DNA from: Rheinheimera sp. 1928-s
GTDB lineage: Bacteria; Pseudomonadota; Gammaproteobacteria; Enterobacterales; Alteromonadaceae
Direction of reading: 5' to 3'
DNA length: 64,000 nucleotides
Assembly (NCBI RefSeq): GCF_029269265.1
Contig: NZ_JARIXP010000001.1
Location: 464,591 to 528,590 of the forward strand
Shown piece by piece: positions 1 through 64,000 of this stretch (positions within the stretch are counted from its first letter, which is position 1; every line of letters starts with the position of its first letter). The notes beneath the pieces are model-generated. The model saw only the letters and a list, made by a program, of their open reading frames with translations, was not told the origin of the DNA and did not search any database. The translations under genes and the position numbers were made by a program.

Positions 1-585
1 TTGACTCAATGGGTACTGGAAAAGGCTGTGATGACCTTAGCTGAACTGGCGCAGCAAGAGATCCATTGCAAAATAGCAGTGAATATTTCCAGTAAAGATT
101 TGCTGCAGGATGAACTGGTAGACAGCTTAGAACTGATGCTCAAACGCTACAAAGTGAAGCCTTCACAGCTGGTATTGGAGCTCAAAGAAAGTGCTTTAGT
201 GGCCGAACCTGACAAAGCCATGCGGATGCTCAAGCATCTGGCTCAACTTGGAGTAGAACTGGCGCTGGACGATTTTGGCACTGGATTCTCTTCCTTAGCC
301 TATCTGCGGGAATTACCTATCAGTCAGGTGAAAGTAGATTGTTCCTTTATTTTTGATTTACACCGCTCCGATACCCACACAGCTATTACAGGTGCCATTA
401 TTGATATGGCAAAAAATATGAATTTCATCGTAGTAGCCGAAGGTATTGAGCAGCCCGAAGTGGAGCAAAAACTGATTGCTATGGGCTGTGCCAGAGGGCA
501 AGGCTATTTATATGCCAAGCCCTTTGCATTGGATGCTTTCCCTGACTGGGTAAAACAGTGGAGCTACAGCAAGGCGACTTACTGA
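1..585 (+). CDS. EAL-domain c-di-GMP phosphodiesterase, C-terminal part (cut by window edge)
   Basis: This is the C-terminal part of an EAL domain, the fold that hydrolyses cyclic di-GMP. The reading frame is open from base 1, so the true start and the EAL signature itself lie upstream of the window. Visible catalytic elements are the Asn of IAVNIS, the Glu of LELKES, the double Asp of DDFGTG, the Lys/Asp pair of VKVD, the AEGIE loop and the Gln of GQGY. All look intact, so an active phosphodiesterase is likely. The last codons overlap the convergent arginase-family gene by 7 bases. Any N-terminal sensor or GGDEF domain is out of view. Confidence 0.9.
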   Translation: MTQWVLEKAVMTLAELAQQEIHCKIAVNISSKDLLQDELVDSLELMLKRYKVKPSQLVLELKESALVAEPDKAMRMLKHLAQLGVELALDDFGTGFSSLAYLRELPISQVKVDCSFIFDLHRSDTHTAITGAIIDMAKNMNFIVVAEGIEQPEVEQKLIAMGCARGQGYLYAKPFALDAFPDWVKQWSYSKATY

Positions 586-1610
586 GCCTTACCAAACAAA
601 AAAGCACAAACTAAAGCTGTTAAGATTTGGCCTGCATCATTCATACCTGCAGCTAAACCCGCCGGATGCTGAGCCGGAGCTGCTTCAGCCAGGTGTAAAT
701 AACGACTTTGAGGCTGGCTTGCCAACAGATAAACAAAATGTTCGGCTTGTTGCACTGACACACCGCAGCTGTTGTAAGCACTGACCGGCATGCCAGTAAT
801 AGCGTCTGTATCCAGCTCTATACCAAAGACTTGTTGTGGATCTCGTTGACTTAACCACAGCTTCAGCAGTTCTGGCCAAGCGGCTTGCTCACGGACAAAC
901 AGCTGTTGATAACTCAACACATCCACACCAGCCGATTTAATTTGCGCTAAGGAGCTGGCAGAGTTTTTCAGCTCATGCAAACCCATCACCAGATAATGTT
1001 GCAGATGCCCCTGAGCTTTGGCGTAACTAAAACCATTGCCGCTATGGCGTCCTTCAAGTAAACGAAAATCAGCATGAGGATCGAGGTTAATGCAATTGAC
1101 TGGCTGTTGTGCACTTTTGGCTAAAGCGCTCAGCAGTGGCAGGCTGTTGTTATGACCCCCACCTATAACAATAGGCGTTAAAGCTGCATCGAAAATAGCC
1201 AACAATACAGGCTCTAAACGTAAATCAATCTCTGCGCAGAGGGTACGTAAGGTCGCGACATCGGCATTTTGGCTTTGCTGTTGCAGGTCGGCGCAGTTCA
1301 GCTCACCCAGCACCAGTAGTTGTGAGCCGTCTAAAAAATCGTTTTGTTGTAAGTTAATAAACTTACGGATGAAAGCCTGCCAGCCAAGTTCAGCACCACC
1401 TTGCCCTAAGTTAGCGCGTGGCCCAATATCTTCAGGCACCCCCAACAGTACAAAAGCGCAGCCTTGTTGTTTCGCCTGCGCCAAAGCTTCAGCTAAAGGC
1501 AAAACTGGATCCGGATAAGACACAACCTGACCTAAACGGGTTTCACCTTCACGCTGTTGTTGAAAGGCCGCCAAAGAGGCGGCCTGATAGCGAATGACAG
1601 TATCACTCAT
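579..1610 (-). CDS. hutG: Formimidoylglutamase-like protein, arginase/agmatinase superfamily
   Basis: A 343-aa protein of the ureohydrolase superfamily, which uses two Mn ions to hydrolyse guanidino or formimino groups. The metal-binding signatures are in order: GGGH (His153), DPHAD (Asp177, His179, Asp181) and the DxD of LDTD (Asp267, Asp269). Length and overall pattern fit HutG-type formimidoylglutamases, the last step of one histidine-degradation route, better than arginase. No hutH, hutU or hutI is adjacent; a HutD homologue sits alone 17.5 kb away. Only 3 bases separate it from the upstream rraA gene, so the two are probably co-transcribed. The substrate is an inference; another ureohydrolase activity is possible. 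Confidence 0.75.
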   Translation of the reverse strand: MSDTVIRYQAASLAAFQQQREGETRLGQVVSYPDPVLPLAEALAQAKQQGCAFVLLGVPEDIGPRANLGQGGAELGWQAFIRKFINLQQNDFLDGSQLLVLGELNCADLQQQSQNADVATLRTLCAEIDLRLEPVLLAIFDAALTPIVIGGGHNNSLPLLSALAKSAQQPVNCINLDPHADFRLLEGRHSGNGFSYAKAQGHLQHYLVMGLHELKNSASSLAQIKSAGVDVLSYQQLFVREQAAWPELLKLWLSQRDPQQVFGIELDTDAITGMPVSAYNSCGVSVQQAEHFVYLLASQPQSRYLHLAEAAPAQHPAGLAAGMNDAGQILTALVCAFLFGKAQ

Positions 1611-1613
1611 TTG

Positions 1614-2099
1614 TTATTCCAGATCTAAAGGCTCAGGTGACAAAATAATACCTGTATTGTCAGCATACAGATGATCACCAGGTAAGAAGGTTACTCCGCC
1701 AAAATTAACAGGAATTTCGTGTTCACCAAAACCACGATCGTCAGCGCCCACTGGAATAGCGTTCACCGCCTGAATACCAATATCAAAGTCTTCCAGTGTA
1801 TCAACGTCCCGCACACTGCCGTAACAGACAATGCCTTCCCAACCGTTGGCTGCAGCTATAGAAGCTAACTCGCCATCAATCAAAGCGCGGCGGGCAGAAC
1901 CACCACCGTCAACCAATAACACTTTACCTACGCCAGGTTCAGCTAAAGCCTGACGAATTAAACCGTTGTCTTCAAAGCATTTAATCGTCTGGATTGTGCC
2001 ACCAAAAGAACGGCGGCCACCGTAGTTGGCGAAAATGGGCTCAACCACATCGATCATGTCTGCATAGAGGTCACATAATTCCGAAGTGTTATATTCCAT
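1614..2099 (-). CDS. rraA: RraA, regulator of ribonuclease E activity
   Basis: A 161-aa homologue of RraA, a ring-shaped trimer that binds the RNase E scaffold region and inhibits RNA decay. The sequence follows the E. coli protein closely from the start ([12 protein letters not shown]) through the conserved FGG, VDGGGS.RRAL and [11 protein letters not shown] segments to the end. I chose the ATG at 2099 because it matches the family N-terminus; an in-frame codon four residues earlier is less likely. It is followed almost immediately by the HutG-like gene. A diverged ERIC-type repeat end lies about 40 bases upstream of the start. Confidence 0.93.
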
Positions 2100-2138
2100 G
2101 TTGTGCTCCAAAGGTTAAGTCTTTGATCAAAAACACAG

Positions 2139-2170
2139 TATACCCGTCTCACCTGAAGCTGCAAGGCTGT
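2139..2170. repeat. Diverged end of an ERIC-like intergenic repeat
   Basis: The stretch beginning TATACCCGTCTCACCTGAAG resembles the terminal arm of the full ERIC-like element at 29662-29787 and the partial copy at 41390-41427. All three share TATxCCCGT, the ACxTGAAGCTGC core and a following CTxTGTT-like segment. Only one arm is recognisable here, so it is a decayed or truncated copy lying upstream of rraA. Confidence 0.5.
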
Positions 2171-2370
2171 TCACTGCGCAGTATCACCGCAAATTCAATT
2201 ACTTTGACCCTCGAACAGAAGCTATAACAAAGTTACGGCCTGAATTTTTTGTTTTCACAGCGCCAGCCGCATATTCAACTATTCTTTCACTGCTTGATTG
2301 TGACTCTGGATTGCCAGTGTTAAGGTGACTTTGCTACCTTAATTGAAGTTGTTTAATCAGGATCTCGCCT

Positions 2371-4371
2371 TTGAGTTCAGAGCTGTTAGCCCGTACCTTG
2401 TTACACCTGACGCAGATAGGGTTTGCTATCACCCTCTCTGCTTTACTTTGGTATTTCTTCAGGATCTATCAACGTAACTACCTGAAATCCTGGGCTATAG
2501 CTTTTTGTTGTTTCACTGCCTATGCAACCTTTGTTCTGGTGGATGTGTTCTGGCGACCTGTATTTGCCGCTGCCTGGTTGGGGCAGATGGTTAAATTTTT
2601 ATTAATTTGTTTTTGTTATGGCTTCGCCGTTTGGATCCTCGTTGGGGTTTTTGAAGCGGTAAAACAGCAGCGCCTTGCTGCCAGAAAGGTAAACCAGTTG
2701 TTGTTGCTGGTGACAGGGATTTCATTTCTGTCTGTCGTTCCTTTTCTTTTGTTTGAGCAATTACAAGACTGGGTTGTTTATCTGCAACTCTACATGCGAC
2801 TTTTGCTGATTGGTGCTGCTTTATGTGTGGCTGGATTCTGGTTGTGGAGTTTAACTAAGCTTATTTTTGCCACTAAAGTGGTTGCCAGCGCAATGTTGGC
2901 CTGGGGTCTGCTGTTTTTAGGCAGTGCCAGCACTATAGTCTGGCAAAAAACTGAAGTTGATTATTATCAGGTTGCTATGTATTTCAAGCATCTGGAGCTG
3001 CTGATCCAGGTGATTTTAGGTTTAGGACTGATCATCTGGTTACAGGAAGATGAGCGCAGTACCAATCAGCAATTGACGGCTAAAACTCAGTATCTGGATA
3101 GTCATGACCCATTAACCGGGGCTTTAAATCGTGATGCTTTGTTACGTGAGTTAGCCTTGTTGTTGCAGAACAATGCCGCCTTAACTTTGCTGATGATTGG
3201 TTTAGATAGTTTTAAAGTGGTGAATGAGTCTGTTGGTTTAAAGCAAGGCGATCGTATTTTGCGTGAAGTAAACCGGCGTTTTGAATCTTCAATTGTGAAA
3301 CCCCGATTAATAGCCCGCACTGGAGGTGATATCTTTGCTTTGGTGCTTGATGACTGCAGCACTGACCGACAGAAGCTGTTTGCTTTACAGCATCTGGAGC
3401 AACTAATTGAAAAACCTTTTACCACAGACAATGGCCTGATTAAGCTGACAGCCAGTATAGGTTTAGCCTGTGCGCCACAACATGCAGTAGAAGCCGATCT
3501 GTTGCTGCAAAAAGCCAATATTGCCTTCCATCACTGTAAACGTCAGCAGCAGCGCTGCACTTTTTATCAGCCTGGGATGGAAGAAGAATCAGCCCGTTTG
3601 CTCAGCCTGGAAAAAGACTTACTGCTGGCTTTGGAGCAGGATCAATTTATCTTTTATTTCCAGCCGCAATGGGATCTTCGCGAACAAAGAATTGAGGCTT
3701 TTGAAGCTTTAGTGCGCTGGGAGCATCCGCAAAAAGGCTTACTGATGCCTGGTCAATTTTTACCTTTAGTGGAGCAAGTCGGATTAAGCAAAGATCTGGA
3801 TTTATTACTGCTGGAAAAAGCCGTTAGCACTTTAGCTGAGTGGAAAAAGCAGGGGATTAACAGCATTCCCATAGCGGTAAATATGTCACCTGTGCATTTT
3901 CAGGTCGATGGTTTAAAAGGACGGATTCAACAGTTATTGCTGAAGTATCAGGTATCACCAGCAGTGCTGGAGCTTGAGATCACAGAAAATACCGCCATGG
4001 GGGATATGGAAAAAGGCTCTAACTACATCAATGAGTTACAGCAAATGGGTATTCGTGTATCGATAGACGATTTTGGCACTGGTTATTCATCTTTGGGGTA
4101 TTTACGCAAAATGCCAATCGACAAAATTAAAATTGATCGCAGTTTTGTCACTGATATGGCTGCCAACGACTCAGATATGATGATAGTTAAAACCATGATT
4201 ACCCTGGCTCATGGTTTGGGTAAACGTATTCTGGCGGAGGGGGTGGAAACTGAAACTCAGTTGCAGTTGTTACGCACTTTAGCCTGCGATGCCATTCAGG
4301 GCTATTTATTGTCGAAACCTTTGCCTGAAGCAGAAGCTCTGGCCTTACTCAATGGCTGTGCTCTGTCTTAG
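2371..4371 (+). CDS. Membrane GGDEF-EAL protein with 7-TM N-terminus; likely c-di-GMP phosphodiesterase
   Basis: A 666-aa protein. Residues about 10-225 form seven hydrophobic segments, an integral membrane sensor. A GGDEF domain follows (about 240-400), but its signature reads GGDIF near residue 318, so the catalytic Glu is lost and diguanylate cyclase activity is unlikely. The C-terminal EAL domain (about 420-660) keeps E445 of EALVRW, ELEITE, D566/D567 of DDFGTG, KIDRSF and AEGVE, all expected for an active phosphodiesterase. The start is a TTG preceded by AGGA at a spacing of about eight bases. The degenerate GGDEF may serve as a GTP-binding regulatory domain, as known for other tandem proteins (inference). 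Confidence 0.9.
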   Translation: MSSELLARTLLHLTQIGFAITLSALLWYFFRIYQRNYLKSWAIAFCCFTAYATFVLVDVFWRPVFAAAWLGQMVKFLLICFCYGFAVWILVGVFEAVKQQRLAARKVNQLLLLVTGISFLSVVPFLLFEQLQDWVVYLQLYMRLLLIGAALCVAGFWLWSLTKLIFATKVVASAMLAWGLLFLGSASTIVWQKTEVDYYQVAMYFKHLELLIQVILGLGLIIWLQEDERSTNQQLTAKTQYLDSHDPLTGALNRDALLRELALLLQNNAALTLLMIGLDSFKVVNESVGLKQGDRILREVNRRFESSIVKPRLIARTGGDIFALVLDDCSTDRQKLFALQHLEQLIEKPFTTDNGLIKLTASIGLACAPQHAVEADLLLQKANIAFHHCKRQQQRCTFYQPGMEEESARLLSLEKDLLLALEQDQFIFYFQPQWDLREQRIEAFEALVRWEHPQKGLLMPGQFLPLVEQVGLSKDLDLLLLEKAVSTLAEWKKQGINSIPIAVNMSPVHFQVDGLKGRIQQLLLKYQVSPAVLELEITENTAMGDMEKGSNYINELQQMGIRVSIDDFGTGYSSLGYLRKMPIDKIKIDRSFVTDMAANDSDMMIVKTMITLAHGLGKRILAEGVETETQLQLLRTLACDAIQGYLLSKPLPEAEALALLNGCALS

Positions 4372-4448
4372 TCATTCATCTGTTGTCATGTTTTTGTCAC
4401 TAAGCCACTTTAAGCTGCATAAGGTCAAAGTAAAACGGCAGGTGACTT

Positions 4449-4973
4449 ATGTGGTTACAAAGGCTCGGATTATGGGATCAGCGTTGTTTTGTAGCGCTTT
4501 TTAGTAAAAGCGAACGAAAGCGTATCCATCAATTTAGTTTCTGGTGCTCTAAAACCGGTGACGGCCCTTTATACCTGTTATTAGTTGCGTTGTTGTTTGC
4601 GTTGGAACTGACACATGCCAGTGCTTTTACCGAATTATTACTGCTCAGTTTTGCTATCGAATTGCCTTTGTATCTGCTGCTAAAAAACTCGATTCGTCGT
4701 CAGCGTCCTTATCAGTTAATGGCGGGTATGATGCAAGCTCACATTGAAGCTTCAGATAAATTCAGTTTACCGTCCGGCCACACAGCTGCGGCCTTTGTAG
4801 TAGCCAGTACTTTGTTGTGTTTTTATCCAGAGTGGGCCTGGCTGGCTTTTAGCTGGGCAGCTTTAATCGGCTTGTCACGTATCTTGTTAGGGGTACATTT
4901 TCCGCTGGATATTCTGGCGGGTTCATCTCTTGGTGTGTCCAGCTGTTTGGTCGCGCAGCAAATTCTGCATTAA
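4449..4973 (+). CDS. PAP2-family membrane phosphatase
   Basis: A 174-aa integral membrane protein with the three-part acid phosphatase signature of the PAP2 superfamily: K79...R86-P87 (KNSIRRQRP), PSGH at 108-111 and S143-R144...H150...D154 (SRILLGVHFPLD). These residues form the vanadate-type active site. Members dephosphorylate undecaprenyl pyrophosphate, phosphatidylglycerophosphate or related lipids. Several hydrophobic helices surround the motifs. A GGTGA-like ribosome site lies close to the ATG. It is short for the family but all catalytic residues are present. The exact lipid substrate cannot be read from the sequence. Confidence 0.88.
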   Translation: MWLQRLGLWDQRCFVALFSKSERKRIHQFSFWCSKTGDGPLYLLLVALLFALELTHASAFTELLLLSFAIELPLYLLLKNSIRRQRPYQLMAGMMQAHIEASDKFSLPSGHTAAAFVVASTLLCFYPEWAWLAFSWAALIGLSRILLGVHFPLDILAGSSLGVSSCLVAQQILH

Positions 4974-5122
4974 ATTCTGCGATTTTTACTAAATATTTCA
5001 TATTTAATTCTACTAAAGTAGCTCATCTTCAGTTTGCCTCTCTATAATTAATGGGTTACGACTAATCCTTCATTGATTAAGTCGATTGAATAACCTTGCC
5101 GTTGCATTTTGGAGTAGCTCAA

Positions 5123-7003
5123 ATGGCCTTTTTACGCCAGTTTTCAATACGTCAGCGTTTGTTGCTGAATGCAGTCACAGTAGCTGTATCTATGTTAGTT
5201 ATGTTGGGGCTGCTGTTGTTCCAGAGCAGTCAGCTGAATGTGTTATCGGAATTGCGGCTGGAGGTTGAAAACCTGAAACCTGCTGTGCTGCAATTACGTC
5301 GAGATGAAAAAGACTTTTTACTGCGCTCTGATATCGAATATCAGCAAAAATTTAATAACTCCTCTGCTGAACTCAATAATAAAGTCAAGATGTTAACTGA
5401 GGGGCTGGTGCAGGAAGGCATTGACACCGCAGCTCTGAAATCCTTTAGTGACTTTACCCAAACCTATCAACAGCTGTTTAATCAATTGGTGCAACTTTCG
5501 GTTGAAGTGGGTTTAGACCCTGAATCTGGTTTGTATGGCGAGTTTCGCTCAAAAGCTCATGCTTTAGGTCAGGCCTTTAAAGATATCAGTGACTGGCAAT
5601 TAACCGCCCAATTATTGCAACTACGCCGTGACGAAAAAGACTTTATGCTGCGTAAAGATCTGAAGTACTTAACAGCTTTTAACCAAGGGCTGTCAGAGTT
5701 TCGTGGCCAAATTCAGCAAAATATCTCAGATCCGACTTTGGTGATGCAATTGCAGCAACTGGCTGATGCTTACGGTGTGGCTTTTGCGCGTTTAGTGGAA
5801 GGGGAACAAAAAATTGGACTTGCTCCTGATCAGGGGCTGATGGGACAAATGCGTGCTGCTATTCATCAGACCGAAGACAGCCTCGAGTCTATGTCAAAAC
5901 AAACTGAAGCCGCAGTAAGGCAAGCCAGTGCTTCCAGTGAAACTCTGGCCATCAGCTTGTTTGTATTGGTCTTAATTTTGGTTGTCGCTTTGGTACTGAT
6001 GACCAGCAACAGCATTCTGCAGCCTATACAAAAAGTATGCGCCACTATAGGTTTAGTGCGCAAAGACAATGACTTCCGTATACGGGTTGACGAAGATGGC
6101 CGGGACGAAATGACCACTTTGGCCAAGGATTTTAATCATATGTTGTCTGATGTGCAGGAGCTGGTGCGCAATGTAAATCAGGCGCTTGAGATGTTGGATG
6201 TCGCGACACATGAACTGGCGAAGTCTACTGCGGAAACCAGCAAAGGTATGGCGCAGCAGCAGATGGAAAGCGATATGGTCGCCACTGCAGTCACAGAAAT
6301 GGGCGCAACAGTAGATGAAATTGCAGTAAACACTGAAAACACCGCAACTAAAGCTCAGGACACTAATGCTAACGCCATGTCAGGTTTGAAAGAAGTAGAA
6401 CATACCGTCAAGCGTATCAATCTGTTGTCTGAAGAGTTGCAGCAAGCATCCGTTGTTTTGACTGAACTGGAAAAAGACAGCGCTACTATTGGCTCTGTAT
6501 TAGATGTGATCCGTGGTATTGCTGAACAAACCAATTTATTGGCGCTGAATGCTGCAATTGAAGCGGCGCGGGCAGGCGAACAAGGCCGGGGTTTTGCTGT
6601 AGTTGCAGATGAAGTTCGTAGTCTGGCGCAGCGTACTCAGGAGTCGACAGGGCAGATTGAAAAAATCATTTCAGGTTTGCAGCAACGCACCAAAAACATT
6701 GTGGCTGTGATGCAAAATTGTCAGACACAGGGCAAAGAAAGTGCCAGTCAGGCAGGTTCAACCATCGAATTGTTAAGGCAAATCACCAGCGATGTAGCTT
6801 TGATTATGGATATGACCACCCAAATAGCCACAGCAGTGGAAGAACAAAGTTTGGTTGCTGCTGACGTGAATAAAAACGTGGTACGTATTCGGGATATTTC
6901 TGAAGACTCGTTAAATATCTCTAAACACAACGCTCAGATCAGCGAAGAGGTGGCCAGTCAGGCCAGCATGTTGCATCACACAGTGGATAAGTTTAAAGCT
7001 TAA
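5123..7003 (+). CDS. Methyl-accepting chemotaxis protein with HBM ligand-binding domain
   Basis: A 626-aa chemoreceptor. After a short cytoplasmic tail and TM1 (about 10-33) comes a large periplasmic helical domain with two copies of LRRDEKDF-(L/M)LR, the hallmark of the helical bimodular (HBM) sensor, which binds organic acids such as TCA intermediates in pseudomonads. TM2 (about 275-297), a HAMP domain and the methyl-accepting signalling hairpin follow; its tip reads [20 protein letters not shown]. The ATG at 5123 is chosen over an upstream TTG because GGAG lies eight bases before it. A TATAAT at 5043-5048 may be its -10 box. No CheW/R/B gene is nearby, so it is an orphan receptor. Confidence 0.92.
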
Positions 7004-7005
7004 TC

Positions 7006-7061
7006 AAAATGGGGTCAGATCACATAGGTTACGCATAACTTATGTGATCTGACCCCATTTT
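7006..7061. terminator. Long perfect inverted repeat with GGGGTCAG ends between convergent genes
   Basis: Two 21-base arms (7006-7026 and 7041-7061) are exact inverse complements and enclose a 14-base centre that can itself pair (GGTTA/TAACT). The arms carry A and T tracts on the outside, so the hairpin could act as a bidirectional intrinsic terminator. It fills the whole gap between the stop codons of the chemoreceptor and the DUF971 gene. The GGGTCAGA and CACA parts recur in the hairpin at 20407-20448, which suggests a dispersed REP-like repeat rather than a one-off terminator. Confidence 0.8.
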
Positions 7062-7468
7062 TAGAGTTGTTTGATCATCAGCTGACTATCGCGGTTGCTG
7101 TTGGCTTGCTTTAAACGCTGCAGATAATCAGCCCAAAGTTCGTCCTGCTCAGCCGCGAGTTTTGCCAGATAGGTCCAGCTGTACAAACCCGTCTGATGGC
7201 CATCATCAAACACCAGTTTTACCGCGTATTGGCCTACAGGCACAATCTGGCTGATGGCTACGTCTTTTTTATGGCTGACCAGTTGGGGTTTGCCATGGCC
7301 TCGTACTTCAGCCGAAGGCGAAAACACCCGTAAAAATTCAGCGCTAAAACTAAAGAGCTGTTCATCTGAAAACTTAACGTCCAGAACTTTGCTGAAGCGA
7401 TGGTAATGCAGCACAGACACCAACGAGGTTTTTGCAGCTGTAAAAGAAGCTGAAGTCTGTGCTGTCAT
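7061..7468 (-). CDS. DUF971-family protein downstream of hslU
   Basis: A 135-aa soluble protein of the DUF971 family, a small beta-rich domain also found at the N-terminus of gamma-butyrobetaine hydroxylases. Recognisable family features are the LDVKFSD segment, EFLRVFSPSAEVRGHG, the central VAISQIVPVGQYAVKLVFDD and the final G-L-Y-S-W motif (GLYSWTYL). It lies 27 bases after hslU on the same strand, an arrangement common in gammaproteobacteria. The biochemical role is not established; a link to Fe-S or metal handling has been suggested for related domains, and I cannot confirm it here. Confidence 0.85.
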   Translation of the reverse strand: MTAQTSASFTAAKTSLVSVLHYHRFSKVLDVKFSDEQLFSFSAEFLRVFSPSAEVRGHGKPQLVSHKKDVAISQIVPVGQYAVKLVFDDGHQTGLYSWTYLAKLAAEQDELWADYLQRLKQANSNRDSQLMIKQL

Positions 7469-7495
7469 CGGATCCGCCTTGAGTCAACTATCAGG

Positions 7496-8827
7496 TTATA
7501 AAATAAAACGGCTTAAATCTTCGTCCTGCACTAAAGCGTCCAGGTGCGAATCCACATAAGTGGCATCGATCAAAATTTGCTGACCACTGTGATCGGCGGC
7601 ATCAAAGGAAATCTCTTCCAGCAATTTTTCCATCACAGTGTATAAGCGACGGGCACCGATGTTTTCAGTACGCTCATTCACCTGCCAGGCAGCATTGGCA
7701 ATGCGCTTAATGCCATCTTCGGCAAAACTGATGTGCACGCCTTCGGTTGCCAGCATGGCCACGCTTTGTTCGGTCAGCGAGGCTTTAGGTTCAGTCAGAA
7801 TACGCTCAAAATCATTGGCTGATAACGCATCCAGCTCGACCCGTATGGGTAAACGGCCTTGTAACTCTGGTACTAAATCCGACGGTTTTGCCATCTGAAA
7901 GGCGCCGCTGGCAATAAACAGAATATGGTCAGTTTTCACCATGCCGTGTTTAGTGGTGACAGTGCAGCCTTCTATTAACGGCAGCAAATCCCGTTGCACA
8001 CCTTCACGTGAAACGTCAGGGCCACTGGTTTCGCCACGTTTACAAATTTTGTCGATTTCATCAATAAAGACGATACCGGTTTGCTCCACAGCCTCTAACG
8101 CTTTCAGCTTCAGCTCTTCCGGATTGACCAGACGGGCTGCTTCTTCTTCTACCAGCTGTTTAAAGGCATCTTTGATTTTCAGCTTACGGCTTTTTTTCTT
8201 GTCAGAACCTAAGTTCTGAAACATCGACTGCAGCTGGGATGTCATTTCTTCCATGCCAGGTGGTGCCATAATTTCCACACCCATCACAGGGGCAGATAAC
8301 TCAATTTCAATTTCTTTATCATCCAACTGGCCTTCACGTAACTTTTTACGGAAAGTCTGTCGGGTACTGCTGTCTGATTCGCTGGTTTCAGCTTTGCCCC
8401 AGGCATCACGGGCTGGTGGTAATAAAGCGTCGAGAATACGTTCTTCCGCTGCTTCTTCAGCGCGGAATTTGTTTTTCGCCACTTCCTGTTCACGGAACAT
8501 CTTCACTGCGCTGTCGGTTAAATCGCGGATAATACTTTCCACTTCTTTACCTACATAGCCTACTTCAGTGAACTTGGTGGCTTCCACTTTAATAAAAGGC
8601 GCGTTGGCCAGTTTGGCCAAACGACGGGCAATTTCTGTTTTACCCACACCGGTCGGGCCTATCATCAGAATGTTTTTTGGCGTAATTTCCTGCCGTAAAG
8701 CCGGGTCGAGCTGCATACGACGCCATCTGTTACGCAGCGCTATAGCCACTGCTCGTTTGGCATTAGCCTGACCAATAATGTGGCGATCCAGTTCGTGAAC
8801 TATTTCTCTTGGGGTCATATCAGACAT
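7496..8827 (-). CDS. hslU: HslU, ATPase subunit of the HslUV protease
   Basis: A 443-aa AAA+ unfoldase that feeds substrates to HslV. Walker A is GPTGVGKT (residues 57-64), Walker B VFIDEID (about 250), and the pore-loop context [11 protein letters not shown] is present. The I-domain insertion lies between them ([14 protein letters not shown]). The C-terminal DLSRFIL tail, which docks into HslV, is intact. I start at the ATG at 8827 because it matches the family MS(D/E)MTPREIV N-terminus; a TTG one codon earlier is not needed. It lies 11 bases after hslV in the usual hslVU operon order. Confidence 0.97.
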
Positions 8828-8838
8828 CAAATCTACCC

Positions 8839-9357
8839 TTACAATTCTTCAATGGTCTGGTGATGGTTGGTGTATACACAAATATCACCAGCTATGGTTA
8901 AGCTTTTTTCAGCAATTTCGCGGGCACTTAATTCAGTGTTGGCCAAAAGCGCAGTGGCCGCTGCCTGGGCAAAAGGTCCGCCGCTGCCTATGGCGATTAA
9001 ATCGTGTTCTGGCTGGATCACATCACCGTTACCTGTGATGATCAACGAACAATTGGCATCAGCCACAGCTAATAAAGCTTCGAGTTTGCGCAGCATGCGG
9101 TCGGTGCGCCAGTCTTTTGCCAGCTCAACAGCAGCGCGCATTAAATGGCCCTGATGCATTTCGAGTTTGGCTTCAAAACGTTCAAATAAAGTAAAAGCGT
9201 CGGCTGTGCCGCCGGCAAAACCAGCCAGTACTTTGCCATGATATAAACGGCGAACTTTGCGGGCATTGCCCTTCATGACGGTATTACCAAGTGAGACCTG
9301 GCCGTCACCTGCAATGGCAACATGGCCGTTGCGGCGTACAGAAACAATAGTGGTCAT
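8839..9357 (-). CDS. hslV: HslV, peptidase subunit of the HslUV protease
   Basis: A 172-aa proteasome-type Ntn hydrolase. The N-terminus MTTIVSVRR exposes Thr2 as the catalytic nucleophile after Met removal. [20 protein letters not shown] and the [17 protein letters not shown] segment are family signatures, as is the IGSGG turn. It forms dodecamers capped by HslU. It is upstream of hslU and downstream of the FtsN-like gene on the same strand. I looked for a heat-shock sigma-32 promoter in the 119-base gap upstream and did not find a clear one. Confidence 0.97.
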
Positions 9358-9425
9358 CAGAAGCCCTTTTTGGCTGAGGAGAACAGGTTACCAAGGAGAT
9401 AAGGGTGGGGATTCAGATTTTCAAT

Positions 9426-9465
9426 GCCCTTTCTACTGAAAGCTGTTGCTTTGAGTCGAAAGGGC
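9426..9465. other. Nested hairpin between the ftsN-like gene and hslV
   Basis: GCCCTTTC at 9426-9433 pairs with GAAAGGGC at 9458-9465, and inside it CTGAAAGC/GCTTTGAG can form a second stem with a TGTT loop. On the minus strand it lies upstream of the ftsN-like gene and within the space after the hslV start. There is no T-tract on either side, so it is not a good intrinsic terminator. It could be a processing or stability element. Function unknown. Confidence 0.4.
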
Positions 9466-9476
9466 TAAAAGGAATA

Positions 9477-10004
9477 TCAAAGTGTGGCTATACGGCAATC
9501 CGCGACTCGTTGTCGCAGTAAACGGCTTCTGTCGCTTTCAGCCTGGCGTTTGCTGCTGTAAGGCCCCAGAGTAACCCGAAAAAATACACCGTTTTTGCCT
9601 TCAATGCGTCTTACTTCCGAAGGGTAACCAGCAAAAGCAACTTTGGCTTTCATTTGCTGAGCCGTTTCGTTGACACGGTAAGTACCACAAAACATTAAAA
9701 ATGGCCCTTTGGCTTCCAGCTCCTCGACAGTTACCTGAATTTCTTTGTTTTCCAGCTCTTCAATGTACTGGTAAGGCTCTTTGGCAGGCTTAGGGGGCAA
9801 ATCATCTTTTTTGCTGGTGATCACCGGAGTGACTGGATCTGCGACCGGAGTTTTTTGCGATAAATGATATAAAAACCACGCAAAACCAATAACTAAAACG
9901 CTGACCGTTATCACTAAAGGCCAGGGGAAAGGTTTCACAGTTTTGGTGTTTTTTCTTGGTCTGGGTGCGGCCCGACCTGCTTTGACATAATCTTTTTGTG
10001 GCAT
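9477..10004 (-). CDS. ftsN: FtsN-like cell-division protein with SPOR domain
   Basis: A 175-aa bitopic membrane protein. It starts MPQKDYVKAGRAAPRPRKN, like FtsN (MAQRDYV...), which is why I choose the ATG at 10004 over a codon 12 residues upstream. A basic cytoplasmic tail, one TM helix (about 36-56), a short charged/proline linker and a C-terminal SPOR domain follow (about 100-175; FLMFCGTYRV and FFRVTLGPYSSKRQAE). SPOR domains bind denuded glycan at the septum. The linker is much shorter than in E. coli FtsN. The gene order priA-ftsN-hslV-hslU is conserved in enterics and supports the assignment. Confidence 0.85.
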   Translation of the reverse strand: MPQKDYVKAGRAAPRPRKNTKTVKPFPWPLVITVSVLVIGFAWFLYHLSQKTPVADPVTPVITSKKDDLPPKPAKEPYQYIEELENKEIQVTVEELEAKGPFLMFCGTYRVNETAQQMKAKVAFAGYPSEVRRIEGKNGVFFRVTLGPYSSKRQAESDRSRLLRQRVADCRIATL

Positions 10005-10069
10005 CTTCACAACTAAGGACAACTGGCCTGATGTCCGCATTCTACTGCAGTTTTGTTAAAAAGAAATGT

Positions 10070-12232
10070 TTAATTCAGGTCTTGTGGGTCTACATCCAAC
10101 TGCCACTTTACCTTACGGCTTAGCGACCAGCGGCTGATTTCTGCTAATACTGAATCCAGACTTTGGTGTAATTGTTTTCTGTCTTTGGCAAAAAGCTGAA
10201 TTTGCCAACGGTATTTGCCCGCCTTACGTTCCATAGGGCAAGCCAGTGGCCCCAACAACTGCACTTGTGGCCATTCTTTATAATGGTCCGCCACTTTTTG
10301 CAGCCATTCTTTGCACAGTTCCAACTGATGCGCTTCCACTCTAAACAAAGCCAGGAACATAAAAGGTGGTAAAAAAGTTTGTTGCCGCTCTTTTAATGCG
10401 CTGCGGGCAAAAGAGGCGTAACCATTCTGGATCACATCCTGTAGCAGCGCATGACCCGGATAATGGGTTTGCAGTAAAACTTTGCCCGGCTGTGAGCCCC
10501 GCCCAGCCCGACCTGAGACTTGCGTTAACAATTGAGCTAACTGTTCAGGGGCTCTGAAATCATTGCTGTATAAAGCAGAGTCGACATCAATAATCACTAC
10601 TAAGCCAACATTCGGGAAATGATGGCCTTTGGCTAACATCTGGGTGCCTAAAATAAGCTGAGGCTCCCCTTGTAAGATCTGATCCAAGGCCTTCTGCAAA
10701 CTGCCTTTGCGTCTGATGCTGTCTCTGTCCAGTCGGGTGACTGTATGAGTTGGGAAAAGTTGTTGTAGCTGTTCTTCCAGCTGTTCAGTGCCCTGACCTA
10801 CAGGAGCCAACTGAGTACTGCCACAACCACCACATTGATGCGGCACCCCTTTAGTCGCACCACAATGGTGGCACACCAACTGACGACTTTGTTTATGAAA
10901 AGTAGTGAAAGCACTGCATCTGTGGCATTCGGTCATCCAGCCGCATTCATGGCATATCAGTGCTGGCGCAAAACCACGGCGATTTAAAAACAGCAGTACT
11001 TGCTGGCCGAGTTTTAAATGTTGTTCGATACGCTGGCGGGTTAAACCTGCCATGCCATGCATCATTTGCTGTTGTTTTAAATCCACCAGCTCGACTGTTG
11101 GCATCAACTGGCCAGCGGCGCGGTCAGGTAATTCCAGATGAGCAAAGCGGCCTTGTTGCACATTGGCCAGGCTTTCTAAGCTCGGCGTCGCTGAGCCTAA
11201 TAAAATAGGGCAGCCCTGAATCGAGGCGCGTTTAATCGCCAAATCCCGGGCGTGATACCGAAAGCCGTCCTGCTGCTTAAAGGAGTTGTCGTGCTCTTCA
11301 TCGATAATCAGCAAATCAAGCTTTAGGAAAGGCAAAAACAACGCAGAGCGGGTGCCAATCACTATAGCTAAATCACCAGTCTGGCAGCGTTGCCAGACGG
11401 TAAAACGCTCCAGGTCGGTCATATTGGAATGCCAGACGCCAACAGGCACGCCAAAACGTTGTTCAAATCGGGCTAAGGTTTGTGGTGTTAAACCAATTTC
11501 CGGCACCAACACCAGCACCTGGCCACCTGTTTTTACGACTGGGCTGATGGCCTGCAAATACACTTCGGTTTTGCCCGATCCTGTGACGCCTTCCAGTAAA
11601 AAACAACTGAAACTACCTAAAGCTTGTTGTACTGCTGTGACGGCCAAAGCCTGCGCAGGATTTAAGGGTAGGGACTTTTGTTGTTCATCAGCCGTCTGAT
11701 AAGGGCCGTATAAGAGCGGCGTAACATGAGCCCAACCTTGTTCAACAAAATACTGCAGCTCTTTGCGCTGAAAATGCTCCAGCAACTGGGTTTCGGTTTG
11801 AGGCTGTTGCAGCTGTTGCCATAAGGCCAGTCTTTTTTTCGCGGCTTTAAACTGCTGTTCTGTTAAATGCTGGCCTGCTTGGGTCAGGCTATAGCTAAGG
11901 CCTTTGACCGGATCGGCATTTTTACCATCGCGTAATAAAGCGGGCAGGGCACTGGTCAGTACATCGCCTAACGGATGATGGTAGTAATCTGCGGCAAAAC
12001 TTAATAACTGGCGAATAGGAGCTGCCAGTACCGGAGTTTGATCCAATACTTGGGTCACAGCTTTCAATTGAGCTGCGTCGTAGCTGTCGGTGGGGTTCAG
12101 TTGCCAGACAATACCTATCAGCTCGCGTTTACCAAAAGGCACTAAAACACGACAACCTGGGCTTACCTGTTCGTCACAAAGGTAATCAAAATGCACCCGA
12201 AGAGGAATGGGCAACGCTACCCGAATTACCAT
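10070..12232 (-). CDS. priA: PriA, primosomal replication restart helicase
   Basis: A 720-aa 3'-5' superfamily 2 helicase that recognises stalled forks and reloads DnaB. The N-terminal DNA-binding part (VALPIPLRVHFDYL, FAADYYHHPLGDVL) is followed by Walker A GVTGSGKTEVYL, the DEEH box (LLIIDEEHD), a zinc-binding region with eight Cys (CHECGW, CHRCSAF, CHHCGA, CGGCGS), and helicase motifs V-VI (GTQMLAKGHHFPNV, QVSGRAGRG). Family alignment favours the ATG at 12232; a TTG three codons upstream has a closer AGGTGG and cannot be excluded. It is divergent from rpmE, the common gammaproteobacterial arrangement. Confidence 0.96.
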   Translation of the reverse strand: MVIRVALPIPLRVHFDYLCDEQVSPGCRVLVPFGKRELIGIVWQLNPTDSYDAAQLKAVTQVLDQTPVLAAPIRQLLSFAADYYHHPLGDVLTSALPALLRDGKNADPVKGLSYSLTQAGQHLTEQQFKAAKKRLALWQQLQQPQTETQLLEHFQRKELQYFVEQGWAHVTPLLYGPYQTADEQQKSLPLNPAQALAVTAVQQALGSFSCFLLEGVTGSGKTEVYLQAISPVVKTGGQVLVLVPEIGLTPQTLARFEQRFGVPVGVWHSNMTDLERFTVWQRCQTGDLAIVIGTRSALFLPFLKLDLLIIDEEHDNSFKQQDGFRYHARDLAIKRASIQGCPILLGSATPSLESLANVQQGRFAHLELPDRAAGQLMPTVELVDLKQQQMMHGMAGLTRQRIEQHLKLGQQVLLFLNRRGFAPALICHECGWMTECHRCSAFTTFHKQSRQLVCHHCGATKGVPHQCGGCGSTQLAPVGQGTEQLEEQLQQLFPTHTVTRLDRDSIRRKGSLQKALDQILQGEPQLILGTQMLAKGHHFPNVGLVVIIDVDSALYSNDFRAPEQLAQLLTQVSGRAGRGSQPGKVLLQTHYPGHALLQDVIQNGYASFARSALKERQQTFLPPFMFLALFRVEAHQLELCKEWLQKVADHYKEWPQVQLLGPLACPMERKAGKYRWQIQLFAKDRKQLHQSLDSVLAEISRWSLSRKVKWQLDVDPQDLN

Positions 12233-12318
12233 CACAGCCAAAATCCACCTGTTTTATCAATCAATTAGTTTAATGATCGGAGTAAGACAAAGCCATTAAA
12301 AATAAATTGGCCAATTTG

Positions 12319-12347
12319 TTGAAACTTTGAGCCTTAGCAATTAAACT
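12319..12347 (+). promoter_or_regulatory. Candidate sigma-70 promoter for rpmE
   Basis: TTGAAA at 12319-12324 and TAAACT at 12342-12347 are separated by 17 bases, a plausible -35/-10 pair about 80 bases upstream of rpmE. The leader between it and the ATG has no obvious stable hairpin. Based on consensus matching only. Confidence 0.4.
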
Positions 12348-12428
12348 ACGCGCCCTAATTTAACTGAAATTGCGTATGGTGTCTGACAAAAGTTGATCAG
12401 ATAGCGATACGGCCTAACGAGGTAACCC

Positions 12429-12641
12429 ATGAAACCAAGTATCCACCCGGAATACAAAGAGATCACTGCAACTTGTACTTGCGGTAATGCTTTCAAAACT
12501 CACTCTACACTGTGCAAAGACATCCACTTGGACGTTTGCTCAGCTTGCCACCCATTCTATACTGGTAAGCAGAAAGTGTTAGACGTAGGCGGCCGTGTTG
12601 ACCGCTTCAAAAAACGTTTCGCAGTACTGGGCGCCAAGTAA
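12429..12641 (+). CDS. rpmE: Ribosomal protein L31 (bL31, zinc-binding form)
   Basis: A 70-aa ribosomal protein of the 50S subunit. It begins [12 protein letters not shown] and has the four zinc-ligand positions of the C+ form: C16 and C18 (CTCGN) and C37 and C40 ([13 protein letters not shown]). It therefore stores zinc and would be the form replaced by a zinc-free paralogue under zinc limitation in species that carry one. A GAGG ribosome site precedes the ATG, and a strong terminator follows 15 bases after the stop, so it is a single-gene unit divergent from priA. Confidence 0.97.
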
Positions 12642-12656
12642 TTTCAGGCATCAGTC

Positions 12657-12683
12657 AAAAAAGGCACCTTGGGTGCCTTTTTT
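12657..12683 (+). terminator. Intrinsic terminator of rpmE
   Basis: GGCACC (12663-12668), loop TTG and GGTGCC (12672-12677) form a GC-rich stem preceded by six A and followed by six T. It is a textbook Rho-independent terminator and works on both strands. Confidence 0.9.
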
Positions 12684-12690
12684 ACATTTT

Positions 12691-12832
12691 GCTGTCCTGC
12701 AAAATGCCCTCCGGGCCATCGTCGCTCCGCTCCAATGTTAAAAAACAGCAGGACAGCTGTTTTTCACAGCTTCAGCTGCCGTAGGCGAACATCATGGATG
12801 ATGTGAGTGAAAAATCGTTCCTGACGATTTTT
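12691..12832. repeat. Paired-hairpin intergenic element between rpmE and the STAND gene
   Basis: This fills most of the 322-base gap after rpmE. It holds a hairpin AAAAACAGC/GCTGTTTTT with loop AGGACA (12741-12764), a short CAGCT..AGCTG stem, a palindrome ACATCAT-GG-ATGATGT (12789-12804) and a third hairpin AAAAATCGT/ACGATTTTT with loop TCCTG (12810-12832). GCTGTCCTGC at 12691-12700 is also the exact complement of 12748-12757, so an alternative long-range fold is possible. A second element with the same loops but different stems lies at 19759-19827. The last hairpin could also terminate transcription. The remaining bases to 12963 are AT-rich and probably carry the STAND gene promoter. Confidence 0.6.
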
Positions 12833-12963
12833 TTATTGCTCCTAACTCGAGTTTTAGAATCTGCCCACGCTGCGGCTTCAAGAACGACGTGTAACAAATC
12901 TATACTTTCATAATGCTGCCCATAACTATATATTAAACATATAGTTAACTTACGGCTGCGGTT

Positions 12964-15900
12964 ATGATTGGTACTTTCTTTTTTGGTGAGTGGCAGGTTG
13001 ATCCCAGTGCCAATACGCTGAGGCTTGGCAAACAGCTGATCCAGCTTGAACCTAAAGCTATGGATGTGCTGGTGTTGTTGTGTCAAAACGCCGGAGAAGT
13101 ACACAGCAGTGACGAGATTGTAAGCATTTGCTGGCCTCAGGCGGAAGTGGGCGATAACCCACTGCATAAAATTATCACGCAAATTCGTAAGGCCCTCGGC
13201 GACAGCGCTACCTCTCCTTCTTATATTGAAACCATCCGCAAACGCGGTTACCGCACTCTGGCTCAGGTCACTTTTCCGCTGGGGCAGGAAGAAAGCGCCA
13301 CACCCCAAAGTTGGCAAGGTGGTTCGCCTTTTCCTGGCTTGCAGGCTTACGATGCCCGTTATGCCAAAGTGTTTTTTGGCCGTGGCAGCCAAATTGATAC
13401 CTTATTGGAACGTATAGCGCAGCAAGTGCAGTACGGCAGAGCTTTTTGTTTAGTCTTAGGCCCAAGCGGCAGCGGTAAATCCTCGTTAATTAATGCTGGC
13501 GTTATGCCAAATCTGATGCAAAACAGTGGCTACAATGGCGTTAAGGTGGAGTCGTACAGCAGCCTGGATTTAGCTGACCTTACACCTGGTCAATTGCTGA
13601 TGCAGCTCGCCAGTGCTTTGCTCGACTGGGACCTCGCAGACCAACCCGTATTTGACGGCTGCAGTGCCGAACAACTGGCAGAAAAATTACAACATCAAAT
13701 GGACTGGGTGCTGCAAAGCTGCAAAAAGGCGCTGCAACACCAAAATGAAAGCAAATCCCGTTTTGCCATTTTTATCGACCGGCTTGAAGTGCTGTTGTCT
13801 TCGCCGCTGTTTAGTGAAGAAGAACGGCTGCTATTTATCGACCGGATGGAACAACTGGCTACTTCCGGTGTTGTCGTGGTATTAAGTGCTTGCCGTAACG
13901 AGTTTTACCCTTTACTGGTCACCTATCCCAGTTTGATGGCTGGCAAAGCCCGTGGTGCTCATTTTGACTTAGCGCCGCCCGGCAGAGCCGATTTGTTACA
14001 AATGATCCGCTTACCTGCGATAGCCGCCAATTTAAGTTGGGATTTAGACCCAAACACAGCAGTGCCGCTGGATGAGCTGTTGTGCAGCGAAGCGGCCAGC
14101 AACCCCGATGCTTTACCTATGCTGCAATACACTTTGCAGGAATTGTATTTACAGCGCAGCGACAGCAATCAGCTGTTGTTTTCTGTCTATAAAAACTTAG
14201 GCGGTATTGAAGGCGCTATAGGTAAAAATGCTGAGCAGGCCATAGCCCTGTTAAGCACCGCAGAAAAAGACAGTTTACCCAGAGTTTTATCTTTACTGGT
14301 GACTTTACGCGAAGACGAACAGTCCATCACCAGCCGTACAGCACTCTGGCAACAATTACAAAATGACGCTGAGCGAGCTTTGGTACAAGCTATGGTGGAG
14401 CATCGCTTATTTGTCTCCCACCTGCAAAATGCTGCGCCTTGTTTTAGTATTGCGCACGAAGCTTTATTAAGACGCTGGCCAAGAGCCACAGCCTGGATAG
14501 CAGAACATCATCAAAGTTTAAGTGTAAAAAGCCGCTTGCAGCATTTAACCAAACGCTGGCTGGCCGAAGATAAACACAGCGCTTATTTATTGGCAGACGG
14601 TAAACCTTTAGCCGAAGCGCAGCAACTGGCGCAAAACGGCTTTTTTACCCTGGATGCTAACGAAAAAGACTTTATTCAGGCCTCAGGCAAAAGATCCAAA
14701 TTAGTACGCACCAGCAGGCGTTTAACCTTTGTTTTACTCTGTGTGCTGACTTTTACCGCAGTGCTAATGAGCTTTCGAAGTTTTGAGGCGGAAAAACAAG
14801 CACAGCAAAAACGTTTAGCCGCCGAAAGTTTATTAGGTTTTATGGTGGGTGATTTTGCCGACAAATTACGCAGCATAGGCCGGATGGATTTACTCGACGG
14901 TATTAGCAATAAAGCGCTGGAGTATTTCAGCGACTTTTCTGATGCGGAAAAAGACCAATACCTAAGCGCCCAGGCCCGTTTGCAACATGGCCAAACGCTG
15001 GAAGCTATGGGCGAAGTGGCTTATTCACGTGACAAAATTGATGAAGCCAAAACTGCTTTATTAGCAGCCAGAGAAAAACTGGTGCCAGTGCTTGCTGAGC
15101 AGCCAGATAATTTAGAGCTGCTAAAAACCTTAGGCGCCAACGCCTTTTGGTTAGGGCAAATTCAGTACGATGCCAAAAACTGGCTGGCTGCTAAACCAGA
15201 ACTTGAGCTGTATTACAGCTATAGTCAGGCCATGTACCGGGTGGCACCTGAAAGCTTCGACGCCTTGATGGAATTATCCTACGCCACCAACTCTTTAGGC
15301 TCTTTGGCGATGAAATTACAAGAGTTTGAACAAGCCACAGCCTTTTTTAACGAATCTTTGACTCTGAAATTGTTAGCGCAAGCTAAGGAACCCGCTAATA
15401 CAACTCTGATTGGCGACATAGCAGATACCCGCTCTTGGTTAGCCAGTGCAGTGCTCGCTCAAGGTGATATTTGGCAAGCTATTGAAGTTCACAAAAAGAT
15501 ACAAAGTGAATTTCAACGATTTAGCAAAACAAAAGAGCCTGATGGTTATTTGTTAGATAAAGTATTTGGCAGTTATAGAAATTTATCTGCTTTGCTTGGA
15601 TATCAAGGGCTTAAACACGAAGCTTTTGAACTGAATTTTTTAGCTCAACAATTGCTCGAACAAGCGTTACAACTCGATCCAGAAAATGAAGTTTGGCATA
15701 TCGATTTATTTAATATCAAATTACAGTTAATGCGGTTAAATGCTGAGCTAAAAGACCCAAGGATCAATTACACACCTGAACTGTTAAAAACACAGTTTGA
15801 AAGTAACAGAAAGCGTTTGTCTGAAACGCGTTATCTTAATTTATTCAGGATCTGGTATATCGAATCAGTGCGTTATTATCAGATGACAGCACAATGGGAC

Positions 15901-16224
15901 AAAAGTGCAGAATTATTACAACAAGCTTTACCTTTTTATCGAGAGAATTTCAGGCTGAATATGGATAGTAGAGAGTGGCGGTATTACTTAGCCTATATTG
16001 AACTAGTAAACGCCAACCAATTGAAATTTGAACTGAAACTTGAGCAAAGCCAGCAAGCTTGCCAACATGTAAAAGAGGTACTGGCTCCGATGAAAGATCA
16101 AGTTAGAACTCCGCAATATATTCACTCTTATGCTACGGCTTTAAGTTGTTTGGGGGAGCTAGACCAAAATGTAACTCTACGCCAACACATAGAGCAAAGC
16201 GGTTTAGTGATTGAAAAACTTTAG
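12964..16224 (+). CDS. CadC-like winged-helix / STAND NTPase / TM / TPR regulator
   Basis: A 1086-aa multidomain protein. Residues about 7-105 are an OmpR/CadC-type winged helix (RLGKQLIQLEPKAMDVL; IRKRGYRTLA). Residues 121-140 (SPFPGLQAY...VFFGR) open an nSTAND1-type NTPase with Walker A GPSGSGKSS (166-174) and a Walker B-like FAIFIDRLEVL (D272). A single TM helix lies at about 582-603, and the C-terminal 480 residues are TPR-like helices, most simply placed in the periplasm as in CadC. It would be a membrane-tethered transcription regulator whose NTPase acts as a switch (inference). Thirty bases downstream lies a small gene, then a secreted paralogue of it. Base composition drops sharply near 15480, inside the TPR region. 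Specific ligand and target are unknown. Confidence 0.85.
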   Translation: MIGTFFFGEWQVDPSANTLRLGKQLIQLEPKAMDVLVLLCQNAGEVHSSDEIVSICWPQAEVGDNPLHKIITQIRKALGDSATSPSYIETIRKRGYRTLAQVTFPLGQEESATPQSWQGGSPFPGLQAYDARYAKVFFGRGSQIDTLLERIAQQVQYGRAFCLVLGPSGSGKSSLINAGVMPNLMQNSGYNGVKVESYSSLDLADLTPGQLLMQLASALLDWDLADQPVFDGCSAEQLAEKLQHQMDWVLQSCKKALQHQNESKSRFAIFIDRLEVLLSSPLFSEEERLLFIDRMEQLATSGVVVVLSACRNEFYPLLVTYPSLMAGKARGAHFDLAPPGRADLLQMIRLPAIAANLSWDLDPNTAVPLDELLCSEAASNPDALPMLQYTLQELYLQRSDSNQLLFSVYKNLGGIEGAIGKNAEQAIALLSTAEKDSLPRVLSLLVTLREDEQSITSRTALWQQLQNDAERALVQAMVEHRLFVSHLQNAAPCFSIAHEALLRRWPRATAWIAEHHQSLSVKSRLQHLTKRWLAEDKHSAYLLADGKPLAEAQQLAQNGFFTLDANEKDFIQASGKRSKLVRTSRRLTFVLLCVLTFTAVLMSFRSFEAEKQAQQKRLAAESLLGFMVGDFADKLRSIGRMDLLDGISNKALEYFSDFSDAEKDQYLSAQARLQHGQTLEAMGEVAYSRDKIDEAKTALLAAREKLVPVLAEQPDNLELLKTLGANAFWLGQIQYDAKNWLAAKPELELYYSYSQAMYRVAPESFDALMELSYATNSLGSLAMKLQEFEQATAFFNESLTLKLLAQAKEPANTTLIGDIADTRSWLASAVLAQGDIWQAIEVHKKIQSEFQRFSKTKEPDGYLLDKVFGSYRNLSALLGYQGLKHEAFELNFLAQQLLEQALQLDPENEVWHIDLFNIKLQLMRLNAELKDPRINYTPELLKTQFESNRKRLSETRYLNLFRIWYIESVRYYQMTAQWDKSAELLQQALPFYRENFRLNMDSREWRYYLAYIELVNANQLKFELKLEQSQQACQHVKEVLAPMKDQVRTPQYIHSYATALSCLGELDQNVTLRQHIEQSGLVIEKL

Positions 16225-16254
16225 TCTATGATTTATTAACAATAAGGAGAACTT

Positions 16255-16623
16255 ATGAGTACGGTAGATACCACGATTGACGTAAAAATCACGTTAGATG
16301 AAAACAATATTCCACAATTCAGTTACAGCCAAAATGGTGAGATTAGCGATGGTAGCGTCGTAGTGGACTGCGGCCAGGATATTATTTACCAACTGGTTGA
16401 ATCACCAGGTTACGCTTTTACTGGTGCAGGTTTTTTAACTCCTTTTAACAAAGTTATTGACTCTGTTTCCGTTAGTGGCGATGGCCAGCAACTTATACTG
16501 GTCGATGAAGACTCTGTTAGTGGTGTAACTAGTTTCCAGTTGATTCTGAGCTGTGCAACAAGTGGTTTGCTATTGCTAAGCCCTGATCCGCAAATTGTAA
16601 ACAAAGGTGCCGATCCAGAGTGA
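16255..16623 (+). CDS. Small protein with SPDPQ-VNKG tail, predicted cytoplasmic
   Basis: A 122-aa protein with no signal peptide or TM helix, starting at an ATG with a strong AAGGAG seven bases upstream. It is all but one domain: ITLDENNIPQFSYSQNG, IIYQLVE, FTGAGF, VSVSGDGQQL, and the C-terminal SPDPQIVNKG. The same domain forms the C-terminal half of the secreted protein encoded at 16842-17597, about half identical by eye. The predicted fold is beta-rich. The name 'DP-EP family protein' used in public annotations may apply, because the tail reads DP...EP in the paralogue, but I cannot confirm that. It lies 30 bases after the STAND regulator and is probably co-transcribed with it. Function unknown. 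Confidence 0.75.
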   Translation: MSTVDTTIDVKITLDENNIPQFSYSQNGEISDGSVVVDCGQDIIYQLVESPGYAFTGAGFLTPFNKVIDSVSVSGDGQQLILVDEDSVSGVTSFQLILSCATSGLLLLSPDPQIVNKGADPE

Positions 16624-16697
16624 TTGAAAGTTAGTTGCTAACTGTCATTCTCAGTATAGAATTCGCTTTCTTGCCGATACATATAGACACTTGCAGC

Positions 16698-16720
16698 AAA
16701 GCCCTTATTAGGGCTTTTTT
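16698..16720 (+). terminator. Terminator after the first SPDPQ gene
   Basis: AAAGCCC-TTATTA-GGGCTTTTTT is a good Rho-independent terminator. The same 23-base unit recurs after the paralogous gene at 17688-17710, including the loop, which suggests that gene and terminator were duplicated together. Confidence 0.85.
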
Positions 16721-16841
16721 CTTCAGTTTAAAAAAGCCACGACTCAAGTTGTCCCCAATTTTCTCTTGTTTATTCGTTGTCCCGCTATTAGCATGTTGCT
16801 GATTGTTCCCATCTTAAAGCTTTTAATCAAAAGGATTTACT

Positions 16842-17597
16842 GTGAAAAAACTGTCTTTGCTTTTTACTGCTTTGTTAGCTGCCTCTCCATTCTTGAGCCA
16901 GGCGGCTACCCAACAAGAGATTGATCGTGCCCTTGCACCTGTGAAAAATAAATCAGATCTGCAACTGGTGCTCAGTTCTGTTTCAGCTTTAGATGCGCTT
17001 GAAGAACATTTGCCTGAATTTTTGGATAGCGTGAAATTCCCTAAAAAGGGGCAGCAGCCAAAATTTGATAAAGAGCTGCTGGAAACAAACTTATCCGCTA
17101 CTGAAATTTATAAAATTCTGGCGTTATTCGGCCAGCAAAGCAGCATAGGCCAGTATCAGGGCGCTGCTATTGTCACTGACACAGACAGATTGTTATTAAC
17201 TGGCTCAACCTTGCCATTTTGTGACGCCGCCAGCCCTATCGAGCTGAGAGTTATGTTAGATAAAAATAAACAGGCGCAATTTAGCTACGCGCAAAGCGGT
17301 ACCTTTTGTGACGGTAACGTCGAGCTGACTGAAAATACCACTATTACCTATCAGCTGGTGCCACATAAAAAATCGCCTAAAGGATTACGTATAACAGGTG
17401 CTGGTTTTACCAACGCTTTTGATGGCCATATCGAAAAAGTGACGGTAAGTAGCGACGGCCAAAGCATTCAGCTGGAGAACAATATTGAAAACTCCGGTGT
17501 CAGCAAATACCAGTTTATCCTTGAGTCGGAAGAAAATGATTTGCTGCTGGTAAGCCCCGATCCGCAAGTTGTAAACAAAGGCACTGAGCCAGCATAG
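16842..17597 (+). CDS. Secreted protein with C-terminal SPDPQ-VNKG domain
   Basis: A 251-aa protein with a GTG start preceded by AAAAGGA. Residues 1-21 are a Sec signal peptide (MKKLSLLFTALLAASPFLSQA), so the product should be periplasmic or outer-membrane associated. Residues about 22-120 are a helical, charged region not found in the upstream paralogue. Residues about 130-251 repeat the 122-aa protein: LDKNKQAQFSYAQSG, TYQLV, ITGAGF, VTVSSDGQ, SGV..YQF and SPDPQVVNKG. Cys127 and Cys156 occur only here and could form a disulphide. Together with the STAND regulator, whose TPR region is probably periplasmic, it could be the sensed partner or the output (speculative). No function is known to me. 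Confidence 0.72.
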   Translation: MKKLSLLFTALLAASPFLSQAATQQEIDRALAPVKNKSDLQLVLSSVSALDALEEHLPEFLDSVKFPKKGQQPKFDKELLETNLSATEIYKILALFGQQSSIGQYQGAAIVTDTDRLLLTGSTLPFCDAASPIELRVMLDKNKQAQFSYAQSGTFCDGNVELTENTTITYQLVPHKKSPKGLRITGAGFTNAFDGHIEKVTVSSDGQSIQLENNIENSGVSKYQFILESEENDLLLVSPDPQVVNKGTEPA

Positions 17598-17687
17598 TTA
17601 AAACTGAATTTTTAACTTCTGTTTGCAGCTTTGGAATCCGCTCAAGGAAGATCGTTTACGTTATATATTTAACAAGACCATTTTATT

Positions 17688-17710
17688 AAAGCCCTTATTA
17701 GGGCTTTTTT
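17688..17710 (+). terminator. Terminator after the secreted SPDPQ protein
   Basis: AAAGCCC-TTATTA-GGGCTTTTTT repeats the terminator at 16698-16720 base for base in stem and loop. It ends the accessory module before the GGDEF gene. Confidence 0.85.
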
Positions 17711-17800
17711 AGTTTTTAGATTAAAATAATTGCATTTAAATTCAATACCTTAAATCAGAAGGTTGCCGGAAGGTTTGTTTTTTCCATAAGTTCTAAAGTC

Positions 17801-18892
17801 ATGCTCAGTAAACGCAGTAATGCGTCGGTACCAGGGCTTATGGAGCACAGACTTATGACAGGTTCAACACAAAGTAAAAGATTATATTTAACCTCTGCAG
17901 CGGTAAGTGAAGCGAATGGCAGCCCAGCTGAGCTGAATCCTTCACTTTATAACCGCAACGATGTAAGCCGGATAGATTTTTCTGGCGCTGGTGGTTATGC
18001 GGTGCCTCACCTTGAGTCTTTACCTGCACTAATTGAGTATTTGTCTGAAGCTGTTTTGGTGGTGAACTCCAGTGGCAAGATTGTTTGTATTAACAGTAAA
18101 GCAGCGCAGTTTTTGGGTCATACCCAAGGGGCGTTACGTGGTCATTGCTGGCCGGACTTTTTAGTCAAACGTTATCAGCTGAGTTATCAGAACATGGTGG
18201 ATATGGGCCGTCGAGGTTTATTGTCACAGCAGCATAACCTGGCTGAAATGGCCATTATTTGTGCCAATGGTGATGTAAAAGATATCGAGCTGTCCCTGAC
18301 CTATTTACCTTCAGATGAGCCGTTGCTGGTGATTGTGATGCGTGATCTGACTTCCCACAAAGCCGAATGTTACAAGTTGCATATGCTGGCCTGCACTGAC
18401 CCTTTAACGGCATTGGCCAACAGACGCCATTTTGACGAGATGTTGCAGAAGTACTGGGATGAGTGCAATAAAACACAAAGCCCTGTCAGTGTGCTGATTG
18501 TTGACGTAGATTATTTCAAACAGTTTAACGATCAATATGGCCATATTCAGGGTGATGAATGTTTGCGTCGCATTGCAGCTGCTATCTCACTGGCGGTTCC
18601 CCGTGGTCAGGGCTTAGCGGCCCGTTACGGTGGCGAAGAATTTGCGCTTATTCTGCCTTATCACGACGAAGCTATGGCAAAAGCTGTGGCCTTAAGAGTG
18701 CAGCATTATGTGCGTCAGCTGAATTTCTGTGAACAAGGCCTGCCGGAAGATTTATGCGTTAGCGTCAGCCAGGGCATTGCCAGTGAAATCAACGGCCAGT
18801 TCCGCACCCCTTTTGCCATGTTATGTGCGGCTGATACAGCTTTATATCGTGCTAAATCAGAAGGCCGGGATTGCATCAGTAGTTGCTGCTAA
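17801..18892 (+). CDS. PAS-GGDEF diguanylate cyclase
   Basis: Up to 363 aa, cytoplasmic. A PAS domain occupies about residues 75-190 (VVNSSGKIVCINSKAAQFLG; LLVIVMRDLTSHK), followed by a GGDEF domain (about 195-360) that begins CTDPLTALANRRHFDE. The signature is GGEEF (277-281), an accepted active form, and the metal/GTP residues D and N of VDVDYFKQFNDQYGH are intact, so it should make c-di-GMP. No RxxD inhibitory site precedes the signature. An ATG at 17855 has a better-spaced GGAG than the first ATG at 17801, so the true start may be 18 residues further in. It is the only canonical cyclase among the five c-di-GMP proteins here. Confidence 0.92.
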   Translation: MLSKRSNASVPGLMEHRLMTGSTQSKRLYLTSAAVSEANGSPAELNPSLYNRNDVSRIDFSGAGGYAVPHLESLPALIEYLSEAVLVVNSSGKIVCINSKAAQFLGHTQGALRGHCWPDFLVKRYQLSYQNMVDMGRRGLLSQQHNLAEMAIICANGDVKDIELSLTYLPSDEPLLVIVMRDLTSHKAECYKLHMLACTDPLTALANRRHFDEMLQKYWDECNKTQSPVSVLIVDVDYFKQFNDQYGHIQGDECLRRIAAAISLAVPRGQGLAARYGGEEFALILPYHDEAMAKAVALRVQHYVRQLNFCEQGLPEDLCVSVSQGIASEINGQFRTPFAMLCAADTALYRAKSEGRDCISSCC

Positions 18893-18907
18893 TTTACCCG
18901 AAAAACT

Positions 18908-18987
18908 GTAGGGGCGGGTCTTGCACCCGCCCGTCTAATGATACCGCGGTGCCCATAGACGGGCCGGGACAAGCCGCGGCCCCTACA
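18908..18987. repeat. GTAGGGGC-type palindromic intergenic repeat
   Basis: The element is bounded by TGTAGGGGC (18908-18916) and its complement GCCCCTACA (18979-18987). Inside, GGGCGGGT/ACCCGCCC forms a stem, and a second GACGGGCCGGG half follows. Related pieces lie at 23278-23303 and 41442-41550. It sits 3' of the GGDEF gene. Confidence 0.7.
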
Positions 18988-19026
18988 AAAACACCGGCTT
19001 TGCTGCAACAAAGTCAGATGATTGTT

Positions 19027-19052
19027 TAACGCCCCACTGCAAAGGGGCGTTA
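19027..19052 (+). terminator. Stem-loop downstream of the GGDEF gene
   Basis: TAACGCCCC and GGGGCGTTA pair around an ACTGCAAA loop. The following TTATTTG is only weakly T-rich, so termination is possible but not certain. Confidence 0.4.
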
Positions 19053-19129
19053 TTTGTTGGCTCAGCTCTTTTGCCATCACAGCTTAACGCCTAAGATAAG
19101 CCACTTTAAATAGCTTTTAAGTTCTTCCT

Positions 19130-19699
19130 ATGGCGTTCCAACTTATCTCCCCCAACCAATGGCAAACTCAGGCCTGGAAAAATGGTGCTGGCATAACCCA
19201 TCAGCTCGCCCGTTCTGACGACAATATCGGTATGCGCTGGCGTGTATCCATAGCTGAAGTAGCCAGCGATGGTCCTTTTTCCCTTTTTGAACAAATCGAC
19301 CGCATTATTATGCTGCTGCAAGGTAATGGCTTTTGTTTGAATAGAGCCTTGGCTCAGCCCGTGGTTTTGGATAAGGTCTTGGTGCCTTTTGCTTTTACCG
19401 GTGAAACGGCCATTGACTGCACCTTAATAGATGGGCCAGTGCGGGATTTTAATCTGATGACCAGGCGCTCTGATGTAACAGCCAGTGTGCAGGTGCTATC
19501 GGTGACTGAACCCTTGCCTTTAAGGCTCACGCAAGAATCGTTGTTGTATCTGGCTTCTGGTCAGCTTCAGCTAAGTTTCAAAGAACAGAGCTATCAACTG
19601 GAAGCAGGGCAAAGCTTGTTATGCACTGATGAGGCGGGGGAGTTGCAGATGAAAGCTGGTGTGGAGCCAGGTCAGTTGGTGTGGATTAGAATTTTGTAG
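19130..19699 (+). CDS. hutD: HutD-family protein
   Basis: A 189-aa protein of the HutD family, small bicupin-like proteins usually linked to histidine utilisation. Diagnostic features are WKNGAGITHQLA near the N-terminus, MRWRVSIAEVASDGPFSLF, and the IDRIIMLLQG and FAFTGE strands. HutD is thought to bind formylglutamate-like ligands and fine-tune hut expression. Here it has no hut neighbours; the HutG-like enzyme at 579-1610 is the only related gene in the window. The product should be cytoplasmic. Confidence 0.85.
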   Translation: MAFQLISPNQWQTQAWKNGAGITHQLARSDDNIGMRWRVSIAEVASDGPFSLFEQIDRIIMLLQGNGFCLNRALAQPVVLDKVLVPFAFTGETAIDCTLIDGPVRDFNLMTRRSDVTASVQVLSVTEPLPLRLTQESLLYLASGQLQLSFKEQSYQLEAGQSLLCTDEAGELQMKAGVEPGQLVWIRIL

Positions 19700-19758
19700 T
19701 TCTGAGTTGGTGGCAGTTTGCTACTGAATTAAAACGCTTTCGCCGTTGGCGCAAAGCA

Positions 19759-19827
19759 GAAAAGTGCAGGAGCACTTTTCAACAGCTGAAAGCTGGACCA
19801 AAAGGTTGAATTACATGGATGTAATTC
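19759..19827. repeat. Second paired-hairpin element (AGGA loop and ATGGATG centre)
   Basis: In the 321-base gap between hutD and the rhodanese gene. A perfect hairpin GAAAAGTGC/GCACTTTTC with loop AGGA (19759-19780) is followed by CAGCT-gaa-AGCTG and a palindrome GAATTACAT-GG-ATGTAATTC (19808-19827). The order and the fixed loop and centre sequences match the element at 12741-12804, while the stems differ. The rest of the gap, to 20020, shows no gene; it contains a CGTCGCTACCGCTCC stretch also seen beside the other element. Confidence 0.6.
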
Positions 19828-20020
19828 ATAAAAGGCTGTTGTGTAACTCGTTCGTCGCTACCGCTCCTCTCTCAAACACTCCTCGTCTTAAAACCTTGGC
19901 CACCCATTTTTGAACGGCTTGCGGCTAAAGGGGAAAAGAGGTAGCTTCGTTTTATATTGATTTAACTGACGCTGCCATTGATTAAAAACAGTGGCTAAAT
20001 GTAACTACAAGAAGGTTTTT

Positions 20021-20395
20021 ATGTCCAAACAACATTCTCCGGGTTTTCTGGCTGTGGTTGAAGATGCCAAAAGCAGGGTTAAAGAACTGACTATTGCTGA
20101 TTTGCAGCAGTTTCCTACCCCTTATGTGCTGGTTGATGTGCGGGAAGATTTAGAGTGGCTGGCCGGGCATTTGCCTGCTGCTATTCATTTGGGTAAAGGT
20201 GTGATTGAGCGTGATGTGGAAAAAGCAGTGCAGGATAAACAGCAAACGCTGATTTTGTATTGTGGTGGTGGTTTTCGTTCGGCTTTAGCGGGTGATATGC
20301 TGCAGAAAATGGGTTATCAGGACGTCTGGAGTTTGGCTGGGGGTTATACAGCCTGGGTCAATGCAGGTTTACCTTTGACTAAGCCGCAGATTTGA
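20021..20395 (+). CDS. Single-domain rhodanese-like sulfurtransferase
   Basis: A 124-aa rhodanese domain. The N-terminal structural motif is YVLVDVRED, and the active-site loop reads YCGGGFRSAL with the nucleophilic Cys. The C-terminal stretch GYQDVWSLAGGYTAW is the usual rhodanese ending. It should carry persulphide sulfur in the cytoplasm. I start at the ATG at 20021, preceded by GAAGG at five bases, rather than at a GTG ten codons upstream. It stands alone, and a REP-like hairpin separates it from convergent suhB. Confidence 0.9.
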   Translation: MSKQHSPGFLAVVEDAKSRVKELTIADLQQFPTPYVLVDVREDLEWLAGHLPAAIHLGKGVIERDVEKAVQDKQQTLILYCGGGFRSALAGDMLQKMGYQDVWSLAGGYTAWVNAGLPLTKPQI

Positions 20396-20406
20396 TCGGC
20401 AAATAG

Positions 20407-20448
20407 AGGGTCAGAGCACATTTGCTGCGCAAATGGTGATCTGACCCT
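20407..20448. terminator. GGGTCAG-ended hairpin between rhodanese and suhB
   Basis: AGGGTCAGA-G-CACATTTGC pairs with GCAAATG-G-TG-ATCTGACCCT around a TGC loop, with two small mismatches. The ends and the CACA block match the perfect inverted repeat at 7006-7061. Both copies fill gaps between convergent genes, where they may stop transcription from both sides. Confidence 0.65.
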
Positions 20449-20455
20449 TATCGTA

Positions 20456-21259
20456 TTATTTCAACAGAGCTTCTGTTAAATGTGGGCGCATGCCTTTTAA
20501 CATAGCACCTAATACTTTTGGACTGCCTGCAACTATGTTGCCGCTGCGCAGGTAGTTGTTACCACCAGCGAAGTCACTGATTAAACCGCCAGCTTCACGT
20601 AAAATCAGCTCGCCTGCAGCAAAATCCCACGGCTTTAAACCAATTTCCCAGAAACCATCAAAACGGCCTGCTGCGACATAACATAAATCCAATGCTGCTG
20701 AACCAGTGCGACGTACGTCTGCGGCCTGAGTCATCAGAGTTTTAAAAGTTTCGGTGTACGCATCTAAATGGTGTTTATGTTTAAACGGGAAACCTGTTGC
20801 CAGAATAGCGCCGCTTAATTCAGGTAAATTGGTGGTACGGATACGACGGCCGTTTAACTGAGCGCCTGCACCACGGGATGCTGTGAATACTTCACCACGT
20901 AATGGGTCAAAAACGACGGCTTGATCCAGTCTGCCCTGATGACGCAGAGCTATGGATACAGCAAAGTGAGGGATGCCTTTGATAAAGTTTGTGGTGCCAT
21001 CAAGCGGGTCGATGATCCACTGGTAATCGCTATTGTTGTTGCCATATTCGCCGTTCTCTTCACCGATAATATCGTGATCAGGGAATGACTTACGTAAAAC
21101 ATGCACTATGGCCTGTTCTGCTTCTTTATCGATGTTGGTCACAAAGTCATTGGTGCCTTTCTGAGTCGTCTGAACTAAGTCCATTTGACCACAAGCTTTA
21201 GCGATGACATTACCTGCGCTGCGGGCAGCACGAATTGCGATGTTTAACATCGGATGCAT
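20456..21259 (-). CDS. suhB: SuhB, inositol-1-monophosphatase / Nus-factor
   Basis: A 267-aa Mg-dependent phosphatase of the inositol monophosphatase family. It starts MHPMLNIAIRAARSAGN like E. coli SuhB, which fixes the ATG at 21259; the frame is open much further upstream but overlaps another gene there. The metal site is intact: GEENGE, DPLDGTTNF (about 85-93) and PWDFAAGELI. In E. coli, SuhB also joins the rRNA antitermination complex. It is preceded on the same strand by the two-component pair, separated by a terminator-like stem. Confidence 0.95.
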   Translation of the reverse strand: MHPMLNIAIRAARSAGNVIAKACGQMDLVQTTQKGTNDFVTNIDKEAEQAIVHVLRKSFPDHDIIGEENGEYGNNNSDYQWIIDPLDGTTNFIKGIPHFAVSIALRHQGRLDQAVVFDPLRGEVFTASRGAGAQLNGRRIRTTNLPELSGAILATGFPFKHKHHLDAYTETFKTLMTQAADVRRTGSAALDLCYVAAGRFDGFWEIGLKPWDFAAGELILREAGGLISDFAGGNNYLRSGNIVAGSPKVLGAMLKGMRPHLTEALLK

Positions 21260-21286
21260 AACGATTACCTTATTGTATAAAGAACA

Positions 21287-21316
21287 GTCAAAAGAGCGGC
21301 GCGTATTGTAGCCGCT
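21287..21316 (-). terminator. Terminator-like stem between the response regulator and suhB
   Basis: On the minus strand AGCGGC and GCCGCT pair around a ten-base loop and are followed by CTTTTG. It lies 23 bases after the response-regulator stop and before suhB, so it probably ends the two-component operon. The T-tract is short. Confidence 0.5.
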
Positions 21317-21338
21317 GACAAGAAAAAGTAAAGCGAAT

Positions 21339-21851
21339 TCAGGGCCTGTGTTTTTGTAGTTTACGTTGCAAGGTACGTCTGTGCATCGCCAGTGCTTTGG
21401 CGGTCTGGGATATATTGCCCTGATGTTGTTCCAGAACCCGTTGAATATGCTCCCATTCCAGCTGATCTGTCGATAAAACATCGGCTTCATTTGCTGCTGT
21501 TTGGCTAACTTGACCACTTAACGCCTGAGTTAAAGTTGCAAAATCCACAGGTTTGGTCAGGTAATCATCGGCTCCGGCTTTTACCGCTTGCACTGCTGTG
21601 GCTATGCTGGCGTAGCCGGTCAGTAATACGATGCGACATTTGGGCAGTTGTTGTCGTAGCGGCTGTACATAATCCAGACCAGACACAGCACCAAAACGTA
21701 AATCCAGCAGATAACAGTCGGCTTGCTCTGCGACCAGTTCATTTGGGCTTATCGCTTGGTTGTAGCTTTGTACCTGATGGCCCAAAGCTTCCAGTCGGCG
21801 GCACAAAGTGCGGGTTAAGATGACATCATCATCCAGCACTACCAGTTTCAT
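21339..21851 (-). CDS. RegA/PrrA/ActR-family response regulator
   Basis: A 170-aa regulator. The receiver domain (1-110) has the acidic pocket D7-D9, phospho-acceptor D50 (CYLLDLRF), T78 and K100 (YLTKP). A Fis-type helix-turn-helix occupies about 130-167 (HQGNISQTAKALAMHRRTLQRKLQK). This short REC-Fis architecture is that of the RegA/PrrA family of redox-responsive global regulators. Its ATG overlaps the kinase stop codon (ATGA), so the two are translationally coupled. Targets cannot be told from the window. Confidence 0.9.
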   Translation of the reverse strand: MKLVVLDDDVILTRTLCRRLEALGHQVQSYNQAISPNELVAEQADCYLLDLRFGAVSGLDYVQPLRQQLPKCRIVLLTGYASIATAVQAVKAGADDYLTKPVDFATLTQALSGQVSQTAANEADVLSTDQLEWEHIQRVLEQHQGNISQTAKALAMHRRTLQRKLQKHRP

Positions 21852-23119
21852 GAGTGCTTACCACTAAAACTAATACGGGTTAACACGCCAGTTCCTGCAC
21901 AATTTTCCCGTTCCACTTTGCCACCTAAACTATCAATCGACACATTAGCCAGAAATTGGCCTAAACCTAAACCCTGTTCACTGGGGCTGGGTTTTTTGCC
22001 CAGTTGCGCCAGATCTTTATCCGGTAAACCCGGGCCATAATCCCTAATTTGTAGTTCAAGCTGACTATTGCTTTGTTGCATCGTCAGGCTTAGCCGCGGC
22101 TGTTTATTTAGCAAGCTGGCATCAGCTGCATTATCCAGAATATTAAACAAAGCAGCAGCCAGACTAATGCTGTCGGTTATGTTCAAAGTGGACTGATCGC
22201 TGCTGAAATGTTGTTCCATACTGATTTCAGGCCTGCTGACCAGCCACAGCTGAACACTGCGCTCTATGGCGTCATACAAAGGCTGAGCTTGTAGTTCACC
22301 TTTACGCAACTGCTGAGCATTGCTGCGAAGTTGCTGTACTATTTGCTGACAGAGCTGCAATTGCTGCCGCAGATCGGCTGCTAAAGCCGGGTCTTGTTGT
22401 TGCTCTGTCAACTCGTCAGTCAGCAGCACCAGGTTTTGTAATGGCGTGGCTAAATCGTGAGCCGCATTTGCGGCGTAAGTAGCGACGGCCAGCACTTGCT
22501 CATGCTGCAGTTGTTTTTGTTGCAGCTTATTCAGTTGCGCTGAGGTGCTACGAATGCGTTGAGTTTGTGCGCTGATAAACCAGCTGACAATAAAAGCGCT
22601 GAAGCTAAAAGCCCACCACATCTGGCTGATATGCTGGCTAAAAGGCTCAGCACTTAGTTGATGTGCATGCTGGTGCGCTGAATGTTCGCCCGCCAGTGGA
22701 ATTTGTAATAACAGGCTGTAGCAGCCAATAGCCAGAATGGCCATCAGGTAGCTTGGGCCTGTTGAAAACAACACGGCAGTCACAGCCACAGGCAGCAATA
22801 AAATAGCGACAAAGCCGTTACTGGCACCACCAGTCATAGCCAATAAGGCGGTGATCATAAAGAGATCAATGAAAATACTGATGGCGATAAAACGTTGTTC
22901 AGAGCCTTTATCGCCCCGCCAGAGTTTCAGGCTGATATTGGTAAAGACATGCACAGCCAAGACAAAAGACAGCAGGCCCCAGTTATGAATAGGGTAGTGC
23001 AGCAGATAAGCAGTCAGGCTGGCCAGCAGCTCTAAGCTGATCAGTACCCAACGAAAACGCTGCAGTTGCTCAATTGGGTGGTCTATGTAGGGGCTGTCGC
23101 TGGAAGAAATACTATTCAT
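21848..23119 (-). CDS. RegB/PrrB-like membrane histidine kinase
   Basis: A 423-aa sensor kinase. Six hydrophobic segments fill residues about 25-185, including a GGASNGF loop (97-103) that corresponds to the quinone-linked GGxxNPF region of RegB. The H-box is AAHDLATPL with His221. Cys257 (LQLCQQIV) sits where RegB has its redox-active Cys in RCREIL. The ATPase domain has an N-box (NILDNAADAS), a G1 box (IRDYGPGL) and G2 (GLGLGQFLAN). It should phosphorylate the RegA-like regulator encoded with a 4-base overlap. A redox role is inferred from family and Cys position only. Its leader carries a terminator-like hairpin. Confidence 0.9.
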   Translation of the reverse strand: MNSISSSDSPYIDHPIEQLQRFRWVLISLELLASLTAYLLHYPIHNWGLLSFVLAVHVFTNISLKLWRGDKGSEQRFIAISIFIDLFMITALLAMTGGASNGFVAILLLPVAVTAVLFSTGPSYLMAILAIGCYSLLLQIPLAGEHSAHQHAHQLSAEPFSQHISQMWWAFSFSAFIVSWFISAQTQRIRSTSAQLNKLQQKQLQHEQVLAVATYAANAAHDLATPLQNLVLLTDELTEQQQDPALAADLRQQLQLCQQIVQQLRSNAQQLRKGELQAQPLYDAIERSVQLWLVSRPEISMEQHFSSDQSTLNITDSISLAAALFNILDNAADASLLNKQPRLSLTMQQSNSQLELQIRDYGPGLPDKDLAQLGKKPSPSEQGLGLGQFLANVSIDSLGGKVERENCAGTGVLTRISFSGKHS

Positions 23120-23127
23120 AGCGTCTC

Positions 23128-23152
23128 AAAAAAAGCGGCTGCCAGGCAGCCG
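23128..23152 (-). terminator. Terminator-like hairpin in the leader of the RegB-like kinase
   Basis: On the minus strand CGGCTGC-CTG-GCAGCCG (23152-23136), one base and seven T (23134-23128) form a strong intrinsic terminator signature whose T-tract ends eight bases before the kinase ATG. The gene on the other side, sixA, is divergent, so no upstream transcript needs ending here. That points to attenuation or read-through control of the kinase operon (inference). An ORF running through the hairpin ends in a TGA that overlaps the kinase ATG. Confidence 0.6.
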
Positions 23153-23175
23153 TTGCAAAAAAACTGACAGCTCAG

Positions 23176-23181
23176 ATTATA
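23176..23181 (-). promoter_or_regulatory. Candidate -10 box for the two-component operon
   Basis: A perfect TATAAT lies on the minus strand about 57 bases upstream of the kinase ATG. ATGACA 15 bases before it is a weak -35 match. A transcript from here would begin just before the leader hairpin. Confidence 0.35.
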
Positions 23182-23277
23182 GGAGTGGGAACACCTTGTC
23201 ATCTGATGGAAGTCAGAGTCATTTTGGTCTGGTTTACCGCACTGCGCAATGTGGCAAAAGGTCGCAGTTGGATAGGT

Positions 23278-23303
23278 TGTAGGGGCGACCTTTATGGTCG
23301 CCC
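23278..23303. repeat. GTAGGGGC-type repeat, single hairpin
   Basis: TGTAGGGGC is followed by a GGGCGACC/GGTCGCCC stem with a TTTAT loop. It matches the start of the repeat at 18908-18987 and lies between the divergent kinase and sixA genes. Confidence 0.6.
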
Positions 23304-23399
23304 GCAAAGCAGCGGTGCCAACTAAGAAAGGGTAAAGTCATACAACTGTAACGCACGGCCTTTAGTCTGCCAGCATTTTCTGCAGTAAAGGTGAAATTG

Positions 23400-23885
23400 A
23401 TGAAAGCTGTACTCTATCTGATGCGTCATGCGACCGCTGATATACGAAATTCACTGGTGGATGAAGCCGATCGTTGTCTGAACGAAAAAGGCAGGTTACA
23501 GGCTCGTCGTGTTGCTGATTTTATGCAAAAACAAGGTTTGATACCGGACCGTATTTTTTGTAGCCCTCATACCAAAGCTGTGCAAACGGCCGCTTTGGTG
23601 CGCAAAGATTCTGGTGTCAAAACCGCTGTTGAAGAATGGCACTGCTTATTGCCAGCTGTTGCTGCGACTGAAGTAAAAGAACATTTATTCAGTCAGTTAC
23701 AAGACAATGAAGCAGTGCTGCTGGTAGGGCATGAACCTGAACTGGCTTTACTGATCAACGAATTATTGGGGTTGGATAAAACTTTTCTCGAGTTGAAAAA
23801 AGCCTCTTTGACCTGCCTGGAACTGGACTCTGAATCAACAGTGCCTGTGCGACTGGCCTGGTCTGTGCCAGCAAAATTTATGTGA
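23400..23885 (+). CDS. sixA: SixA-type phosphohistidine phosphatase
   Basis: A 161-aa member of the histidine phosphatase superfamily. The catalytic RHG-type motif is LMRHATAD, and the second His lies in LLVGHEPEL; FCSPHTKAVQTA supplies the Arg/Ser-like phosphate pocket region. SixA removes phosphate from phosphohistidine in HPt domains and in the nitrogen-related phosphotransferase system. The ATG at 23400 is preferred because AAGG lies at good spacing; a GTG three codons upstream is possible. It is divergent from the RegB-like kinase. Confidence 0.9.
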   Translation: MKAVLYLMRHATADIRNSLVDEADRCLNEKGRLQARRVADFMQKQGLIPDRIFCSPHTKAVQTAALVRKDSGVKTAVEEWHCLLPAVAATEVKEHLFSQLQDNEAVLLVGHEPELALLINELLGLDKTFLELKKASLTCLELDSESTVPVRLAWSVPAKFM

Positions 23886-23954
23886 TCTGAGCCGATGAAA
23901 CGCAAAAGGGCAACAACTGTCACACCAACAAAAACAGATTAAATTAATTAACTT

Positions 23955-23973
23955 GAATTGCGAATCATTCTTG
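23955..23973. promoter_or_regulatory. Possible Fur box upstream of the TonB-dependent receptor
   Basis: The 19 bases centred on GCGAATCATT match the right half of the Fur consensus well (AATCATT) and the left half poorly, about 11 of 19 by hand. The position, roughly 40 bases before the receptor ATG, suits a repressor of an iron-uptake gene. Confidence 0.35.
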
Positions 23974-24011
23974 TTTAGTCTGTGCGCCTTTATTGCCGCT
24001 CAGAGACTGTT

Positions 24012-26150
24012 ATGTTGTCCTTACCTTCACCTTCTATTTTGGCTATTGCTGTTCTTACCGCTTTAAGTATATCTCCCGGTTATGCCCAGAACCTGGATAA
24101 ACAGGATTCAGACAAAGAGCTGGAAGTGATAGAGGTGAAAGGCCGGGCTCAGACTTTATACCGTGCTTCACAAAGCAGTGTAGGCACAAGAACAGATACA
24201 GATTTAGAACTGGTGCCTCAGAGTATTCAGGTATTACCTGAAGCCTTGATCCGCGATCAGGCCGCACGTCAGGTGACAGATTTATACCGCAGTATGAGTG
24301 GTGTCAGTGCTTTTAGTTATTCAGGTGTTACCTTCCGTGGTTTCCGTCAGGATGAAATTTTATACGACGGTGTAAGAGGCGATCCTTTTAATGGTTTTGC
24401 TGTGCCTCAGCTGTTTAATGTGCAGGAAGTGCAAATACTCAAAGGCAGCAGTGGCGCTTTATACGGCAGCAGCGCTCCAGGTGGCTTAATTAACTATGTG
24501 ACTAAAAAGCCACAACGAAGCAGTAAAAATCAGCTGGAGTTTGCTTTAGGCAATGATAGTTATTGGCAAGGCTCGTTGGAATTGAGTGGTCCTTTAACAG
24601 AGCAGCAAGCCTATCGTTTTGGCTATTACCGGGATTCTGAGCAGCCTTTTCGCTGGAATACCAAAGTTGAAAACGACATTCTGGACTTGGGTTATCTGAT
24701 TGATCTGACAGACAGCACCAGCCTGACTCTGCAATACAACACTGTGACTCAGGATTATCAGGGCGCCCGGTTACGAGGTGTACCTACAGATGATCAGGGC
24801 AACTTCCTGGGCGACAGAGCCTGGAACCATAACGAAGCCACAGATTTCCAGTCACTGGACGCTGATGTCTGGCAGGTTCGGGCTGATCATGAATTTAACA
24901 GCAACTGGCGCACCGATCTAACCTGGCGTCATTATGGAAACACTGAATTGCAAAATTACCATGAGCCTTTCTGCAGCTACGACACAGATGGCGATGGCGT
25001 TGTGGATTATTGCCGCCGTCAGTTCAGGGATCAACGCCGCGAAAATACCGCAAATAGTGTGACCTGGAACAATATCCTAGAGTTCAGCACTGCAGGCTTT
25101 CACCATCAATTGCTGATAGGCGCTGATACCATGACGCAGGATTCCTACTTTTTAGGTCGCAACGTAGCGCCTATAGAGCAGGGCGGTAAGGTCCCGGGTA
25201 TCAGTCTGACTAACCCTGTGTATGGCCTGACCTCAGCGGCGGACTATGATATCGACAGTATCAAATCTGATCCGACAGATACCACAGCTATACGTCAGGG
25301 AATCTATTTGCAGGATCAGCTGGATTTAACTGCAAGCTGGAATCTGTTGCTGGGTGTACGCTGGGACAGTTATGAAGATAAAAACAATGTAGCGTCTTCA
25401 AAAGTTGATGGCAGTGACAGTTCATGGCGAGTTGGTTCTACGTATCAGTTGACTGACTGGGTGCGTTTGTATGCCGTTAAAGGCACAGGCTTCAGCCCAC
25501 AGGCCAGCACCTCTCAGGTGCCTGAAGTGGGCGGTCCTTTTGACGCTGAACAGTCCAGCATTATCGAGGCTGGTGCGCGTTTCTCTTTACTCAATGATGC
25601 GATACGCCTGAATGTGGCGACTTACGAGATGATCAGAAATAACATACTGCAAACTGATCCTCGTGGTGATGTGGGCGGTGATGGTCGTGATGATTTAATT
25701 GCTCTGGGTGAAGTAAAAAGTAAAGGGCTGGAACTGGATTTACTGGGCGATTTAACCGACTCCTGGGTGCTGAACGTTAACTATGCCTACAATGATACCC
25801 GCATAGTGGAAAGCAACAGTGCTATCACCAATGCGGTCGGTGACAAGTTCGCCAATGCGCCACAACATCAGATTGGTATATGGAGCCGTTATGAGCTGGA
25901 TGGAATCAACTCAGCCATAGCTGCAGGTATGGATTATGTCAGCGACCAGTTAAGTATTAATGGTCAGCATGTGAAATCCTACACCGTTTTTGATATGAGC
26001 TGGCAAACCCGCTGGCAGCAGTGGTTGTTTCAGGCCAATGTAAAAAACCTGTTTGATAAAACTTATGCCACTGCTGGTTTTATTGAACGGACCGGGCACT
26101 TTCCCGGTGAACCACGCCGTTTAATAGTGACCGCCAGTTATCAGTTCTAA
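24012..26150 (+). CDS. TonB-dependent siderophore-type receptor
   Basis: A 712-aa outer-membrane receptor. Residues 1-26 form a signal peptide (ending PGYAQ). A TonB-box-like EVIEVKG follows, then the plug domain (VPQSIQVLPEALIRDQAARQ; LKGSSGALYGSSAPGG) and a 22-strand barrel that ends in the typical aromatic (VTASYQF). The plug motifs are those of FhuA/FpvA-type ferric-siderophore receptors. The ATG at 24012 gives a clean signal peptide, so I prefer it to one ten codons earlier. A PepSY membrane protein starts seven bases after its stop, the usual partner in iron loci. The ligand is unknown. Confidence 0.92.
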   Translation: MLSLPSPSILAIAVLTALSISPGYAQNLDKQDSDKELEVIEVKGRAQTLYRASQSSVGTRTDTDLELVPQSIQVLPEALIRDQAARQVTDLYRSMSGVSAFSYSGVTFRGFRQDEILYDGVRGDPFNGFAVPQLFNVQEVQILKGSSGALYGSSAPGGLINYVTKKPQRSSKNQLEFALGNDSYWQGSLELSGPLTEQQAYRFGYYRDSEQPFRWNTKVENDILDLGYLIDLTDSTSLTLQYNTVTQDYQGARLRGVPTDDQGNFLGDRAWNHNEATDFQSLDADVWQVRADHEFNSNWRTDLTWRHYGNTELQNYHEPFCSYDTDGDGVVDYCRRQFRDQRRENTANSVTWNNILEFSTAGFHHQLLIGADTMTQDSYFLGRNVAPIEQGGKVPGISLTNPVYGLTSAADYDIDSIKSDPTDTTAIRQGIYLQDQLDLTASWNLLLGVRWDSYEDKNNVASSKVDGSDSSWRVGSTYQLTDWVRLYAVKGTGFSPQASTSQVPEVGGPFDAEQSSIIEAGARFSLLNDAIRLNVATYEMIRNNILQTDPRGDVGGDGRDDLIALGEVKSKGLELDLLGDLTDSWVLNVNYAYNDTRIVESNSAITNAVGDKFANAPQHQIGIWSRYELDGINSAIAAGMDYVSDQLSINGQHVKSYTVFDMSWQTRWQQWLFQANVKNLFDKTYATAGFIERTGHFPGEPRRLIVTASYQF

Positions 26151-26157
26151 GTTGGCT

Positions 26158-27360
26158 ATGACTGCTAAAAGCTGGTTTAAGCTACATTCTTTTGCAGGCT
26201 TTGCCTTTGGCCTGCTGCTGTTACTGGTGTGCTTCACCGGCACGCTAGCTGTGGTCAGCCATGAAATTCAGTATCTGGCTGATCAAAAATACAGGGCCTT
26301 GTCAGAACGACAAGGCCCTGTGCCCTGGCAGGTGTTGGAGCAAAGCTTAGCCAAAGCTTATCCCGACTATCAGATCAGCAACCTCAATGTTCCAGAGCAG
26401 CGGTATCTGGCTGGTAGCGTCAGTTTGAATAAAGGCTCAGAGTTTTTATTTGCCTATTTTGATCCTGCATCAGGTGCTTTAACAGGCGAAGGCCAGTGGG
26501 GCACTGTGTCGCGGTTTTTACGCAATATTCATATGTACCTGTCGCTTGGGCCTACAGGCAAAATTGTGGTCACCAGTTTAAGTTTTTTACTGCTGATTAT
26601 TTTAGTCAGCAGTTTTTATGTTTACCGGCAGTGGTGGCGTAAAGGTTTTCAGCTGCCTTCGGCGACTAAAGTATCGAGCCGTACTTTTTGGTCCGATTGG
26701 CATAAATGGACAGGCGTGTGGTGTTGGGGTTTTATTCTGCTGATGTTTTTAACAGGCCTTTGGTATTTCACCGAACACTTTTTACTGAAGTTTAAAGTAG
26801 AGCACTATCCGAAAGCGCCAAAGCTGGAGCTGGTTACAGCACAATACCAAGCCTTGTCTTTAACTGAACTAATGCAGGCTGCGCAAAAAGCCCGGCCAGA
26901 TCTGGATATCAGAGCACTGAATTATCCATTGTCTGACAAAGCACCTGTGGTGGTGACAGGTCAGGATGCTACCTTGCTGGTGCGGGATAGAGCCAACCGT
27001 ATTTACCTGGATCCGGTGACAGCAGAGGTACTGAAACTACAAAAAGCGGCTGAGTTAAAACCTGTAGCTTATATAGCTGATATGGCCGATCCGCTGCATT
27101 TTGGTAACTTTGCCGGATTGGGCGTGAAGCTGCTGTATTTTGTGTTTGGACTGGGTTTTACCTTTTTAGTCGCAGGTGGGATTTGGATGCACTGGCTGCG
27201 TACCAAAAGACAACAACCACAGCTTATTCGCTGGTTAGGCTGGACCGGAGGCGTTTCATCCGCTTTAGTGATCGCCGCTTTAGTGGTGACTTCAGTGCAG
27301 TTTTCACAGCGTGAAGTGAAAAACTTGCCTTTGTCGCCTGTATTAGGTTCTCTGCCGTAG
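26158..27360 (+). CDS. PepSY-associated TM protein, iron-uptake partner
   Basis: A 400-aa inner-membrane protein of the PepSY-TM family, with four to five TM helices: FAGFAFGLLLLLVCFTGTLA near the N-terminus, further ones near 140-165 and 185-205, and a C-terminal pair (LLYFVFGLGFTFLVAGGIW and the following helix). Conserved features include HSFAGFAFG, NIHMYLSLG, HKWTGVW and DPLHFGNFAGL. Members of this family are thought to work with TonB-dependent receptors, some as ferric-siderophore reductases that use bound haem. It follows the receptor gene by seven bases and is surely in the same operon. The start at ATG 26158 is preferred to a TTG two codons before it. Confidence 0.88.
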   Translation: MTAKSWFKLHSFAGFAFGLLLLLVCFTGTLAVVSHEIQYLADQKYRALSERQGPVPWQVLEQSLAKAYPDYQISNLNVPEQRYLAGSVSLNKGSEFLFAYFDPASGALTGEGQWGTVSRFLRNIHMYLSLGPTGKIVVTSLSFLLLIILVSSFYVYRQWWRKGFQLPSATKVSSRTFWSDWHKWTGVWCWGFILLMFLTGLWYFTEHFLLKFKVEHYPKAPKLELVTAQYQALSLTELMQAAQKARPDLDIRALNYPLSDKAPVVVTGQDATLLVRDRANRIYLDPVTAEVLKLQKAAELKPVAYIADMADPLHFGNFAGLGVKLLYFVFGLGFTFLVAGGIWMHWLRTKRQQPQLIRWLGWTGGVSSALVIAALVVTSVQFSQREVKNLPLSPVLGSLP

Positions 27361-27484
27361 CTTTACTGTTACTCCATGACTAATTCGTGCTGCAGAGCAT
27401 TTTTATTTATGTATGTTTAACGTATTGTTTATAATAGTTTTTGTCTGTTTTTTTTAGCTTTAGTAACATACGTGACCCTAGAAA

Positions 27485-27535
27485 TACCCACTTGGGTTTT
27501 TCAGGCATAGCTATGGGTCAGCCTGAGTTGTTTTT
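27485..27535 (+). terminator. Tandem weak hairpins downstream of the PepSY gene
   Basis: ACCC-ACTT-GGGTTTTTC is followed directly by TCAGGC (27501-27506) pairing with GCCTGA (27521-27526) and then a T-tract. They could end the receptor operon or lie in the leader of the small membrane protein gene. Stems are short. Confidence 0.4.
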
Positions 27536-27597
27536 CCTGGTTGTATTAAACAGACTTGTTGTGGGATTTCCGCATTAGGATAAATAAGGAGTAACGC

Positions 27598-27816
27598 GTG
27601 TTAGAAGCTCTTCGGAATGGAGATATTCATCCAGCCCATTTTTTTGGGGGATTATATTTTGTTTTTATCTTTGTATCCTGCCTGATGATTAATCTTGTGA
27701 TGGCAAAGACAAAAGGCTATAGCTGGAAAAAGGCAGTTATTCTTGCCTTTGTTCCGTTTTTCGATATAGTTTTTTCGTTAATCTATTTAGGTTTGCCGAA
27801 AAAAGATAAAGAGTAA
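27598..27816 (+). CDS. Small two-TM membrane protein
   Basis: A 72-aa protein with a GTG start and a strong AAGGAG six bases upstream, which is the main reason to believe it. Two hydrophobic helices (about 14-35 and 46-65) are joined by a short basic loop (KTKGYSWKKA), and the C-terminus is charged (KKDKE). I do not recognise the family. It stands alone between the iron-uptake pair and convergent purH, with a terminator 40 bases after its stop. A TATAAT at 27430-27435 may serve as its -10 box. Confidence 0.65.
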   Translation: MLEALRNGDIHPAHFFGGLYFVFIFVSCLMINLVMAKTKGYSWKKAVILAFVPFFDIVFSLIYLGLPKKDKE

Positions 27817-27856
27817 CTGTTTATCTGACAGTAATGTTAGTGAGAAGCTCAAAATA

Positions 27857-27882
27857 GAAAAAGGCGGGAACCAGTCCCGCCT
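27857..27882 (-). terminator. Terminator between the small membrane protein and purH
   Basis: AAGGCGGGA and TCCCGCCTT pair around ACCAG. On the minus strand the stem is followed by TTTTTC, making it a good purH terminator; on the plus strand it is less T-rich. Confidence 0.85.
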
Positions 27883-27904
27883 TCATTCATTTGAGCGCTT
27901 GTGT

Positions 27905-29506
27905 TTAGTGACGGAAATGACGCACACCAGTGAAGATCATCGTCATGCCATGTTCGTCTGCAGCAGCTATCACTTCTGCATCACGCATTGAACCACCAGG
28001 CTGGATCACGGCTTTGATACCAGCAGCAGCTGCGGCATCAATACCATCGCGGAACGGGAAAAACGCATCAGAGGCCATCACTGAACCTTTGACTTCCAGG
28101 TTCTCGTCAGCAGCCTTGATACCGGCAATTTTTGCGCTGTACACGCGGCTCATCTGGCCTGCACCCACCCCAATAGTCATGCTGTCGTTGGCATAAACAA
28201 TGGCGTTCGATTTCACGTATTTAGCGACTTTCCAGCAGAACAATAAGTCACGTAACTCATCTGCAGTAGGCTGGCGTTTGGACACTACTTTTAAGTCATC
28301 CAAACCGACCATTTTCTGGTCACGGTCTTGTACTAACACACCACCGTTAACACGTTTGATATCAAAACCAGTGGTTTTGCTTTCCCATTCGCCACACACC
28401 AGTAAACGCACGTTTGGTTTAGCAGACACCACAGCAGCAGCCGAAGCTGTAGCGCTTGGCGCAATAATCACTTCAACAAACTGACGGCTGACAATAGCTT
28501 CGGCAGTTTTAGCATCTAATTCGCGGTTAAAAGCGATAATGCCACCAAAAGCAGAGGTTGGGTCTGTTTTATAAGCACGCTCGTAAGCGGCAAGAATATC
28601 GTCGCCAATAGCTACACCACAAGGGTTCGCATGTTTAACGATCACACAAGCTGGTTCGTCGAATTCTTTTACACACTCTAAAGCTGCATCAGTGTCAGCG
28701 ATATTGTTGTACGACAGCTCTTTACCTTGCAGCTGAGTGGCGCTGGCGATTGATGCTTCCTGAATGCTGTTTTCCACATAAAAAGCCGCACTCTGGTGGC
28801 TATTTTCGCCATAACGTAAGTCTTGTTTTTTCACAAACTGTGCGTTAAAAGTGCGTGGGAATTTGCTTGGCTTGGCGTCTTCATCACCGTAAGCGGACAA
28901 CCCATACGCAGGTAACATTGTGCCGAAGTAGTTGGCAATCATACCGTCGTATTGAGCTGTATGCTCAAAAGCACTGATAGCTAAGCTAAAACGGGTGGCA
29001 TGAGTAGTAGAACCAGCGTTCGCTGCCATTTCTGCTAACACTTTGTCGTAATCTGCTGCGTTGACCACAATAGTCACATCGTTATGGTTTTTCGCTGCAG
29101 CACGCACCATAGTTGGGCCGCCGATATCGATATTCTCGATGGCGTCTTCTAAAGTACAACCTGCTTTGGCCACTGTGTTGGCGAACGGATACAGGTTCAC
29201 TACCACTAAGTCGATAGGATTGATATTGTTTGCTGCCATGACAGCTTCATCCATACCACGGCGGGCCAGAATGCCACCATGTACTTTTGGATGCAGCGTT
29301 TTCACGCGGCCGTCCATTATTTCCGGGTGACCTGTGTAATCAGATACTTCAGTCACAGCTATGCCTTGGTCTGCCAATAACTTGGCTGTGCCACCTGTGG
29401 ATAACAACTCCACTCCCTGGGCGGCTAAAGCACGGGCAAATTCAACTATACCGGTTTTATCAGACACGCTTAACAAGGCGCGACGGATTGGACGAGCTGC
29501 GTTCAT
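27905..29506 (-). CDS. purH: PurH, bifunctional AICAR formyltransferase / IMP cyclohydrolase
   Basis: A 533-aa enzyme for the last two steps of IMP synthesis. The N-terminal IMP cyclohydrolase part begins [16 protein letters not shown] and contains STGGTAKLL; the C-terminal formyltransferase holds [23 protein letters not shown] and the end segment [14 protein letters not shown] start at the ATG at 29506, which has GGAG nine bases upstream and matches family N-termini; the open frame upstream is not conserved. purD, often its partner, is not adjacent; the gene stands alone here. Confidence 0.97.
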
Positions 29507-29661
29507 TGGATCATTCTCCGCTGTAATGGTTAATTCGGACCAGCATTGTTTTTTTGGATAACACAAAAGCCAGGACATAAGCATAGAGAAAAAATGGCTT
29601 TGGTGTATCACCGGGATTAGCTGGTGAAATCCCGCTTTTACTTCACGTACTATGTAAATTA

Positions 29662-29787
29662 ATTCCCTAAGTAATTGGAGTTGCAGCTAGGCGACAAGGG
29701 CGTGAGACCCCAGGAGCATAGTAGTCCTATGTGACTGGGGCGAGAGCACGCAGGTAACAAAGCTGCAGCTTCAAGTACGACGGGAAT
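29662..29787. repeat. Full-length ERIC-like element (126 bp)
   Basis: The element runs from ATTCCC to GGGAAT as a long imperfect palindrome of exactly 126 bases. Its core ACCCCAGGAGC...TATGTGACTGGGG is the known core of the enterobacterial repetitive intergenic consensus (CCCCAGGAGC...AAGTGACTGGGG), and the outer arm CTTCAAGTACGACGGG matches the ERIC end. It lies in the 335-base gap between purH and fis, followed by the fis terminator. The purH promoter must lie between the element and 29506 or within the element itself. Confidence 0.85.
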
Positions 29788-29790
29788 AAG

Positions 29791-29815
29791 AAAAAAGCAC
29801 CCGAAGGTGCTTTTT
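29791..29815 (-). terminator. Terminator of the dusB-fis operon
   Basis: GCACC-CGAA-GGTGC with A and T tracts on the two sides forms a stable tetraloop hairpin; on the minus strand it is followed by six T, 26 bases after the fis stop. It directly abuts the ERIC-like element. Confidence 0.88.
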
Positions 29816-29841
29816 GCTGCGGGACTCCTCCCGCGGGGGCA

Positions 29842-30132
29842 TTAACTCATGCCGTATTGTTTCAGCTTCTTACGCAGAGTACCGCGGTTGATGCCCATCA
29901 GGTTGGCAGCGCGGGTCTGGTTGCCGCGAGTGTATTTCATCACTTCTTCTAATAACGGCTTTTCTAATTCGGACAACACTAATTCGTACAGGTCGTTAAC
30001 GTCCTGACCGTTCAGTTGTTGTAAGTAGTTCGCCACCGCTTTTTGTACCGCGTTGCTTAAAGGCTGCGGTTTTTCTTGCGTTTGAACATGGGCGTTGGTG
30101 ATAAATGGCGAAGTCACGTTTTGATTAAACAT
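29842..30132 (-). CDS. fis: Fis, nucleoid-associated regulator
   Basis: A 96-aa protein. The C-terminal helix-turn-helix ([27 protein letters not shown]) is nearly identical to E. coli Fis, and the central dimer helix ([18 protein letters not shown]) is conserved. Fis bends DNA, activates rRNA promoters and assists recombinases. It follows dusB by 18 bases in the conserved dusB-fis operon and ends in a strong terminator. Confidence 0.97.
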
Positions 30133-30150
30133 TGCCTATTCTCTTTTACG

Positions 30151-31137
30151 TTAGGTTGCTGCTAGTAATTGCTCGAAATACACGTATAAGGTATCCAACT
30201 GCTGTTGGGCTTGTTCGATACCATTAAATTCACTGCGAAACATGCCTTCGCTGTCATGCTCTGCCAGGTACCAACCCACATGTTTGCGGGCAATACGTGG
30301 ACCAAGCACTTCACCATATAACTGGTGTAAGCCACGGACATGCTCCAGCAAAATATCCCTGACGTCGCCCGTCGAAGGCGAAGCCAGATGTTCACCCGTT
30401 TGCAGATAGTGCACCACTTCACGAAAAATCCAGGGTCTGCCCTGAGCGGCCCGGCCAATCATGACCGCGTCTGCTCCGGTATAGTCCAATACAAATCTGG
30501 CTTTTTCCGGCGTGGTGATATCGCCATTGGCAATCACCGGGATAGACACATTTTGTTTAATAGCGCGGATAGTGTCGTACTCCGCCTCTCCTTTATACAT
30601 ACAAGCTTTAGTGCGGCCATGAACCGCTAAAGCCACAATGCCGTTGTCCTGCGCAATTTGCGCTATCTGTACGCCATTTTTATTCTCGGTGTCCCAGCCA
30701 GTCCGGATTTTTAAGGTCACAGGTACTGTTACTGCCTGAACTACGGCCTGAATAATCTGCTGTACTAAATCCGGATACTGTAATAGCGCCGAACCCGCCA
30801 GTTTTTTATTCACCTTTTTTGCCGGACATCCCATATTGATGTCGATGATTTGGGCGCCATGTTCAACATTAAACACAGCAGCTTCAGCCATCTGATCTGG
30901 ATCTGAACCGGCAATTTGCACCGATCGAAGACCAGACTCATTTTGGTGAGTCATACGATTTAGCGATTTTTCACTTTGCCAGACCAAAGGATTGCTCGAC
31001 ATCATTTCTGATACAGCTAAACCTGCACCAAAACGACGGCAAAGCTCACGAAAAGTGTAATCAGTCACTCCCGCCATAGGAGCACAGATTACGTTGTTCG
31101 TTAATTGATATGGACCTATGCGCACCGCTAAAACCAA
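30151..31137 (-). CDS. dusB: DusB, tRNA-dihydrouridine synthase
   Basis: A 328-aa FMN enzyme that reduces uridine 17 in the tRNA D-loop. Family signatures include APMAGVTDYTFR, the catalytic-Cys segment INMGCPAKKVNKK, LKIRTGW, VHGRTKACMYKG, PVIANGDI and GADAVMIGRAAQGRPW. The start is either TTG at 31137 with AGGG upstream, given here, or GTG at 31125, which matches the E. coli start (MRIGQYQL). It is the first gene of the dusB-fis operon. prmA, its usual upstream neighbour in enterics, is not present; a 327-base gap lies there instead. Confidence 0.95.
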   Translation of the reverse strand: MVLAVRIGPYQLTNNVICAPMAGVTDYTFRELCRRFGAGLAVSEMMSSNPLVWQSEKSLNRMTHQNESGLRSVQIAGSDPDQMAEAAVFNVEHGAQIIDINMGCPAKKVNKKLAGSALLQYPDLVQQIIQAVVQAVTVPVTLKIRTGWDTENKNGVQIAQIAQDNGIVALAVHGRTKACMYKGEAEYDTIRAIKQNVSIPVIANGDITTPEKARFVLDYTGADAVMIGRAAQGRPWIFREVVHYLQTGEHLASPSTGDVRDILLEHVRGLHQLYGEVLGPRIARKHVGWYLAEHDSEGMFRSEFNGIEQAQQQLDTLYVYFEQLLAAT

Positions 31138-31234
31138 GGCTCTACCCTAAAGGGGCGCTAAGTTTACGGATTTTTGCCAACAATGCAAAGGTTATTATTT
31201 AAACAAAAGTATAAATTTATAGGGGGTTGCTGGG

Positions 31235-31402
31235 TTGACAATAGCTAAACGCCTGAAAACTAGACTTTCTGAAATACAAAACCCACTAAAATCAGGGGCA
31301 GGGCTTACAGATAATTGTACAGCTGCTGTTTTTGTCACCAGCTTGTTAGGCGTCACACTGAAAAAAGCTGTTACTAAAGAAGTCAATGCTTTTCGTCGGT
31401 GA
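31235..31402 (+). CDS. Candidate small basic protein in the dusB-PCu(A)C gap
   Basis: A 55-aa frame starts at TTG 31235 with AGGGGG eight bases upstream and ends at TGA 31400-31402. It begins MTIAKRLKTRLSEIQ and ends KKAVTKEVNAFRR, with an uncharged middle. Basic ends and the ribosome-site spacing make it possible, but it has no recognised family. An ORF on the opposite strand overlaps it. It is the only thing I see in the 327-base gap between dusB and the copper-chaperone gene. Confidence 0.3.
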   Translation: MTIAKRLKTRLSEIQNPLKSGAGLTDNCTAAVFVTSLLGVTLKKAVTKEVNAFRR

Positions 31403-31464
31403 AGTTTGTTGGCCTGACCTCTGTCGTGTAAGATAAAGCAATGATCTTTAAAGGAGTACTTTGA

Positions 31465-31890
31465 ATGAAGCAGTGGATATGTGCAGTATTGTTAGGCTTA
31501 GGCAGCTGTGTGGTCGTGGCTGAGGTTCTGGTCACAGACGCTACTGTTCGGGAGATGTTACCTGGACGCAGTATGACCGCAGGTTATTTCAGTATCACAA
31601 ATAACAGCACCACAGATGCCGAACTTATCAGTGCCACCAGTCCAGGTTTTGCATCGATCGAACTACATCAGCATACTCATAAAGATGGCATGATGAAGAT
31701 GGAGCAGGTGCAGTCTGTAAAGATTGCTGCTGGCAAAGTGGTAAATTTCCAGCCTGGAGGTTTGCACCTGATGATGTTTGATGCCAAAACCAGCATCACT
31801 AAAGGTCAGCAAATTCCGTTACGTTTAGAGTTTAAAGATGGCCAATCCATCGAAGTGCAGGCCACTGTCAGCGCTATTCCAACTCATTAG
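31465..31890 (+). CDS. PCu(A)C-family periplasmic copper chaperone
   Basis: A 141-aa protein with a Sec signal peptide (about 1-19, ending VVVA). The mature domain is the cupredoxin-like PCu(A)C fold (formerly DUF461). Copper ligands are expected from the His/Met cluster ELHQHTHKDGMMKM and the later GGLHLMMFD. It delivers Cu(I) to the Cu-A site of cytochrome oxidase in other bacteria. It leads a three-gene cluster with very short gaps (9 and 3 bases), although the other two genes have no known copper link. Confidence 0.9.
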   Translation: MKQWICAVLLGLGSCVVVAEVLVTDATVREMLPGRSMTAGYFSITNNSTTDAELISATSPGFASIELHQHTHKDGMMKMEQVQSVKIAAGKVVNFQPGGLHLMMFDAKTSITKGQQIPLRLEFKDGQSIEVQATVSAIPTH

Positions 31891-31899
31891 GAGCAAAAA

Positions 31900-32877
31900 A
31901 TGAACAGATTCAGGATTATAAGTTTAACCGTGCTGTTCGTTTTTATTTTAGGTTATGGCACGGCCTGGTGGGCCAGCAATGAACCAGAGCTGTTTGATGT
32001 CGAGGATTTATCAGCACAACTCAGTCCGGAGCATCAACAAACCGTAGGTTATACCACCACCAGCGCGCTTATCCGGGTGCTGGAAACCCTGTTGAGCAAA
32101 AATGCTGGTTTTATCAGTAACGATGTAACACCGCCATTTTCGCTGCTCGACAATATGCCTGCCTGGGAACTCGGGGCTTTGGAAATGTCACGTGATTTAG
32201 CTTTAGCTTTGCGCAAAGACTTAAGTCGCTCTCAGTCACAGTCTATTGAAAATCAGTATTTAAAGCTCGCTCAGCCTATGCTCAATATTGACCATCGCAG
32301 CTGGGCTGTTCCAGCTGCAGAAGCCGAATATCAACAGGCCATAAAACAATTATCTTTGTATCGCACAGCGTTATTGGATCCGAAGAAAACGGACAGTCAG
32401 TTTTACACCAGAGCAGACAATTTACGTGACTTGCTGAAAAACGTTGAAAAACGTTTAGGCAGCTATAGTCAGCGTTTAAGTGTCAGTGTCGGGCAGGACA
32501 GGTTAAATACCGATTTAGCTGGAGATAAAAATGCCAGACAATCCACTGCTACTGCTGAATCCAACCGAATTAAAACCAGTTGGTGGAGCATAGATGATGA
32601 ATTTTATGAAGCCCGTGGTGCCTGCTGGGCTTTGTTACACTTCTTAAAAGCGATAGAATTAGACTTCGCGGAGGTGCTGACCAACAAAAACGCGATGATT
32701 AGCTTACGGCAAATTATCCGTGAACTGGAAGCGACCCAGGAACCGGTCTGGAGTCCGATGATTCTGAATGGTCGGGGTTTTGGTTTTATGGCAAATCACA
32801 GTCTGGTGATGGCGAATTATATTTCCAGAGCCAATGCGGCTCTGTTGGATTTAACTGAATTATTAGCGCAAGGATAA
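31900..32877 (+). CDS. DUF2333-family protein
   Basis: A 325-aa protein with one N-terminal TM helix (about 5-25, ending GTAWWASNEP) and a long periplasmic helical region. The conserved segments TTSALIRVLETLL, PPFSLLDNMPAWELG, and WWSIDDEFYEARGACWALLHFLKA match DUF2333, found in gammaproteobacteria and without an assigned function. It starts nine bases after the PCu(A)C gene with AGGAG before the ATG, and the next gene starts three bases after its stop, so it belongs to that operon. Confidence 0.82.
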   Translation: MNRFRIISLTVLFVFILGYGTAWWASNEPELFDVEDLSAQLSPEHQQTVGYTTTSALIRVLETLLSKNAGFISNDVTPPFSLLDNMPAWELGALEMSRDLALALRKDLSRSQSQSIENQYLKLAQPMLNIDHRSWAVPAAEAEYQQAIKQLSLYRTALLDPKKTDSQFYTRADNLRDLLKNVEKRLGSYSQRLSVSVGQDRLNTDLAGDKNARQSTATAESNRIKTSWWSIDDEFYEARGACWALLHFLKAIELDFAEVLTNKNAMISLRQIIRELEATQEPVWSPMILNGRGFGFMANHSLVMANYISRANAALLDLTELLAQG

Positions 32878-32880
32878 AGC

Positions 32881-33630
32881 ATGAAAAAGTCTGTATTAAG
32901 TATGGTAGCTGTAGCTGCATTCGCTGTTCCTGCCGTTATGGCTGATACCGTTGCTGGTGTTTATATTGGTGCCGATTTACATTTTGCCGACGCCAAAGGT
33001 GGTTTTGGTCAGACAGGCAATCAGCAGGACTTTGATTTTGACGATAAAAATTTAAGCAGTTTTTATATCAAAGTTGAACATCCGGTACCTTTGTTACCTA
33101 ACATCAAGTTGCAACGTAATAGCTTAAGCTCCAACGGCAATACGACGTTAAATCAGACTTTTGTGTTTGATAGCAAAATTTTTGCTGTAGGTACTACTGT
33201 TGCTCAGGATGTTGATTTATCCAATATTGACGCGACTTTCTATTATGAAATTCTGGACAATGATTTAGTTAGCCTGGATTTAGGTGTGACGGCTAAATAC
33301 ATAGACGGCGATATCACTGTTGCAGCTGAAGGCGGAAGCGCTACTCAGGATTTGTCTGCTGTGATCCCTATGGGCTACGCCTACGGTAGTTTTGGCTTAT
33401 TAGGCACTGGCACTAAAATTTTTGCTGAAGTGAATTACGTCAGCTATGACGGCAGTGCTTTGTCTGATATGCAGTTTGGTATTGCCTATGAATTGATTGA
33501 CTCACTGGCTGTGGATTTATCGTTAAAAGCTGGTGTTAAAAAGACAAAGCTTGAACTGGATGACATTGACAACGTAGATGCAGATTTAACCTTTGATGGT
33601 GCTTTTATTTCTGCTGAGCTGCATTTCTGA
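32881..33630 (+). CDS. TIGR04219-type outer-membrane beta-barrel protein
   Basis: A 249-aa protein with a signal peptide (1-21, ending AVMA) and alternating strands through to a terminal Phe (ISAELHF), typical of small outer-membrane barrels. The GVYIGADLHFADAKG start, VEHPVPLLPNIKLQ and IFAEVNYVSYDG segments fit the TIGR04219 family of uncharacterised gammaproteobacterial barrels. It is the last gene of the PCu(A)C-DUF2333 cluster. Function unknown. Confidence 0.85.
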   Translation: MKKSVLSMVAVAAFAVPAVMADTVAGVYIGADLHFADAKGGFGQTGNQQDFDFDDKNLSSFYIKVEHPVPLLPNIKLQRNSLSSNGNTTLNQTFVFDSKIFAVGTTVAQDVDLSNIDATFYYEILDNDLVSLDLGVTAKYIDGDITVAAEGGSATQDLSAVIPMGYAYGSFGLLGTGTKIFAEVNYVSYDGSALSDMQFGIAYELIDSLAVDLSLKAGVKKTKLELDDIDNVDADLTFDGAFISAELHF

Positions 33631-33736
33631 AACCTGAACAAATGATAGTCTGATCCAAAACTCAAAGCAGAATAGCTATTGTTCTGCTTTGAGGGGCAGC
33701 TTATAGTGCAGGTCAAGGAAAAGAGGTTCAATTGAC

Positions 33737-35902
33737 ATGACGTTAAAAGCTAAACTGGGTCTGGTGGTGGGATCATTCGCGCTGATTGTGGCTTGTCTTT
33801 ACGCCTCAGCAAAGCTGCAATTGCGTCATGAAACTTTAGTCAGAGTGCAAGCCGAGCAGCAACTGCTGATGAGCTTGTCTTTGATGGTCGAACCTTTTTT
33901 AGTTCAAAACAAAGTAGAGCAAGTCAAAGGCCATCTGCTGGCTACCAGCTTTTCCAGTACTTTACCCATTAAAGCTATTCTGGTGTATCAGGCCGACGGC
34001 AATTTATTTGCGGCCACTCAGTTCCCCCGCGAGTTATTTAATTTCAGCCCAACGCGAGATTTAACAGGACAAAAGGCACTACAGGACGGTTCTGATCTGT
34101 TGTGGTCTGCAGTGATGGTAACTCCTGCCAGTATGAGTTATTTCGACACCAACAAAGTAGCAGCTGAAGGCAGTACTTTGGGTTATGTGGCTATTCAGAT
34201 TTCTCCATTACGATTGTCCCAGCTCTGGTGGTGGCAAAGCAGTTTGTGGGGCACGGCTTTATTTATTATTGTCGCTTTGGCTTTATTGTGGCAGCGGCGT
34301 ATTTTCAAAACTCAACATCTGCGCTGGCAAGGTTTTTTGCGACAACTTCGTGCTTTAGTTCCGTCTGCGGCTGATGGAAAAAAGCTGGCCGATTTTGACA
34401 GTGCTGAACTTACCTTGTTGTTCCGCTCTCTTTACGCTCAACAGCAACAGTTTCAACAGCAATTGCAGCAACAAAATCAGGCAGAACAACAGCAGGGGCA
34501 GAGTCATAGCACCGCCTGTAAACAACTTGAGATCAGTTATCAGCAGCAATTAGCCAGCCTGACTCACGAGTTAAAAACCAGTCAAAACCAATTGCATCAG
34601 TGGCAACAGCTTAGTGAGCTGGCTCAAGCCGGAAAAACTGAACAGCAGGCTCAGCTACTTCGTTGGTTATTGCGGCAAAATGTACTGGAAAAAACAGCAT
34701 TACAGCCTCAAACCGTCTGGTTTCCTGAATGGTTAGCGCAACAAATAGAGTTGTGGCAACCTGAATTTGAACTGGCGGACCTGCCTTTTATCCTGGTGGA
34801 AGATCCTGCATTGAGCTTGTCTGAAGTCAGCTTTTTCACTGAGCATGCAGCGGAGTTATTGCAGCAAATTATCAGTTTGATCCTGCGGGATATACAACAA
34901 CATGAACTGAGTTTATTTATTAATTTGCAGGCTTTTTCGGAGAATAAACTGTTACTGCAGTTTGATCATGCAGGTCAAAGTAGTGCGATACAGCAAGTTC
35001 TTGATGCAGCAAAAGGCGAAAACGCCGGGGTTTTACAGCAACTCTGTGCCAGTTTGTTGTCACGTCTTGGTGCCAGATTAACTATTTCTTCCCTGCAGGA
35101 TTTGGGCTGCTCTGTGCGCCTGGAGTTGCCATTAACAGCGGTTTCAGTCAAAGAGCTGCCTATGTGCCAAACTGCTATCTACCTGGACAGCAATAGCTTA
35201 CGAGCTGCAGTGTTAAAGCAAAGTGTGGGTTCTGTGGCAGAACAAGTGATTTGCTTGCAGCAGCCGCAGCAACTGAAAGCGGAGTTACAGCATCGTCTGG
35301 TAGATTTGGTATTGATACAATTGCCTGCGCCTGAAGAAAGCTCTGAGCTTTGGATTGAACTTGATAAAACCACCAATCGCAATCAGATGCTGGCTTTTTG
35401 TCATGCAGCACATCAGTCCTATTGGGCCAGTGTGTTGAGTTGTGCTGTTTTAGCCAATCCGATGTTATCCGCGCATATTCGGCAACACCTCAATCAGGCA
35501 CCGAAAAGCAATGCTTTGCGAATGTTGGTGGTGGACGATAATCAAACTAATCTGGCTTTTGTCAAAGCCATGCTGAGCCAGCAACAGTTTGAGGTAGATA
35601 CTGCTGCGACGGGCACAGAAGCCATCCGGCTTGCCAAAAGCGGTAGGTATCAGCTGATCCTGATGGATATTCAGCTTCCGGATATGTCCGGGGTTCTGGC
35701 TACTTCCATGATCAGGCAATTACCCCAGCATCAAAACACTGTCATTATGGCGTTTACCGCTCATGCTTTACCTGATGAGATCCAGCAGTTTCATCAGGCT
35801 GGTATGAATGATGTGGTGATTAAACCTTTAGATAGTCAAAAAGTGGCTGATCTGATCCGACGTTGTCAGCAGCTTAGCCTTCAAAGTCTAATACCGGGCT
35901 GA
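33737..35902 (+). CDS. BarA-like hybrid protein with degenerate kinase core and C-terminal receiver
   Basis: A 721-aa membrane protein. TM1 (about 7-27) and TM2 (about 165-190) flank a periplasmic domain like that of BarA. A Gln-rich coiled coil follows (about 230-290) with a THELKT sequence (His277) where an H-box would be, but the usual P-L after it is lost. The ATPase region has no clear N-box, DxGxG or GxG motif, so autokinase activity is doubtful. The receiver domain at about 598-710 is intact: D600/D601, phospho-acceptor D644 (LMDIQLP) and K696 (IKPLD). It is likely a phosphorelay or regulatory protein derived from a BarA-type hybrid kinase. Its end overlaps the convergent gene by 29 bases. 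Confidence 0.75.
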   Translation: MTLKAKLGLVVGSFALIVACLYASAKLQLRHETLVRVQAEQQLLMSLSLMVEPFLVQNKVEQVKGHLLATSFSSTLPIKAILVYQADGNLFAATQFPRELFNFSPTRDLTGQKALQDGSDLLWSAVMVTPASMSYFDTNKVAAEGSTLGYVAIQISPLRLSQLWWWQSSLWGTALFIIVALALLWQRRIFKTQHLRWQGFLRQLRALVPSAADGKKLADFDSAELTLLFRSLYAQQQQFQQQLQQQNQAEQQQGQSHSTACKQLEISYQQQLASLTHELKTSQNQLHQWQQLSELAQAGKTEQQAQLLRWLLRQNVLEKTALQPQTVWFPEWLAQQIELWQPEFELADLPFILVEDPALSLSEVSFFTEHAAELLQQIISLILRDIQQHELSLFINLQAFSENKLLLQFDHAGQSSAIQQVLDAAKGENAGVLQQLCASLLSRLGARLTISSLQDLGCSVRLELPLTAVSVKELPMCQTAIYLDSNSLRAAVLKQSVGSVAEQVICLQQPQQLKAELQHRLVDLVLIQLPAPEESSELWIELDKTTNRNQMLAFCHAAHQSYWASVLSCAVLANPMLSAHIRQHLNQAPKSNALRMLVVDDNQTNLAFVKAMLSQQQFEVDTAATGTEAIRLAKSGRYQLILMDIQLPDMSGVLATSMIRQLPQHQNTVIMAFTAHALPDEIQQFHQAGMNDVVIKPLDSQKVADLIRRCQQLSLQSLIPG

Positions 35903-36788
35903 ACAGTTGCTTTACGGCTTGCAGATAAGCTGGGTTCGCCTGACTGTTCAGCAAAGGCAATAGCTCAACACCCACAGCGGTAAATTTATAGTACTGCAGT
36001 ACTACTCCTGAATGCTTAGCTTTGCAGGTCAGTTGATGCTGATGGTACTGCAACTGCAAAGCTTGATCGGGGATCAATTCGCCACTTTCTATTTCAATCT
36101 GATGCAGCAAGTTTAAATCAATCAGGCTTAAAATTTGCGGAAAGGTTAAACCAAATTGGCTCAGGTTCAGCACTGCTTTACTGCGACCTGTCAGAACCTG
36201 CCAAATAGATGGTTTACGCACATAGCCAAAGTAAATATGCCCACTGTCCTGCAGCCGGACTCTGCAGGTCAGGCTGGCGGCTTTTTGCAGCGCCAGTGCT
36301 TCTTTAAAGCTCATACGTTGTAACAAAAATAAGGTTTTTAGTGAAAAACTACCGGGTTGTCCAATTTCGCCGGCCAGTATTTTGGCCCAGAGTTGTTGCA
36401 TTGTCTGGTTAGAAATATTCAACACTAAATCACAGTATTGCTGAAACCAATCTGGATCCACATCCATCTCTGCAACGTATTCAGGACAGTAGTCTAAAGC
36501 TAACGCCATTATTTTTTCTAAATTGGCCTGCTGCCTTTCTTTGTGCATACGTTCACGCCGCTCGGCGCGCTGTGACAAAGTCGGAGCTTTAAAACCTGTA
36601 TCGGCATGTGCCGGAGCGCCGGAACGCTGTGCCAGACGTTGATGGCGCTGATTAAAATCGCTTTTCTGCACTAAGCTGGCAGAGTCTGCGTCTGTTGTTG
36701 TGGCTTTGGTTTCAAATTCGTGACCCAGCTGGCTGCGTGCCAGTTGGAGTAAACGTTGATGTCCGCGGCCAGCAGAAATTTTCTGCAT
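35874..36788 (-). CDS. TIGR03899-family protein
   Basis: A 304-aa cytoplasmic protein. The N-terminal 80 residues are polar and low in conservation. The core LEKIMALALDYCPEYV..MDVDPDWFQQYCDLVLNISN, LWAKILAGE and SFSLKTLFLLQRMS matches TIGR03899, a family of unknown function in Vibrio, Shewanella and relatives that resembles DUF2806. Its stop lies 29 bases inside the convergent BarA-like gene. The 310-base stretch upstream (36789-37098) is AT-rich and shows no gene; it must hold its promoter and that of the divergent GGDEF-EAL gene. Confidence 0.82.
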   Translation of the reverse strand: MQKISAGRGHQRLLQLARSQLGHEFETKATTTDADSASLVQKSDFNQRHQRLAQRSGAPAHADTGFKAPTLSQRAERRERMHKERQQANLEKIMALALDYCPEYVAEMDVDPDWFQQYCDLVLNISNQTMQQLWAKILAGEIGQPGSFSLKTLFLLQRMSFKEALALQKAASLTCRVRLQDSGHIYFGYVRKPSIWQVLTGRSKAVLNLSQFGLTFPQILSLIDLNLLHQIEIESGELIPDQALQLQYHQHQLTCKAKHSGVVLQYYKFTAVGVELLPLLNSQANPAYLQAVKQLFSPVLDFEG

Positions 36789-37098
36789 GAACTCACCTTT
36801 GGTAGAGACATATTTTGTTGCTTAATTTTCACAATAACGCAAAAAATCACGGACAACTCAAAAAGAAGTTTATGAAAGTGTTAACTTTATGATTTTAAAG
36901 ATTTTAATAAAATGAATTGCTTTTTTTGCCTGAGGGTATAGTGTAGATCCACTGGATTAAAAGCTTACAAAGGATAGCGGTAGGGGCTGGCCTTGATTGC
37001 CAAAGTGAATTCAGGGTATATGCTAGTATTTATGCAATAGTGCCTTGATATGCTTTCAAAAAGTATTCCCCTACAGCTGATGTAAAAAAGGTCGGAGC

Positions 37099-39315
37099 AT
37101 GGTGTCAAAAGCAGCAGATGATGATTTTCTGTTCCTCGCAGAAGACGAAACAAGTTCGGAAGCAGAAACACAATCCAGTGGTGAATGGCACTTGCTGATT
37201 GTGGATGACGACGAAGAAATTCATACGGTCACTAAACTGGCTTTATCTGATTTATTGGTCCTGGACCGTAAATTAGTTTTTCATCATGCGTTCTCCGGCA
37301 AAGAAGCCTTAAAATTTCTGGTACAAAACCCTTATATTGCCGTCATATTGCTTGATGTTGTGATGGAGTCTGACGATGCAGGTTTGAAAGTCGTACAGCA
37401 AATTCGGGATGAATTAAAAATGGATGAAGTGCGTATAGTTCTGCGCACTGGCCAGCCTGGTTATGCTCCGGAAGAGAGTGTGATCAAAGAATACGACATC
37501 AATGATTACAAAACGAAAACCGAACTGACCCGTAATAAACTGGTTACCGCTATTATTTCGTCCATTCGCAGCTACCAGCAAATACGCACTATTAACCAGA
37601 ACCGCATTGGCCTGCAGAAAATCATTAATGCCGGTGCTAATTTGCTGGAACAACATTCGTTGCATGAGTTCTCCGAAGGGGTTGTCACTCAGATTTCTTC
37701 GTTAATTGGCTTGCATGCAGAAGGCGTACTTTGTGCTCAGATTGAGGATGATGGCAGCAGCAGTGACAATATTTATGTACTGGGCGCAGCAGGACATTAC
37801 GCACCTTATATTAAGTGCAAACTGGAGCGGCTGAATAACAGCAGAATTATTCAGCAAATCACAACTTGTCTGTCTGAGCGCCGACATATTTTTACTGACA
37901 AAGATACGGTGCTTTATCTGGGCAATGTCGATCATGCTGCTGCGGTTTATATCGAAACCAACCGACCTGTAGAAGATTTTGACCGCCAGCTGATTGAAGT
38001 ATTTTTAAGTAATATTTCTATCGGTTATGAAAACGTGACCTTGTTTCAGCAACTCAAGCATGCAGCTTATATTGACCCTTTAACCAAAACGCCCAACCGC
38101 AATGAGTTTACCTCTTTGCTGCAGGAAACCAGACGGCTGGATCCTGAACGCAATGTGGCTGTACTGATTGATATCGATCATTTCTCAGATGTAAACGATG
38201 GTTTAGGTCAGGAAACCGGCAATGAGTTGCTGATCGCCATTACGCACAGATTAGTGGCACAGTTTGGTGAAATTGCCCAGATTGGCCGTATTGGCGCTGA
38301 TGTGTTTGGTCTAATTGGCCCTGAGCAGGCGCTGACCCCTGAAACCTTGTCCGGCATCTTTGAAATGCCATTTCAGTGTTCAGAACATTCCTTGCAGGTG
38401 AATGCGACCTTTGGTTTCTGCCGCTTACGTGACAGTGCTTTGCATGGATTGACTATTCTGAAGCATGTTTACATTGCATTGAACAGAGCAAAAAAACATT
38501 TGGCACAAAATTATGAGTATTACAGTGCTCAGATGGAAGAGCAGATGGTTGATCGGTTGGTGATGCTCAGAAGCCTGAGATCCGATTTTCAGAAAGACAA
38601 GCTTCAGTTGTGGTATCAACCGCAAATTTGTTTAAAAAGCGGCAATGTGCTGGGTATGGAGGCGCTGTTGCGCTGGCCTCAGGCTGACGGCTGCTTTATT
38701 TCTCCGGCCGTATTTATTCCACTGGCCGAATACTCAGGCTTGATTATCGAAATCGGCGACTGGGTGTTACAGCAGGCTTGCAAACAACTGCAGAGTTTAA
38801 AAGCACAAGGTTTTTCTCATCTGAGGATAGCGGTGAATGTGTCTATGCCACAGTTCCGTAATCATCGATTTGTGCAGTCTGTGATCGATTGTGTGGAGCG
38901 TTATCAGGTGGATCCTGCATTGCTGGAACTTGAAATCACCGAGTCTGTGGTGATGGACGATCCAAAGATAGTGATAGGTGCGTTGAATAAGTTAAAGGAT
39001 TTTGGCATTAAAGTGGCTATTGATGATTTTGGCATTGGCTTTTCATCTTTAAGCTATTTGCAGCAGTTGCCACTGGACAGGATTAAAATTGACCGTGCTT
39101 TTATTCAGGATTTTGCCCGACCTAACGGGACCTTGATTGCTGAAACTATAGTAAATCTGGGGCAAAAGCTGGGTTTGGCAACTATAGCTGAAGGTATTGA
39201 AACTCAGGCCCAGGAAGATGCAGTAAGGGCTATGGGCTGTGAAGAAGTGCAGGGCTTTATGTATGCCAAGCCGATGACGGCTGTGGATTTAGTCAAGTTT
39301 TTATCTAAAAGCTGA
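37099..39315 (+). CDS. REC-DUF3369-GGDEF-EAL response regulator
   Basis: A 738-aa cytoplasmic protein. The receiver (about 28-155) has D36-D38 and phospho-acceptor D86 (VILLDVVME). A DUF3369 domain (about 165-320) follows. The GGDEF domain (about 330-480) is degenerate: its signature is GADVF at 399-403, so it should not make c-di-GMP. The EAL domain keeps E521 (MEALLRW), ELEITE, D642/D643 and KIDRAF, with DFGIG instead of DFGTG, and is probably an active phosphodiesterase. AAAAGG precedes the ATG. No partner kinase is adjacent. A bidirectional terminator follows. Confidence 0.92.
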   Translation: MVSKAADDDFLFLAEDETSSEAETQSSGEWHLLIVDDDEEIHTVTKLALSDLLVLDRKLVFHHAFSGKEALKFLVQNPYIAVILLDVVMESDDAGLKVVQQIRDELKMDEVRIVLRTGQPGYAPEESVIKEYDINDYKTKTELTRNKLVTAIISSIRSYQQIRTINQNRIGLQKIINAGANLLEQHSLHEFSEGVVTQISSLIGLHAEGVLCAQIEDDGSSSDNIYVLGAAGHYAPYIKCKLERLNNSRIIQQITTCLSERRHIFTDKDTVLYLGNVDHAAAVYIETNRPVEDFDRQLIEVFLSNISIGYENVTLFQQLKHAAYIDPLTKTPNRNEFTSLLQETRRLDPERNVAVLIDIDHFSDVNDGLGQETGNELLIAITHRLVAQFGEIAQIGRIGADVFGLIGPEQALTPETLSGIFEMPFQCSEHSLQVNATFGFCRLRDSALHGLTILKHVYIALNRAKKHLAQNYEYYSAQMEEQMVDRLVMLRSLRSDFQKDKLQLWYQPQICLKSGNVLGMEALLRWPQADGCFISPAVFIPLAEYSGLIIEIGDWVLQQACKQLQSLKAQGFSHLRIAVNVSMPQFRNHRFVQSVIDCVERYQVDPALLELEITESVVMDDPKIVIGALNKLKDFGIKVAIDDFGIGFSSLSYLQQLPLDRIKIDRAFIQDFARPNGTLIAETIVNLGQKLGLATIAEGIETQAQEDAVRAMGCEEVQGFMYAKPMTAVDLVKFLSKS

Positions 39316-39333
39316 GCTTGAATTCGAGCCAAT

Positions 39334-39359
39334 AAAAAAGCCGACAAGTCGGCTTTTTT
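39334..39359. terminator. Bidirectional terminator between GGDEF-EAL and MCP genes
   Basis: AAAAAAGCCGAC-AA-GTCGGCTTTTTT is a symmetrical hairpin with A and T tracts, lying between convergent genes, and should stop transcription from both. Confidence 0.92.
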
Positions 39360-39377
39360 GATTAGAGTGCCGGAGTC

Positions 39378-40517
39378 TTAGCGGTTGGCTATCAAGGCCA
39401 GTTGCTCACCCAGCTGTAGAAAGTCTTTGCTGTTTTGCTGGCTTTGCGCTGTGTGGGTGGTGATATCACGCATATAGGTGACCATAGCTTTGGTCAGATG
39501 CTGTTGTTCGTCCGTTGCCGTAGCTATTTCCTGATTCATCGCACAAATTTGCGCTATGCTGCCGGTAATTTCCTGTAGAGAATGTCCTGCCTGATTAGCC
39601 GACTGCACACTTAAATTGGCTTGTTCACTACTCAACTTCATTTTTTGCACCGCTTCACGGGCTGCACTTTGTAACTGTTCAATAGTGCGCTGAATTTGTT
39701 CCGTTGATTTTTGCGTGCGTGAAGCCAGAGTTCGTACTTCATCTGCTACCACGGCAAAACCACGGCCTTGTTCACCTGCTCGTGCCGCTTCGATTGCTGC
39801 GTTCAACGCCAGTAAGTTGGTTTGTTCCGCTATGCCTTTAATGACTTCCAGTACAGCACCTACCTGATTACTGTCTTGTTCCAGCTGAGCTATAGTGGCA
39901 GACGCTTGTTGTAAATGTACCGCCAGTTGTTCGATATTCTGCACAGTACTGGCGACAGTTTGCTGACCTTGTTTGGCTATTTGATTGGAGTGATTGGCTG
40001 CTTCTGCTGCTAAGTTCGCGCTTTGCACTTCGTCCAATACACTTTGGTTCATCGACTCAACCATGGTCAGAGTTTGACCTGCGGTATGTTCTAATTGACT
40101 CAGATGTTTTTGCTCATCCGCTGTAATGTGGCGTATTGATGTCACCAGCTGTTTTAACTGCTCGTTATGGTTGTGTGACTCCTGTTGTTGCTGCTTTAAG
40201 GCAACAAGCCACAGATTAAATTGCTCCCGAACCGGCGCTAAATCTGAATTGTTTACTGCACTTAACTGCAGGCTCAGACTTTTTTCTTTTACAGAACGTT
40301 GGATCAGCAGTTGTTGTTCTGCGACGAAGCTTTGATAGCTGTGTAAAGCTGTTTGACTCAAGATCCATTGCAACACTAAAGTCGTCGCTATCACTAAAGC
40401 TGACCAGAGCCAGTGTTGCTCTGCTAATACAGTGAAAACCAGCAGCATACCTACCAAAGTGGTGATGCCTGACAACATAATTTTGGTCCGCGCAGACCCA
40501 AATTCAAACAAAGCCAT
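39378..40517 (-). CDS. Methyl-accepting chemotaxis protein without a periplasmic sensor
   Basis: A 379-aa receptor. Two TM helices (about 14-32 and 36-54) are separated by only a few residues, so there is no ligand-binding domain outside the cell and no clear HAMP domain. The cytoplasmic signalling region ends in the conserved hairpin tip ([21 protein letters not shown], about 225-245) and heptad-rich helices. Such receptors may sense membrane state or energy, or work in mixed arrays (inference). The gene is alone and convergent with the REC-GGDEF-EAL gene. Confidence 0.9.
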
Positions 40518-40751
40518 AACCTTACCCCTGAATCACTTCGCACCAGCGGTCGAAGTAGAATTTATTATTGTAATAATGAAAATTGGCAGGCAAAACCAAA
40601 CCAAATCTGTTGCTGAAAATAACAGATATTGATGGAAGTTTTTATCAGATTTTGCGTTTTTTTTGATAAATAAATACGGCTTTTGATGAAAGGCATCAGC
40701 AGTGGTGAATTTAACTGAACAGGTTGTCTGGGCAGGGGCGGATGGTTGTAT

Positions 40752-40778
40752 AAAAAAACGGCACCTAAGTGCCGTTTT
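40752..40778 (-). terminator. Terminator of ppa
   Basis: CGGCAC-CTAA-GTGCCG with an A-tract on one side and TTTT on the other. On the minus strand the stem is followed by seven T, 23 bases after the ppa stop. Confidence 0.9.
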
Positions 40779-40800
40779 GTGCAGTTTTCAGAACTGGATA

Positions 40801-41331
40801 TTACTTTTGCTGAGCGCGTTCAAATGAACTGACGATTTCAGCTTTGGCTTCGGCTTTATCGCCCCAGCCAACAACTTTCACCCATTTGCCTGGCTCTAAT
40901 TCTTTGTAACGTTCAAAGAAGTGCTGGATTTGGTTTTTCAGCAGTTCTGGCACGTCATTCAGATCATGAATGTTGTCGTAAATTTTAGTCAGTTTGCTGA
41001 TTGGCACAGCTAATACTTTAGCGTCTTCACCTGATTCGTCTGCCATTTTTAATACGGCAACAGGACGGCATTTGATCACGGCGCCTGGCACCAATGGGTA
41101 GGGTGTTGGCACTAATACGTCAACCGGATCTCCGTCTAACGACAGGGTATGGTTTACAAAGCCATAGTTGCAAGGATAGAACATTGGAGTCGACATAAAA
41201 CGGTCAACCCAGACAGTGCCTGTGTCTTTGTCTACTTCGTATTTGATTGGATCGGCATTGGCCGGAATTTCGATGATGACATTAATTTCATCCGGCAGAT
41301 TTTTACCTGCGGCAACCTGACTTAAGCTCAT
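40801..41331 (-). CDS. ppa: Inorganic pyrophosphatase (family I)
   Basis: A 176-aa soluble family I pyrophosphatase, which hydrolyses PPi to phosphate and so drives biosynthesis. The signature DGDPVDVLV holds three catalytic Asp residues; [23 protein letters not shown] and the [15 protein letters not shown]-terminal segment are conserved. Length is standard. It is transcribed alone, with a terminator at its end and an intergenic repeat cluster upstream. Confidence 0.97.
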
Positions 41332-41389
41332 AACGCTTCCTCTGTGCTGAATTGTGGTGCTGCATTATAGCAGCGGCCGTAAATATGGC

Positions 41390-41427
41390 TATACCCGTTG
41401 TACTTGAAGCTGCAGCTTTGTTGCCTG
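41390..41427. repeat. ERIC-like terminal arm
   Basis: The 38 bases starting TATACCCGTTGTACTTGAAG match, with three differences by eye, the complement of the right arm of the full ERIC-like element (29750-29787). The core CCAGGAGC/GTGACTGGGG is missing, and a different repeat continues from about 41440. It lies between ppa and fbp. Confidence 0.75.
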
Positions 41428-41441
41428 TGAGCTTTCGCCCG

Positions 41442-41550
41442 ACATCAGTTTTACATTGGGACGGGCGCGGGTAAAACACGCCCCTACAATTTTCCTGTGC
41501 TTCAACATCGATTTTACATCGGGACGGGCAGGGATAAACCCAGTCCCTAC
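41442..41550. repeat. Tandem GACGGGC...CCCCTAC repeats at the fbp 3' end
   Basis: Two direct copies of about 46 bases (41442-41487 and 41505-41550), 63 bases apart, share ACATC..TTTTACAT.GGGACGGGC and end in CCCTAC. They belong to the same class as the repeats at 18908 and 23278. The second copy reaches into fbp: its CCCTAC end supplies the CTA (TAG) stop codon at 41547-41549. Confidence 0.7.
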
Positions 41551-42518
41551 GCCTTGTGATACTGCAGGCAGCTTTCCACTTCGTGTTTTGAACCTAAAAT
41601 TACCGCCACACGCTGGTGAATATCGACAGGCTGAATGTCCATAATACGTTCTGTGCCTGTGGAACTTGCGCCACCTGCTTGTTCTACCAGAAAACTCATT
41701 GGATTGGCTTCGTACATCAGTCGAAGTTTGTCCGGTTTTGTTGGGTCTTTTAGATCCCGTGGGTACGCAAAAATACCACCACGGCATAAAATTCTGTGTA
41801 CGTCACCGACCATAGCGGCAATCCAGCGCATATTAAAGTTTTTACCACGCGGGCCTTCTTTGCCTTTTAGCAAATCAGCCACGTAGTTTTGCATTGGAAC
41901 CTGCCAGTAGCGCTGGTTCGACATATTAATAGCAAATTCTGCGGTGACGCCCGGAATGGTGACTTTTTCCTGAGTCAGCAGGAAACCACCATAGGTTTTA
42001 TCCAGCGTATACATTTTGGTGCCTTTGCCTGTGGTCAAGGCCATCATGGTAGACGGACCATAGAGTATATAACCTGCAGCGATCTGGTTTGTACCAGGTT
42101 GCAGGAAAATAGCTGGATCGGCAGGGTCTGCGCCTTTGGGGGCGGGCAGAATTGAAAAGATAGTGCCAATTAAGCTGTTGATATCTGTGTTGGACGAGCC
42201 ATCCAGCGGGTCAAAGGTGACCAGGTATTTACCTTGAGGGTTACCTGCAACTGTGCTGTCTTCTTCTTCAGAAGAGATAGCCATGACAGAACCTGTTTCG
42301 AGGATCAGATCTTTAAGCAGCTCATTGGAGATGACATCGAGTTTTTTCTGGGTTTCGCCCTGAACGTTTTCATTCAGAGTGGAGCCCAACACATCTGAGA
42401 GTTCACCTTGCCCGACACGAAACGAAATTTCTTTGCAGGCAGCTACGATGCTTTTAATCAGATCTATCAGGTCTGCTTCTGCACCATCAAGACGCAGGGC
42501 TGGAGCCAATCGACGCAT
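41547..42518 (-). CDS. fbp: Fructose-1,6-bisphosphatase class I
   Basis: A 323-aa gluconeogenic phosphatase. Metal and substrate motifs are present: SSEEEDS, the Li-sensitive [10 protein letters not shown], and [33 protein letters not shown] start at the ATG at 42518, which has AAGGA nine bases upstream, rather than at the frame's extension 32 codons further. Its TAG stop is provided by an intergenic repeat, so the C-terminus (QYHKA) may differ slightly from relatives. The divergent gene is mpl. Confidence 0.96.
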
Positions 42519-42719
42519 AAAACAATCCTTTTTTTGTGTAGGTAGAGGAAGCTTTGACCGCAGAGTTAATTTTGATTGGAGGCTGTCGGCCACAGCGGCT
42601 GCTATTTTAATCAAGTTCAGGCTAAATTGCAGGTTTATGCTGGTTTTATTTCAGCTGTTCTGCAGAGTCCTTTGCTAGAATGGCCGCAGAACCCGTTTTA
42701 CAGGCAGTAAGGATGCAGT

Positions 42720-44069
42720 ATGCATATTCATATTTTAGGCATTTGTGGCACTTTTATGGGCGGTATTGCCGCTATTGCAAAAAGTTTGGGGCATAAAGTC
42801 ACAGGCTCTGACGCCAATGTGTACCCGCCTATGAGTACTCAACTGGAGCAACTGGGTATTGAATTGACTCAGGGCTATGATCCGGTGCAGCTGCAACCTG
42901 CCCCTGATCTGGTGATTATTGGTAATGCCATGTCACGGGGCAACCCTGCCGTGGAATATACGCTGGATCAGAATATTCCTTACAGCTCAGGCCCACAGTG
43001 GCTGGCTGAACAGGTGTTGCATCAGCGTTGGGTGCTGGCGGTGTCTGGCACTCATGGTAAAACCACCACCAGCAGTATGCTGGCCTGGGTGCTGGAGTAT
43101 GCGGGTTTAAAGCCTGGCTTTTTAATAGGCGGTATTCCACAGAATTTTGACAGCTCAGCCCGTTTAGGCGACTCGCCGTTTTTTGTTATTGAAGCCGATG
43201 AATACGACACTGCTTTTTTTGATAAGCGTTCCAAGTTTGTGCATTACAGACCCCGTACTCTGGTGATTAATAACCTGGAATACGACCACGCTGATATTTT
43301 CCCGGATTTAGCCGCTATTCAGCGTCAGTTCCATCATTTGCTGCGTATGGTGCCATCCACTGGCCTGGTGTTAAGCCCGGCCCGTGTTGACGCTGTGGAT
43401 CAAACTTTAGCTATGGGCTGCTGGAGTGAGCAGCAGCGTTATGGCAAAGACTGGACAGTGCAATTAAAACAGCCAGATGGCAGTGTGTTTGAATTGTTTT
43501 ACATGGCGGTATCACAAGGCACCTTACACTGGGATTTATGTGGCAACCATAATGTCGAAAATGCGGTCATGGCGATAGCTGCTGCCCGTCATGTCGGTGT
43601 GCCTGTGGCTGTGTCTATTGAAGCTTTAGCCCAGTTTGTTGCGCCAAAACGTCGGATGGAACTGAAAGGCACTGTCAAAGGCATTGCTGTGTATGATGAT
43701 TTTGCTCATCACCCAACAGCTATTGAAACCACCTTAGCGGGTTTAAGAGCTCGTGTCGGAGAGTCTAAAATCTGGGCTGTGCTGGAGCCAAGATCCAATA
43801 CTATGCGGATGGGCGTGCATAAATCTGCTATTGCCGATTCTTTGCATGATGCCAATGATGTCTTGTTGTTTGAACCTGCTAATTCTGGCTGGTCTTTGGC
43901 TGGCGTGGCAGAACAAATGCCGGGCAGGGCTGCAGTTTTTCAGTCAGTGGAATTAATAGTGGCGGCTTTGGTTGAAAAAGCGGCCGCAGGGGATCATATA
44001 GTCATTATGAGCAATGGCGGTTTTGGTGGCATACATCAAAAGTTGCTGGATGCACTGTCTTCTGATTAA
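42720..44069 (+). CDS. mpl: Mpl, murein tripeptide ligase
   Basis: A 449-aa Mur-ligase-family enzyme that joins recycled L-Ala-gamma-D-Glu-meso-DAP to UDP-MurNAc. It begins [17 protein letters not shown]; the ATP-binding P-loop is [11 protein letters not shown], followed by [33 protein letters not shown] and [11 protein letters not shown]. These distinguish Mpl from MurC. AAGGA precedes the ATG. It is divergent from fbp and is followed by ubiX at 25 bases, as in several gammaproteobacteria. Confidence 0.96.
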
Positions 44070-44094
44070 ACAGCTTTCTTTAAAAGAGAACTCC

Positions 44095-44709
44095 ATGACC
44101 CAAGAAGTCACCTTAGCTTTTACCGGCGCTTCAGGCGCTGGTTATGGCTGGCGTTTGCTGGAAAATTTACTGGCGCAACAGGTCAAAGTGCATCTGTTAA
44201 TTTCCAGCGCAGCCCGCGTGGTATTTGCCACTGAATATGATTTAAAACTGCCGGGCGGCCCTGAAGCCTGTCGCGATTTTATTCTGGAAAAAACCGGTGC
44301 CAGCAAAGAGCTATTAGCTGTGTATGGCAAAGATGATTGGTTTTCGCCTTGTGCTTCAGGGTCTGCTGCGCCTAAACAGATGGTGATTTGCCCATGCTCT
44401 ACCGGCACAGCAGCAGCTATTGCCCATGGTATGAGTGACAATCTGATTGAACGCGCAGCAGATGTAGTACTGAAAGAACGCGGTCAGTTACTGATAGTGC
44501 CACGCGAAACTCCGCTAAGTACCATTCATCTGGAAAACTTACTGGCTTTGTCCAAAGCTGGCGCTGTGGTAATGCCGGCTGCGCCTGGTTTTTATCATCA
44601 GCCTCAATCTGTCGATGACTTAATCGACTTTATGGTGGCACGAATTCTTGACCATTTAGGTTTAAAGCAACAGTTAGTCAGCCGTTGGGGCTATGGAGAT
44701 CCGCAGTGA
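44095..44709 (+). CDS. ubiX: UbiX, flavin prenyltransferase
   Basis: A 204-aa enzyme that prenylates FMN to make the cofactor of the UbiD decarboxylase in ubiquinone synthesis. The [14 protein letters not shown] start, [14 protein letters not shown] loop and [14 protein letters not shown] segment are diagnostic. The ATG at 44095 lies right before this conserved start, preceded by GAGA; the frame upstream overlaps mpl. Its TGA stop overlaps the GTG start of the ABC ATPase gene. Confidence 0.95.
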
Positions 44710-45632
44710 CCTTAGCGTTAGAAATTAAACAGTTACACAAGGTGTATAAAAGTGGCACCGTCGCTTTAACTGGTATTGATCTGGAAGTGCAGCAAGGCGA
44801 CTTTTTTGCTTTATTAGGCCCGAATGGCGCAGGCAAAAGTACCAGCATTGGCATTATCAGTTCACTGGTGAATAAAAGCAGCGGTACGGTCAAGGTGTTT
44901 GATTATGACTTGGACACTCACCTTGAAGATGCCAAAAGCCAATTAGGTTTAGTGCCGCAGGAATTTAACTTCAACCAATTTGAAACTGTGCTGCAAATAG
45001 TGCTAAATCAGGCTGGTTATTATGGCGTGCCACGTTCTGTCGCCATAGTGCGGGCGGAAAAATACTTAGGGCAGCTTGGCTTGTGGGAAAAACGCCATGC
45101 CCGTTCGCGTGAGCTCTCTGGTGGTATGAAACGCCGTCTGATGATAGCCCGTGCTTTAATGCATGAGCCTAAGTTATTGATTTTGGATGAACCTACAGCG
45201 GGCGTTGATATTGAGCTGCGCCGTTCTATGTGGGAATTCCTTAAAGAAATTAACCAGCAGGGTGTGACCATTATTTTAACCACCCACTATCTGGAAGAAG
45301 CTGAATCTTTGTGTCGCAATATCGCTATTATCGACAAAGGCCAGATTGTTGAAAACACCAGTATGAAAAACCTGTTGAGTAAGCTCAATAAAGAAACCTT
45401 TTTACTCGATATAGCGCCGACTGAGGCCCTGATCACTCTTGATGGTTATACATTCCGGCAGAAAGACAGTCATAGCCTGGAAGTAGATGTGGTTAAAGCT
45501 CAGGGGTTAAATGGCGTATTCAGCGCTTTAACAGCGCAGGGCATTCAGGTGCTTTCGATGCGTAATAAAGCCAACCGTCTGGAAGAGTTGTTTGTCAGTC
45601 TGGTCGAAAACGGACGCGGAGCCAAAGCATGA
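44706..45632 (+). CDS. yadG: ABC-2 exporter ATP-binding protein (YadG-like)
   Basis: A 308-aa ABC ATPase. Walker A is GPNGAGKST, the Q-loop VPQEFNF, the signature LSGGMKRRL, Walker B LLILDEP and the H-loop TTHY. The start is the GTG at 44706 that overlaps the ubiX stop (GTGA), with GGAG seven bases upstream. It pairs with the permease that starts in its own stop codon. Closest in pattern to E. coli YadG, of unknown substrate. Confidence 0.92.
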
Positions 45633-46399
45633 GTTCAGGTAATTTAATAGCACTACAAAGTATTCTCTACAAAGAAACTAACAGATTTATGCGCATTTGG
45701 GTGCAAACCCTGGTGCCACCTGCCATTACCATGACTTTGTATTTTGTCATCTTTGGCGCTTTGGTTGGCTCACGTATTGGTGATATGGGTGGCTTCAGCT
45801 ATATGGAGTTTATTGTGCCTGGCCTGATTATGATGTCAGTGATCACCAACTCCTACTCGAACGTGGCTTCGTCCTTTTTCAGTGCCAAGTTTCAGCGTAA
45901 CGTCGAAGAGCTGCTGGTCGCTCCTGTGCCTAACTACATCATAGTGTTGGGCTATGTTGGTGGTGGCGTGGCACGCGGTATTCTGGTGGGTTTAATAGTG
46001 TCTTTGTTATCGCTGTTTTTTGTTGATATCAAAGTGCATCACTTGTTTATTCTGATGTCGACCGTGGTGCTCACTGCCACTTTGTTTTCGCTGGCCGGTT
46101 TAATTAACGCTATTTATGCCAAGACCTTTGATGACATCAGTATTATTCCAACTTTTGTGCTGACGCCTTTAACCTATTTAGGTGGGGTGTTTTATTCACT
46201 GAGTTTATTGCCACAATTCTGGCAATACGTATCGCAGGTCAACCCTATTGTGTATATGGTCAACGCCTTCCGTTACGGCTTTTTAGGTGTCAGTGATGTC
46301 AATCTGGTGTTTGCGTTCAGCGTGATTATTGGCTTTATTCTGGTGTTTTTTAGCTTTGCTATGTACCTGATTAATAAAGGTACTGGCTTGAGAAGTTAG
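45629..46399 (+). CDS. yadH: ABC-2 exporter permease (YadH-like)
   Basis: A 256-aa permease of the ABC-2 type with six hydrophobic segments. Recognisable features are YKETNRFMRIWVQTL and PPAITMTLYFVIFG near the start and the ABC-2 signature region LTPLTYLGGVFYSL..LP. ATGA overlap with the ATPase gene shows tight coupling. Together they form a half-size exporter pair; the substrate is not known. A terminator follows 34 bases after the stop. Confidence 0.92.
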   Translation: MSSGNLIALQSILYKETNRFMRIWVQTLVPPAITMTLYFVIFGALVGSRIGDMGGFSYMEFIVPGLIMMSVITNSYSNVASSFFSAKFQRNVEELLVAPVPNYIIVLGYVGGGVARGILVGLIVSLLSLFFVDIKVHHLFILMSTVVLTATLFSLAGLINAIYAKTFDDISIIPTFVLTPLTYLGGVFYSLSLLPQFWQYVSQVNPIVYMVNAFRYGFLGVSDVNLVFAFSVIIGFILVFFSFAMYLINKGTGLRS

Positions 46400-46432
46400 A
46401 CAGAAGCAGTCTTTGAGCAACAGAACAGGAAG

Positions 46433-46458
46433 GGCGCTTAGACAGCGCCTCTTTTTTT
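46433..46458 (+). terminator. Terminator of the mpl-ubiX-ABC operon
   Basis: GGCGCT and AGCGCC pair around TAGAC and are followed by TC and seven T. The T-tract touches the stop codon of the convergent EAL gene. Confidence 0.85.
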
Positions 46459-48334
46459 AGATCATACCCCTTTCGTAATACCGCAATGGCACTGGGGCCG
46501 CAGGGCCAAAATAGTACCCTTGTGCATAGCTGATACCGCAACGTTCCAGTGCATCCAATGACTGTTTACTTTCCACCATCTCAGCGATGATCAGCAGTTG
46601 GGTTTGTTTGGCAAAAGAACTGATATGTTCAATAAACAACTGAGCGTCCTGATCTGAACTTATCATCTCAATTAAGCTGCCATGAATTTTTAAACCATCC
46701 ACATGCAATTGCAATAAATCCGCCATACCTACACCACTGGATACTCCAAAATCATCCAGCAGCACTTTGGCTCCGGCCTTTTGCAACGCAGCTATGGCTT
46801 CTCTGCAACGGTCAAACTGGGGCAATACCCCGGCTTCGGCCAGTTCAAAATACACTCGCTCTGGTTTAGGGTAATGCTGCAGGTAATCAAGGAAAAACTG
46901 CTGTAAATCATCGTCCAGCAAGTCGCGGCAATTGACATTAATAGACCAGCTGATCTCTGAAGTTGCAAACTGACTGGCGCTTTTGATAAACATCATTTTG
47001 GTCAGTTCTGTATCCAGATGACTGCGGTTAATAATGCTTAAAAATTGATCCGGAGTCAGTATGCTGCCGTCACTGCGTAATATGCGGGCCAGGCATTCAT
47101 ACTGGAAAATTTCGCCTGTGCTGATCTGCACTACAGGCTGGAAGTAAGGCACTATTTGTTCATGGCCTATGGCTTCACGTACTTCCTTCGCCATTTTGAT
47201 ATTGGTATGCAGATGTTGTTTCAGTGCCAGCAAATTGTCTGAATACACCACTAAAGATTGTTGTTGCAAGCGGGCTGTATTAACGGCAAGGGTCGCGTTT
47301 TCCAGCACCACAGTTTGGGGCGACAGGGCGACACCTAAAGTCACAGTAAAAAGCAGGTAGGGGTCGTTCAGTACCGGCTGAGTGAAATCAAAACTCTTTA
47401 GTTTGTCGTGCAAATCATTATCCGAAATAGCAGCAACACGGCGGATCGCCAGCTTTTCAAACGACAAACGGTATAAACGGAAGGAGCGGCCTAAATGCAG
47501 TTGTAACTGCTGAATAAACTGATTAAAGGCTTGTTCTGCAATAGGAGTTCCATACAAGTGACTGATTTCCTCCAGATTGTTCACTTGTAGAATAGCGAGT
47601 TGACTTAAGCCGCCAGTTTCATGCCGCAGATGAGCTTCTAAAGCTAAGGCATTACGTTTGCCTGAACTGCGGTCTGTGGTCAGATTATGCCGCAGCACCA
47701 TGGCATAACTTAATGCCAGCAGCAACGCCAGACCAAAAAACACTGTGCCACTTAAAACAGACTGCTGCATGCTGGCCATCAGCCATTGATCCAGATCGGT
47801 AATGGCAATATCGGCTCCGGCTAAATACATGGTGCCGTCTGAGCTTTGATAAGGCATCAGCACTGAACGGAAATGACCAAACTGATCAACAGACTCTTCA
47901 AACACTGGGGTTAAAGAAGCAAAAGCTGCTTTATTGGCTTCTGTTGCTTCAGGGTAATAATCGTAAAAATAACTCAACTGGCCACGTAACAAGTCATCTT
48001 CGGTATAACTGGACGCAGTGAAGTGCACTTTGCCATCCACTTGAATCATGCTGTAAAGGTACTGCAGTTTTAAATCTTTGGCATAAAGACTGAGCTTCTT
48101 TGCCAGTTTCAGATAGTCGCTGCGGGGGATATGCTGTGGACCACTGATATTGTTATGGTAGTCATCACCCAACAGATAAGGCACAGCTTTCACTGCATTC
48201 ACCAGTTGCAAGTCAACCTGAGCCAGTTTGGCCTGATAGGTTTGCTGGTACTGGTAATACACATAAGCAGCAATAGCGAGCAGGTACACCACCAGGCTGA
48301 TAAGAATAAAATGTGCTGAACGGATCCGTAGCAT
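46457..48334 (-). CDS. Membrane EAL-domain protein with divergent active site
   Basis: A 625-aa protein. Two TM helices (about 8-28 and 190-210) flank a periplasmic domain with no family I recognise. A GGDEF-like region (about 225-370) has lost its signature. The EAL domain (about 385-620) reads ECL at 413-415, keeps E413, NVN, FELAE, D527/D528 of DDFG, the Lys of KIH, AEMVE and AQGYY, but has His551 in place of the Asp of KID. Activity is therefore uncertain. The start at ATG 48334 gives a normal N-terminus. The 324 bases before panP hold both divergent promoters and no gene I can see. Confidence 0.85.
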   Translation of the reverse strand: MLRIRSAHFILISLVVYLLAIAAYVYYQYQQTYQAKLAQVDLQLVNAVKAVPYLLGDDYHNNISGPQHIPRSDYLKLAKKLSLYAKDLKLQYLYSMIQVDGKVHFTASSYTEDDLLRGQLSYFYDYYPEATEANKAAFASLTPVFEESVDQFGHFRSVLMPYQSSDGTMYLAGADIAITDLDQWLMASMQQSVLSGTVFFGLALLLALSYAMVLRHNLTTDRSSGKRNALALEAHLRHETGGLSQLAILQVNNLEEISHLYGTPIAEQAFNQFIQQLQLHLGRSFRLYRLSFEKLAIRRVAAISDNDLHDKLKSFDFTQPVLNDPYLLFTVTLGVALSPQTVVLENATLAVNTARLQQQSLVVYSDNLLALKQHLHTNIKMAKEVREAIGHEQIVPYFQPVVQISTGEIFQYECLARILRSDGSILTPDQFLSIINRSHLDTELTKMMFIKSASQFATSEISWSINVNCRDLLDDDLQQFFLDYLQHYPKPERVYFELAEAGVLPQFDRCREAIAALQKAGAKVLLDDFGVSSGVGMADLLQLHVDGLKIHGSLIEMISSDQDAQLFIEHISSFAKQTQLLIIAEMVESKQSLDALERCGISYAQGYYFGPAAPVPLRYYERGMI

Positions 48335-48658
48335 GCAATGACTCGTAAAAAAGAGACCTGAAAACAATACCTTGATAGCTTAGCTGATTTAATTCGGGCT
48401 GACAGCTAATACTTTAATCTGAATTCTGATATGGCGTTGATGGATATTTTCTGCAATCAGGTGGCTACAATCAGTAAAAACGCAGACTTTATGCGGTTCT
48501 TTGCTGCAAGTTACCGCAAGATGATGCACAGATGAAATTTTTTAAAGACATTTAAAGGGGCTTTTAGTACAGTGACTTCCTTTTTGACTTACTGATTTTA
48601 CGGCCTGAAAACACAAAATAAGAAGCCGATAACGCGACCCCGGTGAGACAGGATACGA

Positions 48659-50305
48659 ATGACAGAATTAAACAAACGTCAGGCTACAGCTTCTGAAGAA
48701 GCTTTGTGGCGGATATTTACTGTGCCAGAGGCTCCGGACTCGACTTTAAGTATCATCGAACAGAATATTTCGCAGAACCTGGCCGGTTTTTTACGCGAAA
48801 GCATTGTTGCTGTGGAAAAGCCTCTATGGCAAATCGAGCGCGATTTTCAGGCGCATCAAATCCCCTCTGAACCTAAATTTGTATCAGATTATGCCGAGCA
48901 AATGATGGAGAAGCTGGTGGCGCATTCAGTGCATACCGCTGCTCCCAGTTTTATTGGCCATATGACCTCAGCTTTGCCGTATTTTGTCTTGCCGCTGTCA
49001 AAAATGATGGTGGGGTTAAACCAGAATCTGGTGAAAATCGAAACCTCTAAAGCTTTTACTCCGTTAGAGCGTCAAGTCATCGGCATGATGCATCATCTTG
49101 TTTATGGCGAGGGTGACAGCTTTTATAAAAAATGGATGCACAGTGCTAACCATTCACTAGGGGCTTTTTGCTCAGGTGGCACTATTGCTAATATCACTGC
49201 ACTCTGGATTGCCCGCAACCGTTTATTAAAAGCCGATGGTGACTTTAAAGGCGTCGCCAAAGAAGGCTTGTTCCGTGCTATGAAATATTATGGCTACGAA
49301 GGTTTGGCCATTTTAGTCTCAGAGCGGGGTCATTATTCTCTAGGTAAAGCTGCTGATATTTTAGGTATTGGCCGTGAGTTTTTGGTTCCGGTAAAAACCG
49401 ATGCCAATAACAAAGTGCAAAGTGATGAAATGCGTCGGGTCAGCCGAGAGCTGAATGACAAAAACATCAAAGTAATGGCGATAGTGGGCGTGGCTGGAAC
49501 TACTGAAACCGGCAACGTTGACCCGCTGAACGATTTAGCCGATTTAGCTGCTGAACTGGGTTGTCATTTCCATGTGGATGCCGCCTGGGGTGGTGCTACT
49601 TTATTGTCCGATAAATACCGTCATTTATTGAGCGGCATAGAGCGTGCTGATTCAGTGACTATAGACGCACATAAACAAATGTATGTGCCTATGGGCGCCG
49701 GCATGGTGGTATTCAAACATCCGTCCTCTGCTCATGCTATTGAACACCATGCTGAATATATTTTGCGTAAAGGCTCCAAAGATTTAGGCAGTCAGACGCT
49801 GGAAGGTTCGCGCCCCGGTATGGCCATGTTAGTGCATGCCTGTTTACAGGTGATTGGCCGTCAGGGTTATGAAATTCTGATCAACCGCAGCTTAGATAAA
49901 GCCCGTTATTTTGCCGGTTTAATTCAGGATCATGCGGAATTTGAACTGATCACTGAACCTGAGCTGTGTTTATTAACCTATCGTTATGTGCCCTCTGAAG
50001 TTCAGCGTGCTATGGCAAAAGCAGCGCCAGAAAAGCTACATAAGTTTAACGAACTGCTGAACGGCTTAACCCGTTTTATTCAGAAAACCCAGCGTGAAGA
50101 AGGACTGTCTTTTGTCTCCCGTACCCGGATTAAACCGGAACGTTATCAGCGGCAGGATACCGTGGTGTTTCGTGTGGTGTTGGCAAACCCGCTGACCACA
50201 GATCAAATTCTATTTGATGTGCTGGCAGAGCAGCAACAGATCGCCGCGCTGGATAAAGAGTTTCTGCCTAAGTTATTACAACTGGCAAAAGACAGCGCTG
50301 CCTGA
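48659..50305 (+). CDS. panP: PanP, PLP-dependent aspartate 1-decarboxylase
   Basis: A 548-aa group II decarboxylase. PLP-binding features are HVDAAWGG and the Schiff-base lysine K339 in DAHKQMYVPMGAG. Glutamate-decarboxylase-like length and the N-terminal SEEALWRIF..PEAP match the PanP group known in Vibrio and Shewanella, which makes beta-alanine from aspartate in place of pyruvoyl PanD. AGGATACGA precedes the ATG. panB and panC lie 11 kb away; no panD is seen in the window. A true glutamate decarboxylase activity is the alternative reading. Confidence 0.87.
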   Translation: MTELNKRQATASEEALWRIFTVPEAPDSTLSIIEQNISQNLAGFLRESIVAVEKPLWQIERDFQAHQIPSEPKFVSDYAEQMMEKLVAHSVHTAAPSFIGHMTSALPYFVLPLSKMMVGLNQNLVKIETSKAFTPLERQVIGMMHHLVYGEGDSFYKKWMHSANHSLGAFCSGGTIANITALWIARNRLLKADGDFKGVAKEGLFRAMKYYGYEGLAILVSERGHYSLGKAADILGIGREFLVPVKTDANNKVQSDEMRRVSRELNDKNIKVMAIVGVAGTTETGNVDPLNDLADLAAELGCHFHVDAAWGGATLLSDKYRHLLSGIERADSVTIDAHKQMYVPMGAGMVVFKHPSSAHAIEHHAEYILRKGSKDLGSQTLEGSRPGMAMLVHACLQVIGRQGYEILINRSLDKARYFAGLIQDHAEFELITEPELCLLTYRYVPSEVQRAMAKAAPEKLHKFNELLNGLTRFIQKTQREEGLSFVSRTRIKPERYQRQDTVVFRVVLANPLTTDQILFDVLAEQQQIAALDKEFLPKLLQLAKDSAA

Positions 50306-50342
50306 TCTGCGTTTATGCAGCCGCCCCCGGCTCATTCTATTT

Positions 50343-50378
50343 AAAAAGCCCAATCTCAGCAGTGTGATTGGGCTTTTT
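50343..50378 (+). terminator. Terminator of panP
   Basis: AAAAAGCCCAATC pairs with GATTGGGCTTTTT around a ten-base loop, 38 bases after the stop. It can also serve the convergent DUF4394 gene. Confidence 0.9.
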
Positions 50379-50414
50379 GTATTCAGTGCCTTGCTAAGAT
50401 CAATAGCGAATGAA

Positions 50415-51290
50415 TCAAGGTTCGATCGCCATGCCGAGCAGGCTTCGGCCATCTGCTAAAGTCCCCAGCTTTTGATGTTTTCCAGTCTCTAAATCCAGCT
50501 GATAAAGAGTGCTGGCCGGTTCGGCTTTTGTAGAGACGGCAATAAAACTCAGATTGTTCAGATCTGAGATATCAAAAGACACCTGATCCAAAGGTGCAAG
50601 TTCAAGCTTAGCTACAGTAAACAGCAAACCTGTATTGGGTGAAACCGCTGGTGTTACGCCTTCTTTGCTGCCTTGAGTTACCAAAGCACCAGTGGTTTTG
50701 TCTATCGCATAGTTAGTAGTCAGCGTACTGTCTTGTTGATTGTAAGTGTAGGCAGCAGCTACTACAGCGGGTTTTTTGCCGTAGTTGCTGTCATTTTCTG
50801 CATAGGCAAGCTGTGGGTCTACTGAGGCTAAAGCTGCAGTCTCAGGATGCAGTCTTAAGTTTTGTCCCTGCTCATTCACCACCCGGATCCTGTCAGCCAC
50901 AGGGTTAAAATCAAAACCATACTGAGCTTTTTTCAAGGTGTCTGCAGCGAGTTGCGGGCCTGCTGCTGTGAGTTTTCCTGTACTGGTATCTATTGTGTAG
51001 AGCTGACCTTTGTCAGACAAAGCAAATAAAACACCATAAGCAACCCGGTAATCTATCCCCAGTAAGTATTCATCTTTGGCCAGGCCTGCCAGTGGCTTTT
51101 GTTCGACTATTTGGTTGGGTGCTGTCACTTTTACTTTCATCAGTTGATGCGCTTTGTCCACCAGCCACAATGTTTCATTGCCTTTTAATGCAGGCATAGT
51201 GGCGGCACTCAGTCCTGTTGAGAGCCCTGCAGACAAAAGGCCAGTTAGAGTCAGCAGGGCAGAACCGAAAATCTGCTTGGTTATTTGCAT
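50415..51290 (-). CDS. Secreted DUF4394 protein
   Basis: A 291-aa protein with a signal peptide (about 1-29, ending GLSA). The mature part is beta-propeller-like, with repeated LYTIDTSTGKLTAAG and LYQLDLETGKHQKLG segments, and matches DUF4394, with GFDFNPVADRIRVVNEQGQNLRLHP as the family core. The start at ATG 51290 has GGAAAGAA upstream. No function is assigned. It stands alone; the 272-base gap upstream to the PspC gene shows no other gene. Confidence 0.82.
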   Translation of the reverse strand: MQITKQIFGSALLTLTGLLSAGLSTGLSAATMPALKGNETLWLVDKAHQLMKVKVTAPNQIVEQKPLAGLAKDEYLLGIDYRVAYGVLFALSDKGQLYTIDTSTGKLTAAGPQLAADTLKKAQYGFDFNPVADRIRVVNEQGQNLRLHPETAALASVDPQLAYAENDSNYGKKPAVVAAAYTYNQQDSTLTTNYAIDKTTGALVTQGSKEGVTPAVSPNTGLLFTVAKLELAPLDQVSFDISDLNNLSFIAVSTKAEPASTLYQLDLETGKHQKLGTLADGRSLLGMAIEP

Positions 51291-51562
51291 AAATTCTTTC
51301 CTTTGTTGTTTTATACTGCCCCTGTATCGGGCCTGTTGTCTCATTAAACAGAGCTATAGCTCTGTGACTTGTTACCATAGTGCAGCCTGACGGCCTTACA
51401 AAAGATACGCATAGGAACGAAATTCGATCAACTGTGTCAGGCAAAGTACATTTCAACGGACTGAAGCTAAACATAGTTCCTTACATTTGCAGGCATTGCA
51501 TCACTGCTGTTGCGGCGGTACTTTAGGCTCCTGAGTTCAAAGTAAATTAAGAGGGAATAACT

Positions 51563-51760
51563 ATGTCTGATAAAACCTTAGCTTTATCCAATGACAAGAT
51601 GATTGCAGGCGTTTGTGGTGGTATAGCCGAGTACTTTGGCTGGTCCAAAGGGGGTGTGCGTCTGGTTTATGTGTTGCTGTCTGTGTTGTCAGCAGCTTTC
51701 CCTGGTTTGTTTGTCTATATCATTTTATGGTTGTTGATGCCAAAAAAAGACAGCATCTGA
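51563..51760 (+). CDS. Small PspC-domain membrane protein
   Basis: A 65-aa protein: a PspC domain (NDKMIAGVCGGIAEYFGWS...VRLVYVLLSV) with a TM hairpin and a positively charged end. PspC domains act in envelope-stress sensing, but stand-alone copies like this one are common and not characterised. AGAGGGAATAACT precedes the ATG. It precedes the GFA gene by 29 bases, perhaps in one transcript. Confidence 0.88.
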   Translation: MSDKTLALSNDKMIAGVCGGIAEYFGWSKGGVRLVYVLLSVLSAAFPGLFVYIILWLLMPKKDSI

Positions 51761-51789
51761 GCTGATATCAGTGAAGCAAAGGGTCAATT

Positions 51790-52197
51790 ATGTATTCAGG
51801 TCAATGCCTTTGTGGCGCTGTAAAAATTGAAATTCGTGGTGCTATTACTGACATTATTCATTGCCATTGTTCCTTGTGCCGCAAATCCAGCGGCACAGCC
51901 TACGCGACCAATGGTTTTGTTATAAGTGCTGAATTTAGTCTGGTGCAAGGTAAAGAACTGCTCAACGCGTTTTCGTTAAAGCAAGGCAGGCAACGGCATT
52001 TTTGTTCCCGCTGTGGCTCACCTGTATATAGCTCAAACGCTGCAGATCCGAATCGGATCCGCATTCGTTTGGGCATACTGGATTCCGCTATTACTGAGCG
52101 GCCCATAAGCCATAACTTTGTGTCTTCCAAAGCCAACTGGGAAAACCTGGATGCAGATTTGCCCCGCTATGATGGCCATGAACCAGGCAGAATCTAG
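51790..52197 (+). CDS. GFA-family zinc protein
   Basis: A 135-aa protein of the GFA (glutathione-dependent formaldehyde-activating enzyme-like) family. Zinc ligands are visible as CLCG near the N-terminus, CHCSLC at about 25-30 and CSRCGSP at about 72-78. The fold is a small beta-tent with structural and active-site zinc. Family members are mostly uncharacterised and their role in formaldehyde metabolism is disputed. It lies convergent with the cyclic glucan synthase gene. Confidence 0.9.
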   Translation: MYSGQCLCGAVKIEIRGAITDIIHCHCSLCRKSSGTAYATNGFVISAEFSLVQGKELLNAFSLKQGRQRHFCSRCGSPVYSSNAADPNRIRIRLGILDSAITERPISHNFVSSKANWENLDADLPRYDGHEPGRI

Positions 52198-52220
52198 AAA
52201 GGTCAACAGGCTCTAAGGCT

Positions 52221-55200
52221 TTACTGGGGTTCAGCTGCGATACACCAGACTAACAGATGGTGTTTCGCATCCAGTGGTAATTGCAGTACTCCCTCGTTGT
52301 AATACTGTGGATCAGCAGCTATATCTTTGCCATCTAAAGTGACTGAAGCTGCAGACTGATGTTGCTGCAACTCCAGTTGATAGACTGTACCAGCAACAGA
52401 CAAGCTAATGCTAAAGCCCGGCCAGGCCGCTGGAATACAAGGCGCAAACTGCAGCCATTGGCCTTTGCGGCTCAGGCCTAAAATAGCTTCAATACCAGAG
52501 CGGTACATCCAGGCGGCAGCTCCGGTGTACCAACTCCAGCCACCGCGGCCGTTATGAGGCTCAACTGAATAAATATCGGCGGAAACCACATAAGGTTCGG
52601 TTTGATAACGAGCCACAGCTTCTGGTGTCAGCGCATGTTGAATGGGGTTCAGCATCTGAAACAGCTCAGTGGCTTTTTCCGCTTGATCCAGCTTAGCAAA
52701 GGCAAAAATAGCCCACATGGCAGCATGACTGTATTGACCACCATTTTCGCGTAAGCCTGCCGGATAGCCTTTGATATAACCGGGGTTGGGTTCGATATGT
52801 TCAAAAGGCGGGCTGAACAATAAGGCCAAACCTTGTTCTGTGTTGATTAAATGCTGACCGACTGAAGCCATGGCCACTTTGGCTCTGTCGGGGCGTGCAG
52901 CTGCAGACAACACAGCCCAGGACTGGGCAATAGAATCAATTTTACACTCAGGCGATGCTTTGCTGCCAAGCCAGCTGCCTTGATCAAAAGTCGCTCTTTT
53001 ATACCATTCGCCGTCCCATGCATGTTGCTCCAGCGCTTGCGTTAATCTTTTGGCATACTGCTGCCAGCGACTGGCTCTGTCTCGTTCTTCATCGGGTACA
53101 AAAGGCAAAAACAGTTTAATGCTGGCAAGTACTAACCAGCCCAGCCAGATACTCTGGCCTTTACCTTCAGCCCCCACTAAATCCATACCATCATTCCAGT
53201 CGCCAGAGCCCATCAAGGGCAAACCCAGCTCCCCAGTAAGAGCTATACAAAGGTCCAGGCCTCTGGCGCAATGCTCAAACAAAGACGCGCTATGATCCGA
53301 CGGCATAGGCTGATAAAAAGCGTCGTGTTGATCGGCCGTCAGCGCCGGGCCTTGCAGAAAGGGCAGCTGCTCTGCCAGCACAGCCTGATCGCCAGAGCTT
53401 TGGATATAACTGGCACAAGCAAAGACTAACCAGACTTTATCGTCAGAAATCCGGCTGCGTACACCGGCGCCTGAATGGGGTAACCACCAATGCTGCACAT
53501 CGCCTTCAATAAACTGTCGGCCAGCGGCTTTTAACAAATGTTGACGGGCAAAAGCAGGATCGGCAAAACTCAGCGCCATGCTGTCTTGTAATTGATCGCG
53601 GAAACCATAAGCGCCGCTGGCCTGATAAAAGGCCGCTCTGGCGTAGAGCCGACAGACGATGGTTTGATACAGCAACCAGCCGTTCAGCATAATATTCATG
53701 GCCGGATCCGGTGTTTTCACTTGCACAGCGTTTAGTTTTTGTTGCCAGAAATCCCACACTTGCTGGTATACATTGTGTAAATCCAGCTGCTGATATTGCC
53801 GTACCAGAGCAGTTGCACTCTGGCTGTCAGCCGTTTGTCCCAGTAAAAATACCAGTTCACAACTTTCTCCCGGTGCCAGACTGAGTTCGAGTTGCAGGGC
53901 GGTGCAAGGGTCTAAAGCTGCACCACTGCGTTTGGATAAAGGCTGTGCGCAGGTTAAAGCCAATGGGCTGGCCAAAGAGCCATGCCTGCCAATAAATTCG
54001 GTGCGATCCGCTGTCCAGCCAGACAGCAGATCGACAGAACCAGGAGTGGTGTTGTGACGGCTGAAGGCGGCAAAAGCGATACGACCGGCAAAAGCTGTAT
54101 TCCATGGATTAGACACCAGCATGGCCTGACTGTCCTGATGCAAAACGCTTTGTAAAAAGCCACTACTGGCACTGCGGTCTCTGCCCAGGACCCATTCGGT
54201 ATAGGCTGTGACTGTTAAATTTCGTAGGGTAGCTGATGTATTGGTTAGGGTTAAACGCGATATCTTCACGGGGTCGGCCACTGGTACATACTGCAGTAAT
54301 TGCATGTCTATACCTGCTGCCTGATGGCCGAACTTACTGTAACCGAAGCCATGGCAGGCCCTGTACAAACCGCCGTCATTGATTGGCTGTGCTGTTGGGC
54401 TTATCAGTTCAGAGCTGCCTTGATCCTGTACATAAAAAGCTTCACCACAAGGATCGGTCACTGGATCGTTTGACCATGGGGTCAGCTGATTTTCCCTGCT
54501 GTTTTCCGACCAGCTATAACCACTGCCCAAAGTCGACACCTGAAAACCAAAAGCCGGATTGGCAATCACATTGATCCAGGGCATAGGAGGGCGTTGATGC
54601 TGTTGCATATGAGTATGGTACTCGCGACCATCTGCGCTGAAGCCCCCTAAGCCATTAAAAAACTGCAGTTGTGGCTCAGCCTTTTGCTCCTGTTCAGGCT
54701 GTCTTCTGGCTGCTTTAGCAGTGCTGATCCTCAAAGGTTCAGCTGCAGCAGCAGGGATCCGGCTTAACTGAGTGGCCAGACTTCCGCGGTTTGCGTAAAG
54801 CACAACACGGGCCACGGCTGCTAACAAAGCCCTGGATTCGACTGTCATTAAATCTGCGCGCAGGCAAAATACACTGCCTCCGGCTAAACGTAAGCCCAGA
54901 TTGGGTTTACTTTGGCTGCTGCGCACCTGAGTTTCGATAGCAGATTGTAATTCCTGCACATAAGACGCTGCTCTTTCATTGATAATAACCAAATCCACAG
55001 CCAGCTGTTTCATGCGCCAGTATTCGTGGGCTCGCAGCAGTTGCTGTACCACAGACAAGTCTTCGATATCGTCAATATGCAGCAGCACTATAGGTAAATC
55101 GCCGGAAATGGCGTGTTGCCATAAACCGGACTGAGCTGCTGCCCCTCTTGTAATAGTGGCGCCTGAAGCTCTGAAGCGCCGATCATTGTATAAAAGCGGG

Positions 55201-58200
55201 CCTGTCAGGCGCTGAAAATCAGCAGCTTCGGCGACGCTGATGGCCAGATGGCGCAATTGCACCTGAGCCTGAGTCCAGGCCAAGGTACAGGCTCTGTCAT
55301 AAGCGCTGCGTTCATTATGCTGATCCACCAGATCCAGCAATTCCTGCCGCGATGACGCGACTAAAGTCCAGAACGCAACACGGCAGACCTGACTGGGGGC
55401 AATACGCACCGACTGACGCAAAGAAAAAATTGCGTCCAATACTGTGCCGCTGCTGTTGGTCAGCGCCTTGTGTTGCATGGCCGCTGCGTCTTCCAAATAA
55501 TGGCCCTGACCAAAGAATAAAGCCCTGTTGGTTTCGTATTGTAAGGGTGCACAAATCTCACCTTCTACCACAGCAAAATGCGCGGCAAACACAGCAGTTT
55601 CATCGGCTGAACGCAAACGGCGAGTGGCAACTAAAGCGCCAAACTCGGCGACAAATTCGGTCTGGACAAACAATTTGGCAAAAGCAGGATGGGCATTGTC
55701 TGTGCTGACAGGGGCTAACACCACTTCTGCATAGGAGGTTAATTCAATATCCCGGCTGAATTTACTGTGATTGATCAGCGAAACCCTTCTGACTTCGCCA
55801 TGATGTTCGGTGGAGACGACCACTTCGACAGTGCAGGTCAGATCATGATACTGACGGCTGAATTCGGCATGATCTTCGCTGAAGATAGCAACAGGTGCAG
55901 TGTTCTGGCTGAAGGTGGAGTGATCAGAACTGGCGAGAGCCGGTAGCTCTGGCGTCAGGGTACTGGACCAGATCTGCTCACTTTGCTTATCCCGCAACAA
56001 CACAAAAGCTCCCCAGGGATCTCTGCTGCTGTCTTCGCGCCAACGGGTGATGGCTATATTGCCCCAGCGACTATAACCAGCGCCTGCAGCTGTTAACATC
56101 ACGGCATAACCGCTGCTGGATAGCACATGACTGCACGGAGGGCCAGAAGCCTCTGCATGCATTCTGCGTTCTGTCAGTTGCTGTGCTGCAGCAGAGTTGG
56201 CTGCAATACTGACTTCTTCGGCTTTGGGGTGAGCTATGGCGACATAACGTGGCAATCGCTCCTGCAATAATAACTCACAAGCCTGGATCATAGGTTCACG
56301 GTGGAAGCGGCCACGCATCAGGCCCTGTTGCAAGGTATTGGCTATGGCCACTATCGTCATGCCCTGATGGTGTGCCATAAAACTTTGCACTAAAGCGAAA
56401 GAGGTGTCGTCTGGTAAGCGGGAAGGGGTATAGTCTATGGCTTCAAAAAAGCCATAATCGGCCAAAGCGCCTGACTGTTTTAACAACTCAAAATTGGCGC
56501 AGGCGGCCACAGGATCGACCATAGTGGCCAATGCCGTAGCGTAGGGCGCTATCACTTTGTTTTCCGCCAAACCACGTTTTAAACCAAGACCCGGCACACC
56601 AAAGTTGGAATACTGATAGGTAAATTCCAAATCTCTGGCATTGTAAGCCGATTCGGAAATGCCCCATGGAATACCCAACTGGCGGCCATAACTGATTTGC
56701 CGTTCAACAATAAGTCTGTTGCTTTGCTCCAGTAAACTGCCTGCAGCTGCTCTCATCACCAACGAAGGCATCAGGTATTCAAACATAGAACCTGACCAGG
56801 ATAATAAGGCTGAGCCATAACCCAAAGGGGTAGCGCTGCGGCCTAAACGGAACCAGTGTTTGCTGTCTGCATCTCCTTTGGCTATGGCAAATAAACTGGC
56901 AAGCCGGGCTTCAGAGGCCAGCAGATCGTAACAACTGGTATCCATCCGGTTTTCTTCCACTGCATAACCTATGGATAATAAATTGCGCTCCGGGTCGATA
57001 AAAAAGGCGAAATTCATCGCCATGGCAAATTGGCGCGACTCTGTTGCCAGCTTCTGCAGCTGCAGTATTTGCTGTTGTTGTTCTGCTGCGGGCAAATGCA
57101 GCTGCGCCAGTTGTTCCGTCAGAGCCTGTTGTAATGCTTGTAAATAAAAGATCAGGCTATGCTGAGCTGACACTTGCTGATCTGTGTCGCGCTGAAAGGT
57201 AACACTTTGTCGTGCACTGGCAATCAGCGTGGCTTGCTGGCAGAGTTCCGTTAATTGCTCTGGCTGGTGCTGTAGGCAATCCGGCAGCTGCAGCACTACA
57301 TTCAGCTGACTCAGAATGGCCTGTAGCTGCAAACCACTTTGGCTTTGCAGCATGGCTTCAGGAGCTTGTTGCAGGCTAAGCTGAGCTAAAGCTAAGTTAT
57401 CGCATAAACCTGTTCTGGCAGTAGGGCTACAGAGCTGCTGTTGCCATTCATCGCAGGCATTGGCCAGAGCAATCAGGTGGCCAGCCAGATTGCCGCTGTC
57501 GACTGAGGAGACATAAGCGGGTTCAAGTGGGCGTAAATCACGGGTATCGTACCAGTTAAACAAGTGACCATGGCAGGTACGCAGTTGTTTCATAGTCGCA
57601 AAAGTAGCTTCCAGTCTTTGTATCGCCTGGCCTGTTGTAAGCCAGCCAAAATCCCGTGCTGCCGCCACAGATAACAAATACATACCTATGTTGGTTGGCG
57701 AAGTGCGGTGGGCTATTGCAGGTTGCGGCTGTTGCTGGAAATTGTCCGGTGGCAGCATATGATCTTCTGCTGTGACAAACCGCTCGAAGTACCGCCAGGT
57801 GCGTCTGGCGATCAGGCGTAGTTCAGTTTCCTGCAAGGGTGACAGCTGCAAAGCGGCTTTGAGGCGAACCGCTTTACTTAAGGCTAAAGCCACAGCAGGA
57901 GCTGCACACCACAGCAGTAGTACAGGTAAAAACAGTGGCCAGTTGGCCGGATTCAGCCATAGCAGAAAACCAAGGCCAGCACAGGCCAGCAGTACAGCTG
58001 GGCCCATCAACAGATAATATCGGGGCAAGGTTAAGCTGGAATCACGCTGGTTTTGCGCCGCAGTGGTCCATTGCAGCAGATGTTTTTTACTGACCAGCAA
58101 ACGATACAAGGTAATGCCAATAGCATGCAGCATGCGCCAGCTATGGTCGGCCAGAAACACCAGATTCAACAGACCTGTACTCAAGGCCAGTTTGAAATCT

Positions 58201-60944
58201 GTCAGCAGGTTATTCAAATGGTTTGGCCATTGAATACCTTTGCGGTGTGGTAACAGATTCAGGCTGCAGGGTAATAAAGCGGGCAGCATCAGAGCACAAC
58301 CAATCAACAGCAAAGCAGCAAGGGCAGCAGAAAATGGCAATAGCACAGATAACAACAGCAAAATAAAGCAGGCCGGTTGCACTAAAGAACGGCGTATATT
58401 ATCCAGCATCTTCCAGCGTCCAAGCGGCGGCAATGGGGGGGGCGTTGATGATGGGCTTTGCTGCTTCGGCGGGCGACCTATCAACCATGGCAACAGTTGC
58501 CAGTCACCCCTAGTCCAGCGGTGTTGGCGTTTGACCGCAACATCGTAACGGGCGGGGAAATCTTCGACCACTTCAATATCAGAGACTAAAGCAGCACGAA
58601 CATAGATACCCTCGAATAAGTCGTGACTGAGCATAGTATTGTCAGCAACGCGGTCGGCCATAGCGGCGCTAAAGGCATCCACATCATAAATACCCTTGCC
58701 TGTGAAAGAGCCTTCAGCAAACAGATCCTGATACAAATCCGATACTGCTGCGGCGTAAGGGTCTAAACCTGCAGGGCCTGAATACAGCAGCTGGTAAGCC
58801 GAACCTTGTTGACCACAAGTCAGAGCTGGTGTCACTCTTGGCTGCAACAGGCCATAGCCGCTGATCACCCGTTGCTGTGTCGGGCAAAACTGAGCCTGGT
58901 TTAACGGGTGAGCCAGCTTGCCCACCATCCGCAGTGCAGCATCTCTGGGTAATTGCGTATCGGCGTCCAGGGTAATGACATAACGGACGCCGCTCGGAAC
59001 AAGGCTGGATAGCAGAGGATATTCAGCAGAGCTATCCATAAAGCTGGTGGTGGTTGCACCACGAAGCAATTGATTAAGTTCCACCAATTTGCCTCGTTTT
59101 CGCTCCCAACCCATCCATAGCTGTTCTTTTTCGTTCCATAAACGGCGGCGATGCAAGAGTAAAAATGCCGGACCGGCAGGGCCTGATGGGTAGCGTTGAT
59201 TCAGCTGCATGATTAGCGTGCTGGCAAGCTGCAATAACGCTTGATCTGTGGGCTGTTCCTGCTCTGCTGCGTCCTGACCGTCTGTTAATAACGCAAAGCT
59301 TAAATCACCAACACCACAAGAGAGATAATGTACTTCCAGCCGGGAGACTAACTCTTCTACATCCGCTTCGTTCGTCAGCATGCATGGCACCACCACTAAA
59401 GTGCGCAATGCTGTGGGTACCCCAGAGGTTAAATCTAAAGCAGGTAGCAAAATTGGGCTTATAGAGCGGGTAATACAACACTGGAGCAATGCGCTTGCAA
59501 GTTCGCTGGCAGGTAATACAGCCAGAGGAATCAGCATCAACCACCACAGAGTGTAATCAGCCTGCTCAGAAAGAAAGACTGCTGCTACAGCTAAAAAAGC
59601 CAGAGTAAGCAGAGCCAAAGTTGTCAAATAACCGGCCAGTCCTGTCGTGGCCAAAGCTCTGTGCAGTGTTAAGCCCCTGCCAGGCTGAAAGCCAATACGA
59701 TGTTCAAACTTCAGACGACCAGCGCCAATCAGGTAATAACCGGGGTCCGCTTCGCGTGCTTGTTGTACCGGATCCTCCCCAGCTTCTGCAGATAAAGCTG
59801 CTTCTACTGCGGCTCTGGCCACATCAAATTCAGGCAAGTCAGCGCCACGGGCCAATTGTTCGATGGCACTGCGGTATAAATTTCTGCTGGCAAAGTCCAT
59901 TGAGGCAAAGGTGCTGTGTTTCGATGGCTCCTGACAAGCAGCGCTCACGCTATGCTGGCACAAATACCGGTCGACCAGACTGACTTGCTCAAATAATTCA
60001 GACCAGTCTATCGCGGAGATACGTCTCATGCTGGTCATGACATTACGCACACTGACATTGGAAGCGCCCAGCCTTTGCTGCGCGTACAACACCACCAGTT
60101 CAATACTGCTGTGTTGTTGCAGTAGCCGTTGTTCCAGCCAATGCAAAGCCGGGGTGCTGTGAGGGTCTTGTCCTCGTAAACGTTTAGCCAATTGAGCCGC
60201 AAAGGTATGGCTTAATGCTTTGTCCGCCAGAGTGTGGATATAAGAATGCAGTGCCTGTTGACTGGTTTCGGGTTGCAGCAACTGGTCGGCAAGCTCGTCT
60301 GCTGCAGTTCTGTCTGTTAAACCCAGACTGATTTGGTCTGTTAAGCGGCGTAAGTTTTCAATCAGCACTATGCGTAAGGTAATAGCGACAGCCCATAATT
60401 CGCCAATAGTCAGTACATCCACTTGCTGATAAGCATTTAAAAAGCGTTGCAAAATAACGGGGTCAAAGTGACTGTCGGTATGGGCAATAAAAGCCCAGGC
60501 TATAGCAAAAACTCTGGGGTAACCGACAAAAGGGCCTTGTTGTAGTTTGGGCAACTGCCGATAAAAACCTAAGGGTAGATCGTCATAAATTTCACGGATC
60601 TGTTGGTCGACCAGATGGTAGTTGTCCAGTAACCACTCGGCGGCCGGAACTATAGCGTGACCTGCTGTAAGTTCTGCGGCACTGGTGCGATAGGCTGCCA
60701 GCAGCACAGTTGCATTGCTATCCAGCCTGGTATGCAAAGGGCTTTGCCAGTCACGCCAGCCTGAAGCACTTTGTTTTTTATTGAGGATCCGCTGTTCTGT
60801 AGCCAGACTGACTGCATGTTGCTCCAGCCGTTCAACACTAAAAAGCTCAGCGCGAACCGGGTTTTTGTCCTGCCAGACTAAAGCATTTTTTTCAGGCCAA
60901 AAGAGTTGGGCATAACCAGAGGCTGTGTGGAGAAATGAATTCAT
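52221..60944 (-). CDS. Cyclic beta-1,2-glucan synthase (NdvB/Cgs-like)
   Basis: A 2907-aa inner-membrane enzyme, full family length. An N-terminal cytoplasmic region (1-430) is followed by TM helices (about 435-480), a GT84 glycosyltransferase domain with TLDADTQLP (about 655) and KRQHRWTRGDW (about 808), more TM helices (about 855-1018), a glucoamylase-like domain with HHQGMT (about 1528), and a C-terminal GH94-like region with GSGDWNDGMDLVG (about 2580). In rhizobia and Brucella this enzyme starts, elongates and cyclises osmoregulated periplasmic glucans and controls chain length by phosphorolysis. No transporter (NdvA) or modifying gene lies next to it. Motifs look intact. Confidence 0.93.
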   Translation of the reverse strand: MNSFLHTASGYAQLFWPEKNALVWQDKNPVRAELFSVERLEQHAVSLATEQRILNKKQSASGWRDWQSPLHTRLDSNATVLLAAYRTSAAELTAGHAIVPAAEWLLDNYHLVDQQIREIYDDLPLGFYRQLPKLQQGPFVGYPRVFAIAWAFIAHTDSHFDPVILQRFLNAYQQVDVLTIGELWAVAITLRIVLIENLRRLTDQISLGLTDRTAADELADQLLQPETSQQALHSYIHTLADKALSHTFAAQLAKRLRGQDPHSTPALHWLEQRLLQQHSSIELVVLYAQQRLGASNVSVRNVMTSMRRISAIDWSELFEQVSLVDRYLCQHSVSAACQEPSKHSTFASMDFASRNLYRSAIEQLARGADLPEFDVARAAVEAALSAEAGEDPVQQAREADPGYYLIGAGRLKFEHRIGFQPGRGLTLHRALATTGLAGYLTTLALLTLAFLAVAAVFLSEQADYTLWWLMLIPLAVLPASELASALLQCCITRSISPILLPALDLTSGVPTALRTLVVVPCMLTNEADVEELVSRLEVHYLSCGVGDLSFALLTDGQDAAEQEQPTDQALLQLASTLIMQLNQRYPSGPAGPAFLLLHRRRLWNEKEQLWMGWERKRGKLVELNQLLRGATTTSFMDSSAEYPLLSSLVPSGVRYVITLDADTQLPRDAALRMVGKLAHPLNQAQFCPTQQRVISGYGLLQPRVTPALTCGQQGSAYQLLYSGPAGLDPYAAAVSDLYQDLFAEGSFTGKGIYDVDAFSAAMADRVADNTMLSHDLFEGIYVRAALVSDIEVVEDFPARYDVAVKRQHRWTRGDWQLLPWLIGRPPKQQSPSSTPPPLPPLGRWKMLDNIRRSLVQPACFILLLLSVLLPFSAALAALLLIGCALMLPALLPCSLNLLPHRKGIQWPNHLNNLLTDFKLALSTGLLNLVFLADHSWRMLHAIGITLYRLLVSKKHLLQWTTAAQNQRDSSLTLPRYYLLMGPAVLLACAGLGFLLWLNPANWPLFLPVLLLWCAAPAVALALSKAVRLKAALQLSPLQETELRLIARRTWRYFERFVTAEDHMLPPDNFQQQPQPAIAHRTSPTNIGMYLLSVAAARDFGWLTTGQAIQRLEATFATMKQLRTCHGHLFNWYDTRDLRPLEPAYVSSVDSGNLAGHLIALANACDEWQQQLCSPTARTGLCDNLALAQLSLQQAPEAMLQSQSGLQLQAILSQLNVVLQLPDCLQHQPEQLTELCQQATLIASARQSVTFQRDTDQQVSAQHSLIFYLQALQQALTEQLAQLHLPAAEQQQQILQLQKLATESRQFAMAMNFAFFIDPERNLLSIGYAVEENRMDTSCYDLLASEARLASLFAIAKGDADSKHWFRLGRSATPLGYGSALLSWSGSMFEYLMPSLVMRAAAGSLLEQSNRLIVERQISYGRQLGIPWGISESAYNARDLEFTYQYSNFGVPGLGLKRGLAENKVIAPYATALATMVDPVAACANFELLKQSGALADYGFFEAIDYTPSRLPDDTSFALVQSFMAHHQGMTIVAIANTLQQGLMRGRFHREPMIQACELLLQERLPRYVAIAHPKAEEVSIAANSAAAQQLTERRMHAEASGPPCSHVLSSSGYAVMLTAAGAGYSRWGNIAITRWREDSSRDPWGAFVLLRDKQSEQIWSSTLTPELPALASSDHSTFSQNTAPVAIFSEDHAEFSRQYHDLTCTVEVVVSTEHHGEVRRVSLINHSKFSRDIELTSYAEVVLAPVSTDNAHPAFAKLFVQTEFVAEFGALVATRRLRSADETAVFAAHFAVVEGEICAPLQYETNRALFFGQGHYLEDAAAMQHKALTNSSGTVLDAIFSLRQSVRIAPSQVCRVAFWTLVASSRQELLDLVDQHNERSAYDRACTLAWTQAQVQLRHLAISVAEAADFQRLTGPLLYNDRRFRASGATITRGAAAQSGLWQHAISGDLPIVLLHIDDIEDLSVVQQLLRAHEYWRMKQLAVDLVIINERAASYVQELQSAIETQVRSSQSKPNLGLRLAGGSVFCLRADLMTVESRALLAAVARVVLYANRGSLATQLSRIPAAAAEPLRISTAKAARRQPEQEQKAEPQLQFFNGLGGFSADGREYHTHMQQHQRPPMPWINVIANPAFGFQVSTLGSGYSWSENSRENQLTPWSNDPVTDPCGEAFYVQDQGSSELISPTAQPINDGGLYRACHGFGYSKFGHQAAGIDMQLLQYVPVADPVKISRLTLTNTSATLRNLTVTAYTEWVLGRDRSASSGFLQSVLHQDSQAMLVSNPWNTAFAGRIAFAAFSRHNTTPGSVDLLSGWTADRTEFIGRHGSLASPLALTCAQPLSKRSGAALDPCTALQLELSLAPGESCELVFLLGQTADSQSATALVRQYQQLDLHNVYQQVWDFWQQKLNAVQVKTPDPAMNIMLNGWLLYQTIVCRLYARAAFYQASGAYGFRDQLQDSMALSFADPAFARQHLLKAAGRQFIEGDVQHWWLPHSGAGVRSRISDDKVWLVFACASYIQSSGDQAVLAEQLPFLQGPALTADQHDAFYQPMPSDHSASLFEHCARGLDLCIALTGELGLPLMGSGDWNDGMDLVGAEGKGQSIWLGWLVLASIKLFLPFVPDEERDRASRWQQYAKRLTQALEQHAWDGEWYKRATFDQGSWLGSKASPECKIDSIAQSWAVLSAAARPDRAKVAMASVGQHLINTEQGLALLFSPPFEHIEPNPGYIKGYPAGLRENGGQYSHAAMWAIFAFAKLDQAEKATELFQMLNPIQHALTPEAVARYQTEPYVVSADIYSVEPHNGRGGWSWYTGAAAWMYRSGIEAILGLSRKGQWLQFAPCIPAAWPGFSISLSVAGTVYQLELQQHQSAASVTLDGKDIAADPQYYNEGVLQLPLDAKHHLLVWCIAAEPQ

Positions 60945-61037
60945 AAAGCTGGAGCCTGCTTGGGAAGTAGGCTAACAGGCTAGAATACCAGCTGATTTTT
61001 CTCAGTTCGCTGTCGTACAGACTGGGAGCTATAAGAA

Positions 61038-61057
61038 GCCAGAGCCTGGGCTCTGGC
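61038..61057 (-). terminator. Hairpin downstream of panC
   Basis: GCCAGAGCC and GGCTCTGGC form a perfect nine-base stem with a two-base loop, 23 bases after the panC stop; TTCTTAT follows on the minus strand. It is a probable but not ideal terminator. Nothing else is seen between panC and the glucan synthase gene. Confidence 0.55.
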
Positions 61058-61079
61058 CCACAGATCGTTTTTCTGAGAA

Positions 61080-61922
61080 TCAGGCTTCGATATTATCAAT
61101 CAGACGGGTGTTGCCCAAAGCAGCAGCAGCCAGTATGACCACGGCAGTTGTTGTATCTGTCGCTGGTACTAAGGTTTGGCGATTGGAGATATTAATGTAA
61201 TCCGCTTTAAAACCTGAGGCAGCAAGCTGCTCTTTTGCTTGTTGCTCCAAAGCCCGTAAATCGCTGAAGCCTTGATTTAACTGCTGTTTCATCCACTGCA
61301 AAGTGCGGTACAAAACCGGTGCTGTGGCACGTTGTTCTGCTGTCAAATAACCATTGCGAGAACTTAATGCCAAACCATCTTCAGCTCTGATTGTTGGCAC
61401 CCCAATGATTTCAATCGGCATGGACAAGTCAGCCACCATCTGGCGGATAATAGCCAGTTGCTGATAATCCTTCTGACCAAAACAGGCGATATCAGGCTGT
61501 ACCAGATTAAACAGTTTGGTGACTATGGTGGATACGCCCCTGAAATGTCCGGCACGACTGGCACCACAGTGATAATCACCCAATAGCGGTACTTCAACAA
61601 AAGTCTGCACATCCAGACCACGTGGATAGATCATTGCAGGTGTGGGGGTGAACACTGCATCAGCACCATGTTCAGTCAGACCCTGGCAGTCCTGCTCTAA
61701 AGTGCGGGGGTATTTGTCTAAATCTTCATTGGCACCAAACTGCATCGGATTGACAAAAATACTGACAATGACTCTGTCGGCATGTTGCTTCGCCGTATCG
61801 ACCAGTTGCAAATGGCCCTGATGCAAGTTGCCCATGGTGGGCACAAAAGCAATACGTTCGCCCGCCTGACGCCATTGGCGTATTAAAGCACGTAGCTGGG
61901 CTATATCCTGAATCATTAACAT
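61080..61922 (-). CDS. panC: PanC, pantothenate synthetase
   Basis: A 280-aa enzyme that joins pantoate and beta-alanine with ATP. The nucleotidyltransferase motif is VPTMGNLHQGHLQLV (HxGH form), followed by FVNPMQFGANEDLDKYPR, DYHCGASRAGHFRGV, and ALSSRNGYL. The start is the ATG at 61922 with AAAGG ten bases upstream; an ATG two codons later is possible. It follows panB by 13 bases. The beta-alanine probably comes from the PanP encoded at 48659-50305. Confidence 0.97.
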   Translation of the reverse strand: MLMIQDIAQLRALIRQWRQAGERIAFVPTMGNLHQGHLQLVDTAKQHADRVIVSIFVNPMQFGANEDLDKYPRTLEQDCQGLTEHGADAVFTPTPAMIYPRGLDVQTFVEVPLLGDYHCGASRAGHFRGVSTIVTKLFNLVQPDIACFGQKDYQQLAIIRQMVADLSMPIEIIGVPTIRAEDGLALSSRNGYLTAEQRATAPVLYRTLQWMKQQLNQGFSDLRALEQQAKEQLAASGFKADYINISNRQTLVPATDTTTAVVILAAAALGNTRLIDNIEA

Positions 61923-61935
61923 AGGAAGCTGACCT

Positions 61936-62727
61936 TTAGAAACTATGTTCCGGACCAGGAAACTGGCCTTGTTTCACGTCCTGAATGTATTTGCCGATGG
62001 CTTGTTTAATTTCACCGGTTTCCTGCAGGAAGTTCTTGGAGAATTTTGGAATATAGCCAGAGCTGATGCCTAATAAGTCATGCATCACTAAAATCTGACC
62101 ATCCGTTTCTTTGCCTGCACCTATGCCAATCACCGGAATAACCAGTGCTTTGGAAATACGTTCAGCTAAAGCAGATGGAATGCATTCAACCACCAAAAGC
62201 TGAGCGCCTGCTTCCTGCAAGGCAATAGCCTGTTGCACCATTAGATCTGCGGCCTGCTCATCGCGGCCCTGCACTTTAAAGCCACCAAATACATGCACAG
62301 ACTGCGGAGTTAAGCCTAAATGACCACAGACCGGAATACCACGTTCTGTCAGAGCTTTGATGGTGGGCAGTAAGAAGTCACCGCCTTCGAGCTTGACCAT
62401 ATTAGCGCCAGACTGCATCAGTGGCGTGGCGTTTTGCATCGCCTGTTCCACTGTGGCGTAACTCATAAAAGGCATATCGGCAATGACAAAAGCCAAAGGC
62501 GCACCAGCGCGGACGCAGCGGGTGTGGTACGCAATTTCGGCAGTGGTGACTGGCAGCGTATCGCTATGGCCCTGTAACACCATACCCAAAGAGTCACCGA
62601 TCAGAATGACTTCTACACCGGCATCGGCAAACAATTTAGCGAAACTGGCATCATAGGCCGTTAAGGCGGTAATTTTTTCGCCTTTTTGTTTCAACTTCAG
62701 CAATTGAGCAGTGGTAATTTTTGCCAT
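61936..62727 (-). CDS. panB: PanB, ketopantoate hydroxymethyltransferase
   Basis: A 263-aa enzyme that forms ketopantoate from 2-ketoisovalerate and methylene-tetrahydrofolate. Metal and substrate motifs include [36 protein letters not shown] and [22 protein letters not shown] start at the ATG at 62727, which agrees with the family ([14 protein letters not shown]) and has GAGAG upstream. It lies between folK and panC in the operon; folate metabolism and pantothenate synthesis are thus co-expressed. Confidence 0.97.
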
Positions 62728-62799
62728 TTTTCTCTCATCCGACCACAAGGGAATAATTCGGGGCGCACCTTGGCATAAAACCAAGTGTTGCGCAAGTTA

Positions 62800-63315
62800 T
62801 CAGAGACGACTCAGGCCATTGCGCGGCACTGTGGCCAGTAATTCTGTAAGCAAAGTGCCATCAGGTAACACCAGGCTTAAGTTTAGTTCTGCCAGCGGAT
62901 AAAGCACAAACTCACGCACCTTCATGCCGTAATGTGGCACTGTTAAACGTTCTGTCTGAATCACTTCATCACCAAACAACAGAATGTCCAAATCCAGAGT
63001 ACGAGGCCCCCAGCGTTCATCTTTGCGCTGCCGGCCTTGTTCCAGTTCAATTTGTTGTAACTGAGTCAGCATGTCTTCGGCAGATAAGCAGGTACTCAGC
63101 AAAGCTACTGCATTGACGTAATCCGGCTGGTCTTGTGGCCCCATAGGTTTGGAGCCATAAAAACCAGAGACCTTTACCAGTTCAGTATCTTTGATGTGCT
63201 GCAAGGCCAAAACAGCGCGTTCTAACTGCTGCACAGGCTGGTTTAAATTCGCACCCAGTCCGATATAGACCTGAGTACCAGAAGCCTGCATACAAACAGC
63301 TTGTGTATCAGCCAT
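62800..63315 (-). CDS. folK: FolK, HPPK pyrophosphokinase of folate synthesis
   Basis: A 171-aa kinase transferring pyrophosphate to 6-hydroxymethyl-dihydropterin. VYIGLGANL opens the domain; the signature QRKDERWGPRTLDLDILLFG includes the metal-binding Asp pair. The first ATG considered, 63315, overlaps the pcnB stop by eight bases; an ATG at 63291 would give a more typical N-terminus. Order pcnB-folK-panB-panC is common in gammaproteobacteria. Confidence 0.94.
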   Translation of the reverse strand: MADTQAVCMQASGTQVYIGLGANLNQPVQQLERAVLALQHIKDTELVKVSGFYGSKPMGPQDQPDYVNAVALLSTCLSAEDMLTQLQQIELEQGRQRKDERWGPRTLDLDILLFGDEVIQTERLTVPHYGMKVREFVLYPLAELNLSLVLPDGTLLTELLATVPRNGLSRL

Positions 63316-64000
63316 TCGCTGCAGGGCCAGGTGGGCGGCGTTTAGTCGGCGGGCGACGACGGCGTGGCCGACGTTCAATGCCTTCTTTGCCGAGGTTTTG
63401 CACTAAAATTTCACGACCAGCTTCGTCATCCTGTTGGAAACGTTGCCACCAGTTGGCCAGTTCCAGCAGTTCGCCGCCTTCGGCTTGCGCACGCAGTTGC
63501 AGGAAATCGTAAGCACCACGGAATTTCACCTGTTCCATCAATTTAAAGGCACGACGGCCAGCGCGTTTGCTTAAACGGCTTTGTAGGAACCAGATGTCTT
63601 TAATGGTCAGGCTAAAACGTTTTGGAATAGCGATAGAACGCTGCACTTCGTCCAGCACTTCCATCATGGCAATATTCAGTGCGTCGACTTCGTTTAAACC
63701 ACTTTCAACCAGTAATTTTTCTGCGCGTTGTTCTACCGGATACCATAACAAAGCGGCAAAGGTGAAAGCCGGAGTCACAGGTTTATCAATGGCAACCCGC
63801 TGATCTGTGTCCTGCATGGCTTTGGTGATCATGTTAAAGACTTTGCCATTACTGTCTTGTTTTAACACCTTGGCCAATTGTGGCAATAGCTGTTTGATAA
63901 TGCCTAAGTCATTCAGCATCACAAAGTTATCAAAGGCTTTGCCCGCCATAAATAACTTGAGGAATTCTTCAAATAAACGAGCGGCCGGAATGTTTTTTAA
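63308..64000 (-). CDS. pcnB: PcnB, poly(A) polymerase I, C-terminal part (cut by window edge)
   Basis: The C-terminal 230 residues of PcnB, which adds poly(A) tails that speed RNA decay. The frame is open to base 64000, so the start and the catalytic GSxxRD region lie outside. Visible are NIPAARLFEEFLKLF, the central helices (IPKRFSLTIKDIWFLQSRLSKRAGRRAF) and a very basic tail (RRPRRRRPPTKRRPP) typical of PcnB and thought to bind RNA. Its last bases overlap folK. Confidence 0.95.
   Translation of the reverse strand, partial: LKNIPAARLFEEFLKLFMAGKAFDNFVMLNDLGIIKQLLPQLAKVLKQDSNGKVFNMITKAMQDTDQRVAIDKPVTPAFTFAALLWYPVEQRAEKLLVESGLNEVDALNIAMMEVLDEVQRSIAIPKRFSLTIKDIWFLQSRLSKRAGRRAFKLMEQVKFRGAYDFLQLRAQAEGGELLELANWWQRFQQDDEAGREILVQNLGKEGIERRPRRRRPPTKRRPPGPAANG

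What the first reader, a model, noticed from the sequence alone, without database searches (positions are those of the whole stretch)
12964..17710. STAND regulator with two paralogous small proteins, one cytoplasmic and one secreted
A 1086-aa protein joins a CadC-like DNA-binding domain, an nSTAND1-type NTPase, one TM helix and a probably periplasmic TPR region. It is followed by a 122-aa protein and a 251-aa secreted protein with the same domain. A membrane-spanning switch that binds DNA inside and could bind a ligand outside, next to the same domain made in both compartments, suggests a sensing circuit or conflict system. Architecture is seen; the circuit is inference.
Basis: partly seen in the sequence, partly recalled or inferred. 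Interest (0 to 1): 0.75.

Follow-up and report, generated by a model that had tools for sequence, protein, structure and literature searches.

The report
STAND sensor, self-cleaving partner, cyclase module
A membrane-spanning DNA-binding switch protein is encoded next to a small protein of a self-cleaving family with no known role and, in most genomes, an enzyme of the cyclic-di-GMP signalling type, which gives that orphan family constant genetic partners and a testable role in signalling.

Summary
Window 12964-16224 encodes a 1086-aa wHTH-nSTAND1-TM-TPR protein; 16255-16623 and 16842-17597 encode two Pfam DP-EP (PF08985) proteins, one without and one with a signal peptide. DP-EP is the family of Shewanella SO1698, whose crystal structures show cleavage at an Asp-Pro bond. 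The pair was constant in our samples: 35 of 35 genomes with a PF08985 match among 394 of the order, and 78 of 80 STAND relatives from a second collection, the other two cut off at contig ends. The secreted copy is a minority feature (8 of 80). The TPR part is probably periplasmic: conserved TM helix and a conserved cysteine pair. DP-EP divergence tends to follow the TPR part, cyclase divergence the NTPase part. A perfect palindrome at the regulator's promoter occurs once in the genome. Best reading: a one-component membrane signalling module with c-di-GMP output. A conflict system has no support. Both window DP-EP proteins lack Asp37, needed for cleavage in SO1698.

The parts
12924..12946 (.). 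Perfect palindrome AACTATAT-N7-ATATAGTT, 17 bases before the regulator's ATG, overlapping a promoter-like -10 (TTCATA-16-TATATT, 12907-12934): candidate operator for autoregulation
   Evidence: Only perfect copy in the genome; two more places with 2 mismatches, the level of the reversed control; the 23-mer is identical in the window and 7 of the 8 nearest loci (L075-L081), and L074 differs at one outer base. Promoter-like sites are no more frequent here than in shuffles
12964..16224 (+). 1086-aa regulator: OmpR/CadC-type winged helix (25-97), nSTAND1 NTPase (122-538), one TM helix (about 587-604), TPR-like repeat region (about 640-1080) with two conserved cysteines (1033, 1062)
16255..16623 (+). 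122-aa DP-EP protein without signal peptide; tail S-P-D-P-Q-I-V-N; Ser at the place of SO1698 Asp37, Ser at Lys98
16698..16720 (+). Intrinsic-terminator-like site after the first DP-EP gene
16842..17597 (+). 251-aa secreted DP-EP paralogue: signal peptide, about 100-residue helical domain without Pfam match, C-terminal DP-EP domain (133-246); Asn at Asp37, Lys kept at Lys98, cysteine pair C127/C156
17688..17710 (+). Terminator-like site after the secreted DP-EP gene, identical over 23 bases to the one at 16698
17801..18892 (+). 363-aa PAS-type sensor (PF24820) plus GGDEF diguanylate cyclase, GGEEF active site intact, no RxxD inhibitory site; conserved third member of the module

Best explanation
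It is a one-component transmembrane signalling module. The regulator sits in the inner membrane with its winged helix and STAND NTPase in the cytoplasm and a disulfide-bonded TPR superhelix in the periplasm. DP-EP is its dedicated protein partner, probably made from the same transcript (tight gap) and recognised through the TPR region and/or the conserved C-terminal tail S-x-D-P-[QE]-[VI]-x-N; in SO1698-like members the Asp-Pro bond of that tail breaks by itself, so cleavage can work as a timer or state switch. On ligand or partner binding the NTPase changes state, and the winged helix changes transcription of its own operon at the single palindrome. The adjacent diguanylate cyclase turns the event into c-di-GMP. 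Shown here: architecture, constant pairing, conserved cyclase, single palindrome, a tendency of DP-EP to co-vary with the TPR part. Inferred: topology, physical binding, direction of regulation, c-di-GMP output. In the secreted-copy genomes the periplasmic DP-EP could be the direct ligand.
For: Constant pair: 35 of 35 genomes, 78 of 78 complete loci in genome contigs, and still paired at 39-40% STAND identity, in Niveispirillum (alphaproteobacterium, L154) and in G657 (L175). Cyclase: same-strand GGDEF within 4.5 kb downstream in 72 of 80 named loci and 28 of 34 fetched DP-EP loci of the order set, 3 more of these convergent beyond DP-EP, none of 6 STAND relatives without DP-EP; upstream baseline 4 of 121, all on the opposite strand. 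PF24820 plus GGDEF in 24 of 24 aligned members, GGEEF in 24 of 24 and RxxD in 0 of 24 (RxxD by eye). In 3 of 3 module genomes the best match of the cyclase spans the PAS part and lies at the module; in 8 of 8 genomes without the module the best match covers the GGDEF part only. Topology: TM in 31 of 31 (by eye), exactly two cysteines after the TM in 28 of 31, C1033 and C1062 each in 30 of 31 and in 40 of 40 of a second, overlapping set. Co-variation (68 loci): DP-EP with TPR 701-900 r 0.83, with STAND 0.78, with wHTH 0.47; cyclase with STAND 0.84, with TPR 0.74. Palindrome once per genome.
Against: The core DP-EP has no export signal while the TPR it co-varies with is predicted outside, so their meeting is unexplained in most genomes. 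The bootstrap interval for DP-EP (TPR minus STAND) is -0.004 to 0.103 and just includes zero; in the Rheinheimera group, the window's own, TPR (0.64) is no better than STAND (0.63), below wHTH (0.71) and cyclase (0.83); distances share one phylogeny, short parts give noisy trees, and neighbourhood on the DNA could link DP-EP with the TPR end. The cyclase is missing downstream in 5 of 80 named loci that are not cut off, in L061, L065 and L067, and within 4.5 kb in L064. Weaker matches spanning the PAS part (26-33% identity) exist in several genomes without the module. A terminator and own promoter probably separate the cyclase from the operon, and nothing shows that the regulator controls it. 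The palindrome was found only among the nearest Rheinheimera. Asp37 is kept in only 23 of 79 first DP-EP proteins.
Confidence: 0.55

Rival explanations
1. DP-EP is a cytoplasmic guard-type partner of the STAND core: the NTPase watches the integrity or cleavage state of DP-EP inside the cell, and the TPR part is only an oligomerisation or anchoring element.
For: The first DP-EP has no signal peptide and cysteine numbers without pairing (0-4 over 79 sequences); STAND proteins elsewhere act as sensors (general knowledge); the pair is constant; in the Rheinheimera group DP-EP follows STAND as well as TPR.
Against: DP-EP divergence follows the TPR part better than the STAND part inside Shewanella (0.79 against 0.49) and in the other genera (0.95 against 0.64); a secreted DP-EP copy exists in several genomes.
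Confidence: 0.2
2. Clip-and-link chemistry: DP-EP is a self-activating cross-linker, as in the FrpC self-processing module, that fixes its Asp116 to lysines of a target, and the STAND protein only regulates its synthesis.
For: Asp116 in 78 and Pro117 in 79 of 79; wild-type SO1698 chains in the PDB end at Asp116; Asp-Pro cleavage with Asp-Lys linkage is established for FrpC (PMC7078468, abstract and passages); a Lys98-Asp116 link in SO1698 is recalled from Osipiuk 2012, which I could not read.
Against: Lys98 is kept in only 31 of 79 first DP-EP proteins and the deposited K98A chain also ends at Asp116; Asp37 is not kept in 56 of 79.
Confidence: 0.1
3. Conflict or anti-phage system.
For: STAND NTPases are common in such systems (general knowledge); distribution is patchy (35 of 394 genomes), including absence in two same-genus genomes with different content at the site.
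Against: PADLOC hits cover only the P-loop; the N-terminal output domain is of a DNA-binding type and the linked enzyme is of a second-messenger type; Pfam shows no toxin, nuclease or pore domain in the four window proteins; the 122-aa protein has no match in the phage or plasmid collections (one diverged pair on a 1-Mb Niveispirillum plasmid, L154, was missed by that search), and no STAND relative in viral contigs.
Confidence: 0.07
4. The gene order reflects shared history only: regulator and DP-EP form an operon, and the cyclase is a passenger with no functional link.
For: The DP-EP to cyclase gap is 72-341 bases in 42 of 72 loci and larger in the rest, with room for its own promoter; the cyclase is missing in the most distant pairs (L153, L154, L175).
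Against: All other neighbour families differ between loci (at most 13 of 121) while the cyclase stays, also when inverted (L051, L055, L057), and in 8 of 8 genomes without the module its best match covers the GGDEF part only.
Confidence: 0.08

Closest known systems
SO1698 of Shewanella oneidensis (DP-EP, formerly DUF1888; PDB 3n55, 3njf-3njn)
   Different: Window copies have Ser or Asn at Asp37 (D37A is full-length in the PDB); the second copy is exported and carries an extra helical domain
CadC/ToxR-type one-component membrane regulators
   Same: N-terminal OmpR-type winged helix, one TM helix, probable periplasmic sensor; best NCBIfam hit CadC, 63.8 bits over residues 5-105
   Different: A 400-residue STAND NTPase lies between DNA-binding domain and membrane; the sensor is TPR-like; far below the CadC cut-off of 400 bits. 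The layout of CadC and ToxR is recalled
nSTAND1 proteins of putative conflict systems diversified by retroelements (PMC10907252, seen in a search listing only)
   Same: nSTAND1 is named in that paper; a resemblance recalled, not tested
   Different: The window protein is membrane-spanning and DNA-binding, with no effector domain by Pfam; retroelements were not searched for
RcbA/RcbB of Vibrio vulnificus (PMC12282931, abstract and outline seen)
   Same: Operon in which a TPR protein controls a diguanylate cyclase
   Different: There the cyclase itself has an N-terminal TPR domain; the abstract names no STAND, wHTH or DP-EP part
FrpC self-processing module (PMC7078468, abstract and passages)
   Same: Autocatalytic Asp-Pro cleavage
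   Different: RTX exoprotein domain, calcium-triggered; no relation to DP-EP was tested; the lysine is not conserved in DP-EP (31 of 79)
MakD of Vibrio cholerae (6tct) and PixA inclusion-body proteins (4lzk)
   Different: About 6-10% identity, may be only a shared fold

Membership tests
DP-EP (PF08985) | Score over the Pfam gathering cut-off | tested here: met
   82.5 and 70.7 bits against 25
DP-EP (PF08985) | SO1698 beta-sandwich fold | tested here: met
   [not shown]
DP-EP (PF08985) | Asp-Pro bond with Ser two residues before | tested here: met
   Present in both window copies; S114 78, D116 78, P117 79 of 79 first copies
Self-cleaving DP-EP (SO1698 type) | Asp37, needed for cleavage in SO1698 | tested here: not met
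   Ser in the 122-aa copy, Asn in the secreted copy; so they are DP-EP members, but not shown to be self-cleaving ones
Self-cleaving DP-EP (SO1698 type) | Cleavage of the protein itself | not testable with these tools
   Needs purified protein
nSTAND1 NTPase | Profile match with Walker A and B | tested here: met
   E 5e-84; 40 of 40 homologues; G166, G171, K172, D272, E275 invariant in 40
CadC/ToxR-type one-component regulator | N-terminal OmpR-type winged helix | tested here: met
   Trans_reg_C E 3e-17; 40 of 40 homologues
CadC/ToxR-type one-component regulator | Single TM helix and periplasmic sensor | tested here: inconclusive
   Conserved TM and cysteine pair speak for it; no fusion data; model is weak at the TM (pLDDT under 50 at 595-610)
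CadC equivalog (NF007540) | Score over the NCBIfam cut-off | tested here: not met
   63.8 against 400 bits
Diguanylate cyclase | GGDEF domain with intact GG[DE]EF | tested here: met
   E 2e-42, GGEEF; 24 of 24 module members
Diguanylate cyclase | c-di-GMP synthesis | not testable with these tools
   Needs enzyme assay
Known anti-phage defence system | Match to a PADLOC system protein over most of its length | tested here: not met
   For the regulator and the two DP-EP proteins only mad3/mad8 over about 30 residues at the P-loop; one library of 2023

The most novel reading that the evidence does not exclude
DP-EP is a released protein or tail-peptide signal read from outside: cytoplasmic DP-EP freed from lysed or leaking kin cells (or the secreted copy) binds the periplasmic TPR superhelix of the STAND regulator, as short peptides bind TPR receptors of the RRNPP family (recalled), and the cell answers with c-di-GMP. 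The self-breaking Asp-Pro bond sets free or exposes the conserved P-[QE]-[VI]-x-N tail. This would be a Gram-negative protein-signal system with a STAND receptor, and would explain why a leaderless protein co-varies with an extracytoplasmic sensor.
Probability: 0.12. Interest if true: 0.87.

Novelty: new variant of a known kind. Interest (0 to 1): 0.62.

Why it matters
DP-EP (DUF1888) has had crystal structures since 2010 and a described self-cleavage, but no biological role that I found in the held papers. Showing that it is encoded, in every genome where I looked at its surroundings, directly behind one type of STAND transmembrane regulator, and mostly with the same diguanylate cyclase, turns that into a direct test: delete or mutate one of three neighbouring genes in a laboratory Shewanella and measure operon expression and c-di-GMP. 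It also shows a STAND NTPase as the switch between a probable periplasmic sensor and a DNA-binding domain, a layout that classical one-component regulators such as CadC and ToxR (recalled) do not have.

Tried and rejected
Conflict or defence system: PADLOC, phages and plasmids with the 122-aa protein and viral contigs with the STAND alignment gave no support; a viral-contig search with DP-EP itself did not run. Mobile element: apart from one diverged pair on a 1-Mb Niveispirillum plasmid (L154, which one search had missed), no mobile copy was seen; the site in two same-genus genomes lacks the module, so the site is variable, but insertion machinery was not searched for.

Isopeptide cross-linking as the general function: Lys98 is kept in 31 of 79 and the K98A chain also ends at Asp116. 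TPR part as cytoplasmic: rejected on TM and cysteine pattern, not proven. Operator shared by other clades: a scan for dyads with 8-base arms in 96 upstream regions found this palindrome only in the nearest Rheinheimera. Fold of the helical N-terminal domain of the secreted copy: the structure comparison lists were filled by the DP-EP domain, so nothing can be said about it. Searches for print on the trio or its parts: (open-access PMC only) found no paper on the combination; Osipiuk 2012 (J Biol Chem 287:19452), the main SO1698 paper, is not held, so whether it discusses gene neighbours is unknown to me; its Lys98-Asp116 link is recalled, its citation seen as reference 24 of PMC11655445 (passages).


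Full report
WHAT IS THERE. The window is 464591-528590 of contig C1 of a 4.64-Mb genome; the closest named match to its regulator is Rheinheimera mesophila (95% over residues 1-596 on a truncated contig, L109). The 1086-aa ORF at 12964-16224 has an OmpR/CadC-type winged helix, an nSTAND1 NTPase and, after one hydrophobic helix, a long helical repeat region. The ORFs at 16255-16623 and 16842-17597 are both members of Pfam DP-EP, 46% identical to each other; only the second has a signal peptide, followed by a helical domain of about 100 residues without a Pfam match.

THE PAIR IS CONSTANT. PF08985 was found in 35 of 394 genomes of the order, 40 matches. I fetched the 34 other genomes' surroundings; in 35 of 35 genomes, own included, a full-length STAND relative lies directly upstream on the same strand. 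From the other side, a scan of the genome-contig collection with a STAND alignment gave 272 relatives, of which the tool kept the best 80, so the others were not seen: 78 have a complete STAND ORF and all 78 have a DP-EP ORF directly downstream; L092 and L109 end at a contig edge. The two sets share species, so they are not independent counts. Genera include Rheinheimera, Arsukibacterium, Alishewanella, Shewanella, Pseudoalteromonas, Colwellia, Paraglaciecola and Agaribacter. At 39-40% STAND identity the pair persists (L154, Niveispirillum; L175), and in L065 and L067 at lower identity still, while seven other relatives at 25-35% (L068-L073, L176) have no DP-EP by my profile. In a draw of 398 genomes of the phylum 10 had a STAND match at E 1e-90 or better; of these 8 have DP-EP and two (G072, G537) do not. 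PF08985 itself matched 7 of 398 there, all in the order. It did not list G184 or G657, in which my own profile finds DP-EP, so the Pfam counts are lower bounds. The STAND to DP-EP gap lies between -74 and 102 bases in 76 of 79 loci and is 211, 247 and 462 in three (mechanical starts, so overlaps may be smaller).

A THIRD MEMBER. Clustering of neighbours over 123 loci (121 with a STAND) showed one further constant gene, the PAS-GGDEF protein at 17801-18892 (104 loci by BLAST cluster); every other neighbour family occurs in at most 13 loci. A GGDEF gene lies downstream on the same strand within 4.5 kb in 72 of 80 named loci (3 of the 8 misses, L095, L124 and L146, are cut off; L118, L132, L137, L153, L154 really lack it). 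In the order set 28 of 34 DP-EP loci have it, 3 more (L051, L055, L057) have it in convergent orientation beyond DP-EP, L064 only at 5.1 kb, L061 and L065 not at all; L067 also lacks it; none of the 6 STAND relatives without DP-EP (L068-L073) has it. On the upstream side the count is 4 of 121, all on the opposite strand; 5 of the 121 loci have less than 4.5 kb upstream. With a stricter test on the PAS part alone the number is 83 of 121. All 24 aligned members have PF24820 plus GGDEF, intact GGEEF, and no RxxD site by eye. In 11 genomes compared, the 3 with the module have their best match at the module, from residue 72 or earlier (100%, 40% and 35% identity; E 3e-249, 3e-63, 3e-55); in the 8 without it the best match covers the GGDEF part only (E 3e-37 to 3e-31), though weaker matches spanning the PAS part (26-33% identity) occur in several. 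The genomes carry 38-73 GGDEF matches each, so chance adjacency would be rare.

TOPOLOGY. The TM helix with basic residues before it is seen by eye in 31 of 31 homologues; after it there are exactly two cysteines in 28 of 31, with C1033 and C1062 each in 30 of 31; in a second alignment, overlapping in species, both are invariant in 40 of 40. That is the pattern of a periplasmic disulfide; the part before the TM has 3-12 cysteines. The secreted DP-EP copies share a cysteine pair (C127/C156 in the window protein) in 7 of 7, with one further cysteine in the mature part of L035; the first DP-EP copies have 0, 1, 2, 3 or 4 cysteines in 24, 18, 17, 19 and 1 of 79. So the same domain does appear to be made for both compartments where the second copy exists, but that copy, whole or in pieces, was found in only 8 of 80 named loci (window, L077, L078, L079, L091, L108, L119, L120) and in L035, L047, L048 of the other set; L050 and L057 have a second, differently built DP-EP-like ORF with a hydrophobic N-terminus, that of L057 a weak match.

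THE DP-EP DOMAIN. PDB titles and chain lengths show that SO1698 chains of wild type, K98A, Y26F, P115A and Q118A end at Asp116, while D37A, S114A, D116A and P117A are full-length. I take this as cleaved and uncleaved. In 79 first DP-EP proteins S114 is kept in 78, D116 in 78, P117 in 79, N121 in 77, but Asp37 in 23 and Lys98 in 31 (one alignment; in an earlier set of 41 sequences, both copies, D116 and P117 41, S114 39, K98 13, D37 10). The window copies have Ser and Asn at Asp37. The Asp-Pro tail is therefore conserved more strictly than the residue that drives cleavage in SO1698. Either another residue takes over, or the tail has a second use such as partner binding. The fold of the secreted copy's domain is that of SO1698, with MakD and PixA next.

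WHO TALKS TO WHOM. On 68 dereplicated loci, tree distances of DP-EP correlate best with TPR residues 801-900 (0.84) and 701-900 (0.83), then STAND (0.78), C-terminus (0.75) and wHTH (0.47); the cyclase correlates best with STAND (0.84), less with TPR (0.74). Bootstrap of the difference TPR minus STAND: DP-EP 0.047 (-0.004 to 0.103; 3.4% at or below zero), cyclase -0.091 (-0.135 to -0.047). Within Shewanella DP-EP follows TPR 0.79 against STAND 0.49, in other genera 0.95 against 0.64; in the Rheinheimera group 0.64 against 0.63, with 0.78 for 801-900, 0.82 for the C-terminus, but also 0.71 for wHTH and 0.83 for the cyclase. This is suggestive, not proof: distances share history, short parts give noisy trees, and the gene is adjacent on the DNA to the TPR end. 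Against linkage alone speaks that the cyclase on its other side follows DP-EP less well over all loci (0.63), though not in the Rheinheimera group.

REGULATION. AACTATAT-N7-ATATAGTT at 12924-12946 overlaps a promoter-like -10; promoter-like sites were no more frequent here than in shuffles. It is unique in the genome as a perfect match; two 2-mismatch places equal the control. The 23-mer is identical in 7 of the 8 nearest loci and differs at one outer base in L074. The simplest reading is autoregulation. Terminator-like sites after the first and second DP-EP genes are identical over 23 bases, so the second copy may have arisen by tandem duplication with its terminator, and regulator plus first DP-EP probably form one transcription unit separate from the cyclase.

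NEIGHBOURHOOD. In two same-genus genomes (G052, G330) the order is kept up to the terminator after the 70-aa gene at 12429-12641 (matches end at 12683) and the module is not in the 14 kb fetched; in G052 similarity resumes at 21339, in G330 it does not within the fetched stretch; neither genome has a PF08985 match. The module is an accessory at a variable site.

VERDICT. Observation confirmed, interpretation partly supported: a sensing circuit, yes as best reading; a conflict system, no support. New variant of a known kind: one-component membrane regulation with a STAND switch, a constant DP-EP partner and a dedicated cyclase. Function of every part is inferred from sequence; nothing was assayed.

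Noticed in passing
window 16698-16720 and 17688-17710: Two terminator-like sites identical over 23 bases, one after each DP-EP gene; none in 100 shuffles.
   Followed up: partly
L078 9865-10623, L091 9730-10059, L119 9956-10486, L048 2594-3124: The secreted DP-EP copy appears split or truncated in several genomes, so it may be dispensable or decaying; assembly error not excluded.
   Followed up: no
L176 6383-7078 and 13500-14168 (also near 12022): A distant STAND relative (34%) without DP-EP is flanked by several ORFs of the type 'MxxYxLxLxID', two of them 231 and 222 aa and without Pfam match: perhaps another partner family.
   Followed up: partly
L068-L071: STAND relatives of 971-982 aa with winged helix (32-35% identity) have neither DP-EP nor cyclase downstream.
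   Followed up: partly
P0003 residues 22-128 (window 16905-17225): About 100-residue helical domain of the secreted copies, conserved in Rheinheimera and Shewanella, without Pfam match; not searched alone for fold.
   Followed up: partly
[not shown]
   Followed up: no
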